DNA of 64,000 nt. It comes from Schizochytrium sp. TIO01 (Eukaryota; Sar; Bigyra; Thraustochytrida; Thraustochytriidae). The DNA lies in NCBI GenBank assembly GCA_004764695.1, contig SMSO01000014.1, forward strand, positions 1,315,148 through 1,379,147. The letters run 5' to 3'. A program made the translations under genes and the position numbers. Every line of letters begins with the position of its first letter. The first letter of the stretch is position 1. Below, in pieces: positions 1-64,000 of the stretch. The notes below the pieces were generated by a model that was not told the DNA's origin, made no database searches, and was given only the letters and a program-made list of their open reading frames with translations.

Positions 1-168
1 TCCACATCACGTAAAGAAATCGATTCATTCATTCATGAATGAATGAATGCATTCGACGAGAAATCCATCCTGAACACATACTTCTGATAAATTCTCGCGT
101 ACATACACACAAAGACATAGGTAGAGCCGCCCAGCAAAGCAATGGGAGAGCCACAACTATGTGGCTAC

Positions 169-216
169 CTGACTGACTGACTGACTGACTGACTGACTGA
201 CTGACTGACTGACTGA
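169..216. repeat. (ACTG)n tetranucleotide array
   Basis: About 12 near-perfect units. The same family in reverse orientation lies at 490-515, so the two could pair as a long stem around an AT-rich centre. Confidence 0.95.
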
Positions 217-489
217 TTAGATTAGTCATAGTTTTCGAATTTTGAATCACGGCCACAGCTGCTTTCTCCTCCTTCTTTTGCGCTGGTTCTTCTTCTTCTT
301 CTTCTTCTTCTCAATTATTTGGTTGCTCAGTTGCTCAGTCAGTCAGTATTACTTTAATTAATTAATTATTTATTATTTAATTAATTAAATAAATTAACAA
401 AACATTAAAAACATTAAAAAATAATTCATTAGTCAGAGAACGAGAGAGAGAGATAGGGAGCCATCAGTGAGCGAGTCAGCGAGTTAGTG

Positions 490-515
490 AGTCAGTCAGT
501 CAGTCAGTCAGTCAG
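490..515. repeat. (CAGT)n array, inverted relative to 169-216
   Basis: About six units of GTCA/CAGT, the reverse complement of the ACTG array upstream. Confidence 0.9.
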
Positions 516-591
516 CCAATCGGTCGGCGCTGTTCTGGCACTTCGAGACCATGAAATAAGGGAGAGAAAGAGAGAGCCTACTTCGCTTTCT

Positions 592-592
<1 letters not shown>

Positions 593-638
<46 letters not shown>
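593..638. repeat. 46-base poly(T) tract
   Basis: An uninterrupted T run. On the minus strand it would be a poly(A) tail, so it could mark a retroposed sequence lying to its right (from 639). I could not identify a body or a target-site duplication. Confidence 0.95.
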
Positions 639-640
639 CT

Positions 641-1735
641 GATGTGATTTTATGTCTGAGCAAGAGGTCTCCCTCCTTCTTAGCCTACCGCCACTTCGCT
701 GCACGCTCTGCCATGAATTGAATCAGTCTCGAAGCCCTGGTTCTGAAAGCATCTCGACGGCACTGGTGCTCTATTCCTTTCTTTCTTCTGTTTCGGATCT
801 GTTTGTTTGTTTTGTTTGTTTTGTTTGTTTTGCTTTTGGATGTATGTATGTTTGGGAAACTAGCTTCATTCATGCAATCTGATGCTTAAAAATAAACTTG
901 AAAAGAAAAGAAAAATAGAAACGACCAATCGTGTTTACTTAGAACACTATGCTGTGAAAGCGGGGCGGCTCAGTGATGGGAAAGAACAGCGGTGCTATTC
1001 AGATGCGTAGCTGGGTCCTACATAAACCTTCATTTATACATTTGGTAGCTTACTTCTACCCGCCGAGTTCCTTAGCTGCGCCGCTAACCTCCATTACGCC
1101 CGCTCAGCTACCCACAGCGGTCTCAAAAAGAACGGCCGTGTTTTCCTATATTCTAAACCAGGAGTACTAAGAGGAAAGAGCTTGCTTTTCACGCATTGTA
1201 ATAGAGCAATGTAGCTTCGCAAAATAAATGATTGATTGATTCTATGAATGAGTGAATGAATGAATAAGTGCATAAATAGCTTCGGGACAGAGGGCCTTTC
1301 TTTCTGTCACTTGAGAGGGCGGCACGTCACGTCACGTTCGAAAGTGTCCGTGGGCTTTTGGCGCTTTTAGAGTGCTTTCTTCGCCTTTCCGCTTTGAAAT
1401 CCTGACTGAATGCTGACAGACAGGCTTAGACAGCGATGCTCTTTCAACGCGGAGGCGACTCAGAAAAGAGAGCTTTCTAGCCTCATCTCATATCTCATTC
1501 ATTGCCTCTCCGCCCTTCCTGCGGAAGAGTTGTTTTCCTGCTTTCCCGCCTTCTTTAACATCCATCATCTCCTGAGCAGCAACAGTCTCGCGAGACACGT
1601 GAGGGGCACACTGACCGTTCCCCCCTGTCCCCCCACGTAAAAGGAAATCACTCTTAGGTGGCGCTGCCTTCTTTATTGTAGCTGGGTAGTCGGTTGGTTA
1701 GCCGTGTAGCTAAGAGCGCAGGTGTTTTGCTTTTT
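641..1735. other. No gene seen
   Basis: Contains a TTTG/TTTTG compound run (about 804-836) and short GAAT words near 1246-1265. Open frames are short and without motifs. Confidence 0.7.
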
Positions 1736-1750
1736 CATTGTTTGTTTGTT

Positions 1751-2029
1751 GTTTGTTTGTTTGTTTGTTTGTTTGTTTGTTTGTTTGTTTGTTTGTTTGT
1801 TTGTTTGTTTGTTTGTTTGTTTGTTTGTTTGTTTGTTTGTTTGTTTGTTTGTTTGTTTGTTTGTTTGTTTGTTTGTTTGTTTGTTTGTTTGTTTGTTTGT
1901 TTGTTTGTTTGTTTGTTTGTTTGTTTGTTTGTTTGTTTGTTTGTTTGTTTGTTTGTTTGTTTGTTTGTTTGTTTGTTTGTTTGTTTGTTTGTTTGTTTGT
2001 TTGTTTGTTTGTTTGTTTGTTTGTTTGTT
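1751..2029. repeat. Perfect (TTTG)n array, about 70 units
   Basis: 279 uninterrupted bases of TTTG, preceded by a few units from 1740 with one phase slip near 1750 and trailed by degenerate units to about 2066. It is open in all three plus frames, giving Val-Cys-Leu-Phe artefact translations. It is the longest perfect repeat in the window. Confidence 0.99.
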
Positions 2030-2066
2030 ATTTGTTTCTTATTTGTTCAAGTTTGTTTGTTTGTTT

Positions 2067-5000
2067 TCTCTATTGTGTTTTAGGTAGTAAGAAGCCCAAT
2101 GAGCTCTGCGATGGGAGCTTCGCAGAGCAGAGCAGAGCAGAGCAGCTTCGAAGCGATCGAGACCAGCGCCTGTCGCCGTTCAAGTCTGAGCGTGGTTTCT
2201 CTCGCTGCGAAACAGCGGCTTTGGCAGAGGCTGCGCGGCTGCCCGGCGAGAAGAAAGATCGCCATCCCACCGACTGCGTCCCCGGACGAAACACTGACGC
2301 AATCTGCGCATGCGTCACTCGAAGCAGGAAATTAAAGAAAAGAGAACAGCAGAATGGTAAGCATTCATTCTACAGTCACGAGGTACTCCGTTCCTCCTCA
2401 GACCCCTCTGGCTAAGGGTCCTTAGGCGCCCTACTACGTTTTGAGTCTGGCCAGAAAACTCTCCTTGCGGCCTTCCCAGCAACCCCTGGGTCAGAAGAAG
2501 TGCCTCTGGACACGTTTTGCCCTCTTAAGTTTGAACAGCAGATAAAAGCCTTTTTCAATGTACATTTCATAGACTTTAAGTTACAGTGATTCTTCCCTTT
2601 TATAACGAACGAACGAACGAACAAGCTAAATAAACAAACAAACAAACAAATTATTGAAAGCTGCTTGGAAAACATTAGCCAGGGAATAGCAAGTGCTAAG
2701 CTCGAGAAAGGATCTCGACGCTTCTTCTTTTCTGTTTCTACCTTTCTACCTTTCTGCGTTGTTATTGATTGTTATTAATTTCAAATGATAACGCTGAAAG
2801 GACGAGTGGTTTCATGAGTCTCTTTTTCCTTCTTCTTTTTGTTTTTCTTCTCTTTGGAGGACCTAAAAACTAGAACCATGCCGCGTGCAGGCGCGTCTGT
2901 AATCGAGTCTCTTCTGCGTTCCGCCTTTGGTTTTCGCCGCGCTCTTTCACTTTCTGTTCTCCGCAGTCGCTTTCTTTCTCTCCGCCTTTCCTCATGGATT
3001 GACGATGGCGTCTCCAAATCTCTCTTTCCAGTTCTCTCATCAATGGTACGTTCTCTGAGTGCAGTGCATTAAAGGGAGAACGCGGCCTTAAACGTCGCTT
3101 ACTCAGGACAGGTCCTTCTTCAATTCGGGCGCCGCAAAGGAACAACGTCCAAAGCAGCAAACAATGCTGCTGCTTTGTTTGTTTGTTTGTTTGTTTGTTT
3201 GTTTGTCGCAAAGGCGTTGCTTTATATATATATCCCCAGACTTGGCCTCTTCTCTTCGTTATCAGTCAGTTTTTTCAGAGCAAATCATGGGCACCGCCAC
3301 TTCTATATTTATTACATACAGCCTTAGATTTTCCAATTGGATTCTTTCACGCGATGGAATGAATCAAGAGCTCGCTTGGAATCGATAGCTTCCTTGGACT
3401 GCACTGCTCTCATTCGCAGTTCCTGCGTGGCAGATCTTAAGTGGAGTTGAGGAAATGCGCGAATCCGCAGCATGAGGAGTCGAAGGTTTGCGAAGGCTCA
3501 CGCGAAGATCTACGAAGCGCCGTTCGCCTCTTGTTTCGCAGAGCCTCCCTTCAAATGAACAAAAGAAACAGAACAGAGAAGGAAAGGAAAGAAAGAAAAG
3601 AAAGGAACAGACAAAGGAGAAAGCTGAGAGAAGGAAGTTCGTTCTCTTTCGGCCTCCCTGAACGGAGCTGCAAAGAATATGAGACACCGAAAAGACGGAA
3701 AAACTCGAACCGACGAGAGAGATCACTCAGTCAGTCATCATTCAATGGGTCAATCTCTCGCATCAAAGCCATCAAAGGTGCCGTGCTTCTTACAAGTCAC
3801 GTGCCTTTGCGAGAAAGAGCGTCGCTTCTGGACGGATGGGTGGATGAATTGATTGACCAGTTCAACCTTGATAAGACAAAGGCCTCATAAAAGATCAGCA
3901 GATGGTAGACAGTCAATCAATCAATAAATGTTGCAGGGGTTACGGGTGCTGCTCAGTACTTGCTGGTTGGCAGGCGTATGATGATACATATCCATAGACA
4001 TATTCAATTTTTGTTGAATATGTATTGTTTTTCTATTGAAAAGTTTCAATTTAAAGCCCAAAATTGTGTAGAAAAGAAGAAGAGCCTGAAGCACAAAGGA
4101 CTGAAGAAGAAGAAGAAGAATGAGAAGTCAATTCAAGAGAGAAGAAGACCTCGACCATAACGGGAGTCGGGCGAGAACTTCGAAGATCCCGAGGCTTCTT
4201 ACTTTGGTGGTTGTGGAAAACAGTGGCGTACAGAGAGGGTGTTTCGAAAAGCGACGGCGGCTGAGTGCTTTCCGTCCACGTCTGAGGATAGATATCTCAT
4301 GATGTAATTTTCATCTCTCTTTCTCTCCGCAGCACAAACAAACGAGAAGAAGTAAGCATCCGCATAAAGTTACGGCTCTCCTTCGCCATTGAAAAAACCC
4401 TCAAAAGGGCTTTCTTTCAACGGGAAGGAAGTGCCCAGGCAGTCGCAATATCATATCATTGGGCCTACGATTTCGAAGCAATGCAATGCTTTCGAGCCCT
4501 TCAAAAGGAAGAAAGGAACTAAGAAAGAAGGAAAGCTCAGTCCTTCTTTTTTGCTCCTTTGCGATGCTTGTAGATTTATCTCCCTTATTCCTCAGTCGCA
4601 CCGGTTCATTGATGCTTTCCTCGCTTCCTTTCCTTACTTACATACTTACACGCATACATACACTTCGCTATTGCCCCAAAAGAAGGAAAAAGAGACTCTC
4701 TATCGCCTTCCAAGGTCAGCAAAAGAAGAACGCCAAGCAAAAGAAAGAACGCCCTCGAGCGGAACACCTCATCCAGCTCCTCACCATGGCTGGCCCCAGA
4801 CTTGGCGGAGGACTTGGACCTCTGAAAGGTCAGCCGTTTCCGCGTGAGAGCTGGTTTCCAGACAGCCTCGACGAGGCTGAGCCAGGGGCCCTTTTCTTGC
4901 CTCGCTCAGGCGTGGCAGCAGCAGAAAGAAGCTCGCTTTCCATCAGAATCGAGATAGACCGGAGCCGGGTTGGCTCAGCTCCAGAGCTGGGCTCGCCTTC

Positions 5001-7078
5001 CTCGAAAGTGACCCTGCACGCGAAGGTCCAGGCGGGTCTTACCGTAAAGCGTAGCGGGTGCTAGGCGTCTGTCGGATGGTGCGACATCTCGCTCAAAAGC
5101 CAGCTCGCGTTATTCTTGCGCGGCGCATTTTCTTTTTGTTGTTGTTTATTATTCTGTACAAAAGTAAGTATATGCGTAATGTTTGTTTGTTATAAATGGA
5201 TTGTTTTACACGGTGCTATGGTGTACTGGTTTATTTTATTTACTTATTTATTTTCAAAAGAAGAAAAGCGCGCAAAGAAGGATGTTTTGTTTAGGTAGAT
5301 TTTCGAGGCAGCGGAGAAGAAGAAGAAAGTTCGTTCGCTCATGAAAGAGGCTCGGATTTTGAGATTGAGAACAGGGCAGGCAGAAGAGGGAAAGGATTCG
5401 CTGCGAAGACCATGGACGGAGCGAGTGAGGGATCGACGGATGGACGGCTTTAGAGACAAGATCTTATGAAGGGAACTCGTGCTTCGAAGCACACTCCACA
5501 TCGGAAACTTGCGTCAAAAGAGCATGTCTTCGAAGAAAGAAGAAGAGGTAGTTAGTTAGCTGGTTGGTTAGTTGGTTAGCCAGTTAGTTAGTCAGTTAAT
5601 CTATTTTTTGTTTGTTGTATAATTTTATAATTTGGTTGATTTGTTTACTTATTTGCTTGTCCGAGGTCATGTATATGATACACAGATAGTAAGTAGTAAT
5701 AAAGGGGAAGAAGAAAGAAAAGCGCATGCGTCTGATCAGACAAACATTCTCTATTTACATGATTAAGCGAGTTACTACAGACTCTTTTCTTGGCTCCTTT
5801 TTTATTTAATGATTTAAAGAAATCAAGAAGTTTTTTTACTCTTACTTCTACTATTTTCAATATATAATATACATGTGGAGAATTCTTAATTCAATTTAAA
5901 AATAAAAATAAAAACAAAGCTTTCTTCCTCTCCCGGCACCCGTAATCCTAATGGGAAAGAGTAGTGAAGGACAAAGAAATTAAGGAAGGAAGACAAAAGC
6001 GAAGCAGAGCAAAACAGCCAACATCGAAAGTTTCCAGACTTTTCCAAAACTAAAGCACTGCTCGCTTTGCCTTGCCTTCTTTCCTTTGCTTTTCCTCTAC
6101 TTTTTTTCTCTGCTTTCCCTCGTGCCGCCTGACTCTTCAGGTTTTGTGTGTATGTTTGCAAAAGTAAGTATCTATCTATGTGCATTGTCGATCATACGTA
6201 CTCATTTCATTGCACGTCGTCGTAATCGGCCTCTCCAACATTCTCTTTTCTCGCCTTCGGGTAATTAATTCTTCAGATCATCTGCTCTCCAAGACCAAAG
6301 AAAAAGAAGCAGAGAAAAGCTCTCTCGACCAAAGAAAAAAAAGAAAGAAAGAAAGAAAAAATTCATGTCACGTGGTTCACGTGCTGCCACTGTTTGCCTG
6401 TGATTTTACATCTAGCTAGCGAGATAGCTATGAGGTCCTGGCGTGTATGTTAGGAGCAGAAATGGACATTTGAGTTGGCAATCCAATCCAAGGTTCAGAC
6501 CGCCCAGTGAAACTTGTCGGCCGGCCCCCTCTCTCTGTCGGTTTGTTCGCACCCTCGGTCCCTCTCCGTTTGCGTGTTTCCAGCTCGCGTCTCGTGTCCT
6601 CTCCTCGCACGAAGCCCACTCGCCTCGTCTCCTGCAAACGAAGCGAAAAACTAGCCCGCTTGGGCTTTTATTTATTTATTGAAAACTTATTCATTCCGTT
6701 TGGTGTTTTGGTGATTTTTAACTTTAACCGGCCCTTTTTGAAAGAACAAAAGCACGGTTTGTGTCTCTGGTTGACCAAAAAAACAAAAAGCAAAGGTTGG
6801 TTTCTTGGAACAGGGGCGACACGACGTGCGAGCAAGCAAGAAGACGAACTGGAGCTGCGAAAGGCCGCCGATGTCCGCGCAAGTGCCACGCGCAGAACAT
6901 AGTCAATAGGATAGGAGCCTCCCTACTCTGGCGCCTCAAGCCGCCTCGTCTCAGGAGCAGAACCGGTCAGCAAGCAAGCAGTTCTACGCAGCAATGAAGA
7001 AAGAAGAAAGGAAGTTTGAAAGCGCCAGGGAGCCGCGTTCTTTTCGTTCTGTCGTTCACAAAGCTGACACGTGCTCCG

Positions 7079-7079
<1 letters not shown>
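2067..7079. other. Gene-free interval with scattered short repeats
   Basis: Small arrays: AGAGC (2122-2145), GAAC (2606-2622), AAAC (2630-2650), TTTG (3174-3206), GAAA (about 6340-6360) and several GTTA/GGTT words near 5549-5600. A plus frame over 4459-5064 has a GC-richer end (from about 4786) with no recognisable domain. Nothing is callable as a gene. Confidence 0.65.
3174..3206. repeat. (TTTG)n array
   Basis: About eight units. It is the second TTTG array, about 1.1 kb from the large one. Confidence 0.9.

Positions 7080-7124
<45 letters not shown>
7080..7124. repeat. (TTTC)n array
   Basis: About 11 perfect units. A short GAAA array lies in inverted orientation near 6340-6360. Confidence 0.95.
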
Positions 7125-7703
7125 GCACGTTTCTGTGTCGCGATTCGCGCACGCACGCGTCTTCAACATCTGTGGCAAGATCGATTCGATCCGAGTTCCT
7201 TCGCCCTTTCAGCCAGGGCCGAGCGAGCTCCTTCCGCCTCCTTTGCTGCGTGCACCTGCTGCTGTCCTCCTCGCTCGCAAGGAGAGTGAGCGCCGGGTCG
7301 CCGTGGCAGCTGGATTCCGTTCGGCCCAGCTGAGCTGTGCTATTCTCCCCTTCTTCTCGCCTTCATGGCCGCTGTTCAAATTTTGCAAGTGCCGGCGCTT
7401 TTCCCCCTCTAAGTTGAAATCCCCTTGTCTCCTAGCTGCCGCTAAGCGGGTGCTACCCGCCCTGTTGATTATACGCGCTCCCCTTCCCCTCTCTCTGTGG
7501 CTCCAGTACCAAAGCTGGCAATGTGGGTACCGGAATCAGTAGGAGTCGGGCCCAGTGGGCAGCTCGAAAGGCCGCTGACTAACTCGCTGACTACTGACTG
7601 GCTAACTGGCGACTCTTTTTTGGCTTGTTCTTCCTCCTGTTCTTCCTGTTCCTCTCGTTCTTGGGGCTGCTGTTCTCTTTAGCTGTCAATGCCTTCAGCT
7701 GTC

Positions 7704-7739
7704 ATGTATGTATGTATGTATGTATGTATGTATGTATGT
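7704..7739. repeat. (ATGT)n array
   Basis: Nine units of TATG/ATGT. Confidence 0.95.
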
Positions 7740-8655
7740 GGCCGGGGATCAGCGAGATGGGCCCCTGCTTGCTTGCTTTCATTCAGTGCGACCCCTTCAG
7801 CTTCTGCGTCGCACGTCAAAAGGATGGATTGGAGCTGCCGAGGACGATGATGATTGTTTTGAGGCTGATGATAATGGTGATGGAGGTCCGTGACGATGCC
7901 AAGAACGATCAACGCCGGCCTCGGTGCCCCTGGAGGGCTTTGCTTTCTGGATTACTTCGACATTCTCTCTGCCTCTTTTCCTGTCTTCTGCTCCGGAATC
8001 TCCTTTTTAGAAGTCTATGCGCTTCTTATTTATTTACTTATAAATTTAATTAAATACAAATTGAAAACAAAAAGTAAACAAAAAGATATATGTATAATAT
8101 ATAGATACGCATTCGAAAGGCAATGGATCTGGGATGTAAACGTGGTACGAGGTTTGGAGTTCTCTGAAGTGGAAAAGGCATGAAAGAACAACCAAAACTA
8201 ATAATAGATGGGCCTATTACAATTTGTGAACAAATTGATACTTATATTTTAGTAAGGTTTACTTCTTCAGTAGTTGCACATTGTTCATAACTTAAAGAAT
8301 TATATCCGCTCAAGGTTGAGTTTTAAATAATTCTTTAAAATAAGTAAATACTTTTCTCCGGCAAGATGCCCTTGAAATCACAGCTTCCCGGGTTTGTTTC
8401 CAGTTTGGCAACGAGAACCGCATCCCAGCTTTCAAAGATTGCTCTGGCGTGGAGCAAGAAGGGATTCCAGCTCGCTTCCTGTTCACCTTGAGGAGTCTAG
8501 CGCTAGGAGGGCCCTCTTGATCTGCTAGATACTCCAAACAAATCAGGGCAAATTTGAACCAGATCTTGGAAATTCTCGAGCTCGTTCTGGCAAACAATTC
8601 GCATATCTTTGCAAACTGTCTGCGAGAGTGAACGACACCACGCTACTCCAAACCG

Positions 8656-8685
8656 CTCGCTTGCTCGCTTGCTTGCTTGCTTGCT
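8656..8685. repeat. (GCTT)n array
   Basis: About seven units of CTTG/GCTT, slightly degenerate at the left. Its complement family (CAAG) recurs at 9227-9258. Confidence 0.9.
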
Positions 8686-8699
8686 TTGTTCGTGTGGCT

Positions 8700-9300
8700 T
8701 GAACGCAAACCCTGCGTCCTGTCTATTCAAGTTGGCAGCTCAAGAGCGTGCTGATCCTGAGGCAAAGTTTGGTTGACTGTGAACTCGAGGAGCTAGATGT
8801 GCTGCTGCACATGCGAGCAGACTTGGAACGCCAATGCACTGTGCGTGCGAGAAGACCGTCGATCTCTTCGGCAGCTGCAGCGCTTGGCACGATCGATGGA
8901 TGGGGTGGGCTCGACCATCTCTCGCAGGGATGCTTTCATGTAGCACGCAGCTCTCGCTGGTTTGGTGGAGGCCAGAACTTCAAGAAAGAATTCAAATCTG
9001 CAATTCCTACGTCTCTCGTGCCCATGCATGTACAGAAAAGGCATCACCCGCCTCCGCCTCCTGTGGCATCTCTGCCAGCGCGTGAAGAGACCTCTTCAGC
9101 GTGCCGCTCGCACGCCTGTGACCCTCGCTCGTGAGTTCTCCTTCGATGTCTTGGCTTCCTCAGGAGGCCAGCCTCCCGGCAAGAACTTGAGCACCGCGGA
9201 CTACGCGGCTGTGATCCCGGGGGCCACAAGCAAGCAAGCAAGCAAGCAAACAAGCAAACTTGTGCGCATGTTACGGGGCTGGCGTCTCTGAGGCTGCGGC
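8700..9300 (+). pseudogene. Coding-like but frame-broken patch
   Basis: One plus frame opens after a TGA at 8698 and runs to 9134, including an acidic-leucine helix-like stretch (CELEELDVLLHMRADLERQ). Another frame carries protein-like sequence from about 9050 to 9230 (TPVTLAREFSFDVLASSGG) and then runs into a CAAG microsatellite. No family is recognised. A decayed gene is one reading, GC-rich chance sequence the other. Confidence 0.25.
9227..9258. repeat. (CAAG)n array
   Basis: About eight slightly degenerate units, inverted relative to the GCTT array at 8656-8685. Confidence 0.9.
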
Positions 9301-12300
9301 GGGCCGGCGTCCGGAGCGGTCTCTTGAACGTGGCTGGTGCCAGATGCTCTTCGAAACAATGCGAGGGGACAGCGGTGCACAACTCGAGCTGGGCCTTTTG
9401 CACATCTTGCATATGACGATGGGTACTACCGCCAGGTAGGAGGTAGACGAGGAAAACGATTGCACGCAACTAACTCTGTTCTTGGCATCAAGTGCTGGTT
9501 GGTTTGTTGGTACCTAGGTCCCGACCTGCCACCTAGGTAGCTTCTGCAAGATCGAGGAAGGCATCGCATCGCGTAGAATCTTTCAGCTCCTTTCGCTGCT
9601 GGCCATCTTTCCTTTCTTTCGATGATCTCTTGAGGCATCAAGAGCGAACCCTCAGGGAGAGAGAGGGAAGGAGACTTGACTGTTATCTGCGTTCAAAAGA
9701 GTTGCGTATGGTCGAGTCATTCGAGTGTATCATCGGCGAGCCTTGTTTTCATCGGCGGGTCCCGCGCGTGAGGGCGCTTTCGAGTTCGTCGTCATCATGC
9801 TGCTGTCTTACAGAGGCTCCATCAAAAGCACACGTTCAGAATATCCATGGGAGGACTTTCTAGAGTTAGTTCCCTTCCGTGCTTCTGAGGTTTTTCCCAC
9901 TCTCAAAGGTTCGCTTTCCCATATGAAAAAGCAAAGAAAAACAGACGTGAGAGCGGTTTTGCACTTGCCTTGTGGCCGATGATTCCAAGTTATAGAGTGC
10001 ACGACGGCCAGGAATCATTGAGAGTTGGCGCGAAGCTGTTCAGGGCTACAGCTGCTGAGTCTAAAGCGAGTCTCCTTGTGAAGAAATCGGGAACGCTGGC
10101 TTCCCTGAGACCGATGCGGGTGAGGCTGTGGCAACGATGGGGCCAGTGCTCGGCACACAATAACAGTTTTTTAAGTCTATCTCTAGCTAGCTAGCTAGCT
10201 AAGCTAGACGAACAATTCTTTTAATTAAAACGTTTAGTAAAAACCGGCAATCTAAGAATGAATGCAGGAGATAATTCATTTCATTAAAATAGAATTTGCC
10301 GATCAGGCTTCAGCTAGTCAGTCGTACCGTGCTAGCTGGTTCTTCGCTGACAAAACTTGATCAATGAATCTACCTTACCCTCAATAGCCAGAGGCGAAGC
10401 AACTCATCAACAGAATTGGATAGAACTCAAGACAAAGCAATCGCCTGCTCAAGGATGAGCGGAGGTTCACAAGCAGGGACCTGGCTGAGGGAATCCTTGA
10501 GACTTTTTGGAGTGATTATATAACCTTTCACTAATTAACAATGGTGGGCTTCATTAGCTGCAGGAAACGAATGAGGATGCGCTGAAGACAGCACGTACGC
10601 TGGAGAACAACGCTTGTGATTTACACACGATTTCGTGAGGACTTGTTCTTTGACAATGGTTCATTGTTGAAGTATCCAGGAAAGGAAGAAATTCAACGAT
10701 TTCGTTCGGTACACCAAGACGCCGACAGCCCAGGGCTAATGCCAACAGCTGATTTCGTCTGCAAAATCTTCAAAAGTCAAGTAGGTATACCTGGCCGGTT
10801 GTTTCTACTCGAAGCGTCAAATATAATATGGTAATATGGTGCTACAGCAATTTTTTTAAAAAGAAGTAAACAAATCTGCCTGGCCGTGAGAAATGGCGGG
10901 CCCAGCAATCCCCTTCTTGAAGCGCAATAGAGTGTGGGGTTCTCGTGTTCTCGTCATGTTTTCTTGAAGGAAGAAAACGAAATACATGCTGCGTTCGAGT
11001 ATACTAAAGCGCCCGAACCTCCAAAGTTTCCTCACGATTCTCGTTTTTTTCATTTTTTTAAATTAATTAAAAAAAAATGAATCACAGTAAACCTTCTCGT
11101 TCAAACTTTTAATTTAAAATAAATAATAATCTGTCATGTCGTATTAACCCTTCCTTGGTAGGCGTTTCGCCGTCTCAACCGCGCCCTCCCCCCGGAAGTA
11201 GTGAGCTGGAAGAGCTACACCTCAGAAATCACGATGAACACACGATCGAGTGAATGCTCAGCCTATAAAACTGAAGCTAGATGGCTGAATGACTACTTTG
11301 CTTGGTCACCAAAGAACAGGAGAACACACAATTCAAGTCAGAAACTTCACAAAATAAGGAAAAAAGAAAGAACTAATTGAAAACTAGAACTTGGACAAAC
11401 AAAGTTGAGAAACAGCAGCCACATCAGTGTGCTTCTATGAGTAAAAATCAGGCTGTTACCCCTCATTTCCACAAGTTCATTAAAAAATAGTGCTGCGCGG
11501 AGCCTGGACTTTGGGACAAGGTGTGAGCGTCCACGCCAAACATCTTGAACAGTTGTTGGCAAATGATCTGAAATATCGTGCAGTTTCATTTGATTCTAAT
11601 GCCTGCCATCATGTATAACATTATCATGCCCTTCTTTAAAGAAGAACCAGAAATGAAAACTCCTCACTTTACAAGACTGACCGTCTGCAACCAGTCATGC
11701 CGCAACTTCGAATAATGTAAAGCGTTGTCAATATCAAATGAAGATCCGATGCCTTCTTCTTCTTCTTCTTCTTCTTCTTTTTTGCAAGTGGCGTCAAGCT
11801 CTTGAAATTGGATATTAAAAAGGAGAACTCTTTTTGCCAAAGAATTTGTAATGTAGAAAGAATGCAGACATCTTTTGAAATGAAAATGTTCGAATTTTGA
11901 CTAAGGTATTTGCAAAAGTTTAACAAAAACATGCCAACTTTGCACAGATCGATAACCTCTTGAAATGTTGCGGTTCTCTTTACACATGAAACTTCTACAC
12001 CATACATAACTGTTTACAAGCAGCCAGAGATCATTCTCCTGAACTCTTTTAGAATTTTAATGAATTAATGTCCGGAGCAATTCAAAGCAAAGGGTACGTC
12101 GTCAGACAAAGCTCGCGTTCTATCACATTAATTTAGTGAATGCCAAATTTCTGGATTTGTTCTGAAAATTAATACTTGTGTTATCTTTTTGGTCTACCTG
12201 GCATAATTCTAGCAGCCTTATGCTTCGATCTATTTTCATTTGATTCAGGTTCATACAGAGCTGCTGCTCTTTCCAGGTGGTATTTGTATACCAAGTGAGC

Positions 12301-12700
12301 CATTGCTGTGACATATTGTGCTGGAAATAAAACTTCTTCAAGTGGGAAACTACCTAGGTAGATTTATCCACTATTAAAGGAGAGGCCGCTGGTCTGGCTA
12401 GCTTTGGGAATCTCGCTTGCCTCCAGAAAAGGAGTCGAGGTTTTAAATCAATCTGAGATCACAACAAGATTGCATTCCACGCAAAACACTCAAAATGTAA
12501 AGGGCAATTTTATTTTTTTTAAAAAATTAAGTTACTTAGAAAGAGAGAAAGAGGAAAAGAAAAGTTAAAAATAAGTTAACCTTGAAGACAAAGATACCTA
12601 TCTATATATATATCATACATATATATGGCTACTAAAGTGAAGAATTAGATCATCTAATTACAAAGCGCACCATAGAAAGTCCTGTTGAGCGGCCTAAACG
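9301..12700. other. Gene-free interval
   Basis: Holds palindromic ACCTAGGT words (9512-9519, 9531-9538, 12352-12359), a GCTA run (about 10187-10204), a TTC run (11754-11780) and AT-rich patches near 11040-11140 and 12500-12580. Short open frames (for example 10616-10834 and 11347-11589 minus) show no motif. Confidence 0.6.
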
Positions 12701-12710
12701 AGAGAAGGCG

Positions 12711-14250
12711 ATGTACGACCTCTTCCGAGCAGAGGCCGCGGTCGTAGAGAGATGCTTGCTTACGCATGCTGTTCTATTCACTCCGTTTTGGACCACGATG
12801 GATGTCCCTGTGGATTATGTGCCCATGCACGTGGTGCCCCTGGATTTCTCCACGGTGTCAAGAAAGACAAATCAGGTCACCATGCGCGCATTGATTGATT
12901 AAGATGTCGAGTTACTTCGTCGGAATTTTACAAGAGCTTTGATAAATCTGCACACAATCGATGGGTGGTTTTCATCAATCGCCGCATGCGAATCTCGTGC
13001 CATCATAGATCAAGTTTTCAAGCGAGCGGGTTGAAAGCAAAAGTCAACATGGCGCGAGATCGCAACAAGTACAGAGTATTGAAGCCAGGCCAGATTCTCC
13101 ATGTGGTGATGGATTTGTGGCTGGTAAGCAGATCATCGTCCTCTTCCATCCTGCTCCCACTGCACATGGAGATGGGTGATGGACCAACACCACTCCATCA
13201 AGTCAAGTCAGATTTAGCTTATCGAGACTCTGTGACAGCTTTCCAGGAACATCGATGGCCATTGCGCCACCTTGAGGTCTGTTGTGCCATCTCTGGAGCA
13301 ATGCCGCTCCTTTTTGCTAATGCTCCTTTTTGCTAATGCTCCTTTTTGCTAATGCTCCTTTTTGCTAATGCTGTGGATGAACAGCACTTGAATATCCAGC
13401 CAGAAACTGAATTTGCCTTGTCGCACCGTCGAGCAGATGAAAGAAGCCGTTTGAGGCGCCGACGTCTTCTCTATAGTCCATTCGCGATGTCACAGACATG
13501 ATGATTGCCGTCCTCGCTTCGCAACCAGCCAACCAAAGACTCGCAGGACGATTGTGCAGAGATTTTCAAGATGCAAGATCCTCGGCTTTACAGCGCGATT
13601 GAGCACCGTAGCCGCCATATCCCCTCCCCGTCAAATCCTTCGACCGTGACGATGGTGATCCTTGCGCGATCAGCGCCACTCCTTCGCAAGAGCTCTCAGG
13701 AAGACCACATTGCATTGCTCTGCTGAGCAAGCAACGCCAGCAAACTCAGAGCTCGAGCGGAAAGCTTCTCAAGGTCTTGGGCGGGCATTCGAGAGTGCAC
13801 CCACAACTACTTCGTCAAACAACACATCTGAAAGAAGCCAAAACATTAATCATCATTCCAGGGGACAGCGCGCATTCCTGTTCCTAGTGTTCTTTCCCAA
13901 GTTACAAAAGGACTCCAATTGGAACAGCCCTCCTCTTCTTCTTCTGCCTCTGCTTCTTCCTTTCCGAATTCCGCGCCGACTGCCGCGAGACCTGCTCCTG
14001 TCATTGCCGCTGGCCCTCCGGGAAATCGCACGGAACAAATACGCAAAGCCCGGCGCTTCTTGCCTCTTCGAGCCGCTCTCTGCTTCAAGTTTTCGCAGGC
14101 TCAGCCTTGGAGGGTCCAGCCCAGAACAGCCAATCTTCGACGCCTGCCTGAGCTCTTCGAGGCCATCCACCATCACATGAATCGAGGGTCCAGAATCCGG
14201 TACCGGTACTGTTTGAAGTGGCATTCCCCGGCAGTTCCCCACATTCGTCT
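12711..14250 (+). pseudogene. Coding-like, multiply broken patch (unknown family)
   Basis: Protein-like stretches switch frame repeatedly. One frame runs 12711-12902. Another carries DVELLRRNFTRALINLHTID to a TGA near 13030. A third is open from 12899 to a TAA inside the 16-bp repeat at 13303-13372, then continues in the same frame to about 13497. Further open stretches follow to about 14180. This pattern fits an eroded gene with small insertions, but no family is recognised and coding origin is unproven. Confidence 0.25.
13303..13372. repeat. 16-bp minisatellite, four copies
   Basis: Unit TGCTCCTTTTTGCTAA, with the first copy slightly diverged. Three extra copies add 48 bp, so the flanking reading frame is preserved while an in-frame TAA is introduced. 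Confidence 0.95.
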
Positions 14251-14252
14251 GT

Positions 14253-14306
14253 TAATAGATAGATAGGTAGATAGATAGATATAGATGGATAGATATAGAT
14301 GGATAG
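14253..14306. repeat. (GATA)n degenerate array
   Basis: GATA/GATG units with a TAGA-rich start. A GATT/GAAT patch follows at about 14447-14480. Confidence 0.85.
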
Positions 14307-16569
14307 AGGAGGATACCTTTGAAACGCTGTTGTTATCGATAGTCCGTGCTTGTTCGGATTTCTTTTAGAAATGGAATGGTTTCAAAAATCTTTTATTTTT
14401 TGAATGGGTGCGAACTGACTCATAAAAGCATAATGAAAGCTTCGCTGAGATGATTGAATGATTGATTGATTGAATGATTGATTTAGAGTATGATAATGTT
14501 GAAGAGCCTTCTTTCTTGTCTGCAAAAGAGGGCGGAGGCACGGGAGGCGGGCCGAGGCGGGGCGACAGGAAGAAAGGAGGAGAGCGAACAGTTCCCGAGA
14601 GGGTGCCAACAGACAGACAGACAGGCAGAATGGCAGATAAGCAAGCAAGCAGAGAGGTTTTCATGGAGCCCCTGATTTGCTACTTTGCAGTGAGGGATCA
14701 TGCGGTATCTTCGATGCTCGCTGGAAAAGCCTCGCTATTAATGTTTTTTGATTCTCTTTATAAAATTAAAAAGAGACAACAACAACAACCGAAATGAGGA
14801 TATTCGGCATTACGCATAGAAACAAACTAAAACTCACTCCACAGCGCATTTGTTTGGGTCTCTCGAACAGGACTGACTGATAGACAGAGAGACAATGATC
14901 CACTGGTTTTAAAAATAACGTGAGGCCCTGTTTTGAGATGGTTTTGAGCTGTGCTAACGTAGAGAAGGACAGGTACAGGTACACGAAGAGTTGGATAGCT
15001 CGAGGCTTGGGCCTCTGCGGAGCTTGCTGTGAGGACAGAGGGAGCCGGACTATTGCGAGCAGAGAGTAAGCAAGGATCGCCAAACGGAGGGCCTCAGAAC
15101 ACCGATTATCCGCAATGCTGCAGCACGCTCCAAGACTACTGGCGCCTGCCTGCCTAGGAATTATTAGGCAGAAGAGGCCACGAAATCATCGCTGCTTTCA
15201 ATTACATTTGAAAGAGTTTGAAAGCATGTATGGTTTTCTATTAAAATTAATGTGAAAAGGGAATACGAAAAGAACATTAGAAGGGAGCAAGTAAGTTAGT
15301 TAAACTCAGATTATAGTAAAGAGTAACGTAAGGCGGGGTTTACTTCTCTGATGAACAGAACGCTTTCGGTTTACTTTATATATTGATTTGTTTATTCTTC
15401 TAAAGAAGTGTATTTTCTCTCTTAAATTAGAAAATAAAGAGAATGATATCTCAATGGTTCCGTGCTGACTTTGTCAGTTCAGCGCGTATCAGCGCGTGAC
15501 CGCGTTCTCACTCTCGCCTTCCATAAAGAAACGTGAGAGGGGATGTAAACATTTTCTTAGTCTTCTTTCTTTTTCTCTCGTTCCCTATTTATCCATAGAA
15601 AACCATGATTGATAGTGAGAAACCGGAAAAGACTGGTCATTCGCTGCGAAGGCCACAGATGAGCGAAGCGCGCCATTCGAAAAGTTGCATAGTCGTCAAT
15701 TGCATCCTTCTAAAACCTCTTCTTCTTCTGTTTTTCCTCGAAAGTGAGGAAACAATGGTTTCGGGTAAACCTGGTTAGATAGAGCCCACCAGTGGACATA
15801 GTGTTCTTTTATTGTTTCTTTTATTGTTCTTTTCAGCTGCAGTTTTCACGTGAGTCAAAACATTTCGTTCTATTCTCTATTTTAGTAAAAGCAAGTATTA
15901 AAAGCTCTTTGAATCATTCATTTCCTTTTGCTTTACAATATTTACGATTAAAGAACTTGAAAACAATTCGAGGGACTTGTTCTTTTCCAATTTTAATACT
16001 TTAAAAAGTAAAAATTTGCGGTAATTTTTATGTTTACAGAGTCTCGTTTTCTTCCCTTCAGGAGTTTCATTTCTGAAAACTCATGAAAAGCGAGCTACAT
16101 ACCACTCGGTCAGTTGTTAGCGTGCTCTATTGCGAACCTGTACCTCAATTGCTTGTCTCGTTGGGCTCATCATCGTGAACAGTGAAGAGGCACGAAACTA
16201 ACTCATTTCCATCCATTTGTGTTGACCGCGTTTCCGCTCGCCAGTCCACCCGTGCATTTACCTACTTGCAATTCTTTATTAACTTTTTTCTGCTCCTTCG
16301 CTTTCTTTCCAAACTGGCGCTTCCGTTTAGCATTATTGAGCAGTGCTTTTTCTCCATCCAAGGAGAACATCCTCGCGCACTTTCCTACTTTCAAAGGCTA
16401 AAATCATAGCTTGTCTTTATGAGTTCAAACGCAAACAACAAACAAATAAAAAGTGATTCATAAAAAACAGATCAACGTTCACGTTTACCAGGAACGTGCA
16501 GAAGGTTATGTCTGTCACTGCCAAAGGAGACCTGGGAAGTTTAGGCTTTAACTGAGTAATTAATTAATT

Positions 16570-16613
16570 CACTCACTCACTCATTCATTCATTCATTCAT
16601 TCATTCATTCATT
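16570..16613. repeat. (CACT)n-(CATT)n compound array
   Basis: Two to three CACT units followed by about eight CATT units, a one-base transition within one array. Confidence 0.9.
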
Positions 16614-17718
16614 GAGTCAGTCTCTTATTTATTTCGTTTGTTTATTTGTTTGTTTACTCCTCGTGGGGCTCTCTCAAGTGCTGGTGGCTGCACGCATTGC
16701 TCGCCTCTTGACCCGGCTTGTTCAAGGCAGCTAGCTAGCTAATCAGAAAGTTCGGGGGGAACAATCGATGCGGTTGTTCAATGAGTCATGGGGCATCACG
16801 TGGTGGTGCCATCCATAACTGCCTCTCTTCAACTTTCGCCGGTTTTGCTCTTAATAACTTCTTTTAAAAGTTACTCTTTTCCGCAATATTTGAAAAGAAA
16901 GGATTTTGTTTAAATAAATAATTTAATTTAAAATGATCTATTTTATAAACTTACTAAAAACAAATTCTATTCTAGTTCACTTATTCATCTATCTATTTGT
17001 TAATTAAATTGCATATTCTTCTTTCGAAATAAAAAGTCGAACGTTTAGGAAATTGGAGCTCTGTCTCTTTGAATGCTAAATTTTGCAAGCCCGTTCTTTA
17101 GAAGAACAGAGAACGCTCGAATAGGAATTCAGAAAATAGGAATAAAATTAAAAACCAACTCCAATATGTTTTATATTTTCAAAAGGAGCGAAGCTAACAA
17201 GCCAAGTGTCTTATTCGACAGCCCCCCCCCCCTTTCTTTGCATATACATAACATATATATATATTTCAAAGTAGCAGCACGATTTTTCTCCCAGTCTCAT
17301 CAGCCCTTTCCATAGTCAATTTTTAATTTCTTCGTTTTTCCCCTCTTTTAAAAAAATATTTTTAAAAAAATTTCAAATAAACTTAAAATAGAAAAGGGCC
17401 CTTCCCAGCAAAGCCAGAGACAGCCATCCATCTCTGCAAGAAATCCCTTGATCTTCTGCTCTCTGGAGCCATGATGCCGCGCCGAAGCCGATCAATCCAT
17501 GGCTCAACGGGCCCTCCTTGGCCAAAGGCACAGGCCGCGTCTGTCGCCAAGCTCCCCTCACAAGCCCTCCAGGCAGGCGACCGCGCAACAGTTGTGATCA
17601 ACCCTCCCAAGCGAGCTACGGCTGCCTGGCGGTGCGCCTCCTATCCTAATCTCTACCCTTCGCGACCTTCTTTCTGCTTTAAAAAGAAAGAGGGGGCTGT
17701 TTAAGCGAGTAACTCGCT

Positions 17719-17750
<32 letters not shown>

Positions 17751-17751
17751 A
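17719..17751. repeat. (GA)n array
   Basis: Nearly perfect dinucleotide run, one of few non-tetranucleotide arrays here. Confidence 0.9.
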
Positions 17752-19798
17752 AGTCATGATAAAATTATCCGGGGAGAGAAAACAAAAGCAGCAGCACTTT
17801 CCGTTTTTATAGGGAAACACTCATTCGCTTGTTGGCCCATGCCGCCCTCAGGCCGGTGGCGATCTAATGGCAGCGCTCTGGGGTAGAGGGAAACCCGCTG
17901 CCTACCTACCTGAAGCGATGGAGCACCCGGCGGGAATCATGGAACGCTGGTCGTTGGTTGTCCCTCACTCATTTCACTCGTTGCCTGAGGCGAAGAAGCA
18001 GAGAAATAAGACATTCATTTTATGTGTGATCTCTCCATTCCGGGAGCACGTTTCTGTCAGCTGAGCGCGTGTCTTTCGTTCTCACCGCGAGATGGGCCCA
18101 GCTCGAGGAAAACAGAAAGAGAAAGACGCGACTGTGGAGGGTCTGAGGGGGCTTGCGCCTCGAAGCGGGTTCTCTTCCCCGCAGTCCACCCCCTTGTGGC
18201 GTTGGCCGGAGGATAGTAGATCTCTCCGAAACCCCGCAGTCAAGCTGCCTTGGAGCGAGCGCTGGCTAGTCAGCTGTAGAAGGAGCTCTTTTCTCCCCTT
18301 TTTTTTTGTTTCTCTCTCTGTCTCTGTGTTTGAACCTTTATGAGTTTGTTTAAAAGATTAGCGCGAGGTGCCATGACGGAGCTATCGCTGTCGCTTCGTT
18401 TGTTTTGGTTTCTTTGGTTTCGTCATCATCTTCAAGTTTACTATAAGCTTCTTCTTCGCTGGTTTCCTTTGGTTCTATTCTTATCTTCAGGCTGATGATG
18501 CCCCTGAAAAGACACGTTTTTGCGCCTGAGTTGCTTCATTTGGCCTGAGCCTGATGTTGCAATTTTGCAGATAGCGAAGACGCGCCTCAAGACGCAGAGC
18601 AAAGTTTCATCCATGCAAGAAGAGAAATCGATAGAGAGATGGCCTTCACAATCAGATCAGGTGTCTTCTCAATCTTAGTCCAGAGAAGCTCGCAAACCCT
18701 TGCCGCCAGTCAGCAGGTGGTCCTTGCCAAATATAATTACGAAGGAGCATCCGAAACTATCGTCTGCTCGAGGTTCGCGAACCTTGGGCTTGGAGGACCC
18801 AGGTATCACCTCCGTAGTTCCCGAGGTCCATTTCTCTGAGACCATGTCCACAAAGTTGCCTCTCCCACTCAATAAAAATTTCCAGCCAGAAGAAGAAGAT
18901 TGAGCAGAGCGCTTCGGCTGCTTGAGCTTCAAGAGTAGTTTTGCGCTTCGCGATCACCACTTCTTTACTCCTCCTCCAACGCTGATTGATGCGCGGAGGC
19001 AGTCAAGATCACGCTCCGGACCTCCTTGTGGTGGCCATGCATGTGCATTTCATGCATTTCATGCACTTGTTTTCTCCTGCCTCCACGAACGTTTATTCTT
19101 CTTATTCCCATTTTTCGCCATAACTCATTCCTCGTTGCCTTCGCTGTTGTTGGCGCTGACGATATGCTCGTCCTCCGGAGAACTGACCAATCGTTGGCGA
19201 TTCCTGGTCTATATATATATATATACATATACACATGTATGTATATCTGAGGATCGAGGCCACTCAAGTACCTTCGTATGATCATGGATGGTGTTCGTGT
19301 GCTTTCCCAGACAAGCTCAGGGGAACCCGCACGTCGGGCGGCTCAGCGACCGCAAGAAAGACACCGCGCGTGCTGGCGAAGCGCCTGCCGCTCGCTGTAT
19401 ATTGCTGTAAATTTACAAGATTGTGGAAATCATGAAATCATGAAATCATGAAATCACGAATGAATAAATGAGTGGATTGATGGATGAATGGACAAAGCAT
19501 GGCTCGGAAAGAGGCATTCGTTACGTTCGCTGCTCTGATTCAGTCTATATCCATTGGTTTCATTATTTTTTTTAGTTTTTAGTTTTTTCTGGCGTCGTGA
19601 GAGTGGGTGGCAAGTCATCCTAATCAGCTTGTGGCCACTGGCCACTTTCATGGTGCCCGAGCTGGGCCTTTGTTTTTTTGTTTCTTCGTCTGTCCCAGAG
19701 CGCAATGGCGTTTGCAATTGGAATGAATGTGTCATCTGGGTATTTACTGATTTATTAATTTATTTTCTTACTTCAAGTTATTTGCTCATTCAGTCATT

Positions 19799-19843
19799 CT
19801 TTGTTTCTTTGTTTCTTTGTTTCTTTGTTTCTTTGTTTCTTTC
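19799..19843. repeat. (TTTGTTTC)n octanucleotide array
   Basis: About five units with alternating TTTG and TTTC, that is, two common tetranucleotides merged into an 8-bp period. Confidence 0.9.
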
Positions 19844-19982
19844 AACTATTCATATATAATATATAAAGATATCGATTCTCCATTCATTCACCCATGTACG
19901 CAAATGCATGTGCCTGCAATGCATGTGCGGCACTGGCAAACGGACACCGCGGCCGCCGACATGTGATTGGCGGCGGACAGGC

Positions 19983-20035
19983 CAGTCAGTCAGTCAGTCA
20001 GTCAGCCAGCGAGAGAGAGAAGAGAGAGAGAGAGA
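19983..20035. repeat. (CAGT)n array followed by (GA)n
   Basis: About five to six CAGT units (19983-20005), then a GA run (20010-20035). Confidence 0.9.
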
Positions 20036-20444
20036 ACGAGCGAGTTAGTTTTGATTTCAAGAGACGCCATGAATGAATGCGCGCATAAATGACAGATCGA
20101 TTGATCGATGGATAGATTCTTTCTCACTTGGCCAACGGGGCGAGGAGGGCGAAACGCTCGAGGTTCCAGCGGCAGCTCTCGATCCGCTCTCGCAACCAGC
20201 GAAACAAAGAACGTGGCTTCAAGATCGAATGAATGACAGACAATCTATGCGAATGGAGCGCCTTTCCACGGAAAGAAACGCCCTCCAGGGAGGGAGGATG
20301 GTCGGCCGGAGCGCTCGCTGTCTGCGCCTGCCTGAGTAGAACCAAGAGAACGACGATGGGCCTGTTGAGAGTCAATCAATCCTGGACGCTGTGCATTCAT
20401 GCCGCTCGTAGTGCTTTCGTGCTTTCGTCCACTCGTATAATTAA

Positions 20445-20792
20445 TTACTTGTCCATGTTGATGGAGCCAAAGAGATCTTCGTGCAGGCAATAGTCTGCGC
20501 CTGCGAAGGCTCGTGCTGAGGAAGAAACACCATTGCCTCGATCAGTCAACGGTCGTGAGACGGCCCGAAATCGCTCGACGCTGTTGACCATTTTCTGGAT
20601 CCAAAGCGCCCTCTTCTTGATGCCGACCAAGGTTGGTTCTCTCCTGGCGATGGCAATATATGCGCGCGCTAGATCCCTTACGTTGCGAGAGGGGACCTGC
20701 GAATTGCAGACCGCGTGCTTAAGCCTGAAGCTACCTCTGCCAGTACGTTTGGAAACCGACGCGTGCCTATATGCTTGAAGATTGCACTTTGC
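20445..20792 (-). pseudogene. ATG-less open frame, exon-like (unknown)
   Basis: 115 codons without a stop, ending in TAA (20445-20447) and bounded upstream by a TGA at 20793-20795. The only early Met is about two thirds of the way in (IQKMVNSVERFRAV), so as it stands it has no usable start for most of its length. The translation is well mixed (DLARAYIAIARREPTLVGIK and AFAGADYCLHEDLFGSINMD), with no low complexity. It could be a terminal exon of a spliced gene, a truncated gene or chance. No family is recognised. Confidence 0.25.
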
Positions 20793-20795
20793 TCA

Positions 20796-23700
20796 AGCCA
20801 AGACACTGGGTAGATAGGTAGATAGATGGTCATATCTAGTTGTTGATCTTCCGCAACGAAGCAGCAAGCTTGTGCAGGGGTGCGCCATAGCAATGGGGTA
20901 GTTGGCCTGCTTCAAGTTGTGAGCTTAGGCGTCCTTGGACTCTTCGAGTCGTTGAATCGTCGTCTGGTCTGACATGCATGAGTCGAGCCGCAATATATAT
21001 ATATATATATATATGAGTGAGCGGAGATTAGCAGCAAGCCCCCCGAGGATCTCCTGAAGGGTCATTTGGGTAAATTGTACAGAATAACATACAGTATTTA
21101 CTAATTGCCCCTCTTTTGCAAACAAGCAGTGTGTTAACTAACTGAGCTTTTTGAGCTTCTTTGCTCGCTTTGCCATGCGCCATTGAAGTCTCGATACCGT
21201 TAGTGGATTAGAAAAATATCCGCATATTGAGTATTTTCTCTAATCTCGTCAAGAAGCACACCAGAGCAGTTAGGTAGACTTCTCCAATGTCCGCACGGTG
21301 TTTTGAGAAGAGTGAATCTACGCGCTTCCAACATTCCAGCTCAAACATGTAAAACGTGAGGTGAGATTGATTTCTGCTGTCCATAACCATAGCACGCTTC
21401 CTAGCCGTAAGGCCTTTCCACCCATAATTTTCAACTTTAGAAAACTAAAGTGCTGGAAAGCAATTGTTTCAACACTCTTTGATAGAGGTCGCCCGCTCCT
21501 GCTTGTTTGCCTGTCTGCCTATATGTGGGACCACTCACGGTTGGTCACCGAGAGCTGGTTAGTTAAGTGGAAGCTACGGCGTGCACTTTAAGCTTTCTCC
21601 ACCCTGGTTCTGGCTTTGCTTGACTCGGGCTTTTTCAGGAGCATTGATTGCAGTAAGCATTTGCTCCATACGATTAGATTGGGCTTTCGTATTAAAATTA
21701 ATCATCTAAAAGGTGAACTTTAGAGCATTGGCTCCTGGAGAGAAACTGAAAGCAGGAGAACTTCCCTCCGGCGACGACGCCTTTACTCCTGAAAAATTCA
21801 AACGCTTGCGTGGCCTGCCTGCCTCAAGTAATTCATGTATGTAGAAATGACCAGATAGAAACATAAAGTGCAGGTAAATAAACAAAGAAAACGAGACAAA
21901 GGACATGTGCTGTTCCTTCAGTGCAATGCGAAGAACGTCGGCGCCTCTAACTGCCCCGAGATAACCTTGTGCTGAGATTACCTTCAGACCAGCCAGGCAG
22001 CCAGCCAAAATTTCCCACATGCGTCTAAAGAGCCTGAAGCGAGCCAGAATTCTTTTTACGATACATACATATCATAGTAGCTTTGGCATGGGCAGGAACT
22101 GTTTAGACTTCAGTGGCTCGCTGCTCTGAGCTTTGTGTGGAGCTACAGCACATGAAAAAGAAACTCTGGCACGCTAACTAATTAATCAGGTAGGCAGTTG
22201 TATGATTACAAGAGTTGATGTGCGCTTGCCGCGTGATTCTGCATTCAGTTGGAGTTACAGGGATGAAAGGAAAGCACTGGTGGCAAATCAGTGAACCACA
22301 TGGAAGATTGAATGTAGATACAGACACTTGCCATTAGATTGAGAGAAATCTAACTCGCTTCTGCTTCTGTGTCGAGTAGGTACCCCTATTCTGGGGAAAG
22401 ATCATCTTTGAAATAAACTCTCTCTCTCTCTCTCTCGCTGCAAAATGATGACAAAGAGAAGCTGCGCGAAGCTGCGCATGGAAGACGCTTTCTCTTCGAA
22501 GAAAACATCCTTTCTTTCTTTAAAGTAAAATAAATATAAAAAGTGATCTATTTTCATTCATTTTCTCTGAATTTGGAATGAACCCTGCAACTGATTCTGC
22601 TTTTTCTTTTTTTTTTTCCTTTTTCTTTTTTAAAATTTAAATTTGAATAATAAAAATAATACAAACATGAATTTATAATTTCTATTTTCAAATTTAAATT
22701 TAAAAAATCTATTATGAGATGAATGAATGTAGATGTTGATAGTTCTTTCCTTGGAGAGAACACATAAGATATTGCAACGGCGGTCGTGAATAAGCTTGAT
22801 GGCGATATATCCTCCAGGGAATGTGGTTTCACTTGACAAACAACGTTCATGGTCACTTGGGGTTTTTGTAGGAATTCACGGTTCTTTCCGAGGGTATAAC
22901 TTCCGAGTGTGTACTTCGTTGAATTTGAGGACCCCCTCGAGAGGAAACATGGAAAGTCCGGCGTCATGAGTAGTCGACGCGTGGCAGAGATGGGCCTCTA
23001 TTTTTAGATTTTCACGCATTACCCAGATCGTGGACTCCCTGTATGCACTATTTGAAAGGTTGCGCGAATTGAATGCGTACAGGGTTGTTCAAAATTTACA
23101 AATTTGTGTTGGTTGAAGCTTGATTTACATACATGATATTCCTAACTCAGATCATCGGTTTGTCAAATAGCTATTTTCATATCTGATGAAATTTAGTGGA
23201 ATTCAATTATTTCCAATCTCTAGCTTAAACAAAAATGCAAAACATTTGCTCTGTGTTGTCTGCCGAGACTAGTGAGAAGGTGTCGGTTCGCATCACGTGA
23301 CTTGACCACATTTTTATTCAACATACATTTGTCCTTTGCAAAAGGCAATCGCTTTTTTTTACACCACCTAAGAGCTACTGGGTATCGTGTACTGCTTTTC
23401 CATGACCCGCCAAAGTAAAGGTACCTTCAGCAGCTTGTGGCATATACTGTGGGTAAACTTGAGGTTCAAGCCATTTTCGATCTTCAAGTCGAACCATCCT
23501 GCTGGAACGCAGTGCCACAGAAATCTGAGTCATTGATGTGAATTCGTGGATACCAATGGGCTTGAATGAAATGCGGAGAATTGTAATTGTAGCACTGAGC
23601 CAGAAGATACTCAATGAGACCTTGGCAACCCGATCTTCCACTTTAGCATCGCCTCTTTCCACAGAGAAAAAGTTGCCCAAAGTATAGAACTACGATTTCA

Positions 23701-24402
23701 ACATTTTTCATCATCATGGCGGTAAAAAGCAGCAGAAGAAAATGAGGTCAAACTGAAGAGCAAATGTTTTGATCGAGAAACTCCTGATATCTGAACCTCA
23801 TTTAGAGTTCATTAGATCTATTCCTCAGTTCAAAGTTTTAATCGGTGCCTAATTTTGAAAGGTGACATTTGAGCGTGTAGTTTGCTGCGCAACCAGCATC
23901 TTTTCCTTCTTGAGCACCAGACCACCCACTACCTACCTCCCGACCAGCACACGATTTGCGGCCAGGTTTTAAGAAGCTCAATTTCATTTAAGCATGGTGT
24001 TCCACTATGAGGTTTGATTAGTAAAAGTAATTCTGTTCAATAATGAATGTTACAATGTTATCTTCTCAGCAACTGCTCAGGCGTTGAGGACGTTCTGTTT
24101 GATGTGGTGTCTCGGGGTTTGCCCACTTCTTAAAGGATAATTACAATGTGCTGGTGATATCTTGCGACATTGAACGTTCAGGTCTTTGTAAGAAATATAT
24201 TCAAGAAAATCGACCCTTGGAAATAGTGAGACTTAGTATTGCTTTTTTGAAGATGCAGAACAGGAAAGATGTAATTGAACTCGGCCTTTTTGCATATTTA
24301 CTATAAATCGCAAAAGCCTTTATAGGCCGATTCCTAATTACCTAATCGTGGAGTTTTATACCGGCCTGCATGCAGGTTTATGGGCAAAGTGTCTCCACTT
24401 AA
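20796..24402. other. Gene-free interval
   Basis: Contains a TA run (20991-21014), a TC run (about 22423-22436) and a T/A-rich patch (22500-22720). A minus frame at 23375-23680 is protein-like in composition but unrecognised. Nothing is callable. Confidence 0.55.
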
Positions 24403-24693
24403 ATGTACATTTATAGAAGAAAAACCATATTCTTTGGAAAGCATACGATGGTATTTCGAAGCAAGTGCCAAATTGCTTGCGTTGTCGAACACTGGCGTGC
24501 TACCCTACCCCATGATCGTGAAGAGTCGCTGATTGCGAACCTTGGGATAACAAAAGAGGCAGCGAACGTATATGGGAGCTTGGGCACCCCGGAAATGGCG
24601 GTATGCGTCGTTACGCGGGAAAATCAAATCTGCGTGGACGGAGAAGAGTGGCGCTTGACTACCAATTGCTCGGACTACCATAAGAGTCGATAG
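24403..24693 (+). CDS. Possible truncated fatty-acid-binding-protein-like ORF, 96 aa
   Basis: ATG-started frame. From the Trp of VEHWRATL through LGITKEAANVYGSLGTPEM to ENQICVDGEEWRL, the spacing of Trp, Leu-Gly, Pro and the following beta strands resembles the first half of intracellular lipid-binding proteins (FABP/CRABP). Those are usually about 130 residues; here the frame stops after NCSDYHKSR, so the second half of the barrel is missing and I did not find it nearby. It could be a truncated relic, the first exon of a spliced gene or chance resemblance. No neighbours support a function. Confidence 0.25.
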   Translation: MYIYRRKTIFFGKHTMVFRSKCQIACVVEHWRATLPHDREESLIANLGITKEAANVYGSLGTPEMAVCVVTRENQICVDGEEWRLTTNCSDYHKSR

Positions 24694-25553
24694 TCAGCAT
24701 ATTTGGTCCTGCACTGAAGACTGCGGGCAGGCTCGCTTGCTTGTATCAAGGTTTTCTATCTTTAAGTTACATAGGAATGGTTATTATCTTTGTTTTTTTG
24801 TTTTCTTTTCATTCTCTTGCTTTACCATAAGCTTTTATATAATAAAGTAAAACTTAATAATTATGTTTTAAAAAAGAAAAGAAAGAAAGAAAAAAAACAT
24901 CATAATTAAAAGTTAAAAAACCAGAAAAACCTTTGCAATATAAATATACATCAGGTTTAGTTTTAAGAGAATTACTTTTCTTTCCAGCGCTATTCTTTTT
25001 TCAGAAATTAACAAACTTGAAATTACCAAGAAGAAGTACTTCTTCGAGAAGTTATTTCAACAACAACCACGTTTATTGAGGAGATCTTTTGGACCAGCAA
25101 GTTTCACGATGCAGCGAATTAATTATTCCTCTGTCACGACTTTGCCAAAGCCCTTTTCTGGTGCTTCAAAATGTATTACGCCTCTCCAAACCTGGAAATT
25201 CCTACAGTTTATAAATTAAATACTTTGCACTGTAGTATATATAAAACCTACACTTGTCAACATATTATGGGATCATGAGAAGTTCGCGGCAGTAGTGGAT
25301 ATGTCTCTACAAAGGCCCTAGATATGCGCATACATTTTTGCATTTATGCATGTGCTTTCTAAAGTTTGCTCTCTTCACTTTCTCCATGTTTTAGACACTC
25401 CAGACGTTCACGTGCAGGCGCATTTAAGCTCATGCTCTTCGCTGGCGCCTTGAAGCCGATGTTGGCGGATTTCAATCGAGGTTCGCTTTCCAGTCCGGGC
25501 AGCCTTGCGAGCGAGCGAGGGAGCGCGAAGGAAGCGAGCAAGCTTCGAGAGCA
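24694..25553. other. AT-rich gene-free stretch
   Basis: Poly-A/T-rich between about 24780 and 25020 with GAAA words near 24876-24893. No coding or RNA feature seen. Confidence 0.6.
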
Positions 25554-25615
25554 ATGACTGACTGACTGACTGACTGACTGACTGACTGACTGACTGACGA
25601 ACTAACTGACTGACT
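25554..25615. repeat. (ACTG)n array
   Basis: About 11 perfect units to 25598, then degenerate. Same family and orientation as the array at 169-216. Confidence 0.95.
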
Positions 25616-25879
25616 ATTTATTGTTGAGAGAAGAAGCGAACCTCCCTCGCAAGCAAGAGTCAGCTTGCCATGATTACGAGCCGGCAAGAATCATTTCGTG
25701 CTCAGTGGAGACCAGCTCGAACTCCCGACAGAAGCGAGCACCACCTCTGATAATGCTCACCCAGCGCCGTTCCTCTCGCAGTAGCACATTGGCTGGCACA
25801 TAAACAAACAGGTGCATGGAGTTATGAAGCACCACGCAGAACGAATCGCCAACTCTGAATCATCAAGCCTTGATAGATT

Positions 25880-26430
25880 GATTGATTGATCTTCTCTGGC
25901 ATTCACATATATATATATATATACACGTGCATCTATTGGCTGGTGATGAGAAGTCAGTGCCTCTCTCACGCAAGGAAATCCTTCACAATCTCCGCAAAGA
26001 ACGGGTGGAGGCTGCTTCTGCTGCTGCCTCTGCTGCTGATGATGATCATAATAATACGCGCCAGTTTTACCTTCGAAGTTGAGACCTTCTGAAGTGTGTG
26101 GTTCCACTGGTGCGGACCTTGACCTCACCTCCTGGTTTGGCTTTTCTGGACAAAGAGACGTATACTGAAATGGTACAATGACTGTAATTGATTTTATAAG
26201 ATGGGCTCAGATGAGAACTTTGAATGGACCTCGATGAGAAGAATGAATGGCTTCTTCAATCTGGCGCCTTTCTTGCCAAGGCAGAAACAGACCATGGTCG
26301 GAGATAGCTGGCTCGGACTCATACCCCTCGAGCAGGTAGCCATCACTGTTGAGCTCAGCCGCAAAAGGTATAGCGCCCAGCTCGGAGCCGTGCCAGTGGT
26401 TGTGAAGCATCGAAACTCGAGCACGTAGCT
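25880..26430. pseudogene. Coding-like patch, both strands open (unknown)
   Basis: The plus strand carries GDEKSVPLSRKEILHNLRKE (about 25940-26000) ending at a TAG near 26080. The minus strand has a 67-residue frame at 26207-26410 starting MLHNHWHGSELGAIPF. Both are of mixed composition and neither is recognised. At most one can be ancestral coding sequence. Confidence 0.15.
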
Positions 26431-28359
26431 ACCAGGATGATGTTTGATTGATGATAATTGTGAGCACGTTTCGCACCTTAGTTCAAAGGGTGGTATTAGA
26501 GAAGTCTCTATCTGTTACTATATAGGCCCAGCTCATTTACTACTTTCTTCTGAATTTGAGAAATAACAAAAACATTGTTTTTTTAATATACTATTATTGT
26601 CAGCGGCAAAAAGAAACGTGACGAAGTGAAATGGTGGGAGGCAGATCTTCATGTTGTTCTTCAAGAGGTTGGAAAGTTCCAATCATCTCGAGCACTTCAG
26701 TTGAATATGTTAATTTAAATTCACGAGCTCCAGCTTCAGCTCCAGCGAAACCAACAGTGGATAAGTTGAAAACAAAAAAAAAACAAGAAGAAGGAGAAGG
26801 AGAAAAAGTGAAAATTGTACATCACGGCATGAAAACCATTCTTGTTTGGGTGACAAAATGACTGAGGATTTAAAAAAGTAATACAAAAAGGCGCTTCTTG
26901 AGCCAGCAAACGTGGGAATGCAAGAACGAAAGCAGCGAAACTAATACTCAAAGGCTTATGAGGCTGGAAGAGGCAAATAGGCAGACAGTATGTATCAGGA
27001 CTACCAATCACTCTAACAAATTAATTTCATTGGAACATTGTAACAGCAGCAGCAACAACCACCACCAATACATCTTCTTGGCTCTGCTTTTAGTTGACTA
27101 TTAATATAGTGTCAAAAGCAGAGGGCTTCGGATATAGCTGCAGTAAAATCGAAGAAATTCTGTAGCTGTGAAATATAGTTCGGAATACTATCGATGTTTT
27201 TGCCACGCTTGATAAGTACTAATGCCATTGCGCAGAAGCCTGTTATCCAGAATAACCTGTCGTAATCGCTCGCAGCCATTAGGGTGGGGCAAGGAGAAAC
27301 TACATACAAACGTGGGGTTAGTGGAAGCAAATGTTGGGAAGCTCAAGAAGGCAGAACTGTTCGGGAGATTGTATGTTTCCCTAAACCATCATAGTGAGAT
27401 AGTCCGACAACAACTAGTGACGACATTTGCAAGTTTTATCTGTATGTGCCTAGAGTTTCTGCGCTTCTCCTAAAATCATAGAAAGTTTGCGGCAAAGCTT
27501 TACCGGCATATAACAATTATTCTATTCTAAGCTTCTCTCCAGATATGCCTGTGCTGACCCCTAGTCTTGGTGGGAAACCTCTAATCTGAAAGGTATTGCT
27601 ATTACTTCGCAAGTGACGCCAAGTGCGGTTGACAACCTGAGGCACAGACGATGTCGTGGCGAACAAGAATGACCAAAAACAGTGTTTTGGTCTGTACTGC
27701 AAATCCCTGCAAGACAGCATGGTAGGGATGTCTAAACACTAGTAATGGTATTGCAAAATCATTACATCTCACTTGATTTTTATCCTTTTGCTTCAACTTC
27801 TGGAATAAAAATCCTGGACTAACACCTTCGCTTCGCTTTGATTTGCTCTTTTCATTTTGCATATGTTCTTAGTTGTTGCCGCTGACAGCTTGATCGTAAG
27901 GTCCAAAATAAGTTGATCATTCTAGCTAGTCGAAAATATCGCCTACTTCGACTTAAAAAGTAATCCTCAAGACGAAGAGCTTAGTTCCTGCTGCTATTAG
28001 TATTACTTATTCGTATTCGAAATTATTGGCTATGCTATCAACTCTACCAAGAGGTGGCTTCTAGATTAGTTTGGTGCGTGTAGGCAAAGCATACGTGATT
28101 ATGAAGTTGCTATTTCATTTGCCGACATCTCAAGTCATATGCATCGATGAAAAAAAAAGGTACTTGAGAATTTCTATATTTCATTACAAAGTACAAAGAC
28201 ATCTGGGAGTGGTGACATGTGGTTCAATTTCCTCTTCCCAACAAGCCTGCCACGCATGCTATACGTAGGTTTGTAAACTACTGTAATTTGTCTTTTACTG
28301 CAGGCGATGCTGCAAGTGCTTTAAAAGATCTTCGCTACTGCTAAAACTGCCCAATATAT

Positions 28360-28870
28360 TTAAAAAAAATACGTATTATTGCAAATTCTTCCCATTTTGT
28401 TTTCCTCTTCTCTCGAGCCTTCAGCTAACACTGTGTTTTCTTCGCTTCCTGATTTTTAATTCGAAATATTGATTTACATTAATTTATTTCCTTTATCTCT
28501 TTTTTAAACCAGAAAACTTAACTTTTGATGAATTTTTAAATTCCATTTAACCATTAAAAAGAATTTAAATCCGTGATTATAAATCTTTTTTTTTTTTAAT
28601 TTGAAACAAGCCAGTCCTTAAAAAAAAAAAATATGAGTTAGCTTATAAAATATTTTTAATGTATGTATTTCTTTAGATTAAAATTAAAAAATAAAACTAC
28701 TAAACTGTTCTTTAGCATAACAAAAAAAAACAAGCGTAAATTATAAAACTTTTCATGAACAGAAATAATTGTAATGATTTTTTAAAATAAAATGTCAAAG
28801 TCTATTTAATAAAAGAATGAATAGAACAGAAATGGAACAGTATGGGAAAAGTAAGTTGAATGAAATCAAT
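28360..28870. other. Very AT-rich tract
   Basis: Dominated by A and T runs, including T and A homopolymers of 12 or so around 28587-28632. No coding potential. Such tracts can serve as replication origins, matrix attachment sites or centromeric DNA, but nothing here distinguishes those roles. Confidence 0.5.
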
Positions 28871-31800
28871 TTCCATTGTACCAGAGACGCATTTAGCGAC
28901 AAAAAGTTTAATTGGAGAATGGAGTGATGCCGGAAGGAAGAAACTCCGCAGGTGCTGCTCTTTAGTATAATAGGTACTAGTGTTGTCCTTTCTTTATTAG
29001 TAGTTCACTCTTACTTGTCAGAGGCTACTTGGCTCAACCCTTTCACTTTGTAGAACTAGTTGAAATACTATTGTGATGACCTACTACCATCTTCCAACTG
29101 ATTGATCATCCAATTTCGATATCGTACCTCGAAACCTGGAGTTCATCATCACTTTTATTTATTGAAATTGCTTACATCCACATTGAAGTCTATTCTTTGA
29201 CTTCACCTCTCGCACATGCTCAACATAAGCTTTGAGACACGGTTGATCCATTCAGACTCAGAGTAGTTTTTGGTTTTAATTTGGTTTTGTAGTGGGAAAA
29301 GGGGACAAATAAAATGTGGCTTTAAGCACTTGAATAACAAACAATCAGCACGTTTTTGTTTTTTTACTGTTGAGACCGTCGTGCTGTCTTTTCCTCGATC
29401 CAGCAACACAGGACCAATCTAGCTGCCGCCAACGGCAGGTGCGATGGGAAAGTCCCGAAGCCCACTGCCGACCCAACCTTTGCTTCTCCTTTCTGAGAGA
29501 GTCGTGACGTTTTCGTGAGCCGTCACGAGACAGAAACATAAACTGTCTTATGCGTGCAATTGAGTGAAGCTACGTTTATGCAACCTTTACTACATGTGAG
29601 AAGAATAGATAAGTCAGTACTAGCACAACCAAACCATCGTTGCCTCACCAACTTCAATCTCAGCTTGCAGCACGTCTCGCCTATGCGTCATGAAGTAACA
29701 CGCCTTTGGCCGTGAACTCAAGCCTGTGGCAATCCTTGATTTACAACGATTGACATCCTACTTTGATCCCGTCCTTTCTTTCTTCTTCTCTCGCTTGTGA
29801 CGATGGGTTGAACTACGACGACATGAATAAATCAAGACCCAAACAACATTCATGAATAAATCTTAAACAGATGAATGAATCTTTAATTGATGGATGGGTG
29901 GATTGAATTAGGAAGGCGAGAAAGCATGTGCTGACATCTTGGGTGGGTCGGTACTCAAGCTTCTGGGGCCCCGCTAATCCGCACGTTATTTCTAGGTTGG
30001 AGTTCATCAGCCATCTGTGAGGGCTCAACAGATGATTAATTCCCTAACCTTTCCAGAGCGAGCTCAGTATCGGCTACGGCATAAGAGACGCATTCGATGC
30101 TGTCACAGGCAGCTTCTGCTCGTCCTTGTTCAGGTTCGCTGAGTCTGTAGCGAAGTGAGTCAATTCATCGACTTTGTCTCTAGCGATTCATCAATGATAT
30201 ATATAGATGGTATGAACTTTTAAGTATTGATTACAAATATAATGAACAAATTCCAAATTGACCGCATCAATGGCTAGTATGTACCTACTATTGTACCTAG
30301 CCGATCAGCTAACTAGCGAGAAAAGAAAAGGTCGGCGATGGATTGATGATTCTAACGCTGAAGCCCGAGTTTGCGCTGGTGCCACGCTCGGGAGCACGCT
30401 TGCTGCGGAGGGCACCAATGCTACGGTCGAATTCGTGAGCCGATCTGCAACATGTGAATCGTCCGGCTGCATACGACCACCCGCCCTGCAAGGCCACACA
30501 GGAACGGGGAGCCTTGATTGCTCCCCAATGGAGAGGCCCGGCACTTGCCGCGTCTGCGCGTTTAAGGCCTGAGAAAAGTTTTATCTAAAATTGTCACTTT
30601 TTTTTGCATTTTCTTAATTTTTTTGAGTACCATATATAAACATTTGTTCGAACAAGTAGAAGGCTCATTAGTCTGACTTTTCTCGTGGAGGCAGAATTTT
30701 ATTTAGACAAGGCGTATTTCTTTCATTAAAATGCTTTCATACTTGATCCTGCCTCCTCGCTGATAGGATTTGAGGACAAAAATCAAGAGGGACGAGCTTT
30801 CAATCTTTCGCGTTTAGCATGATACTAGCTAGAGATAAATGACAACGAAGAGTTGCTGTTGAATAAAAGGCAAAATATACAAAGCTGTCCGCAAATGATT
30901 TCAAATTTATCTTCTGAACTATCATCGGAATAAATGCAAATTAGTAATGTATCTTACTAAGCCAATCGAAAAAGGACACCTACTCAGAGAAGAAGTAACC
31001 AGTATATGCAAACAAGTTAAAAGGCTGCAATGATAAACAATAGGTTGCATTTCCTTTTGAGATTGACCATCTCTAGTTTGCATTTTCTTCTGTAAATTTT
31101 GGATGGCACGAGTAGCAACAACAAGCAAAAGAGGATAGAGTTATAGCACACTATAATTGATAGACATTGAATTGAAAGTGGGGAATAATCTAATCTCTGC
31201 GTCCTTGATGTAATCTACCAATAAGAGGTATTTGTCAACGCCACCCCCTACTACAGCAAAGCTGCAGTTGCTACAGCAAAAGGATAGCTTACGGACGAGG
31301 CTCACGTGCATTAGTGTGGATCTCCATCTCAGCGATCCGTTCCTAAGACTATCAATCTATGGATTTGTGTCTTTGACTCGGATGTCTATTTACTGACCTA
31401 GTGAGCGGACGCGCCGTTTCCTATGGGTTTTGCCTAAGCTTACACTAAATGCTATATAAACGTGCCAGAGATGCCTCTGTACCCCCAACTTAATTAATGC
31501 GCAACATAAGGAGGGGCTATTTTAAAGGTATAGAATAAGACTTCTTAATCCAGCGCGTGCCAGCACGTGCAGTTTCTAGAGAGTACTAGGGTTTATCGTA
31601 AGTTGCCAACGCCTGCCATCCTTTTTGTCTGTTGATCTTGATATCTGTTGCTCAGCGTTAAAGATCAACACGGCCATTGGCTTCACCTTGAAGCTTGCAT
31701 CTATCTACATCTGTAGTTTAATTCTAATGATCATGGTTTCTTTACTTTTCTTATTATCTCCTAAAATCTGCATTTAAGGAAATGCTTGCTTTGGAAAGTT

Positions 31801-33893
31801 CTTGCTTTTTTAATGTTGGAATGTTGGATTCTGAGGTGCAAAAATAGCAGCACAAGCTTTTCTGTACAGCTTCATACTTGTAACTTAATAGCTCGCACTT
31901 ATTGTAAAATTGAATTGATTGCTATACAAAGGCTTACTTTTATTTTTTCGAGAAGCACAAGACCGGGAAACTTGGGAAAGACAGACCAGTGGCGGAGGGA
32001 CAATAAATTGCTCGCCCCAGCACGTTTCAAGCCGCCAGGCGGCCAGCCTGGTGCGTTACGGCAAAGCATCTCATGCTTACATTGATCTTGTGCACAGAGA
32101 CTCTTTTGCAAGCAATGTGTATTCATTCCTCTCTATGAATCGAATTTAATTCGTTTCGCAATTATATATTATGAAAAGGGACACTGATGCCAACGTGCAA
32201 TGGCAAATAGCAACGGACGATATATGAATCGCTCCCCAATGCACGACGTAATGAATTAGGAATTGTAGTTCCACTGTTTTGAAGTATTGGGCATAGGATG
32301 CAATACTTTCACCACTATCGTGTCAAAAAACCAATCAAAGCGGCGATAAACCTGCTACTGCAATAAACACTCGCCCATTTGCCTGCTTGCCTGGCCGTTG
32401 ATGCACTACCCCGACCTAGAATGGTAGTATGGTAGGTTGGATAGTCCTCGTCAGTCACGAGATAAACCCTCGTTACCAGTACGAATGAAACTCATGAGCA
32501 TGAGAGCAGCTCGACGGCGCTTCGTTTCAAGAGAATTGCAAGTTCAAGCAAGGCTCGGTCTCCTCGTCGCTGCAGGAGCTGCTGATCATTATCTTGTGAC
32601 TTTGTAGACGCAAGAGTGGGTCAAGATGCTTGGCTGCGCAAAGGAGCTGACTTTGGGTAGGATTAGAGAAATCATAGCTAAGTTGATATTGGAATGGATG
32701 GATAATTAGACTCATTTGATTGTTACTTGGGTGAGACCTCGCGGGCCTGGTCGCTTGTTGTCACTTTTTTTAAAGTTTTATTTTTCAGAATAAAACATTT
32801 CAGTTTTAGGTTTTAGGCTTAATAATTTTTATTTCTTTTTGAACATAGAGAAAATATGTTTAAAGGAATAAAGAAGAAGGACTTTAAAAATTTAATTTTT
32901 TTTTAAATGCTCTTTTTCTTTTCTCTTTCGAGTGACTACTCTTTTATTTTTATTTATTTTAAAATTAAATATCATGTAAAAGCTATTTACCGTTCTTTCA
33001 AAAGAAGAAGAAGAAGAACACCCCAGGAAGCAATTTTGGCGAAGAACATTTCGTTCCAGAACCACCTAAGTCACAAATTAAAACATTGAGGCCTGTCTCT
33101 GTATCTACGTCCGAGCTTGGTTTGCATAAAATTCGAAGTGCTCGCATGGATTTGTCGTCGATAGTTGCATGAAATCCTTCGAGTGCTGTCGACTGCGATA
33201 ACCGCAGTCAAGGCAAGCCTAAGCTACGCTGTTGAGGGATGGGTGCTCCTACTGCGAAACGTTTTCCGTAAAAGGAAACATCAAACATAAACCCTCCTTT
33301 GTAGCACCCTTGACCAAGCTCAGCTCTGGTCCAGACAAGGCCAAGCCCTGACGCCATTCCCACTGAGAGGACGTGGAGTTCACGGTCTGAAGTGAGGGTT
33401 TTACAATGGGTTAGTTACTCTGGCAAAAGTAGAGGCTATCACAGAAAACCGAGGTCGATTGGCCATTGGGCCATTTACAGAAAGAACCAGAGTACCGGAG
33501 ATCGACTCGACTCGATTTTCACGGAAAGAATCAATGCATTAAAATTTGCTTAGTTTTATAAAACATTCAAAGGAGTTGGCGAACAGTGAATACATTTACG
33601 ATGCGGATTCACTCGTGGCACGAACCAGTGACGTGGTTTTTTGAGCTGCCAAATCTGGTCAAACGGCGGCGCTCTTATTCTGAAGACACGGCGGGGTCTT
33701 GAAAAAACGCATAATTCAGAATCTAGCTGCGAACTGCTTAGTTTTCGGGATAATTTAAGCTCAGGAGTCGAAGATGTGTCCAACTCTCTTGAAGAGTCAT
33801 ATTATTTATAACAAACAATCTACTAGAAGTTGAAGTCGAGACACTTTCATGAGTTTGCGATTGCCAAGCATAAAAAAAACCTTCTTTAAATTA

Positions 33894-33917
33894 AAATGAA
33901 ATGAAATGAAATGAAAT
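33894..33917. repeat. (AAATG)n pentanucleotide run
   Basis: Four to five AAATG units, one of few odd-period arrays in the window. Confidence 0.9.
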
Positions 33918-34022
33918 AATAATACTGCTGCCAGAGGCGAATTCTGAAATGGTTTTATAGTGTACCTTCCTAACTAACGCCTCAGTCAGTACCTTTGCGT
34001 ATTTCTGCCTCCGTCCTTGTTC

Positions 34023-34027
<5 letters not shown>

Positions 34028-34058
<31 letters not shown>
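34028..34058. repeat. (TA)n array
   Basis: About 15 perfect TA units. Confidence 0.95.
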
Positions 34059-34062
<4 letters not shown>

Positions 34063-34368
34063 GCCATACTCTTTTTTATTACGCAGTTTACAGAATGTCG
34101 CGTTCTTGACCAAACTAGTCCAAACCTGTGTCCATCCCTGCTTCATACTCGCCCAATTAGTTCCACAGGTGTCGAAATCAAAACCCTGTTCGAAGCTCTA
34201 AGGGCTCTCTCTCCCCATCGATCCCCTCCGAGCACCACTTTGAACCAAGCTTTCAATCATTCATTCAACCAAAATAACTAAGTATGCCTTATCAAGTAGC
34301 ATCACGACACCTCGGAAACTCAGCGCACAGGAAAGAGCTCTGAGCTTTCCCTCCTCCTGAATATCTAT

Positions 34369-34430
34369 GTATGAATGAATAAATGAATGAATGAATAAAT
34401 GAATAGAATGAATAAATGAATAGAATGTAT
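34369..34430. repeat. (GAAT)n/(AAAT) degenerate array
   Basis: Imperfect GAAT/AAAT units. The same family recurs at 40232-40302 and, inverted, at 16570-16613. Confidence 0.9.
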
Positions 34431-34528
34431 GTTGTATGTAAGTAAGTATCCCTCAGACCGTCTAAGTCTGTCCTTCTCCCTAAGGGGTCTCTCGTCAACA
34501 ATCTTAGCGCGTCTTTTAATCAAGAGAG

Positions 34529-34559
34529 CTTCTTCTTCTTCTTCTTCTTCTTCTTCTTC
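34529..34559. repeat. (TTC)n trinucleotide array
   Basis: About ten perfect TTC units in non-coding DNA. Confidence 0.95.
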
Positions 34560-35257
34560 AAGGTCAATGACGTTTGCCCATCTCGCTTCAATTGGCAGCT
34601 ATAGCTAGCTAGCTCTTGTGAGCTTTGCTCGGCTTGCCTTGACCTCATGCGACTCCCTCTGATTCCATCACCCGTCGCCGCTTTCTTCAACTGAGCACGT
34701 CCAAATCTAACTTAAATGGCTTCCTGCCGGAGCTGGGCCCTCACATGAAGTGCATCGTAGAAGAACGAGTCAGAGCATAAACGAGCTGGCCTTAGCGGCT
34801 TCGCCTAGGGGGGCTAGCAGCCCCTTGAGTTGAGTGGAAGCGCGCCTGAGTTTTAGTCGCGCTTTCGATGCATGTGTACGACCTGAGAAAACGCGCAGGA
34901 GATTGCTCTCTCGTTCTGCGGAATCCATCATGATTGAGCTGCGAGCTGATGATGGAAATCGAATGAGTGGCTGTGCTTCGCGCCGCTCGCTTCCTTCAAG
35001 CTGTGCTGGGATTTCAGGCCGTGCTGGGATTTCAAGGTTCTCGTTTTTGAGGTAACAGAAGCGAGCTGATGCAAGCAGCGCAGAAGCAGCGCTCGAGGCC
35101 GAATGCTGCTGTCAAAGAGTAGTCTCTGGAGCAGCAATCAATTCGATCCTTCGCTAGCTTCTTTCAAAGCTGCAAACACAAGCTGCTCGCTGAGAGGGAT
35201 GCGATCAACTGCTCGCAGGGGACGGCAGGTGCGATGTAATTTACCTGCGAATTGAGA
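34560..35257. other. Gene-free interval
   Basis: GC-richer, with a GCTA palindromic run near 34600-34615. Short overlapping frames on both strands, none with motifs. Confidence 0.5.
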
Positions 35258-35880
35258 GTTGGTATGTTCATTTCATTTATTTGTGTTTGCTTGTTTGCAA
35301 GTTTGCGTTGATTTGTATTGTACAGCTTTCCAAATGATGGCTCGCGTAAAAACCTGCCAGAAACCTCTGCGAGTAGAGGAACCAACAGTGCAGGAGGGGT
35401 TGGAATTCTGGCGTGCGGAGGCCCTGCAGTGGAGTCTTTGAGGAAGCTGCGTCCGAAGTTCGGAAGACCCTGCGCTTGGCAAAGAAACGATTCCACCCTC
35501 AAGTGCTCACGACACAGAGGGGCTTTATTCTTCCTTGGCTACAAACCATGGGCCAAAGTCTTTATTCAGGGCAGCGCCACCGTGCATGCGACGAATGAAA
35601 GCTCTCACGTGCACGAAGGAAGAGCTTCTCCTGAGACAATGGGATTAAATTGCGAAAGAGGCAACGCTCGTCTTGAGGATTCACGGCACCCAAATCTGGC
35701 GAGACAAACTCGATCGCTCAACCAGAGATGAGGAAAGTTTGGATCTATGCCTTGAAGTCGCAGCCACTGGTTTTTGTAATCACATGCACTGGGTCCTCTC
35801 GGTTTCATTCATGAGTAAATTTGGGTTGGGTTGCAATCGAAGCCTGTGGTGCAGGTTTTCGGAGATGATCTTCATGTGAA
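35258..35880 (+). pseudogene. Frame-broken coding-like region (unknown family)
   Basis: Successive plus-strand stretches look like pieces of one charged protein in changing frames: MMARVKTCQKPLRVEEPTVQ (about 35335-35395), then FEEAASEVRKTLRLAKKRFH (about 35437-35497), then MKALTCTKEELLLRQWD up to a TAA near 35646, then IAKEATLVLRIHGTQIWRDK and onward in the frame that stops at 35877-35879. Two frame changes and one stop would break an original ORF. The family is not recognised. This is the best candidate for an eroded gene in the desert, but it remains unproven. Confidence 0.3.
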
Positions 35881-38800
35881 GTCTCGAGTGAAATCGCTAA
35901 TGTCACGCACCCTTCGCCACTCGAATGAATCTAAGCGTGACATTGAAGCAGGACCTGGCGCCTCGCTGACTGATGAACGTCTAGCCCTAGGAAGAAGGCC
36001 CGGTCGTCACGTGCTTGCCTGGCGCGATCAACTTGATTGCTTCTAATTCGAGCTGGTTTCGCAGCACGAGTAGAGCTCGATGTTCAAGTTGTACATTTCG
36101 GCACATCCAGCTTTGCATATGAGGAATAGAGAACCAGGTACCTACCTACACGTGCGTGTAAACAGAGCACAGCACAGCCTCGTGGACACTCGAAAACGAA
36201 GACGAAGAAGCCAAAGAAAGCCTGCAGGACCGGACGCAGCAAATGCAACCAGGAATGCACTAGAGCGATACATCGTGGTTTGAGCTCTTTTGGCGGAAGG
36301 ACGCAATCAGAGGAACTCGAGCGGAATCGGAACAGCATTTCGTAAACTCGATGATCAGTTTTACTTTACCCACTCTCAAGGTAGTTTTACAATGCCCCAG
36401 CGTGCTTCTGCCTGCTCGCTATTTCCAAGTCATCCCTTCAGCAATCGAACGCAGACCTACCCAGCTCGCGTGACGACGTGTCTACGCATGAGGCAGGTAC
36501 CTAGGTACGTGCCACACTGCTGATAACTCACTGCAATTCTTCATGGTACCTAGAATTTACAGGGCTACGACATACATACTTCAATTCCCTCTACTCGCTT
36601 GCGTGCTTGTGTTTGTTTGATTCCTCCTCTCTTCTTGTCATTACAAAAATTGAAACAAAAATGATAAAAGATGAAGGATTTTCAATTATAGAAGAAATAA
36701 GCCATCCTGAGCTTACCTTTTGGTGGAGAGAGCTCACGCGATGAACCCCGTTCATTCCAATTCGTATTGCTCGCTCTTCCAGGAAACCAAGCTAGAAAGG
36801 CAAGTGCCACGAGGAGCCTGAGCGTGAAATCAATCAGCTGTGATCTCTACAGGATCCTGCAAATTAACAAGAGCTAGAAGATAGGCAAACCAATACCAAG
36901 GGATGAGACCAATGGATGGCCAGTGTAACTTGTGGTTCTCTCCATCGACTATTTGATTGCCATTCCTTGTTCGCTTTCGAAACAGATATTCCAATAGCCA
37001 TCAGCCACAGCTGTGGCGACATCCAGGCTCCGGGTTGTCCCTGCGATGCGAAAATAGGAACTATACTGATAAGAGACATCTCCCTCTGGATTTAAGATTT
37101 CTTTCGGTCTGGAGAACCTCGATCACTCGATCATTTCATGAAGCTGAAAAATTCTGGCGGGGCCTTCGAGAGGCTGGTAAGGAGGAGTGCTTACCCGTGT
37201 ATTAAGTTTTAGCTTTGGAAAAGAGCTCTCTGTAGGATTTACTCATTTCCTATTCGCTGCGGAACTGCAAGACATTCTGATGATTGTACCCCGAAACAGT
37301 TGAAATGATGGAATTCACTGGAGAAATCGAACAAGCTCAAAGTGTTTGATTCAAGACATTACCAAATCCAAGCCTCCACTCTTCCCCTGGCAAAGACGAG
37401 GGGCATCTAATTTAGGACGACAGCGATGTGAATAGAGAGCATCCAAGCAAACATCAGTTAGACGTGATACTTACTCCTGCAGACCTGCATGGTAGCGTAG
37501 GAGTAGGTCATTTCCATTTCATACGTGTATATTTAGGTTCACTCGCACGCGCTGAGTTAAAGGCTCCCTGTTGCAGCTTGGCAATCCATCACCAGAGCAG
37601 AGACGTGCAATTTTTCATAATTTTGTGCAGAGAGAGAGAAACTTAAAACCAAATATGCGTCCTGCAAGGGTCTGCGTCTTCCGTCGCGCACGGCGAGTAC
37701 TTGTAAAATCATCGAGGCCAGCAGATTACTTGAGCTGTTTGCTTCTCGAGGTTTCCTTTCCTTTAGTTACGCTTGCTTACATTAATTGCGCCTGCTTCAG
37801 CTTAGTTCATCGAATCGTGGAGGACTGTCTTACAAATTGCAAGCAAGATGCATTCCGAATTTCATCGTTCGCTTCAATCGCCAGCTGACCATATATAACA
37901 TATTGTCCGAATGAATTTGCTTCTTCAAGCTGGCGAGGCGGGGCAGTCTTCAGACGACTACCCGAGCAAGATCATCAAAACTTTCCTATTGCAGCCAGTG
38001 GTTAAACCTCAAGTGCTTTCCTAATCGAACCTCGTCTTCTCTGGCGGTACAGGCGAGACATCAAATTTAGTGCACGCTGACTTAGATTCAACTCAAGATC
38101 GACAAATTCCATGGCGAAGTATTCCTGATTCTACGTTGCCTGCTTGCAGCTGCAAAAGACCCCGAACCGGTCACCTTGAAAACTCCAGCAGGCGCGTGCT
38201 CGTGGCCACCTCAGATCGATCTTCTTCTTCAATGAAAATGGATGGGCAGCTGGGCTTTCTTTCCAAAGCAACTCGACGATCATCGGCTCACAGTAGTAGT
38301 CACGTGCTGCAGCAGCGTGAGCAATTCATGCCAAAGTCAGAGCACTTGATCATCTAAAATCTAGCACGTCACTTTTACAATTCGCAAGTGCCGCTTCGTG
38401 CACGCGACGGGAAAGCTACCTTCACTACTACTGTTCTTCTAAGCGTTCCAATTGGATAAACTTTCGCAGGTCCATGAAGAAAACTTTCATGTTCAATGCC
38501 GACGATCACGAGAGAGCGAAGGCCAACCAACCAGCCAGCCAGTTCCAAGAGAAGAGCCTCCTTGCCTTCGTGCAGAGCGTCAGTGAGGCTTCAACGGAGA
38601 ACCTCCGCTCCGCTCAGCTTGAGCGCGTGTTCGTGTTCGTTGTTGTCCAAGTTGTGATCTTTTTTCAGTTTTCCAACAAAGTCCTCCTGCTCGTGATCTT
38701 TCGTTTTTTTTTCCTGTGGACATGGTTTTATCTACTTTTTGCCATTTCGTATGCGTCGGTGTCCTTCCTCGACCTTCTGCTGCATCGATCTCCCGTCGGT

Positions 38801-39007
38801 TGACGAAGGAGTTATCAGATCATTCGCTCCTTGCTCGAAAGGGTGGGTAGCTGGCTAACTAGCTGGCTCTTGCGCGCTCTTCGGGTTCCGATCCCGAACT
38901 CTCTCCACTTAGTTCTTCTGTTCCTTTATCTTCGTTCGATCACGAGAAACGCGAGGAACGTTTTGGTGAAGAAAGAGAACAACGGAAGAACGCCTCTTTC
39001 CCTCTTT
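35881..39007. other. Gene-free interval
   Basis: Contains the palindrome GTACCTAGGTAC (36497-36508) and no large array. Open frames are below about 110 codons and unrecognised; one near 38474-38803 includes a hydrophobic Phe/Val/Leu-rich stretch that looks like chance T-rich sequence. Confidence 0.55.
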
Positions 39008-39009
39008 TT

Positions 39010-39052
<43 letters not shown>
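39008..39052. repeat. (TTTC)n array
   Basis: About 11 perfect units, matching the array at 7080-7124 in type and length. Confidence 0.95.
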
Positions 39053-40231
39053 ATCTAAAGTTCTAAAGTTCTTTCTTTTTACTTACTTTCTTCCTCCTGC
39101 AGAGTGTTTTTATTTCCTCATACTGAAAGCGAATAAACTCCTAGCTTTTTATTTTATTTTTAAAATTTTAATTTAATTCTTTTTATTTTCCAAATGAATG
39201 GGTTCAAGAGAACAGTTAGAACAGCTTGGAATTTTTTCTTTTTTCTTTTTTCTTTTTTCTTTTTTTAATTGACGTAGTAACGTCAGCAAACTATCCCGTT
39301 TAATTTATTTATTTTTCTTATCATTTTTTATTTAGTTATTTTAACCAACATTAAAATACTTTTTCAATCACTTTTGAACAAAACCAAATAAACACCGGCT
39401 TATCCTCGCAGCGGTCGACAGAAAGCGAAAAGAACGCCCAAAGCACCTGCTTTGCCAGCGCTTGTGAACCGTAAAGTAAGTTCGTTGCGCATCTACGAAC
39501 TGCTTCCCGCCCTTCTCCTCTGTGTTTGCTGTTTCTAGTTCCCCTGATTCTCTCTTAGCTTCTTTCTTTAGCTGTTTCGCATACGTAGATCATTCATTAA
39601 TCAGAAGATGCAGACGGCCTACTCCGCCGCTTGAGCTGAAGACCGTCAACGTTCGAAGCTGAAGCAGCAAGCACAAGAACAAACCTATGAGTGTGTCTTC
39701 GAACTGGAATCCAATCAAGGGAACGAAGAAGCCGTCGATGGTGACGTCTTCGCAGCGCTGGAAGAGGTACTCTCTCGCAGCATGTCGTCTGATTGATTGC
39801 GAAGCTCTTCTTCTTCATCTCTTATTCGTAAACTGACACAGCCCTATGAGCTGGATACCGATAAGTTTAGCCGCTGTTTGCGAGAACTTTACCTCTAGAG
39901 AAGCGAATTTGATTATCGAAGTACTATCGTTTGACTAGCACTCGTAGGTACTTTCTTTCCCATAAAGCTAGCTGTGTTTGTTTGTTTGATTAATTCATTG
40001 AGTGATTGATTGGGTGATTGATTGAGTGAAGTTGAGTGAAGTTGAGTGAGCGATTATTTGTTTCTCTTTGAAAAGAGAGAAAAGAGTTGAGCGCATGCAA
40101 GCATGCACGTACCTACAACTAACAGAGCTTTTTCTCTAAGAGCTGGCCGCCCCGCACTGTTACCTGAAGGCCTAAGCAGGTGGTAGCGCACAGAAGGGAA
40201 GCCTAACCTTGACAAAAGAAAATCATCACAA

Positions 40232-40302
40232 AATGAATGAATGAATGAATGAATGAATGAATGAATGAATGAATTTAATGAATGAATGAATGAATGAATG
40301 AA
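40232..40302. repeat. (GAAT)n array
   Basis: About 17 units with one interruption near 40274. Confidence 0.95.
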
Positions 40303-41130
40303 AACGATTCTCACTGCTCTTTGTGTTGGAGTTTTGGCTTTTCCTGTCTTTCGCCATGTGCGAAAGGATGACCGCTGAGGCCATTGCAAGCAACACAGCC
40401 TCTGACAAGAAGAAGAAGAAGAAGTAGAAGACCTGCACGCAGTGAGAATTGGACGGTAGGTCTGTCAGTTGGTTAGAGCCCACCGTAATTCTGACAAGCT
40501 CAAGCGCCTCCTGCGGATTGAAGATTCAAAGGGCGGTCGGCTGACTATTGTTCTCAATAGGATAGGTACCATCTACCTAACTGCCTGCCTACAGCCCTAC
40601 TAAGTTAGAGGTACTTTTAGTTTGCCGAAGAAGCAATCAAACAGAACAGAAATTATTAAATGGACGAGCGATTCTTTTACTTTGTTTGGGGGAAAGGCGT
40701 TTTAAACGTAAGTGGTGACAGCACTACTCGGCTACAGACAGCTCAAAGAGAAAGAAACTAGAGTTGCTCTTGCAAGTTCACTGAACGCGAGACGTGTTAG
40801 TCTTCCAGAGTGTCTCACTTTACACTGAATGTTCTTTATTGCAAATTAAACTTTATCGTGCAGAAGATACAACTAAACAGTGTCAAAGTATATTTATACT
40901 GAATAAAAATATCCTCTTTTTCCTTTTAACCCTTTTTTAATAAATACTTTTTTGTTTATTTATTTTCTTTGTTTAGGCAAAAATGTTGTAGCGTTCTTTT
41001 CGTTCTTTTCGTGAAGCTTCAAACGTTTTCTACTGAAAATCATTCTGATTTAAAGGAAATTATTTAAAAACCCTGAGGCACTGAAAATAATCAACGATGA
41101 GCCCCTCTTTCTAATAACTTTATATATATA

Positions 41131-41202
41131 TTTATTTTATTTATTTATTTATTTCAATAATAATAATAAATAATAATAATAAATAATAATAATAATAATA
41201 AC
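41131..41202. repeat. (ATTT)n followed by (AAT)n, partially self-complementary
   Basis: A T-rich half (41131-41153) abuts an A-rich half (41156-41202), so the strand can fold on itself. It lies in a generally AT-rich stretch from about 40880 to 41270. Confidence 0.85.
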
Positions 41203-41493
41203 ATTGAAAAGTAAAAAATGTTAATACATTTTAAAACAGTATTTTTTCTTAATTAAAAAAAGTACAACTTGAAGAATAAGAAAGATAAAACAGACATACC
41301 ATCTGCCATGTATCTAAGAGGAGTTCGAAAGGTAGAACTGCCGAGCTGGGCCGGCAGTGTTTTGGGATGTCTCCTCACTGCGAACGGTCCCGCAGGAGTT
41401 GACAGAACGGCCTTCAGAATTTGTTTCTTTATTTCTTTGTTGCTCTCTCGTGTTCGTCCGCGGCTTTCCCGTGCGCGATGGCGATGGTTCACT

Positions 41494-41541
41494 CGTTCAT
41501 TCGATTCATTCGATTCATTCGATTCATTTCGATTCATTCGT
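41494..41541. repeat. 9-bp tandem repeat ATTCATTCG
   Basis: About five units, with one T insertion near 41528. Confidence 0.9.
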
Positions 41542-41981
41542 TCGTCTCTTCGATGCTTCGCTCTTTTCAATTGAAGCCGCTGTGACCCACGCGAGAACTC
41601 GCTTAATATTCCAGACAGATGCTTGACTCAGGGTTTCTTTCTGATCAGAGATCATCACTCAGCCAACGCAAAGACGCATGCCAAGGATTATTGAATTGAC
41701 AACGAATGAAGCTAATCTGCAACGATTGAAGAGTATCCAGTTCCCGCGGATTCGTCTCCGATAGCGGCGAATACCTTGGTCGCTGCGGCGGCGACGGCGC
41801 AGAATTGCTGTCCTCCAGAGAACGATATTGAACGGATGCTTGCGTTATTATAAATGCAAGCAGGAATGCACGGGTGGAGGTGCTGGGCTGCAGCAACGGC
41901 ACGTACTAGCTGACAGCTTCTTTTCCTGGCATTGCTCGTGTCTTTGGCTCGTTTATTTCATGCTGGACCTGCATGAGCCGC

Positions 41982-42030
41982 TCATCCATCCATCCATCTA
42001 TCCATCCATGGATCCATGGATCCATTCATC
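41982..42030. repeat. (CATC)n array containing an 18-bp palindrome
   Basis: CATC units run into ATCCATGGATCCATGGAT (42004-42021), a perfect inverted repeat formed where the array turns into its complement (GGAT). Confidence 0.9.
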
Positions 42031-42644
42031 CGTTCGCTCCATTCGTCGATCGATCGGAGCCGAGCGAAGCGACCTCTCTCCATGATGCTGTCCGGAAGCC
42101 TGCTGTCCTGGTCAGCCGCTGGGAAGTCAATCGATTCCACGGCGAACGGCGATGTGATTGCTGTAGCTCCGCGTTTCCAATGGCAGCTGACTGACTGAAG
42201 CGCAATCGCTGATGCAAATGCAAAAGGTCGTCCTTCGAGGACGAGGCCGTTCATCCGTAAGTTCTTGATAAACTTCCTCCCGATGGGCGTGCGTGCTGCA
42301 GGCAAGTACGCAGGCCGCTCGAGCCTGGCCTGCGAACAGCATTGCAGCGAGGCCTTTTGCTTGCTTCCTTGCTTGCTTGCTTGTAATGAACGAATGGCTA
42401 ATGAATGAGCGGGAGTTGAAACCCTCGGATTTGACCAGGGATCCACTTGCAAACGGGCGTACCTGCGCGCGTGAAGGACGGCAAAAAGCTATTTGATGCA
42501 GGAGTCAGGAAGTCCCAAAGAGAGCGCCGCTTGGTCGTACTGGCGAAGTCACGAAGGAATAGGAATGCCTGCGATGTGGCACGCTGGGAAAATCCTAGAC
42601 GCCGAAGCCACCCAAATTATCCCCAAATCCTCACCACGGCGATG

Positions 42645-42677
42645 ACGACGGCGGCGGCGGCGGCGGCGGCGACGACG
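42645..42677. repeat. (GCG)n trinucleotide array
   Basis: About eight GCG units flanked by GAC units, the only strongly GC-rich microsatellite seen. Confidence 0.9.
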
Positions 42678-44582
42678 CCATCGAAGTCTTTGCCTTTTGT
42701 TGAAAGGCACTACGCGTGTGAAGATGTTCGCCGTCCCAAAGGCGAATAAAAATTCTGCGGCGAACCTGCCCGGCGGCGCAGATGAGCGTTAATCGAATTT
42801 GGGGTCCCAGCAGGAACTTGACGGTTGAGGGGGAGGAATTTGCTGAAGAAATGCCTGGACCTAATTGGAATCGATTCCTCAGTTTTGCAGGATTTTATTT
42901 GTAAGCGCGATCTCAGCTGTTTACAAGTTGTAATCAGAGCCGCAATTTGTAACTCGGAGGAAGAAGAGTTTCATGCTGCGCTCGCCACGTATTTATCAGG
43001 GTATCTTTTTATTCTCATAAGTTATTGCTTTCTTTCTTTTTCTCTTTAATTATGGAATTACATTCATTCAGAATAACAGTCCTCATAAAATACAAAGTAG
43101 TCCATGACATTGGGCGCGAAGGCAGTGCATCTCCGTGCAAAGCCTGGGCACCTCCTACCGTCTGAAGACCTTGGAATGCCATCTCTTCTCCTTCTCCTGC
43201 TGGAAACAGACCGCGCTGGAGGCTCGGAGAAAGAACGAGAAGAGATGAACTATTTATTATTGGAGGAGGGGGGCCGCTTTCTCAAGGATGGATCTGCGTC
43301 GAGAGCTTCTTCTGAGGACAAGTGTCGATCGCGTCGCGTAAGCTGACGACTGACAGGCAATAATTGCGAAGAGAGCTGGTTCCCAGTGCAAGTGATGCAG
43401 GTTTAAGGTGAAGACCCCTTTTGGAAAAAGGCTCTAGATATCTTGCTAGCCTGCCCTGCGTGGCGTTAGACGGAAGCAGCTGCTCCTTTCCGCCTCGTCA
43501 TCTTCGAATGGAAAGCTCTCGTGGATTGGATTGGCTTTGGTCGAATGAATGAAAGGTTCCTGCCCGTCCTTTTTCAGGCTCTCTCCTGAAAATGTTCGCG
43601 TTCAAATTGGGCTCTCATCCGGCGTGACCTCCGAAATCCGTCACGCGGTGGAAATAACCCAAACTTACTTCAGGCAGATGCCGCGTGCAGCGTAAGCACA
43701 AAGTCTGCTGCCTGGGTATCGCAAAGCGAAGCTACCACAGCTTCGCGCGGGTACTCGCTCCCCTCGGGACCCGGCTACCTCGACCCAGATAGACGTGGAG
43801 ATTTATTTATTTGGTCATGAATTGCTATGAACGACTTTCCGCTTCGAATTCGAACTCTCTCCAGAGCGCCACGGCAGAAACCCGAGGAATGAATATATAG
43901 AACGCCAGCCCAGCTGTCCCTGAAACGCAAGAATAAATCAAGAGAGAGCGAGCGAGCGAGCCCAGCCTCTCGAAACCCGCAGGCCGAGCGCAAGGAGCGA
44001 AGGGTCAGTCAGCCGCGATGATGATGGCTCTCTCAGTCCAAGATGAGAGAGGAGATTTGAATTGATTTGCCCAACCGAAAGAAATCAAAGCAAGAGCTCT
44101 GAGCGAAGGCGCGAAAGACGCAGCGTGCCCCTCCGCAGACTGTGGCCCCCGCGCTCGGACGAGGGGGGGCTCCGCAGGGAGGGGTATACAGTAAGCTGGC
44201 GCGTGACTGGCGCCCTCTCGAGAGCGCTTGCGAGACGCCAGCACTCCGTTCGGAATCAAATCGAAAGCAGCTCCGAGGACCGCGAAGGCATTTGAAAACG
44301 CTGTGCACGAAGAGCAAAGACTGCGCAGCGGCGCTGGGGCGAGAGCAGCCCCTCCGGAGAGGAAGGACTCTGCGGGCCTCAGCTCTGAAGAGGCGAGAGC
44401 CCGCCGTGGAAGAAGCGGAACGTAGGCTCAAGATTTGGAAATTACTGTCGGCTGGAGTTTGCAACTGCTGTTGAAGTTTTAAAGTTCGATTTTGGGCGCA
44501 AGGTATTCGTGATTTTTTTGTTTATTGGGTTTTTTGTTTATTGGTTTGTTTTAAATTAAAATTAACTTTAAGCGCGCCGTGG

Positions 44583-44684
44583 AATTTGAATTTGAATTTG
44601 AATTTGAATTTGAATTTGAATTTGATTTTGAATTTGATTTTGAATTTGATTTTGAATTTGATTTTGAATTTGATTTTGAATTTG
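44583..44684. repeat. Compound hexamer array TTTGAA changing to a 12-bp TTTGAA-TTTGAT period
   Basis: About six plain TTTGAA units, then about five regular 12-bp units in which TTTGAA alternates with TTTGAT. The switch shows expansion of a mutated dimer. Confidence 0.95.
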
Positions 44685-47600
44685 TGGGTTCTGAAGAGTT
44701 GAAGAGGATCTAATTAACATTTGAGGGACCTGAGATGCCCTGGTTGCGGGCACGACGTGGACAAAGGCTCAGAGCCGGACTCCGCTAGACCTCCAAGAAT
44801 CCAAGAAGTCTCTGATCTGTTTGGTGTTCCGATGTGCCTTGGAGTTTTAGAAGAAAGCGACTTGCCAAGAACATGCCGGCCACAGGCCCGGACATGCTAA
44901 TATCTCGGGCCGTCTCCTCGCTTGTGGAGGAGCTGCTGTGGATTGCTGCTGGTTCTGGCAGACTGCGATGAGACCTGCGCTAGTCCACGCCCCCAGCAAT
45001 GTGGCACTAGTCAAGACGCATCGCCAGAGGTATGGTCGCCAGAGACAATGCAGGTATTCCTCAAGAAAACGAAGCTTGAGATGCTCGTTTCAAACTTCTT
45101 TCCCGTGTTCTACATTCAAAGCTATCAGCCCCGCCTATTGAAAGGCTTCTTTCTGGCTTGAGCATTTGAGTTGAGCCTCTGCACAAAGATTAAAGCACAT
45201 TCTCCACCTTGGTCCATGTGCTGCTGCAGTCGAAGCGACGGTGAAAGAAGCATGAAAGCGGTTGCTCCAGCTCTCTATTCAGCTCTTCAGCTCTAGTTAG
45301 AGAATCCAAAACAGACATGTGCCTGAGCCTTAGCCCTTTGCAAATAGCGCGACCTGGATATACACCGTCTCAGGAAACCCAACAGGCAAGCAAGTTGATC
45401 TCGAGCTTGGCCTACTAGTGCGACTGACTTCCAGAATGGCCAGACCTGGCCTTTTCCTTTTAGTTGCTCATGCCTGTGTCTCTGCGACAATATTGCCTCC
45501 ACATTCAGAAAGGAACGGGCTAAATACCCGCCCTCTCAATCGGAGGGTATGTAAAGTAAAGATTCACTCAGAGCTCCAGCGAAAGTGCATGGGCTCAAAT
45601 TGTATGGTTGAAAGTTAGTACACAAAAAAAGGACAGCTAGCTATCTTCAACTCCCACGTTGGGCGCATACGATGATGCCTACGAAGTCTAACAGTGTAGC
45701 TGGTGAAACCTCTTGCGGACCGGCTTTCGAGGCAAGCTTACGCCCAGAGTCCCGAAGGTCTTTCTTGGGGCGAGCTGGGCGCACCATTCTTCCTTTATAA
45801 GTCCCTTCTTTCAGGTTTTCTCTCCTTCAGATTCTTTTGTTTCTTTCGCACGTGGCCAAACACATCTCAGGCTGGAAAGTTGGGAACGAGTCTAGATCTC
45901 GAGCTTTTCGTTGCTGGGTAGCTAGTCCCGAAGCGACCCGAAGCGACCAAGCGTATAGCGCACCCCCGCGTGCGCAAAGCAATGGCACGGACATGCTTGA
46001 TCTTGAAGATACTCTTGGCCGAAGAACTCGAGAGCCCTTGTCGGCGGCGTGGACTTGAAACTACAAAAATTATCACGGCATGCTAGGGTGAAAGTAGACA
46101 GGTACTGTTAGCGACCCTACACTAGCAGTTCGAGTCTTTCTTTGCCCAATCTGCGTGGACAAAGGCTGGACCATTTGTACTCAAGCGAGAGGTACGATTC
46201 TTGCACCCAGCCTGACTCAAATGAGATGGAATGCTGCGAACGTAAAACTTGAAAAGTGCCTGCGATACCGAGCATGCAAGACTCCACGCTGCAAGAACGA
46301 GACTGGATGGCTGATGCAACTCGGAGTTGGATACCAAGTTCTCGAGGCGTACATTATCATCATATCTGGTAAGTAGAGCGAAAACACCTGAGGCTATCAT
46401 GAGGCTGACCATGATACTTCAAGTTGGTATAGGGAGATAGGTGCCTGCTAAAGCACAATTGCAGTCTTACTTGAAAGCAAAGGATCTGGATAACTGAAAT
46501 GATTGGAAACGCTCCGCTTGGCCTGTCAAGGCGTCCGCAACAGACGCAAGATCCCCCCTTCGTAGGTGAAGACAACGGACGTCGCCAATATAGCTTGTTT
46601 CAAGCGAGCAGTTGACCAAGAACCTGAATGTTCGCCGCGTCTGTTAGTTCTATTCCAAGACTTGAGTGTTCTATTACGGCTCGTTCCTCGGTTGGAACAA
46701 CTTTTATTTGCTTCTCTTGTGTGATTAATTTTTAGGACTTAAATCTTTTTGCCACTAAATCTTTTCATTGTTATCATCATCTCTGGCAAAACAATAATAA
46801 TAATAATAATTTTTATTATTATTTTAATAATAAAACCGCATGGTGCGCGTGCAGCTTGTTTTTCTCTTCCCTTACTCAGCTATCTTTATCCAAATTAGAA
46901 AAAGAGAGAAATAATTTCGTGAAGCAAGAAGATTTTAGGTATTGCTTTCGAGTGGACAAAAAAGAACTGTTCCCCGCCTGAAAAATCGAGTGTTTTAAAC
47001 TTCGTTCTTTTTTTCTCATTCTTTTTGTCATTTACTTTTTTCGCTATTCCGTAGAACGATTGATTGGAGGTGCAACTAACTATTACTAGTTATCTGAAAC
47101 GGTTGTTCAAGAATGGACTTCTATATAAGTAAAATAAAGAAGGTAAAAAACAAAACATCATGGGTTAGGTTGATACTCTTTCGATTCCATAACATGATTC
47201 TCGATTATGGAATTTTTGAAATTAAATTTTAGATCTTGTTTTTCAGCTTTTATCTTCACATTACTATTTGGCGCATTTTGAAGCAAAAAGGAATAAAAGA
47301 GGATCGGCACATTTCTGGTTTCGATCTTCAAATACTATAGGCGAAAGCCTACATAAAATATTAAAACCCGATTTTAATATCCCAGAAGGACCCTTGTTCG
47401 CGCTTGTCGCTTTTGGTTTCACTCATGCTCTGTTGTTGGGTAGATTGTCACTTGTCAAAATAAAAAATTTCTCACACTTCAAGTACCCATTTACGTAACG
47501 GTTACATTCCGGGATTTACCAGCTTAAGACTATCCCGCTTCAGGCTTTCAAGTTAAGAAAGGACACCTCGCCAACACCCCAAACCTGTGCAGGCAATTGG

Positions 47601-50200
47601 AATGCGAGCACGCGCACGGGCCCGTGCTCGTGCCCTGATCCAGAGCAATGTTTATCTTTTCGTTTTTTATAATAGCACGTAAGGAGGTCTGTACCTAGTG
47701 CGTGCCGTTAAACTATCAAATATTCAATATGCATGTTTATATGTCATGCATTTAAACTCCTTAGCGTAACGAATCAGAAGCTATTATCTCTATCGCTCTA
47801 TCGTTTGGTTCGTCGTCATTTAGTATACCTCCAACTTAAGCCAATAATAAAAGATAGCCTATAAAGAATGGAAATTTCTCAAGTCTGCTCAACTATTTGC
47901 AAAATTGAGGTCCACGCAAGGAACAACCATTTACACTTTAGTAACATCCGAACTGAGACGCATGCGCTTCCTTCGATTAAACTGGTGTAGACAGAGGCAC
48001 AATTATCAGGGCCATCTGCAATTGCACACATCAGCCGGTAGGACACCTAAAGGAAGGAGTTACAAGTATCCATCCCTTTAAGATCACTAAGTATTACAAA
48101 CTTGCACTTTGAAAACATCATGCCAAATGAAATCACATTCCTTGAAAATACAGAATTTGAACACCGTGACGGTGGCACTGTATCATGCATACAATGCATG
48201 TGCCGAGCGTCGGCGCCATTATTGATAATAATGGATAAATTAAATATATTGTAACTTTCCCTACCGCAGCATAAAATTCTAGTTAGGGGGGTCTGCTGTC
48301 GATTACGCTTTTGGAGGTACAATCATGATAGGGGCTGTGCAGTGCATTGTCCAAACACTTCAGTTAGCCTGCTCGTTTAGCATTGTGCCTCCAAACAGAA
48401 CACCGTCTCTTACTTGGAATCATTAAAAACAAAGCTCGTCTCATTGATTTACCAAAGCCTCTATTTTATTCTTTCAAGTCAAGGTTGTTGCATATTTATT
48501 AGCTTAGTTGGAGCGAATGCATCTCAAAGGAATGGACTGCAGCAAAAGTGCACAAGTACTTTTCAATCTGTTTTCTTAAATCTAATGCCAACGATTCCAT
48601 TTCATTACTTAGCAGAGTAAAATGTATTCCTGAGATGTATTTGTTCTCGAGGGAATAAGTTCCATCTCTGCATTCTAATATATATGACTTCAGCTTGTAT
48701 TTTAGTCCAAGACAATTCAAATAGCAATAAATATGAGGTATTCTCCTTCAAATCTCATAACAAAAGTACCATCGCAATTACTTCTTTGAATTTAATGTGT
48801 TGCAGATTAGTCTTTTTTAAGTGTTCTTGGCTATTTTATTGATTGGCTGAAATGATCTGGAAGGGAAGGTCATTCTTTTAATGTTCTCCTTTATTCAGCT
48901 TCACTAAGCTCGCCATCTTACAATCGTTAATAAAGGCACAATGATGTATTTCTCTCTGTTCGCGGATGTCTCAAAGAATCTATAAATTAGAACCCTTAAC
49001 CAAGAATCTGGAGTGAATTGAGCCTTCGCAATGCTGAACACACGATACAACTTTAACGCACATGTGATATTCTTATATATTACCTCAGCTTAACTGGTTC
49101 ATTTAGCCTTGCTTTATACCTTAGTTTGCCCTGGCACAGAAGCAAGGCTTCATTTAATACTTTGGAGGCACTTATTCTCTTCAGGGTCGCCAACGCCTCG
49201 ATTTGATAACAAGCGCCGTATTTAAACCCCACTATGAAAAGCAAACCAACAAACGGCAATCGAACCAGATATGAAAGAATCGATCCTATTTTAACATCTA
49301 GTAGAAAAGGTCTTTCAATGCTCTAAGCCTGTCTACAACTAACCTAAACTCCTCTAACTAATCGCTTATTAATGATCTTGTTCATTCCGATTGCAATTTG
49401 TATGTCACACCTGAGTTGAGAATATATAATGGCAGCGCTTCTGTTCATTCATATTTTTGGAAAGCAAAAAAAATGAAGAATCGTGTAAGAACAGATTTTG
49501 ACAGAATTGTTGCACTTGCATTGAGCACATAAACTCTTTCTAAGCCCACCGCAAAGGTAGTTAGTTATTCATTTTGAGAATCCAAATAATTTCATTGGAG
49601 GAAGTCGATCCATGGAAAAATCAACCCACTTGGAGATCCGCAATGCCCACCCTTATTCCAGCACCGTCCTATTTTGCTCACTATGTGGTCTAGAAAGTTT
49701 TCCATTGAATATTTTATTTAATCATTTCATGCGCGGCTCTGCATTATACTCCACAACAAAAACCGCCTCGAGAAGCTCTGCAGGCATCTGTAAATAGGGA
49801 ATCCTGAAACATGTAGGTTGACTTTATTTCATATTGATATTTCGACCCTTCCTGTGATTTCAAAAGATCTCGTAGCAGGGGCGAAAAACTGACTGGCCTC
49901 AATAAAACTAGAAAGGATGCTGGATAAAATGCATAATGCTAGAGTTTAAGTCGATTTCCGGGTTGCTTTTTTATTTCTTAATACTACTCATATATCAGTA
50001 CCACGTTCTCAAAACATTAGATTTGAATTTATTGTATCAGGATCCTACTATTGGCAAGATTAAAACTACATATAAGAGGCTAACATGTTCTCTAGATAGT
50101 GAACAAGCCTACTAGTAGATATACCTACTCATAGCAATAAGATAGGGACTTATGAATCTAACGGCGGCCATGTGAATTGAGAGCACCAGCGAAAGGGAAG
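44685..50200. other. Gene-free interval leading to the gene block
   Basis: An AAT/ATT inverted array lies at 46791-46835. From about 46.8 kb the DNA is AT-richer and almost free of microsatellites up to the SAP-domain gene. Small frames (for example 47268-47498 plus, 49612-49797 plus) lack motifs and are not called. Confidence 0.6.
46791..46835. repeat. (AAT)n-(ATT)n inverted array
   Basis: AAT units followed by ATT and then AAT again, forming an imperfect hairpin. Confidence 0.9.
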
Positions 50201-50254
50201 ATGGGATCAATCAATTCTCTTTGGCAGACACACGTTTTCCACCATGAAGACTGA
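50201..50254 (+). other. Small upstream frame overlapping the start of the SAP-domain gene
   Basis: An ATG at 50201 opens a 17-codon frame that ends at TGA 50252-50254, overlapping the main ATG at 50244 out of frame. If the transcript begins upstream of 50201, ribosomes initiating here would bypass the main start, which could damp translation. The transcription start is unknown, so this is only a sequence possibility. Confidence 0.25.
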
Positions 50255-52922
50255 GCAGGACAACGTGGCTGTAGCCGCGGTGGCTGCCTTCGCGGGAGGC
50301 TCTGAATTCCGTACGGGAGGCAAGTCACGTCGCAAGTGGAGTTTACTCCTGAAAACGAAGGATCTCTATGACAGATGTCAAGAGCTCGGCTTTGAGGTGC
50401 GCAGTGCGCAGCGCGCAGAGTGCGAGGAGCTTCTGGAGGCGCATGCGGAAAAGGTTGAAGATGATTTGAATACGAAGGAATTGTGGCAATTGCGAGGCAT
50501 TTGCTTGGATTATGATCTCGGGATATTGGGCACACGCACAGACCTTAAAGAGCGCCTGATGCTGCAACTTGTTTGTGGAATCTCATCTGGCACTGTTGAA
50601 AGCTTGCTTCAAGATCTTTACGGTCTGGATGTCACTGTGAAGAAAAGGGGCAGACCCAGGCAAAACCCATTTCAAAAACGCGAAGGTGATCCACTGTTAT
50701 CACTGCCTTTGTCGGAACTGAAAAGCATTCTTACTGAGCGGGGAATCCCAATTTATGGACGCAAAAAGGATATGGTCGAAAGGTTTCGATCCGGTAAACG
50801 CAAACGAAGAGGTAGGAAGCCTACCACAAAGGATCTTATGGACTCTATTGCAGTGCGGACGGGAGATGGTCAATACGAATCAAAAAAACAACCTCGCCGA
50901 GAATATCAGCTTCCTACGAGTCATCAAAAAACAATTGACTCAAGCGACGAAGAAGATACATGTGGACACTCACAGATGAATCCTATCCAAACTAACAAAC
51001 GTCAAAAACGTCGCAACCCAAAAACTTATGCAGAAACTACTCGCGATAATCATGACGAGGATGACGAGGATCAAGATGAAGATGAAAATGAAAATGAGGC
51101 CGAAGATGGTAGTGATATTAGTGAGGAAGAGCTCGAGCGTGGGGTCGCAAGGCCCAAGATTCGGCGAACAATGCAACCACGCAAATCTAAGCCTCGCAAT
51201 TCGCTCGCAGATAGTGCATCTCATGAAAGTGATAGTGGAAAGGAAGAGGAGTTTCAGGGCTCTGACTCTGATTACGCATCAGACGATAACGATAGTGGCG
51301 AAGACCGGCAATCTAAGCACCAGAAAGGTTACTCTACATCAAAACACCGCAACGAACACAGCCGACAACCATTGAACCACGGTAAACTTGAAATAGAAGG
51401 AGAAAGTGATATGAGTGATGACTCTTGTTTTGACAACGCAAAGCCTAGACACAGTCACAAACGTGCGAAGAAGAGTGGCAATAGCTCAGCCCCTCGCAAG
51501 CACGAAAATCAAGAGAACTTTCGCCTTGTTAACAACAATGTTCAGCCCATGACAGTAATTCCTTCACGCTTAGTTGTCGATGCAAGAGATTTTATAAAGA
51601 GTGAACGTCGAAATGAGGAGGGAATCAACGACTCGCGTGAGAATAAAGTTGAGCATGTGCGTGAGCAAAATCACCATGCAATTACCGGTGTCCCTAAATC
51701 TTCTGCGAATACATCTGCAGTGCTAGAGCTCACCGAGAATCAAGCGTTTGCCGCATTTACAAGACTTTATCGCCGTCGTAAATGCACAAATATTCCTGTC
51801 GTAAGCATTGACGAGCTGCGGGAACAATTTTCGCGGCGTATTAAAGTTGCGCCTGTACAGAATGAAGAGAGCATGCTTGCGGCTGTCAATGCTCTATTTC
51901 GGCGCAAGTGCGATCCAATTTTAACGAGGCCTCCAGATGCCAGTTGGACTAAAACGGAACTTCGTGACTATTGCACAGAAAAGGGAATTTGCAATCAGAA
52001 TGATAAGACAGAGCTCTTAGAGCGCGCATTGCAAATAGCAAAGTCGCGAGCTCGCGGCCTATACACAAATTTGCAGAGTTATCAGAAACGAGCTGATGCA
52101 TGGCTTGATTATGCCCCGTTGGTACACGGTTATCCACCAGCTGATCTTCGTAGTCGTCACGAGGTCGAGCCAGTCAAACTCGATCGCTACATTGTGAGCA
52201 TGGAAAGCATCCTAGTTGATGGTATTCCTATTATGTCTGCCCCGGATCTGCAAGAGATGCACCGCCGCCAGCTTGGGTGGGCATCAACAAACAAACACGA
52301 AGCACAATCTTCAGCGTGGTATCAAGCACACATACACTTTTTCGGGCTTGAGCATTTTTTGTCCCATGAAAGATCTCCAGAAGATGCGACTAAACCTGAA
52401 CTTGCACGCGCCCTTGAGCAGGCAGTCCTATTGGGACTTTGCCTCGAGCCTTGCGCACAGGTACAACGATATCTGCTACCTTTGAAACAAGCTTTGGTTC
52501 AGCGGTACAAAGCTCGAATTGAAAAATTTGGCGCGCAGATTTCTCATCAAGAACACCCTGCACATGGATATTCTAGAAACGAGGCTCTCTATGAGTGGCG
52601 CAACGATCAACTACAAAGCTTGGGTACGCTTGCCTATGTTGATGAACAAGAAACCTCGAACACAGACTTGTCTGCATCGAAAAACCCCTTTATGTCACTT
52701 TCACAACAAAGGCCTGCGACTGCAGAGGACCTGATTGCCAAAGCGGATGCAAAGGCGGAGGAGGAAGCACTAGCCCGAGATCTTGGAGAGCTCAAGTCAG
52801 AAATAGAAATTGAGCCAGCACTCTTGTTAAATCCCCCGCGTCGTGATTCAATGGATCCTGAGGACCAAGATCTGACCCAAAGACTCTTTGAACTTCATTC
52901 ACACCTCCAAGTACAATGCTAA
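50244..52922 (+). CDS. SAP-domain / AT-hook nuclear protein, 892 aa (hypothetical chromatin-associated)
   Basis: Single uninterrupted frame. An in-frame TGA at 50178 precedes the first ATG, whose context ACC-ATG-A is good. Three segments look like SAP helix-extended-helix motifs: about residues 76-108, 154-184 (LPLSELKSILTERGIPIYG) and 566-600 (WTKTELRDYCTEKGI). A weaker one may lie at 37-70. Basic AT-hook-like cores KKRGRPRQ (133-140) and KRRGRKPT (187-194) flank the 154-184 motif. A strongly acidic Asp/Glu run covers about 266-300, followed by a charged, Ser/His-rich linker to about 490. Residues about 495-790 are more ordered, with conserved-looking Trp/His/Phe clusters that I do not recognise. 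A charged helix lies near 829-857. SAP domains and AT-hooks bind AT-rich or scaffold-attachment DNA in nuclear proteins, so a chromatin, transcription or RNA-processing role is inferred. No catalytic motif is visible. The + strand KDEL-receptor gene follows 732 bp downstream. Confidence 0.8.
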   Translation: MKTEQDNVAVAAVAAFAGGSEFRTGGKSRRKWSLLLKTKDLYDRCQELGFEVRSAQRAECEELLEAHAEKVEDDLNTKELWQLRGICLDYDLGILGTRTDLKERLMLQLVCGISSGTVESLLQDLYGLDVTVKKRGRPRQNPFQKREGDPLLSLPLSELKSILTERGIPIYGRKKDMVERFRSGKRKRRGRKPTTKDLMDSIAVRTGDGQYESKKQPRREYQLPTSHQKTIDSSDEEDTCGHSQMNPIQTNKRQKRRNPKTYAETTRDNHDEDDEDQDEDENENEAEDGSDISEEELERGVARPKIRRTMQPRKSKPRNSLADSASHESDSGKEEEFQGSDSDYASDDNDSGEDRQSKHQKGYSTSKHRNEHSRQPLNHGKLEIEGESDMSDDSCFDNAKPRHSHKRAKKSGNSSAPRKHENQENFRLVNNNVQPMTVIPSRLVVDARDFIKSERRNEEGINDSRENKVEHVREQNHHAITGVPKSSANTSAVLELTENQAFAAFTRLYRRRKCTNIPVVSIDELREQFSRRIKVAPVQNEESMLAAVNALFRRKCDPILTRPPDASWTKTELRDYCTEKGICNQNDKTELLERALQIAKSRARGLYTNLQSYQKRADAWLDYAPLVHGYPPADLRSRHEVEPVKLDRYIVSMESILVDGIPIMSAPDLQEMHRRQLGWASTNKHEAQSSAWYQAHIHFFGLEHFLSHERSPEDATKPELARALEQAVLLGLCLEPCAQVQRYLLPLKQALVQRYKARIEKFGAQISHQEHPAHGYSRNEALYEWRNDQLQSLGTLAYVDEQETSNTDLSASKNPFMSLSQQRPATAEDLIAKADAKAEEEALARDLGELKSEIEIEPALLLNPPRRDSMDPEDQDLTQRLFELHSHLQVQC

Positions 52923-53654
52923 TAATTAATCTACCCTTCATACCTGATATTATTCGTCTTCCTCAGACTGTTGGTGCTACCTTGGAACAAGTCACCTTCT
53001 GCTGAAAAGAAATTATGTCTTGCTCCCTCATGAAATTCAAAACCCCTTCTGTTCGATAATACTCAAATCCTCTTATTATATACCTCAAAGCTAACACCAA
53101 GATTATTGGCACCAATTTTCGAGTTTTAGGCAGCTGATTGACGCCTTTGTAGATTTAACATCGTCGCCCTTCGAATATCGTCACCATCACAAATACGATC
53201 TCTAGCTAGTGGTCATTAACGATCCTTAGTGACCATTACTACCTTATTACAGGCACTTTCAAATATAACTTGCCAATCAGGAGTACGTAGGGCTACTAAC
53301 TAGTTATCTAGCAGTAGCGCCCCGTTGGACTTTCTATCCTCGCCGTTTAGCCTCAACACAGAAACTATTCGCAAAGCCCAGATAAGGCAGGACCGAAAGC
53401 TGCGTGGAAGCACTTTCTGGCACTTGGAGAGTCGTGCAGTTGCAAGGGTCTAGTAGAGAAACCCTTAGGAACCTTGTCTGGTGACGCCAACCTGGCTGGC
53501 ATCGTCTCATTTAGAGGCCGGCAACAGACGAACGTCGTGCATACGGCGAAGCAAGAGACCTTTGCAAAGCTTGATTTGCACTTCTCGGATATTTGAACAA
53601 AGCTTTTAAATCTAACAGTCAGACACCAAGTGGACAACACTACCATTCGTCACC
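52923..53654. other. Intergenic spacer between two + strand genes
   Basis: This spacer should hold the 3' end of the SAP-domain transcript and the promoter of the KDEL-receptor gene. I see no convincing TATA box, microsatellite, structured RNA or additional gene. A minus-strand open frame near 53365-53646 has no recognisable motifs and is treated as chance. Confidence 0.6.
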
Positions 53655-54326
53655 ATGAACATCTTCAGATTAGGCGGTGACATGATTCACCTTGCTAGCT
53701 TTGCTATCCTCTTCCTGAAGATGTTAAGCTCACGCTCTGTTGAGGGAGTCTCATTAAAAACTCAGGAGCTCTACCTTCTTGTATTTGTAACCCGCTACCT
53801 AGATCTGTTTATGATTCCCAAGTTTGATTTTCTGCACATCTACAATTCATGCATGAAAGTCATCTACATTGCTGCTTCAGCCACCATCGTGTACTACATT
53901 AGGAAAAAGCAACCGTGGAATGCAACCTACAAGAAGCAGGAGGACTCTTTCATGCACTGGCAGTTTGCCGTTGCTCCTTGTGCTGTGCTTGCGTTGCTCA
54001 TTCACAGTGAGTTTACCGCCATGGAGCTTCTCTGGACCTTTTCAATTTATCTTGAGGCCATCGCTATCATGCCACAGCTCATTCTTATGCAACGCTTCGG
54101 TAATATTGAGAACCTTACTGCAAACTATGTCGCTTGCCTTGGCGCCTACCGAGGATTGTACATCCTTAACTGGATCTACCGTGTTTACACGGAGGATCAC
54201 TACCATTCATCTAAAACTACCTGGATCATCTGGATCTCGGGTCTTGTGCAAACCGCTCTTTATTGCGACTTTTTTTACTACTATGCACTTTCGAAGTGGT
54301 ACAACAAGACTATGTTGCCTAAATAA
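53655..54326 (+). CDS. ERD2: ER lumen protein-retaining receptor (KDEL receptor), 223 aa
   Basis: A seven-helix receptor of the Golgi and intermediate compartment. It binds the C-terminal K/HDEL of escaped ER residents at low pH and returns them by COPI vesicles. The match is end to end with the usual length of about 212-220. The start MNIFRLGGDMIH keeps Arg5 and the pH-sensing His12. Other family landmarks are SRSVEG in the first loop, TRYLDLF (about 46-52), YNSCMKVIYIA, FTAMELLWTFSIYLEAIAI (retaining the Glu of the binding pocket), GAYRGLYILNWIYR and GLVQTALYCDFFYYY. The loop after RYLDLF is a couple of residues longer than in animals. The tail is short and ends in Lys rather than the animal KKxSxxx-type tail. 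ATG context is ACC-ATG-A. It converges with the minus-strand USP gene 439 bp away. The family assignment is firm. Confidence 0.97.
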   Translation: MNIFRLGGDMIHLASFAILFLKMLSSRSVEGVSLKTQELYLLVFVTRYLDLFMIPKFDFLHIYNSCMKVIYIAASATIVYYIRKKQPWNATYKKQEDSFMHWQFAVAPCAVLALLIHSEFTAMELLWTFSIYLEAIAIMPQLILMQRFGNIENLTANYVACLGAYRGLYILNWIYRVYTEDHYHSSKTTWIIWISGLVQTALYCDFFYYYALSKWYNKTMLPK

Positions 54327-54765
54327 TGACCAATTCTTCATTTCTTAAAGCTTTACTTGATCACTATATTGTGTACTCACCTTCATAATAATAATCTTGC
54401 AGATCAATATTATTAAATCTCACAAATTTTTTGATAAGCGTCTGAAATTTATATTACTTTTGATTCATAAGTTTTAATGTGCAAAACAATAAACCAAACT
54501 CGAGATTCTTTGCTTTAGTAAGTTTGTTCTTAAGATTAAGGAGACGGCCTCTCTCAGTTCAGCTCCGCAAAAGAATAATTAATGCGTGTACTTTGTGTAG
54601 ATGACTCTGTTAAGGGAGAAACAAAAATGGAAAAGAAGAAGAAGAAGAAGAAGTCATTTCTAATCAAAAGCAGAAAAGAACAAAAACAAAAACGAAAAAG
54701 TTAAAGTGGAGAGCTAATCGCTTAAGATGAGTTCACGTAAGTTGTTGTACAAAGAGGTTTGAACA
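54327..54765. other. Convergent intergenic spacer (3' ends of ERD2 and USP genes)
   Basis: AT-rich spacer holding the 3' ends of two genes that point at each other. It contains a short GAA run around 54637-54652. I see no other gene or structured element. Confidence 0.6.
54488..54493 (+). terminator. Possible AATAAA polyadenylation signal of the KDEL-receptor gene
   Basis: An AATAAA hexamer lies 162 bp after the stop codon in an AT-rich 3' region. Many protists use other poly(A) signals, so this is suggestive only. Confidence 0.25.
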
Positions 54766-56967
54766 TTAGCTTGCTACATCTTCTCGTTCGTAAAACATCA
54801 AATAAACGTTCTGAAGCACCGCCTTCGTCATGGCAAAATCCCTGTGTGATAAATCCCGTTTAACATTCAAGTCATCATAACAAGTCCATTTACCAGCATT
54901 CAGATCATAGGTTGCTGCTGTATAATGACCAGAGTCACTTCGCTGGCCCTTATGAAGAACCATACCACGTAAACGATAGGTGTCTCCAGCGAAGACGATT
55001 CTCAGCTGTGGATTAACCTTCAGGTTGTTCTTTGTTTCCTCCCCCCAGACAAAGCGGTGAAGCTGCAAAGCTAAGATAGGTGCTGTGCGTAGAACGTTGG
55101 TGTGTTTCGTAGCTCCAGTTTCCTCGCATGCAGAGCATTTGAAGTCGTTAACATGGACATCACCCAAGTAGTTTTCCAGCAATTCCTCGACCTTCATCGG
55201 GGGTGCCTCTGAATCGATTGTTAAAGTAGATATCGCCTTCCCACGGCTAGTCACTCGGTCAGCCCCACCAGATAAATCCAAAGGAACATTTAGGTACGAA
55301 GCAACAGTTTTGCTCTCATAATCACAGTGATTACATGACACACGCTCTTCGAATTTAGACTCAAAAGAAGAATGAACAACAGCTGGCGCAACGAGCTCAA
55401 CCATGTTTAGCAAATAAGAGACAAATTCATGGGCATCTTGCTGCTCACATGAGGCAAAACGTGATGCATTGTCGCTGTCTAGCTTGCTCACAGCAATCCG
55501 AATGTCGCGAACATCAAATTGTGTGATCGACCGGTCAGGTTCTGATTCACGACGCTTAATTGCTTCCTCGCCGCCCCGAACGTAGTTTCTGAGTGCCCTG
55601 AGCTTTTTCATGCAAATTAAAGCGTCGGGTGGCACCTTTTCTTTGGGATGATCACCACTATCATCGATCTCCATTAGCATGGGCTCCTCGTCAGAATTAT
55701 TGATACTTTTATTCTCGTTGGATTCTTGTGCGCTGCTCGCGAGTCTACTCTCAGCAACATCAAGTGCTTTGGAAATGAAAGCATCGAGGCGAATCAAAAC
55801 TTGAAGCACAGCATTTGCGTAGCATTGGTTTTCGCGGTTCTTCAACCCACCAATGCTACTGCCTTGTTCGAAAGAGCGAGTAGGTTCGCTAGAGCCCGAA
55901 CCAAAAACCGGGCTCTGTTTCAACGGTGATGAAGATGCGATTTTTCCTTTTTGAGAACTTTTTCTGATTGAAAAAAAAACAGAACTACTCGTAATAGAGT
56001 GTCTGCGCTCGCCTACTGTGGCAAGTTTGGATTCACGCTGCGGTGTACTAGCTCCCGAATCTTCCCGTGGCAATTTTGAAGTTGACGAGCGGCTTTCTGA
56101 GGATGCTGAAATTGATGGCGGAGTTTTTGTAAAATTCAAAGTACCTACCTTGGTCTGGTGGGGTTTTGATGGTGTCAGCACTTGAACAGGTGATTTGAAA
56201 GGAGCGTTAAGGCTGGAAGGTTTCGGAGATGCTACAGAGCTAGCCTTTTGTGTTGGTGAGATCTGCTGTGTACGTAAAGGGGAAGGTCTAGTGACACTCT
56301 CAATCCTTAGAGTTGGATAGCGCATTGAATTTGCCGATGAAGCAGCCTTCCGAGGTCTAGCACCGTATTGGCGCAGGGCTTTGCTGCTTGGAAGTGACGG
56401 CTTTGTCCAGTCGACTCTGACATTGTCACTAGCTTTCGCCTTTTTCGTTTTCAGTTTTTCGAATTCTGCCCCCCGTTCATCACGGTCTTCAACTCCCCGC
56501 TTAGAACCAGACAAAGCTCTATTAGGGGACAAGGCTTGTGTAAGAGAAGCACTATGTTTGATTGTAGATTTCCTTCCACCATGTAAAGGAGGTAAGTCCG
56601 CATCCGAGATATGACTGAAGCTGATTTTTCCAATCTTGAATTTTGCAGAGCTTTCCATGAGCCAAGTATATATATTCTCCAGACCCGACGTGCCTTGAGA
56701 TTCAACACGAACTTGGTTCGTTCCCTTACGATTATATTCAATTAACAATATGCTCTTAGACTGACCCAGAGACACCTGCGTCATGAAATCTAGCTGAATC
56801 TTGAGGGTTTTCTTTTCTGTGCCATTTACAACGTAAGTGAACTTTAAGCTATGCGACGGAGTTTGCTTTACCTCAAGGAGATTGCCTTCATTCGTGTCGA
56901 TAACGTTCTTTACGTCATTGCCACGGAACTGCAGCCCAAAATCCTGCACCGCAATCCGCTTCACCAT
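54766..56967 (-). CDS. Ubiquitin-specific protease (C19 family) with PH-like N-terminus, 733 aa
   Basis: A cysteine deubiquitinase that removes ubiquitin from substrates. The catalytic Cys box is GLKNRENQCYANAVLQ, with Cys382 as nucleophile and the oxyanion Asn of GLKN retained. Next come QQDAHEFVSYLLNMVE, a zinc-ribbon pair C545-x2-C548 and C611-x2-C614, LQLHRF, and the His box SDSGHYTA (His681) with YDD at 697-699 supplying the acidic residue. Residues 1-120 alternate hydrophobic strands with a closing helix (LENIYTWLMES), resembling from memory the PH-type N-terminus of USP37. Residues 120-365 are Ser/Pro/Lys-rich and probably disordered. An acidic insert at about 405-450 interrupts the catalytic fold. 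Oddity: the usual GNTCY reads ENQCY. The start has A at -3. An active enzyme is likely because the triad is complete, but the substrate is unknown. Confidence 0.9.
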   Translation of the reverse strand: MVKRIAVQDFGLQFRGNDVKNVIDTNEGNLLEVKQTPSHSLKFTYVVNGTEKKTLKIQLDFMTQVSLGQSKSILLIEYNRKGTNQVRVESQGTSGLENIYTWLMESSAKFKIGKISFSHISDADLPPLHGGRKSTIKHSASLTQALSPNRALSGSKRGVEDRDERGAEFEKLKTKKAKASDNVRVDWTKPSLPSSKALRQYGARPRKAASSANSMRYPTLRIESVTRPSPLRTQQISPTQKASSVASPKPSSLNAPFKSPVQVLTPSKPHQTKVGTLNFTKTPPSISASSESRSSTSKLPREDSGASTPQRESKLATVGERRHSITSSSVFFSIRKSSQKGKIASSSPLKQSPVFGSGSSEPTRSFEQGSSIGGLKNRENQCYANAVLQVLIRLDAFISKALDVAESRLASSAQESNENKSINNSDEEPMLMEIDDSGDHPKEKVPPDALICMKKLRALRNYVRGGEEAIKRRESEPDRSITQFDVRDIRIAVSKLDSDNASRFASCEQQDAHEFVSYLLNMVELVAPAVVHSSFESKFEERVSCNHCDYESKTVASYLNVPLDLSGGADRVTSRGKAISTLTIDSEAPPMKVEELLENYLGDVHVNDFKCSACEETGATKHTNVLRTAPILALQLHRFVWGEETKNNLKVNPQLRIVFAGDTYRLRGMVLHKGQRSDSGHYTAATYDLNAGKWTCYDDLNVKRDLSHRDFAMTKAVLQNVYLMFYEREDVAS

Positions 56968-57862
56968 CTTCTTTCCAGATATTAATCGTACTTGCTACAC
57001 AAACCACCAAGTCCCTCCAATCTCCACGAATCTTCTACGACTTGGTGGTGATCAGGATAGCGCAAGTTCTTAGACAGTTAGTGTCCGCTCAAGGAGGGCA
57101 GCAGATTGGCTTAAGTTCTGTTGATCTGCGGCTCCCGACGCACTCAGCTCCAGAACAGAACGTTGGAGCAGCTCGCCACGCTCTGCAACAGCTACGAGCT
57201 CCTGACACACAACACTACTGCCAAGTGTTCAGAAAATGGCAAGACGCGCCTCCCGGGAGAGTCGGGCTTTGGCCTTTGGCTGTCAATCTTAATCTAACCA
57301 TCACTCACTCACTCACTCACTCACTCGTACATGACATATGTGAAACTACCTATTTTCATATGCAAAACTGTAGAACTATAGGCTTGGGTTCCTCACTCTT
57401 AGTTGACATCAACGAAACAGCTAGGTATCCATAGTGCTACTACAGGATGAGCGATTATAAATGTGAGTTGCGGATCATACTCTTTGGCATTTGGAGTTTG
57501 GCGATTGCAAAGTGAGGCAAAGCCGATATGTGCTGCTTTTCAAAGAAGGAAGCATAATCCATAATCAAATGGTGAGGGTTGGTGAAATATGTCCAGAGTA
57601 ATAGAATTGTCCAGCTCAGAAAACTAGTTATACCTAGATCAGAGATAAACTTGTAGGGATCTAGTTTCATGGAGCAGTATGAGACACTCTTTGGATCGGG
57701 GTCTATTGCTCGTTTGCAGCAAAGAAATCAATAATGATCGATTACTCAGGAAAATGATGTTTTAAAATATTATTTTTATGAAGTTTAAAATCTGCCAATC
57801 AAACAAAAGAAAAGTGATGAAGGTTTTCTTGTTATGCTTGCAAGTGTGATAGATCCTTTACT
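56968..57862. other. Spacer between USP and nucleoporin genes
   Basis: Holds the USP upstream region and the nucleoporin 3' end. A short CACT tetranucleotide array lies at 57300-57326. A plus-strand frame at 57042-57434 reads through that array and shows no domain. A 71-residue minus-strand frame at 57455-57670 is described separately. Confidence 0.5.
57455..57670 (-). CDS. Doubtful small membrane protein, 71 aa
   Basis: An ATG-started frame with one hydrophobic stretch (FLSWTILLLWTYF, about residues 17-29) followed by an amphipathic, His/Pro-containing tail. It lies between two minus-strand genes and could be an independent small gene. No family is recognised and the start context is poor (T at -3), so chance is equally plausible. 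Confidence 0.2.
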   Translation of the reverse strand: MKLDPYKFISDLGITSFLSWTILLLWTYFTNPHHLIMDYASFFEKQHISALPHFAIAKLQMPKSMIRNSHL

Positions 57863-60800
57863 TTATCCACGCATATTCGTAAAGGATGATCCAGAAAAGG
57901 AGGATCCTCCTCCTCCCCCAGAGTTACCACCAAAACCGCCAAAACCTCCGCCACTGCTACCGCCAAAGCCACCACCACCAGCGGTACCACCAAAGCCACT
58001 GCCACCTCCGGTGTTACCACCAAAGCTGCTGGCGTTCCCGCCAAAGCCACCTCCAGTGGGGGCAGAACCAAAGCCAGAGCTACCAAAGCCCCCGGAAGAT
58101 CCACTGCTACTGGTTCCAAATCCTCCTCCGTTGTTAAAGCCGCTGGACCCTCCACCAGCTGAGGTGCCAAAGCCTGAGTTTGTTCCAAAGCCACTAGACC
58201 CACCACTCGATGAGGCACCAAAGCCAGAAGCCCCTCCGCCTGAGCTTGAGCCAAAGCCTCCACTACTGTTACCAAAGCCACCTGACCCACTGGTGGCTGC
58301 AGCTGGAGAGCCAAAACTGGATGAGCTACTACCAGCAAAACCAGCAAAACCACCCCCGTTGGCTCCCGCAGACTGCGCTCCCATACCATTAGAGCTTGGC
58401 GTGCCGAATCCAGAACTGCCAAAGCCACCACTACTGCCACTAGCTCCGAAACCACTGGAATTGCCAAATCCGCCTGGAGTGGCACCAAAAGCGCCGCCGC
58501 TGCCCATAGCTTGTCCACCAGTATTACCTCCTGCAAAGAAACCTGTTGAACCTGGGCCATACTTCTTTTCAAGCTGTGCAAATAGCTCAGTCTCGCGCCC
58601 ACGATAACGTTCCAATGTCTTGTCTACAGAGTTCAACTTTTCTGGGTTTTGCTTTTGGTAAAATTCTACAAGACGTTGCCGCGCATCCATGTTATTTCCA
58701 CCTCCTGGTGTTTGTTGCTGTTGCTGTCCACCAAACATCGAACCACCGACGGGAGTTGAAGTAGATGCGCCAAAACCAGATGAGCCCAGAGGCTGTGACG
58801 AGCCAAATGATGATGCCGAGGGAGTCGAAGTTCCAAATCCAGAACTCGACTGGCCAAATCCAGAACTCGATTGACCAAATCCAGAACTCGATTGACCGAA
58901 CCCTGTGTTTGAAGACGCTTGGTTCCCGAAGCCGGAACTGCCAGTACCTCCAAGTCCCGAAGACATTGAAGTTGAACCAAAGACACTGTTTGACCCACCA
59001 GAAGACTCGCCGGTGCCATCGTTAGGTATAAGTTTAATCTTGGTTCGGTACTTCTTTTCTAAGAGGTCGAACATATGGTTGAAGTTTTGTTTATACTTCT
59101 CCATGTTTTGATCAAGCTTACTTATTAGCTCAGGTTTGTGCTCACGGTAGAACTCAGCCAACGTCTTTCGAATATCAACGTTGGTCAAATCACGTTCGCT
59201 ATTTGCTACTGAGGGCGCTGGAGAACTTGGTGTTGCGGGTGTTGAAGTTCCGAACAATCCTGATGAAGAACTGGAGGCCCCAAAGAGACCAGTACTTGAT
59301 GATGAAGGTGTACTTGGTGTTTGCTGGGTTGTATTACCAAACAGTGGCTTGGGCGCTTCTGGAGAGTTTTGCTGCTTACCATCATTGGAGTCTGTAACTT
59401 CTTTGCTAAGTTGCGAATTGTTGGAAGAACTCAATGCCTGACCAGCTACACCAAATAATGATGAGGAGGCACCTTCTGCCTTTTTAGGCGTGAAAGGCGG
59501 TTTTGGTGCTTCTTCATTCTTGGTCTGAGACGTGCCACCTTGTCCAAGGAAGAGTGACGAACTACTAGACGAACCACTAGTGTTTCCAAAGAGACCGGAG
59601 CTCTTCTTTTCTTCCTTCTCTTGCTCTGCTTCTTCCTGTGAAGGTTCTTGAGATGCAAAAGAGCCGCTCACTTCATTTGACGACTGACTCTTAGCACCAA
59701 ATAAACCTCCAGATCCTGGGCCAAATGTACTGCTCTTCTTGTCGCTAGGTTTGGTTTGTGCGCCTGGCTTAGTGTCCGACCAAGACGCACCAACTGCTTC
59801 CTCCGACACAACTGGCCGCAACTTCGGAGGGTCAGCCATATGGCTAAGTGCTTCCTCTTGCTTTTCCGTTAAACCAGGTCGACGCTGGCTGAACGAGTTT
59901 ATAAAATCAAGAGATCCATCATCTGTTAAGGTTCCATCAGCCTCAACAGACTGACGAGATGTTTTAGCAGCTAGGCTTCGTCGCCAGCGCAACTCCTTGC
60001 GAGCAGCCGACCTTGCTTCTTTCAATGGACGTGCCTGTCTCATTTCTTGCCCAGTGGAATCGCGCATGATAATAGGTTGAGCAGAGATGTGCTCTTTGAT
60101 CATAGCATCAATTGAGTCTAGATCAGCTAATTCTTGTTCATAGGTTTTGGTTAAGCTTGGAGATCCACCATTGTTGCTGAGGGTTGGAACCAAAGCACTT
60201 TGATCCGAGAATTCCCCAATCTTGCCCTGTTCAATTTCGTCAATATCCTCGACATCATCAATCGCAGCCTTAAGCCTTGAATTAATACCATTAAGCCTGG
60301 CGTAAAGTGAACGCATTTCGTCGAAACTGGTTCGGGCGCGCTTATACATACTCATTGCGCGTCTCATGAGCTGTCTCTGACGCTCGACATATGTCTCATT
60401 GCTAGCTGCCAGTGTGACAACTCTTCGTGAGTCACGTTGATCAGGCGGGTTTCTCTGGCTAAGGCTAATCGTGCGCTGCTGATTTTGCAATGTTTCACGT
60501 AGGGATGTCATCTGGTGCTCCATCATCTCGCGAAATCTCTCCAGATCGTGTACCCGTTTATTTGCACTTTGCAAATGCAACAAAAGTTCTGCAAGTTCCT
60601 CATCTGAAGCTTCAATTTGCGGGGCATGTTCAATAGATTCGAAACCTTGATCAAAACTGGGTCCACTGTTATGGCCATCAGGTTGCAAGGATCTCATCCG
60701 AGAATGCATTTGATTCTTTACAGATTCGAAGAGTGACAGATAGTTCAAGTAGTTGCGGCGCGTGGCAGCGAGAAAATCAGCCCCTTCCCTTACGAGTTTC

Positions 60801-63800
60801 TTAACATCGTTCTGGGCAAAACTTAGTGCTTCCTCAATGTTGTCTCTCAATGTTTTCGTTTTATCTTCGAGTTCTTCATCATTCTCCGGCCATGTCATAG
60901 TCATCCTGGCAATATCTTCCTGCATATCTTCGTCTTTGGCCTGTACAAGATTAAGAGTACTGCGCAGGAGCCGTCGGGTCTCCTCCTCTGGATCTGTAGA
61001 TTTATTCAGAGATTCTTTCATCTTTGTCAGATGTCCACGCGGCTCATAAATACCTTCGTCTTTCTCTAAACGAAGCTTCATGAGAGACAACCGAGGTGCG
61101 GAACTTAGGCGCTTTGCCCGGACTTGTGTGTTAAGTTCTGCTTGCAGTTTCTCATTTCTAGCCTCCTGTTCGTTCAGAGACTCTCGCAAACCTGCAATCG
61201 TTTCTCGATAAACGTTTTCAGTGTTTGACTTCATGGTGGTAACATGCATGGTCTCGGCATCGGCATTGGCTTTGGCTTTGGCATCGGCATTAGCCTTGGC
61301 TCTGGCATTAGCATCAGCTTTGACTCTGGCATCAGCATCAGCCTTGGCTCTGGCATCAGCATCAGCCTTGGTTCTGGCATCAGCATCAGCCTTGGCTCTG
61401 GTATCAGCATCAGCCTTGGCTCTGGCATCAGCATCAGCCTTGGTTCTGGCATCAGCATCAGCCTTGGCTCTGGTATCAGCATCAGCCTTGGCTCTGGCAT
61501 CAGCATCAGCCTTGGCTCTGGCATTAGCATCAGCCTTGGCTCTGGCATCAGCATCAGCCTTGGCTCTGGCATCAGCATCAGCCTTGGCTCTGGCATCAGC
61601 ATCAGCCTTGGCTCTGGCATCAGCATCAGCCTTGGCTCTGGCATCAGCATCAGCCTTGGCTCTGGCATCAGCATCAGCCTTGGCTCTGGCATCAGCATCA
61701 GCCTTGGCTTTGACATCATCATTTACATTAGCGTTAGAAATGATGGCATTGGATGATTTTGCAATCAAACTTAGGTCTACTTTTTGATCCTTGTATTTTC
61801 CACTGAGGCGATCAAATACAGCCGAGTATTTACCCTCATACTTGTCTAAAATTCCCTCAACACCACCTAGTTTTGTGGGATCAATGCGTTTGTAAAAATC
61901 TGTTAAGAGGATCCTTGCCTCGTCTCTTGTGAAGACGCGTTGCTCTGGTGGTACAAATGTAACAGTTGGAGGACAGTCCTTGTAATAACCTGTGACACCA
62001 TCACGGCAGGTGTAAATCATCCCTTCTTGAGCGCCAGTGAATGGTACATCACCCTTGGTTTCTGATTTTGACCTGTTCTCGAAGCTGCTAGTGGTAGCGG
62101 TGCTGCCAAAAAGAGAGCCTCCCGTAGAAGATGTCCCACCCCCAGAATTTCCAAATAATGACGATGTGCCATTTCCTTGCGGTTGAGCAGCGGCGGCGGT
62201 TCCAAAAGAGGTAGAAGAGCCCCCAAAGAGACTTTGCGTGGGTTGGCTAGAAAGGGAGTTTGACATCGCTCCGAAACCAAAACTTGATTTTGCCTCGCTA
62301 TTTGAAGAACCTACAGCTGATTTGCTTGCTTCTCCAAACAACGAGCCGTTTGAGACCTTCTCGGTGCTTGAAGAGGATGAAGAGCCTCCGAAGAGACTTT
62401 GCGTGGGTTGGCTAGAAAGGGAGTTTGACATCGCTCCGAAACCAAAACTTGATTTTGCCTCGCTATTTGAAGAACCTACAGCTGATTTGCTTGCTTCTCC
62501 AAACAACGAGCCGTTTGAGACCTTCTCGGTGCTTGAAGAGGATGAAGAGGATGTACTGAATAGAGATCCAGCACCAGTAGATTTGCCTGTGAATAGGTCT
62601 GTTTTTCCTGACTGAGCATCGCCCGCTTTGCTCTGAGCTGTTGCACCGAAGGTTGTAGATGAAGGTGCAGAGGAACTAAAATCAAAAGCAGAACCGCCCA
62701 TACCAGATGTAGGCTTAGAGTTCACTTTGTTGTCGGATTTAGCTGGAGAGGGGACGGATCGTGCTGTGGGCAAGCTAGAGGTTGTGAGACACATTCCTGG
62801 AATGGTTGCTGCTGATGATGTTGTGGAATATTCAGTATCCGCAAAGGCAAAATGTTCAAGGATACCATCAGTAGTGCTGACTACAATTGTGGGAGGCGGG
62901 GCAAAATGAGGCTTCCCTTCAAGCTCACCGTCAGTGCCATAGATGTGGTCTGGGGCAACCTTTGCCTTCACACAGAGAGCCATGGCCATGCCAAGCACAA
63001 ATGGGTTTTCCTGAAAACCAATTTCGGGGTCATCATCCCCGTTGTCGGCTAGGACCCATGGGCGCTCAGCAAGACTCCAGATTGAGCCACCACATATTTC
63101 AGGTGTTTCTACTGGATCTTGACGCATCATGACTTTATTACGTTCAATGGCGAAATCACCACCGTCAGCTATAGTGAAGATGGCCATATTTCGACTCCAT
63201 GTTGATGTCAGTACCATACCGTTTAAGTGAGGGATTCTTTGCATGAAAAAGCGATGTTCCCAGGACTTATCACGAATGGAATAATCAAGCGGATCAGATA
63301 AGAACTGCGAAGCAATCACCTGGGCTGACTGAAGATCCAGCTGGACAACCGCAAGAGCCGGCAAAGGAGGTGGGTCATCGTCGTCTTCATCAGAGCCTAT
63401 CGCAACAGCGCTGCGGAAACCCACAGCCAAAACTGATTCGGACATCCATGCAAGAGCGTTTGCATTGACATTACCTTCAAGCTCTTCTGATTCGATTTGA
63501 AATGAACCACGCTGCTCAAGGTTATTAGTTTGAAAGAGGTGAACAGAACCATCATCCATACCCACCGCAATGATTGATTTGGAATCGCCTTCGAAGCCCG
63601 AAGCGCAGGCCAGACCCCTTAAGCTCTCGTCGGAGAACTTTGAACTGGATATATCTTCGCCGTCTGCGGCATTGAATAATTGCAGCGAATCTTCGGACAC
63701 CACCGCGACACGTTCATCCTCGAGGAAGGCAACGTCTTGGACAGACAGCTGTTTTCGCCAGAGGGGCGAGCGCTTTGCATTTCGTGTTAGACCTCCAAGG

Positions 63801-63985
63801 TCGAACATAAAAAAGGTATTGTCTAACGACCATGCAGCTACAAGGGTCTCTGACCACGGACAAAGTTTCAAGCCCAAGAGAGGCTTTTTAGCTTCTAAGC
63901 ACGCCCAGATAGGAGGCTCTGCGATAGCATCGCGTTCCTGTGCCAAGTTAACGCCTTCTTTTGCCATGAAGGATTCCATCTCCAT
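57863..63985 (-). CDS. NUP214: FG-repeat nucleoporin of the NUP214/Nup159 type, 2040 aa (N-terminus may extend past the window)
   Basis: Residues 1 to about 400 read as a beta-propeller (PLLGLKLCPWSETLVAAW, AVGMDDGSVHLF), the fold that in NUP214/Nup159 docks the mRNA-export helicase DDX19/Dbp5. About 427-655 is FG-rich (SLFG, FGFG) and contains a 55-residue tandem duplication. Then come a helical module (about 685-737), an octapeptide array (about 757-910) and a long charged coiled-coil (about 920-1345), which in this family anchors to NUP88/NUP62. A second FG region (GLFG, SLFG, GFG) runs to the C-terminus with two more copies of the module (about 1602-1651 and 1765-1812), ending in a Gly/Ser-rich GFGG tail. 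Propeller, coiled coil, then FG is the NUP214 order. Its length is close to the animal protein's roughly 2090. Role: cytoplasmic-face pore filament and mRNA export (inferred). The frame stays open from 63985 to the window edge (EEDYY before the Met), so the true start may be further right. Confidence 0.8.
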   Translation of the reverse strand: MEMESFMAKEGVNLAQERDAIAEPPIWACLEAKKPLLGLKLCPWSETLVAAWSLDNTFFMFDLGGLTRNAKRSPLWRKQLSVQDVAFLEDERVAVVSEDSLQLFNAADGEDISSSKFSDESLRGLACASGFEGDSKSIIAVGMDDGSVHLFQTNNLEQRGSFQIESEELEGNVNANALAWMSESVLAVGFRSAVAIGSDEDDDDPPPLPALAVVQLDLQSAQVIASQFLSDPLDYSIRDKSWEHRFFMQRIPHLNGMVLTSTWSRNMAIFTIADGGDFAIERNKVMMRQDPVETPEICGGSIWSLAERPWVLADNGDDDPEIGFQENPFVLGMAMALCVKAKVAPDHIYGTDGELEGKPHFAPPPTIVVSTTDGILEHFAFADTEYSTTSSAATIPGMCLTTSSLPTARSVPSPAKSDNKVNSKPTSGMGGSAFDFSSSAPSSTTFGATAQSKAGDAQSGKTDLFTGKSTGAGSLFSTSSSSSSSTEKVSNGSLFGEASKSAVGSSNSEAKSSFGFGAMSNSLSSQPTQSLFGGSSSSSSTEKVSNGSLFGEASKSAVGSSNSEAKSSFGFGAMSNSLSSQPTQSLFGGSSTSFGTAAAAQPQGNGTSSLFGNSGGGTSSTGGSLFGSTATTSSFENRSKSETKGDVPFTGAQEGMIYTCRDGVTGYYKDCPPTVTFVPPEQRVFTRDEARILLTDFYKRIDPTKLGGVEGILDKYEGKYSAVFDRLSGKYKDQKVDLSLIAKSSNAIISNANVNDDVKAKADADARAKADADARAKADADARAKADADARAKADADARAKADADARAKADADARAKADANARAKADADARAKADADTRAKADADARTKADADARAKADADTRAKADADARTKADADARAKADADARVKADANARAKANADAKAKANADAETMHVTTMKSNTENVYRETIAGLRESLNEQEARNEKLQAELNTQVRAKRLSSAPRLSLMKLRLEKDEGIYEPRGHLTKMKESLNKSTDPEEETRRLLRSTLNLVQAKDEDMQEDIARMTMTWPENDEELEDKTKTLRDNIEEALSFAQNDVKKLVREGADFLAATRRNYLNYLSLFESVKNQMHSRMRSLQPDGHNSGPSFDQGFESIEHAPQIEASDEELAELLLHLQSANKRVHDLERFREMMEHQMTSLRETLQNQQRTISLSQRNPPDQRDSRRVVTLAASNETYVERQRQLMRRAMSMYKRARTSFDEMRSLYARLNGINSRLKAAIDDVEDIDEIEQGKIGEFSDQSALVPTLSNNGGSPSLTKTYEQELADLDSIDAMIKEHISAQPIIMRDSTGQEMRQARPLKEARSAARKELRWRRSLAAKTSRQSVEADGTLTDDGSLDFINSFSQRRPGLTEKQEEALSHMADPPKLRPVVSEEAVGASWSDTKPGAQTKPSDKKSSTFGPGSGGLFGAKSQSSNEVSGSFASQEPSQEEAEQEKEEKKSSGLFGNTSGSSSSSSLFLGQGGTSQTKNEEAPKPPFTPKKAEGASSSLFGVAGQALSSSNNSQLSKEVTDSNDGKQQNSPEAPKPLFGNTTQQTPSTPSSSSTGLFGASSSSSGLFGTSTPATPSSPAPSVANSERDLTNVDIRKTLAEFYREHKPELISKLDQNMEKYKQNFNHMFDLLEKKYRTKIKLIPNDGTGESSGGSNSVFGSTSMSSGLGGTGSSGFGNQASSNTGFGQSSSGFGQSSSGFGQSSSGFGTSTPSASSFGSSQPLGSSGFGASTSTPVGGSMFGGQQQQQTPGGGNNMDARQRLVEFYQKQNPEKLNSVDKTLERYRGRETELFAQLEKKYGPGSTGFFAGGNTGGQAMGSGGAFGATPGGFGNSSGFGASGSSGGFGSSGFGTPSSNGMGAQSAGANGGGFAGFAGSSSSSFGSPAAATSGSGGFGNSSGGFGSSSGGGASGFGASSSGGSSGFGTNSGFGTSAGGGSSGFNNGGGFGTSSSGSSGGFGSSGFGSAPTGGGFGGNASSFGGNTGGGSGFGGTAGGGGFGGSSGGGFGGFGGNSGGGGGSSFSGSSFTNMRG
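58550..58693 (-). other. Nucleoporin helical module, copy C
   Basis: Encodes residues about 1765-1812, beginning NMDARQRLVEFYQKQNPEK and ending LEKKYGPG. It is gapless against copies A and B over the core, and closest to B. It precedes the terminal glycine-rich FG tail. Confidence 0.8.
59033..59182 (-). other. Nucleoporin helical module, copy B
   Basis: Encodes residues about 1602-1651, beginning NVDIRKTLAEFYREHKPE. It has the same 35-residue core spacing (FY, P7, Y20, F28, L31, KY34-35) as copies A and C. It is embedded between FG stretches in the C-terminal third. Confidence 0.8.
61254..61714 (-). repeat. 24-bp coding minisatellite (octapeptide AKADADAR, about 19 copies)
   Basis: In-frame tandem array inside the nucleoporin. 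Each 24-bp unit encodes Ala-Lys-Ala-Asp-Ala-Asp-Ala-Arg with a few Thr, Val or Asn variants, and the copies toward the protein's C-terminal side are the most diverged. The composition (alternating Ala with regularly spaced Lys, Asp and Arg) predicts an extended, highly soluble helix. The antisense strand is also open through the array because of its simple composition. Confidence 0.95.
61775..61933 (-). other. Nucleoporin helical module, copy A
   Basis: Encodes residues about 685-737. Its core runs from Phe697-Tyr698 to a final Lys-Tyr 35 residues on, with Pro at core position 7, Tyr at 20, Phe at 28 and Leu at 31. The same spacing recurs without gaps in copies B and C. It sits just before the octapeptide array and after a small Cys-containing segment (GMIYTCRDGVTGYYKDCPP). 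Confidence 0.75.
62226..62549 (-). repeat. Recent 165-bp tandem duplication in the nucleoporin FG region
   Basis: Bases 62226-62384 recur at 62391-62549 (offset 165 bp) and appear identical from 62236 on, with mismatches only at the junction. It encodes a repeated 55-residue block containing SLFG and FGFG motifs (about residues 479-587). Identity at the DNA level implies a recent event, or an assembly artefact. Confidence 0.9.
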
Positions 63986-64000
63986 GTAATAGTCTTCCTC

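Follow-up and report, generated by a model that had tools for sequence, protein, structure and literature searches.

The WW, SH3, UBA, and SAM domains are promiscuous small domains, and the UBA/CUE layout packs three helices into about 45 residues, the third one preceded by a Gly loop. The nucleoporins NUP214/Nup159 have the order propeller, coiled coil, FG, and their partners are NUP88/NUP62 and DDX19. According to the available text of PMC13242641, NUP214 joins NUP88 and NUP62 in a trimeric coiled coil, and other FG nucleoporins carry small folded domains: NUP358 (RanBP2) has Ran-binding and zinc-finger domains, which recruit Ran, and NUP153 has zinc fingers. Among MyTH4-FERM motors, myosin XXII has MyTH4 and FERM separated by an RA domain (PMC3942036, available text).

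The window analyzed here, a stretch of 64,000 nucleotides of Schizochytrium sp. TIO01, contains an FG nucleoporin-like gene. From the N to the C terminus, its product comprises a propeller-like part, an FG block, a first copy of a module, a KADADAR repeat, a coiled-coil-like part, and further FG blocks with a second and a third copy of the module (Table 1). The frame remains open upstream, past the window edge, and has an additional Met 86 residues earlier, so the first ATG within the window may be a false start. All 48 FG fall in four blocks, at residues 396-650, 1421-1600 (7 FG), 1652-1763 (9 FG), and 1813-2040 (20 FG). The FG repeats follow the propeller-like part and lie around the coiled coil (the latter recognized by eye), as expected for NUP214/Nup159. 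The KADADAR repeat is alanine-rich and has 19.5 copies of a 24-base unit. The Pfam search with the whole protein gave sub-cut-off matches of Fibrinogen_BP to this repeat (E 1.7e-7) and of Bacillus_HBL to the coiled-coil part (E 4.1e-4), which were read as low-complexity or coiled-coil similarity.

Table 1. Features of the nucleoporin-like gene, with positions in the window, and families found in other loci that carry the module
Feature or locus	Position	Strand	Description
FG nucleoporin-like gene	57863..63985	minus	2040-residue frame; domain order NUP214-like
Propeller-like part	62801..63985	minus	residues 1-395; weak PF16755 match
Module copy 1	61775..61933	minus	residues 685-737; core 697-731 at 61793-61897
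Coiled-coil-like central part	59726..61210	minus	residues 926-1420; from composition, assigned by eye
C-terminal FG region with copies 2 and 3	57866..59722	minus	residues 1422-2040
Module copy 2	59033..59182	minus	residues 1602-1651; core 1612-1646 at 59048-59152
Module copy 3	58550..58693	minus	residues 1765-1812; core 1775-1809 at 58559-58663
L033, L034, L036			myosin head and MyTH4 (Pfam)
L044			myosin head (Pfam)
L038			EHD ATPase (Pfam)
L039			RabGAP-TBC with ankyrins (Pfam)
L046			Rab GDI (Pfam)
L037			sulfotransferase (Pfam)
L040			TTL with PAN (Pfam)
L043			DENR/SUI1, DENR-like factor (Pfam)
L048			RCC1 (Pfam)
L051			LSm and WW (Pfam)
L053			thioredoxin and pyridine-nucleotide oxidoreductase, thioredoxin-reductase fusion (Pfam)
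L056			RhoGEF (Pfam)

A preliminary description of this DNA had taken the protein for a nucleoporin and compared it with NUP214. The order of its FG and coiled-coil parts makes a NUP214 identity plausible, but by sequence it is weak: PF16755 (NUP159/214 beta-propeller) matched the N terminus alone over residues 47-271 at 14.9 bits (E 0.017; cut-off 29.6), and at 14.2 bits when the 86 extra upstream residues were included. The CDC20/Fizzy and ANAPC4 WD40 models outscored PF16755 on the N terminus (18.7 for CDC20 WD40). Among the six matches listed when the genome was searched with PF16755, none was in this gene; the best (E 1.8e-5) was on contig C30, and a place on contig C6 passed the cut-off together with its neighbours but contains internal stop codons. 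Because the propeller match is under the cut-off and PF16755 scores better elsewhere in the genome, at a rival candidate, NUP214-like is here a reading based on architecture.

The 35-residue cores of the three copies, which begin with Phe-Tyr and end with Lys-Tyr, align without a gap at the residues where they had been described, and the alignment stands well above shuffled sequence. Pro7, Tyr20, Phe28, Leu31, and Lys34-Tyr35 are common to the three cores, exactly as claimed, and an Arg and a Leu ahead of the core are also invariant. Over 45 residues, the pairs of copies share 12, 16, and 17 identities; their BLOSUM62 scores were 64, 82, and 95, whereas 20,000 shuffles reached 16, 22, and 29 at most and the rest of the protein 21, 21, and 15. 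Copy 1 is the most divergent of the three, copy 2 lacks the Gly-(Arg/Lys)-Glu loop, and copy 3 is the closest to the genome-wide consensus; the divergent copies 1 and 2 may be degenerate. Charged residues make up 38-40% of the modules and Ile/Leu/Val/Phe/Tyr/Trp/Met 27-34%. The corresponding values are 0-16% and 13-16% for the four FG blocks, a contrast that suggests that the modules are folded islands. The copies had been placed among FG segments; this is so for copies 2 and 3, both in the C-terminal FG region, but copy 1 has FG on one side only, that of the first FG block, and the KADADAR/coiled-coil part on the other.

The search of the organism's own 64 Mb genome with copy 3 revealed at least 24 places (at least 15 at E<1e-3); copy 2 gave at least 11 and copy 1 at least 10, each query counting itself. 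With a first, hand-made consensus there were at least 35 places, at least 25 of them at E<1e-3; the same query reversed, as a control for this first consensus, had two places listed, with a best E of 0.12. A second-variant consensus with a longer middle gave at least 19 places (at least 16 at E<1e-3), one of which was common to the first query. Between them, the two consensus queries located at least 40 different places in the genome at E<1e-3. The genome search scores the best candidates only, so these counts are lower bounds, and the E-values of the consensus queries are flattering because the queries were built from such copies. The frames were not read at low-scoring places on C35, C1, C13:499024, and C30:9244574 for the first query, or at C31:6324217 for the second.

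An independent HMM was built from 20 copies at 17 other loci, with zero window copies, and was used to search 409 stop-to-stop frames of at least 100 residues (91,357 residues) from the window and loci L033-L057. It found copy 3 at 69.4 bits (domain E 4e-21), copy 2 at 31.9 bits (2.1e-9), and copy 1 at 27.8 bits (4e-8), and the nucleoporin's was the only window frame in the search listing. At a domain E<1e-3, there were 35 copies in 26 frames, namely the 20 used for building and 15 others, including the three window copies; second-variant copies of lower score, among them most copies of L057, are below the HMM threshold and outside this set. The best match to the reversed frame set was 3.1 bits. 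Relative to copy 3, the copies are 24-49% identical. The claim that an FG protein carries a repeated and probably folded module is supported, and relatives exist in other proteins of the same genome. The module looks like a family spread over many proteins and not like a part of the nuclear pore.

Outside the window, a Pfam family (E 0.001, or E 0.01 in one of the scans) was present in 14 of the 25 frames (Table 1); the other 11 had none at these thresholds (L041, L042, L045, L047, L049, L052, L054, L055, L057, and two overlapping frames of L035 that are perhaps one gene). The position of the module varies widely among the hosts. It sits between MyTH4 and FERM_M in L033 and L036, and L034 likewise has MyTH4 and then the module. 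In L046, the module starts at residue 229, ahead of the best GDI stretch, with which the profile resumes at residue 383 (profile position 158 of 436); these positions would put the module inside the GDI domain. In L048, it was located by eye between RCC1-like stretches. The 658-residue frame of L057 has seven copies at E<1e-4 and a marginal one, arranged in tandem over about two thirds of the protein; three copies each were found in L052 and L043, and two each in L040, L041, and L055. Within their first 100 residues, L037, L040, and L053 reach a hydrophobicity of 2.36-2.42 in a 19-mer, a feature of luminal or membrane-anchored proteins; these hosts are probably luminal. The values for L041, L044, and L046 are 1.68-1.9, also above 1.6, and were not read in this way.

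The alignment of the 35 copies shows Phe (29/35) and Tyr (27/35) at the start of the core, a turn with Pro (29/35) followed by Lys (26/35), and a last segment with two Leu (28/35 and 30/35), a Lys (23/35), and the final Tyr (34/35). An Arg (26/34), an Asp (23/35), and a Gly (21/35) are also frequent, and 13 columns are 74-100% hydrophobic. Insertions are confined to two loops; L043 has one copy that is short at the N-terminal end, and Pro occurs at a few other columns too, for example in 3/35 copies at the Asp column. This pattern fits a unit of about 45 residues with three amphipathic helices. Helix 1 would be R..L..FY, followed by an Asn/Asp-Pro turn; helix 2 would be KL..VD..L..Y, followed by the Gly loop; and helix 3 would be L...L..KY, most likely forming a three-helix bundle overall. 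The helical moments agree with this, with best angles of 90, 110, and 85 degrees in segments 1, 2, and 3; this test is weak, with 1100, 776, and 484 of 5000 shuffles reaching the observed value and segment 1 equally good at 170 and 100 degrees. The tandem array in L057 argues for autonomous folding.

We favor, with a probability of about one half, the interpretation that this is an autonomous and promiscuous docking or scaffolding module of about 45 residues, with copy-specific partners. A unit that occurs singly, as a tandem array, and between or inside the domains of many kinds of protein is best explained as a fold of its own that serves for binding. Against this interpretation, docking is what would be assumed by default for any module of this kind. 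Domain shuffling may have spread it through many proteins of this protist, where it would serve protein-protein docking or scaffolding, with each copy selecting a partner through its divergent surface. For the nucleoporin, this would mean three folded islands, alongside and inside the FG mesh, at which a soluble protein or a pore component docks and is held close to the pore. A nuclear transport factor is unlikely as a common ligand, since the hosts seem to include cytosolic and pore proteins and probably luminal ones.

It is rather unlikely that the module has no ligand and serves passively, as a folded spacer or for stability, in loops and termini that tolerate it. The varied positions in the hosts would agree with a spacer, and so would the high divergence of the copies, whose tree (35 copies) has one of its 32 inner branches starred; copies 1 and 3 pair in it at 88/64, which is not firm, copy 2 lies elsewhere, and the tree does not decide whether the three arose by duplication within the gene. 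The conserved polar positions (the Arg, the Asp, and the two Lys mentioned above) suggest more than the packing of a core. Such positions could nevertheless be structural.

Homotypic association, in which copies in the same or different proteins bind one another and build scaffolds, would explain the array in L057 and the double or triple copies of five other hosts, but with so low an identity to copy 3 and with hosts in different compartments we regard it as improbable. We are similarly doubtful of a lineage-wide docking domain with one shared ligand class, which would make the module a common connector of pore, motor, trafficking, translation, and secretory-pathway proteins; if this were true, the three copies would plug the nuclear pore into an adaptor network of myosins and Rab regulators. 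The preliminary description had proposed docking for a transport factor or another pore subunit. Such a pore-specific role, whether for a transport factor, a helicase, or a pore subunit, is very unlikely: it agrees with the presence of three copies in one FG protein, two of them in its C-terminal FG region, but the module is present in 25 other frames, which include motor, trafficking, translation, and Golgi/ER-type proteins, and no nuclear transport factor is expected in L037, L040, and L053, which combine a strong N-terminal hydrophobic segment with secretory-pathway-type domains. It is most improbable that the module belongs, in divergent form, to the ubiquitin-binding folds UBA/CUE, to which its probable three-helix layout, its length of about 45 residues, and the Gly loop ahead of the third helix are similar, given that a Pfam scan of 23 copies at E 0.1 gave no match to CUE or UBA (the scan in which UBA was covered; CUE was also covered by genome search), that the only genomic place listed for the CUE model at E<=0.01 is not a module copy, and that profile comparison with that single CUE sequence gave a probability of 0.3%.

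The check for overlap with Pfam pointed to no named family at the curated cut-off, either with the three window copies (copy 2 had two sub-threshold families and the others none) or with 23 copies, for which nine families had one member each, with a best E of 0.01. NCBIfam gave five families with one member each and no convincing match to the module, and among PDB sequences there was no significant match across it. With the three-copy profile, Caprin-1 (4wbe) matched most of the module at E 0.015, but it did not reappear at E<=1 when profiles of 23 or 30 copies were used; it remains a weak lead, the sole one that spans most of the module. A cytochrome c555 trimer (E 2.7e-5) is the sum of three 7.7-bit matches to identical repeats and was read as chance. 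Single-protein scans of viral contigs and of prokaryotic genome contigs, in which close relatives only are detectable, gave no relative; one of six patterns in one viral scan fell within a module. A phage megablast, which is uninformative here, had no match. The eukaryotic sequence searched was the organism's own genome and the PDB chains; similar segments may occur in other protists, and the family may already be known in other collections. The module is not described in the available text of the literature on NUP214 in thraustochytrids or labyrinthulomycetes, on the motif letters, or in domain surveys, nor is it mentioned in the available parts of PMC13242641, PMC8421043, PMC2951903, PMC3942036, and PMC5583752.

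What began as three copies in one protein is now a domain family, present at 40 or more places of a single genome and unnamed in the Pfam version used. Its profile and its well-known hosts (Rab GDI, DENR, EHD, and myosin) offer places to seek the ligand of the module.

The host gene resembles NUP214/Nup159 in the order of its FG and coiled-coil-like parts, which follow a propeller-like part; it differs in that its propeller match is below the cut-off and that no such module is mentioned for NUP214/Nup159 in the available text of PMC13242641. Like the domains of NUP358 and NUP153, the module is small, probably folded, and located inside an FG nucleoporin, whereas it has no Pfam family and is present in many other proteins. 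At the nuclear pore, it would add a further means of setting folded docking sites into or next to an FG mesh. Although the module is unmentioned for MyTH4-FERM tails in the available text of PMC3942036 and PMC5583752, three of the module-bearing myosins (L033, L034, and L036) share with these tails a MyTH4, after which the module follows. It differs from WW, SH3, UBA, and SAM in having no Pfam match at the curated cut-off, and like them it is short, occurs singly or in tandem, and is found in hosts of many kinds.

Two tandem repeats lie within the gene of the nucleoporin-like protein. The 24-base unit encodes a KADADAR segment, alanine-rich and charged, shortly past module 1, and the 165-base duplication sits within the first FG block, at residues ~479-594. 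Elsewhere in the same genome, a place found in the search for the NUP159/214 propeller (PF16755; G000 C6:1575659-1576207) was over the cut-off for this domain together with its neighbours, and internal stop codons are present in it.

Features of the nucleoporin-like gene, its neighbours and other proteins with the module
Feature	Location	Strand	Remarks
24-base tandem repeat	window 61256-61722		19.5 copies, 94% matches
165-base tandem duplication	window 62206-62549		97% matches
SAP-domain protein	window 50244-52922		neighbour of nucleoporin-like gene
ER lumen retention receptor	window 53655-54326		neighbour of nucleoporin-like gene
Ubiquitin hydrolase	window 54766-56967		neighbour of nucleoporin-like gene
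Rab GDI with module	L046 3781-5784	-	
DENR-like translation factor with module	L043 4129-5262	-	
Protein with second-variant module copies	L057 101-1948	-	

The module HMM found no match in the three neighbours. The region of long-frame genes begins at 50244 and adjoins positions 1-50000 of the window, where no ATG-started frame of at least 250 aa starts or ends before 50244 and no repeats of at least 150 bases were found; the Rfam scan of the window gave no matches at the gathering score. Positions 1-50000 are either a gene desert or occupied by intron-rich genes.

Among the other loci of this genome that encode the module, the DENR-like factor carries three copies N-terminal to DENR_N and SUI1, the first of which starts upstream of the first in-frame Met. 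In the Rab GDI, a stretch that by eye is PDZ-like and the module both precede the second GDI stretch. Two further module proteins (L035 and L055) have in common, also by eye, a Cys-rich stretch, C..F.LD.....F..C.CGF...H. Copies of the second variant, the version with a longer middle, make up about two-thirds of the L057 protein (seven at E<1e-4 and one marginal).
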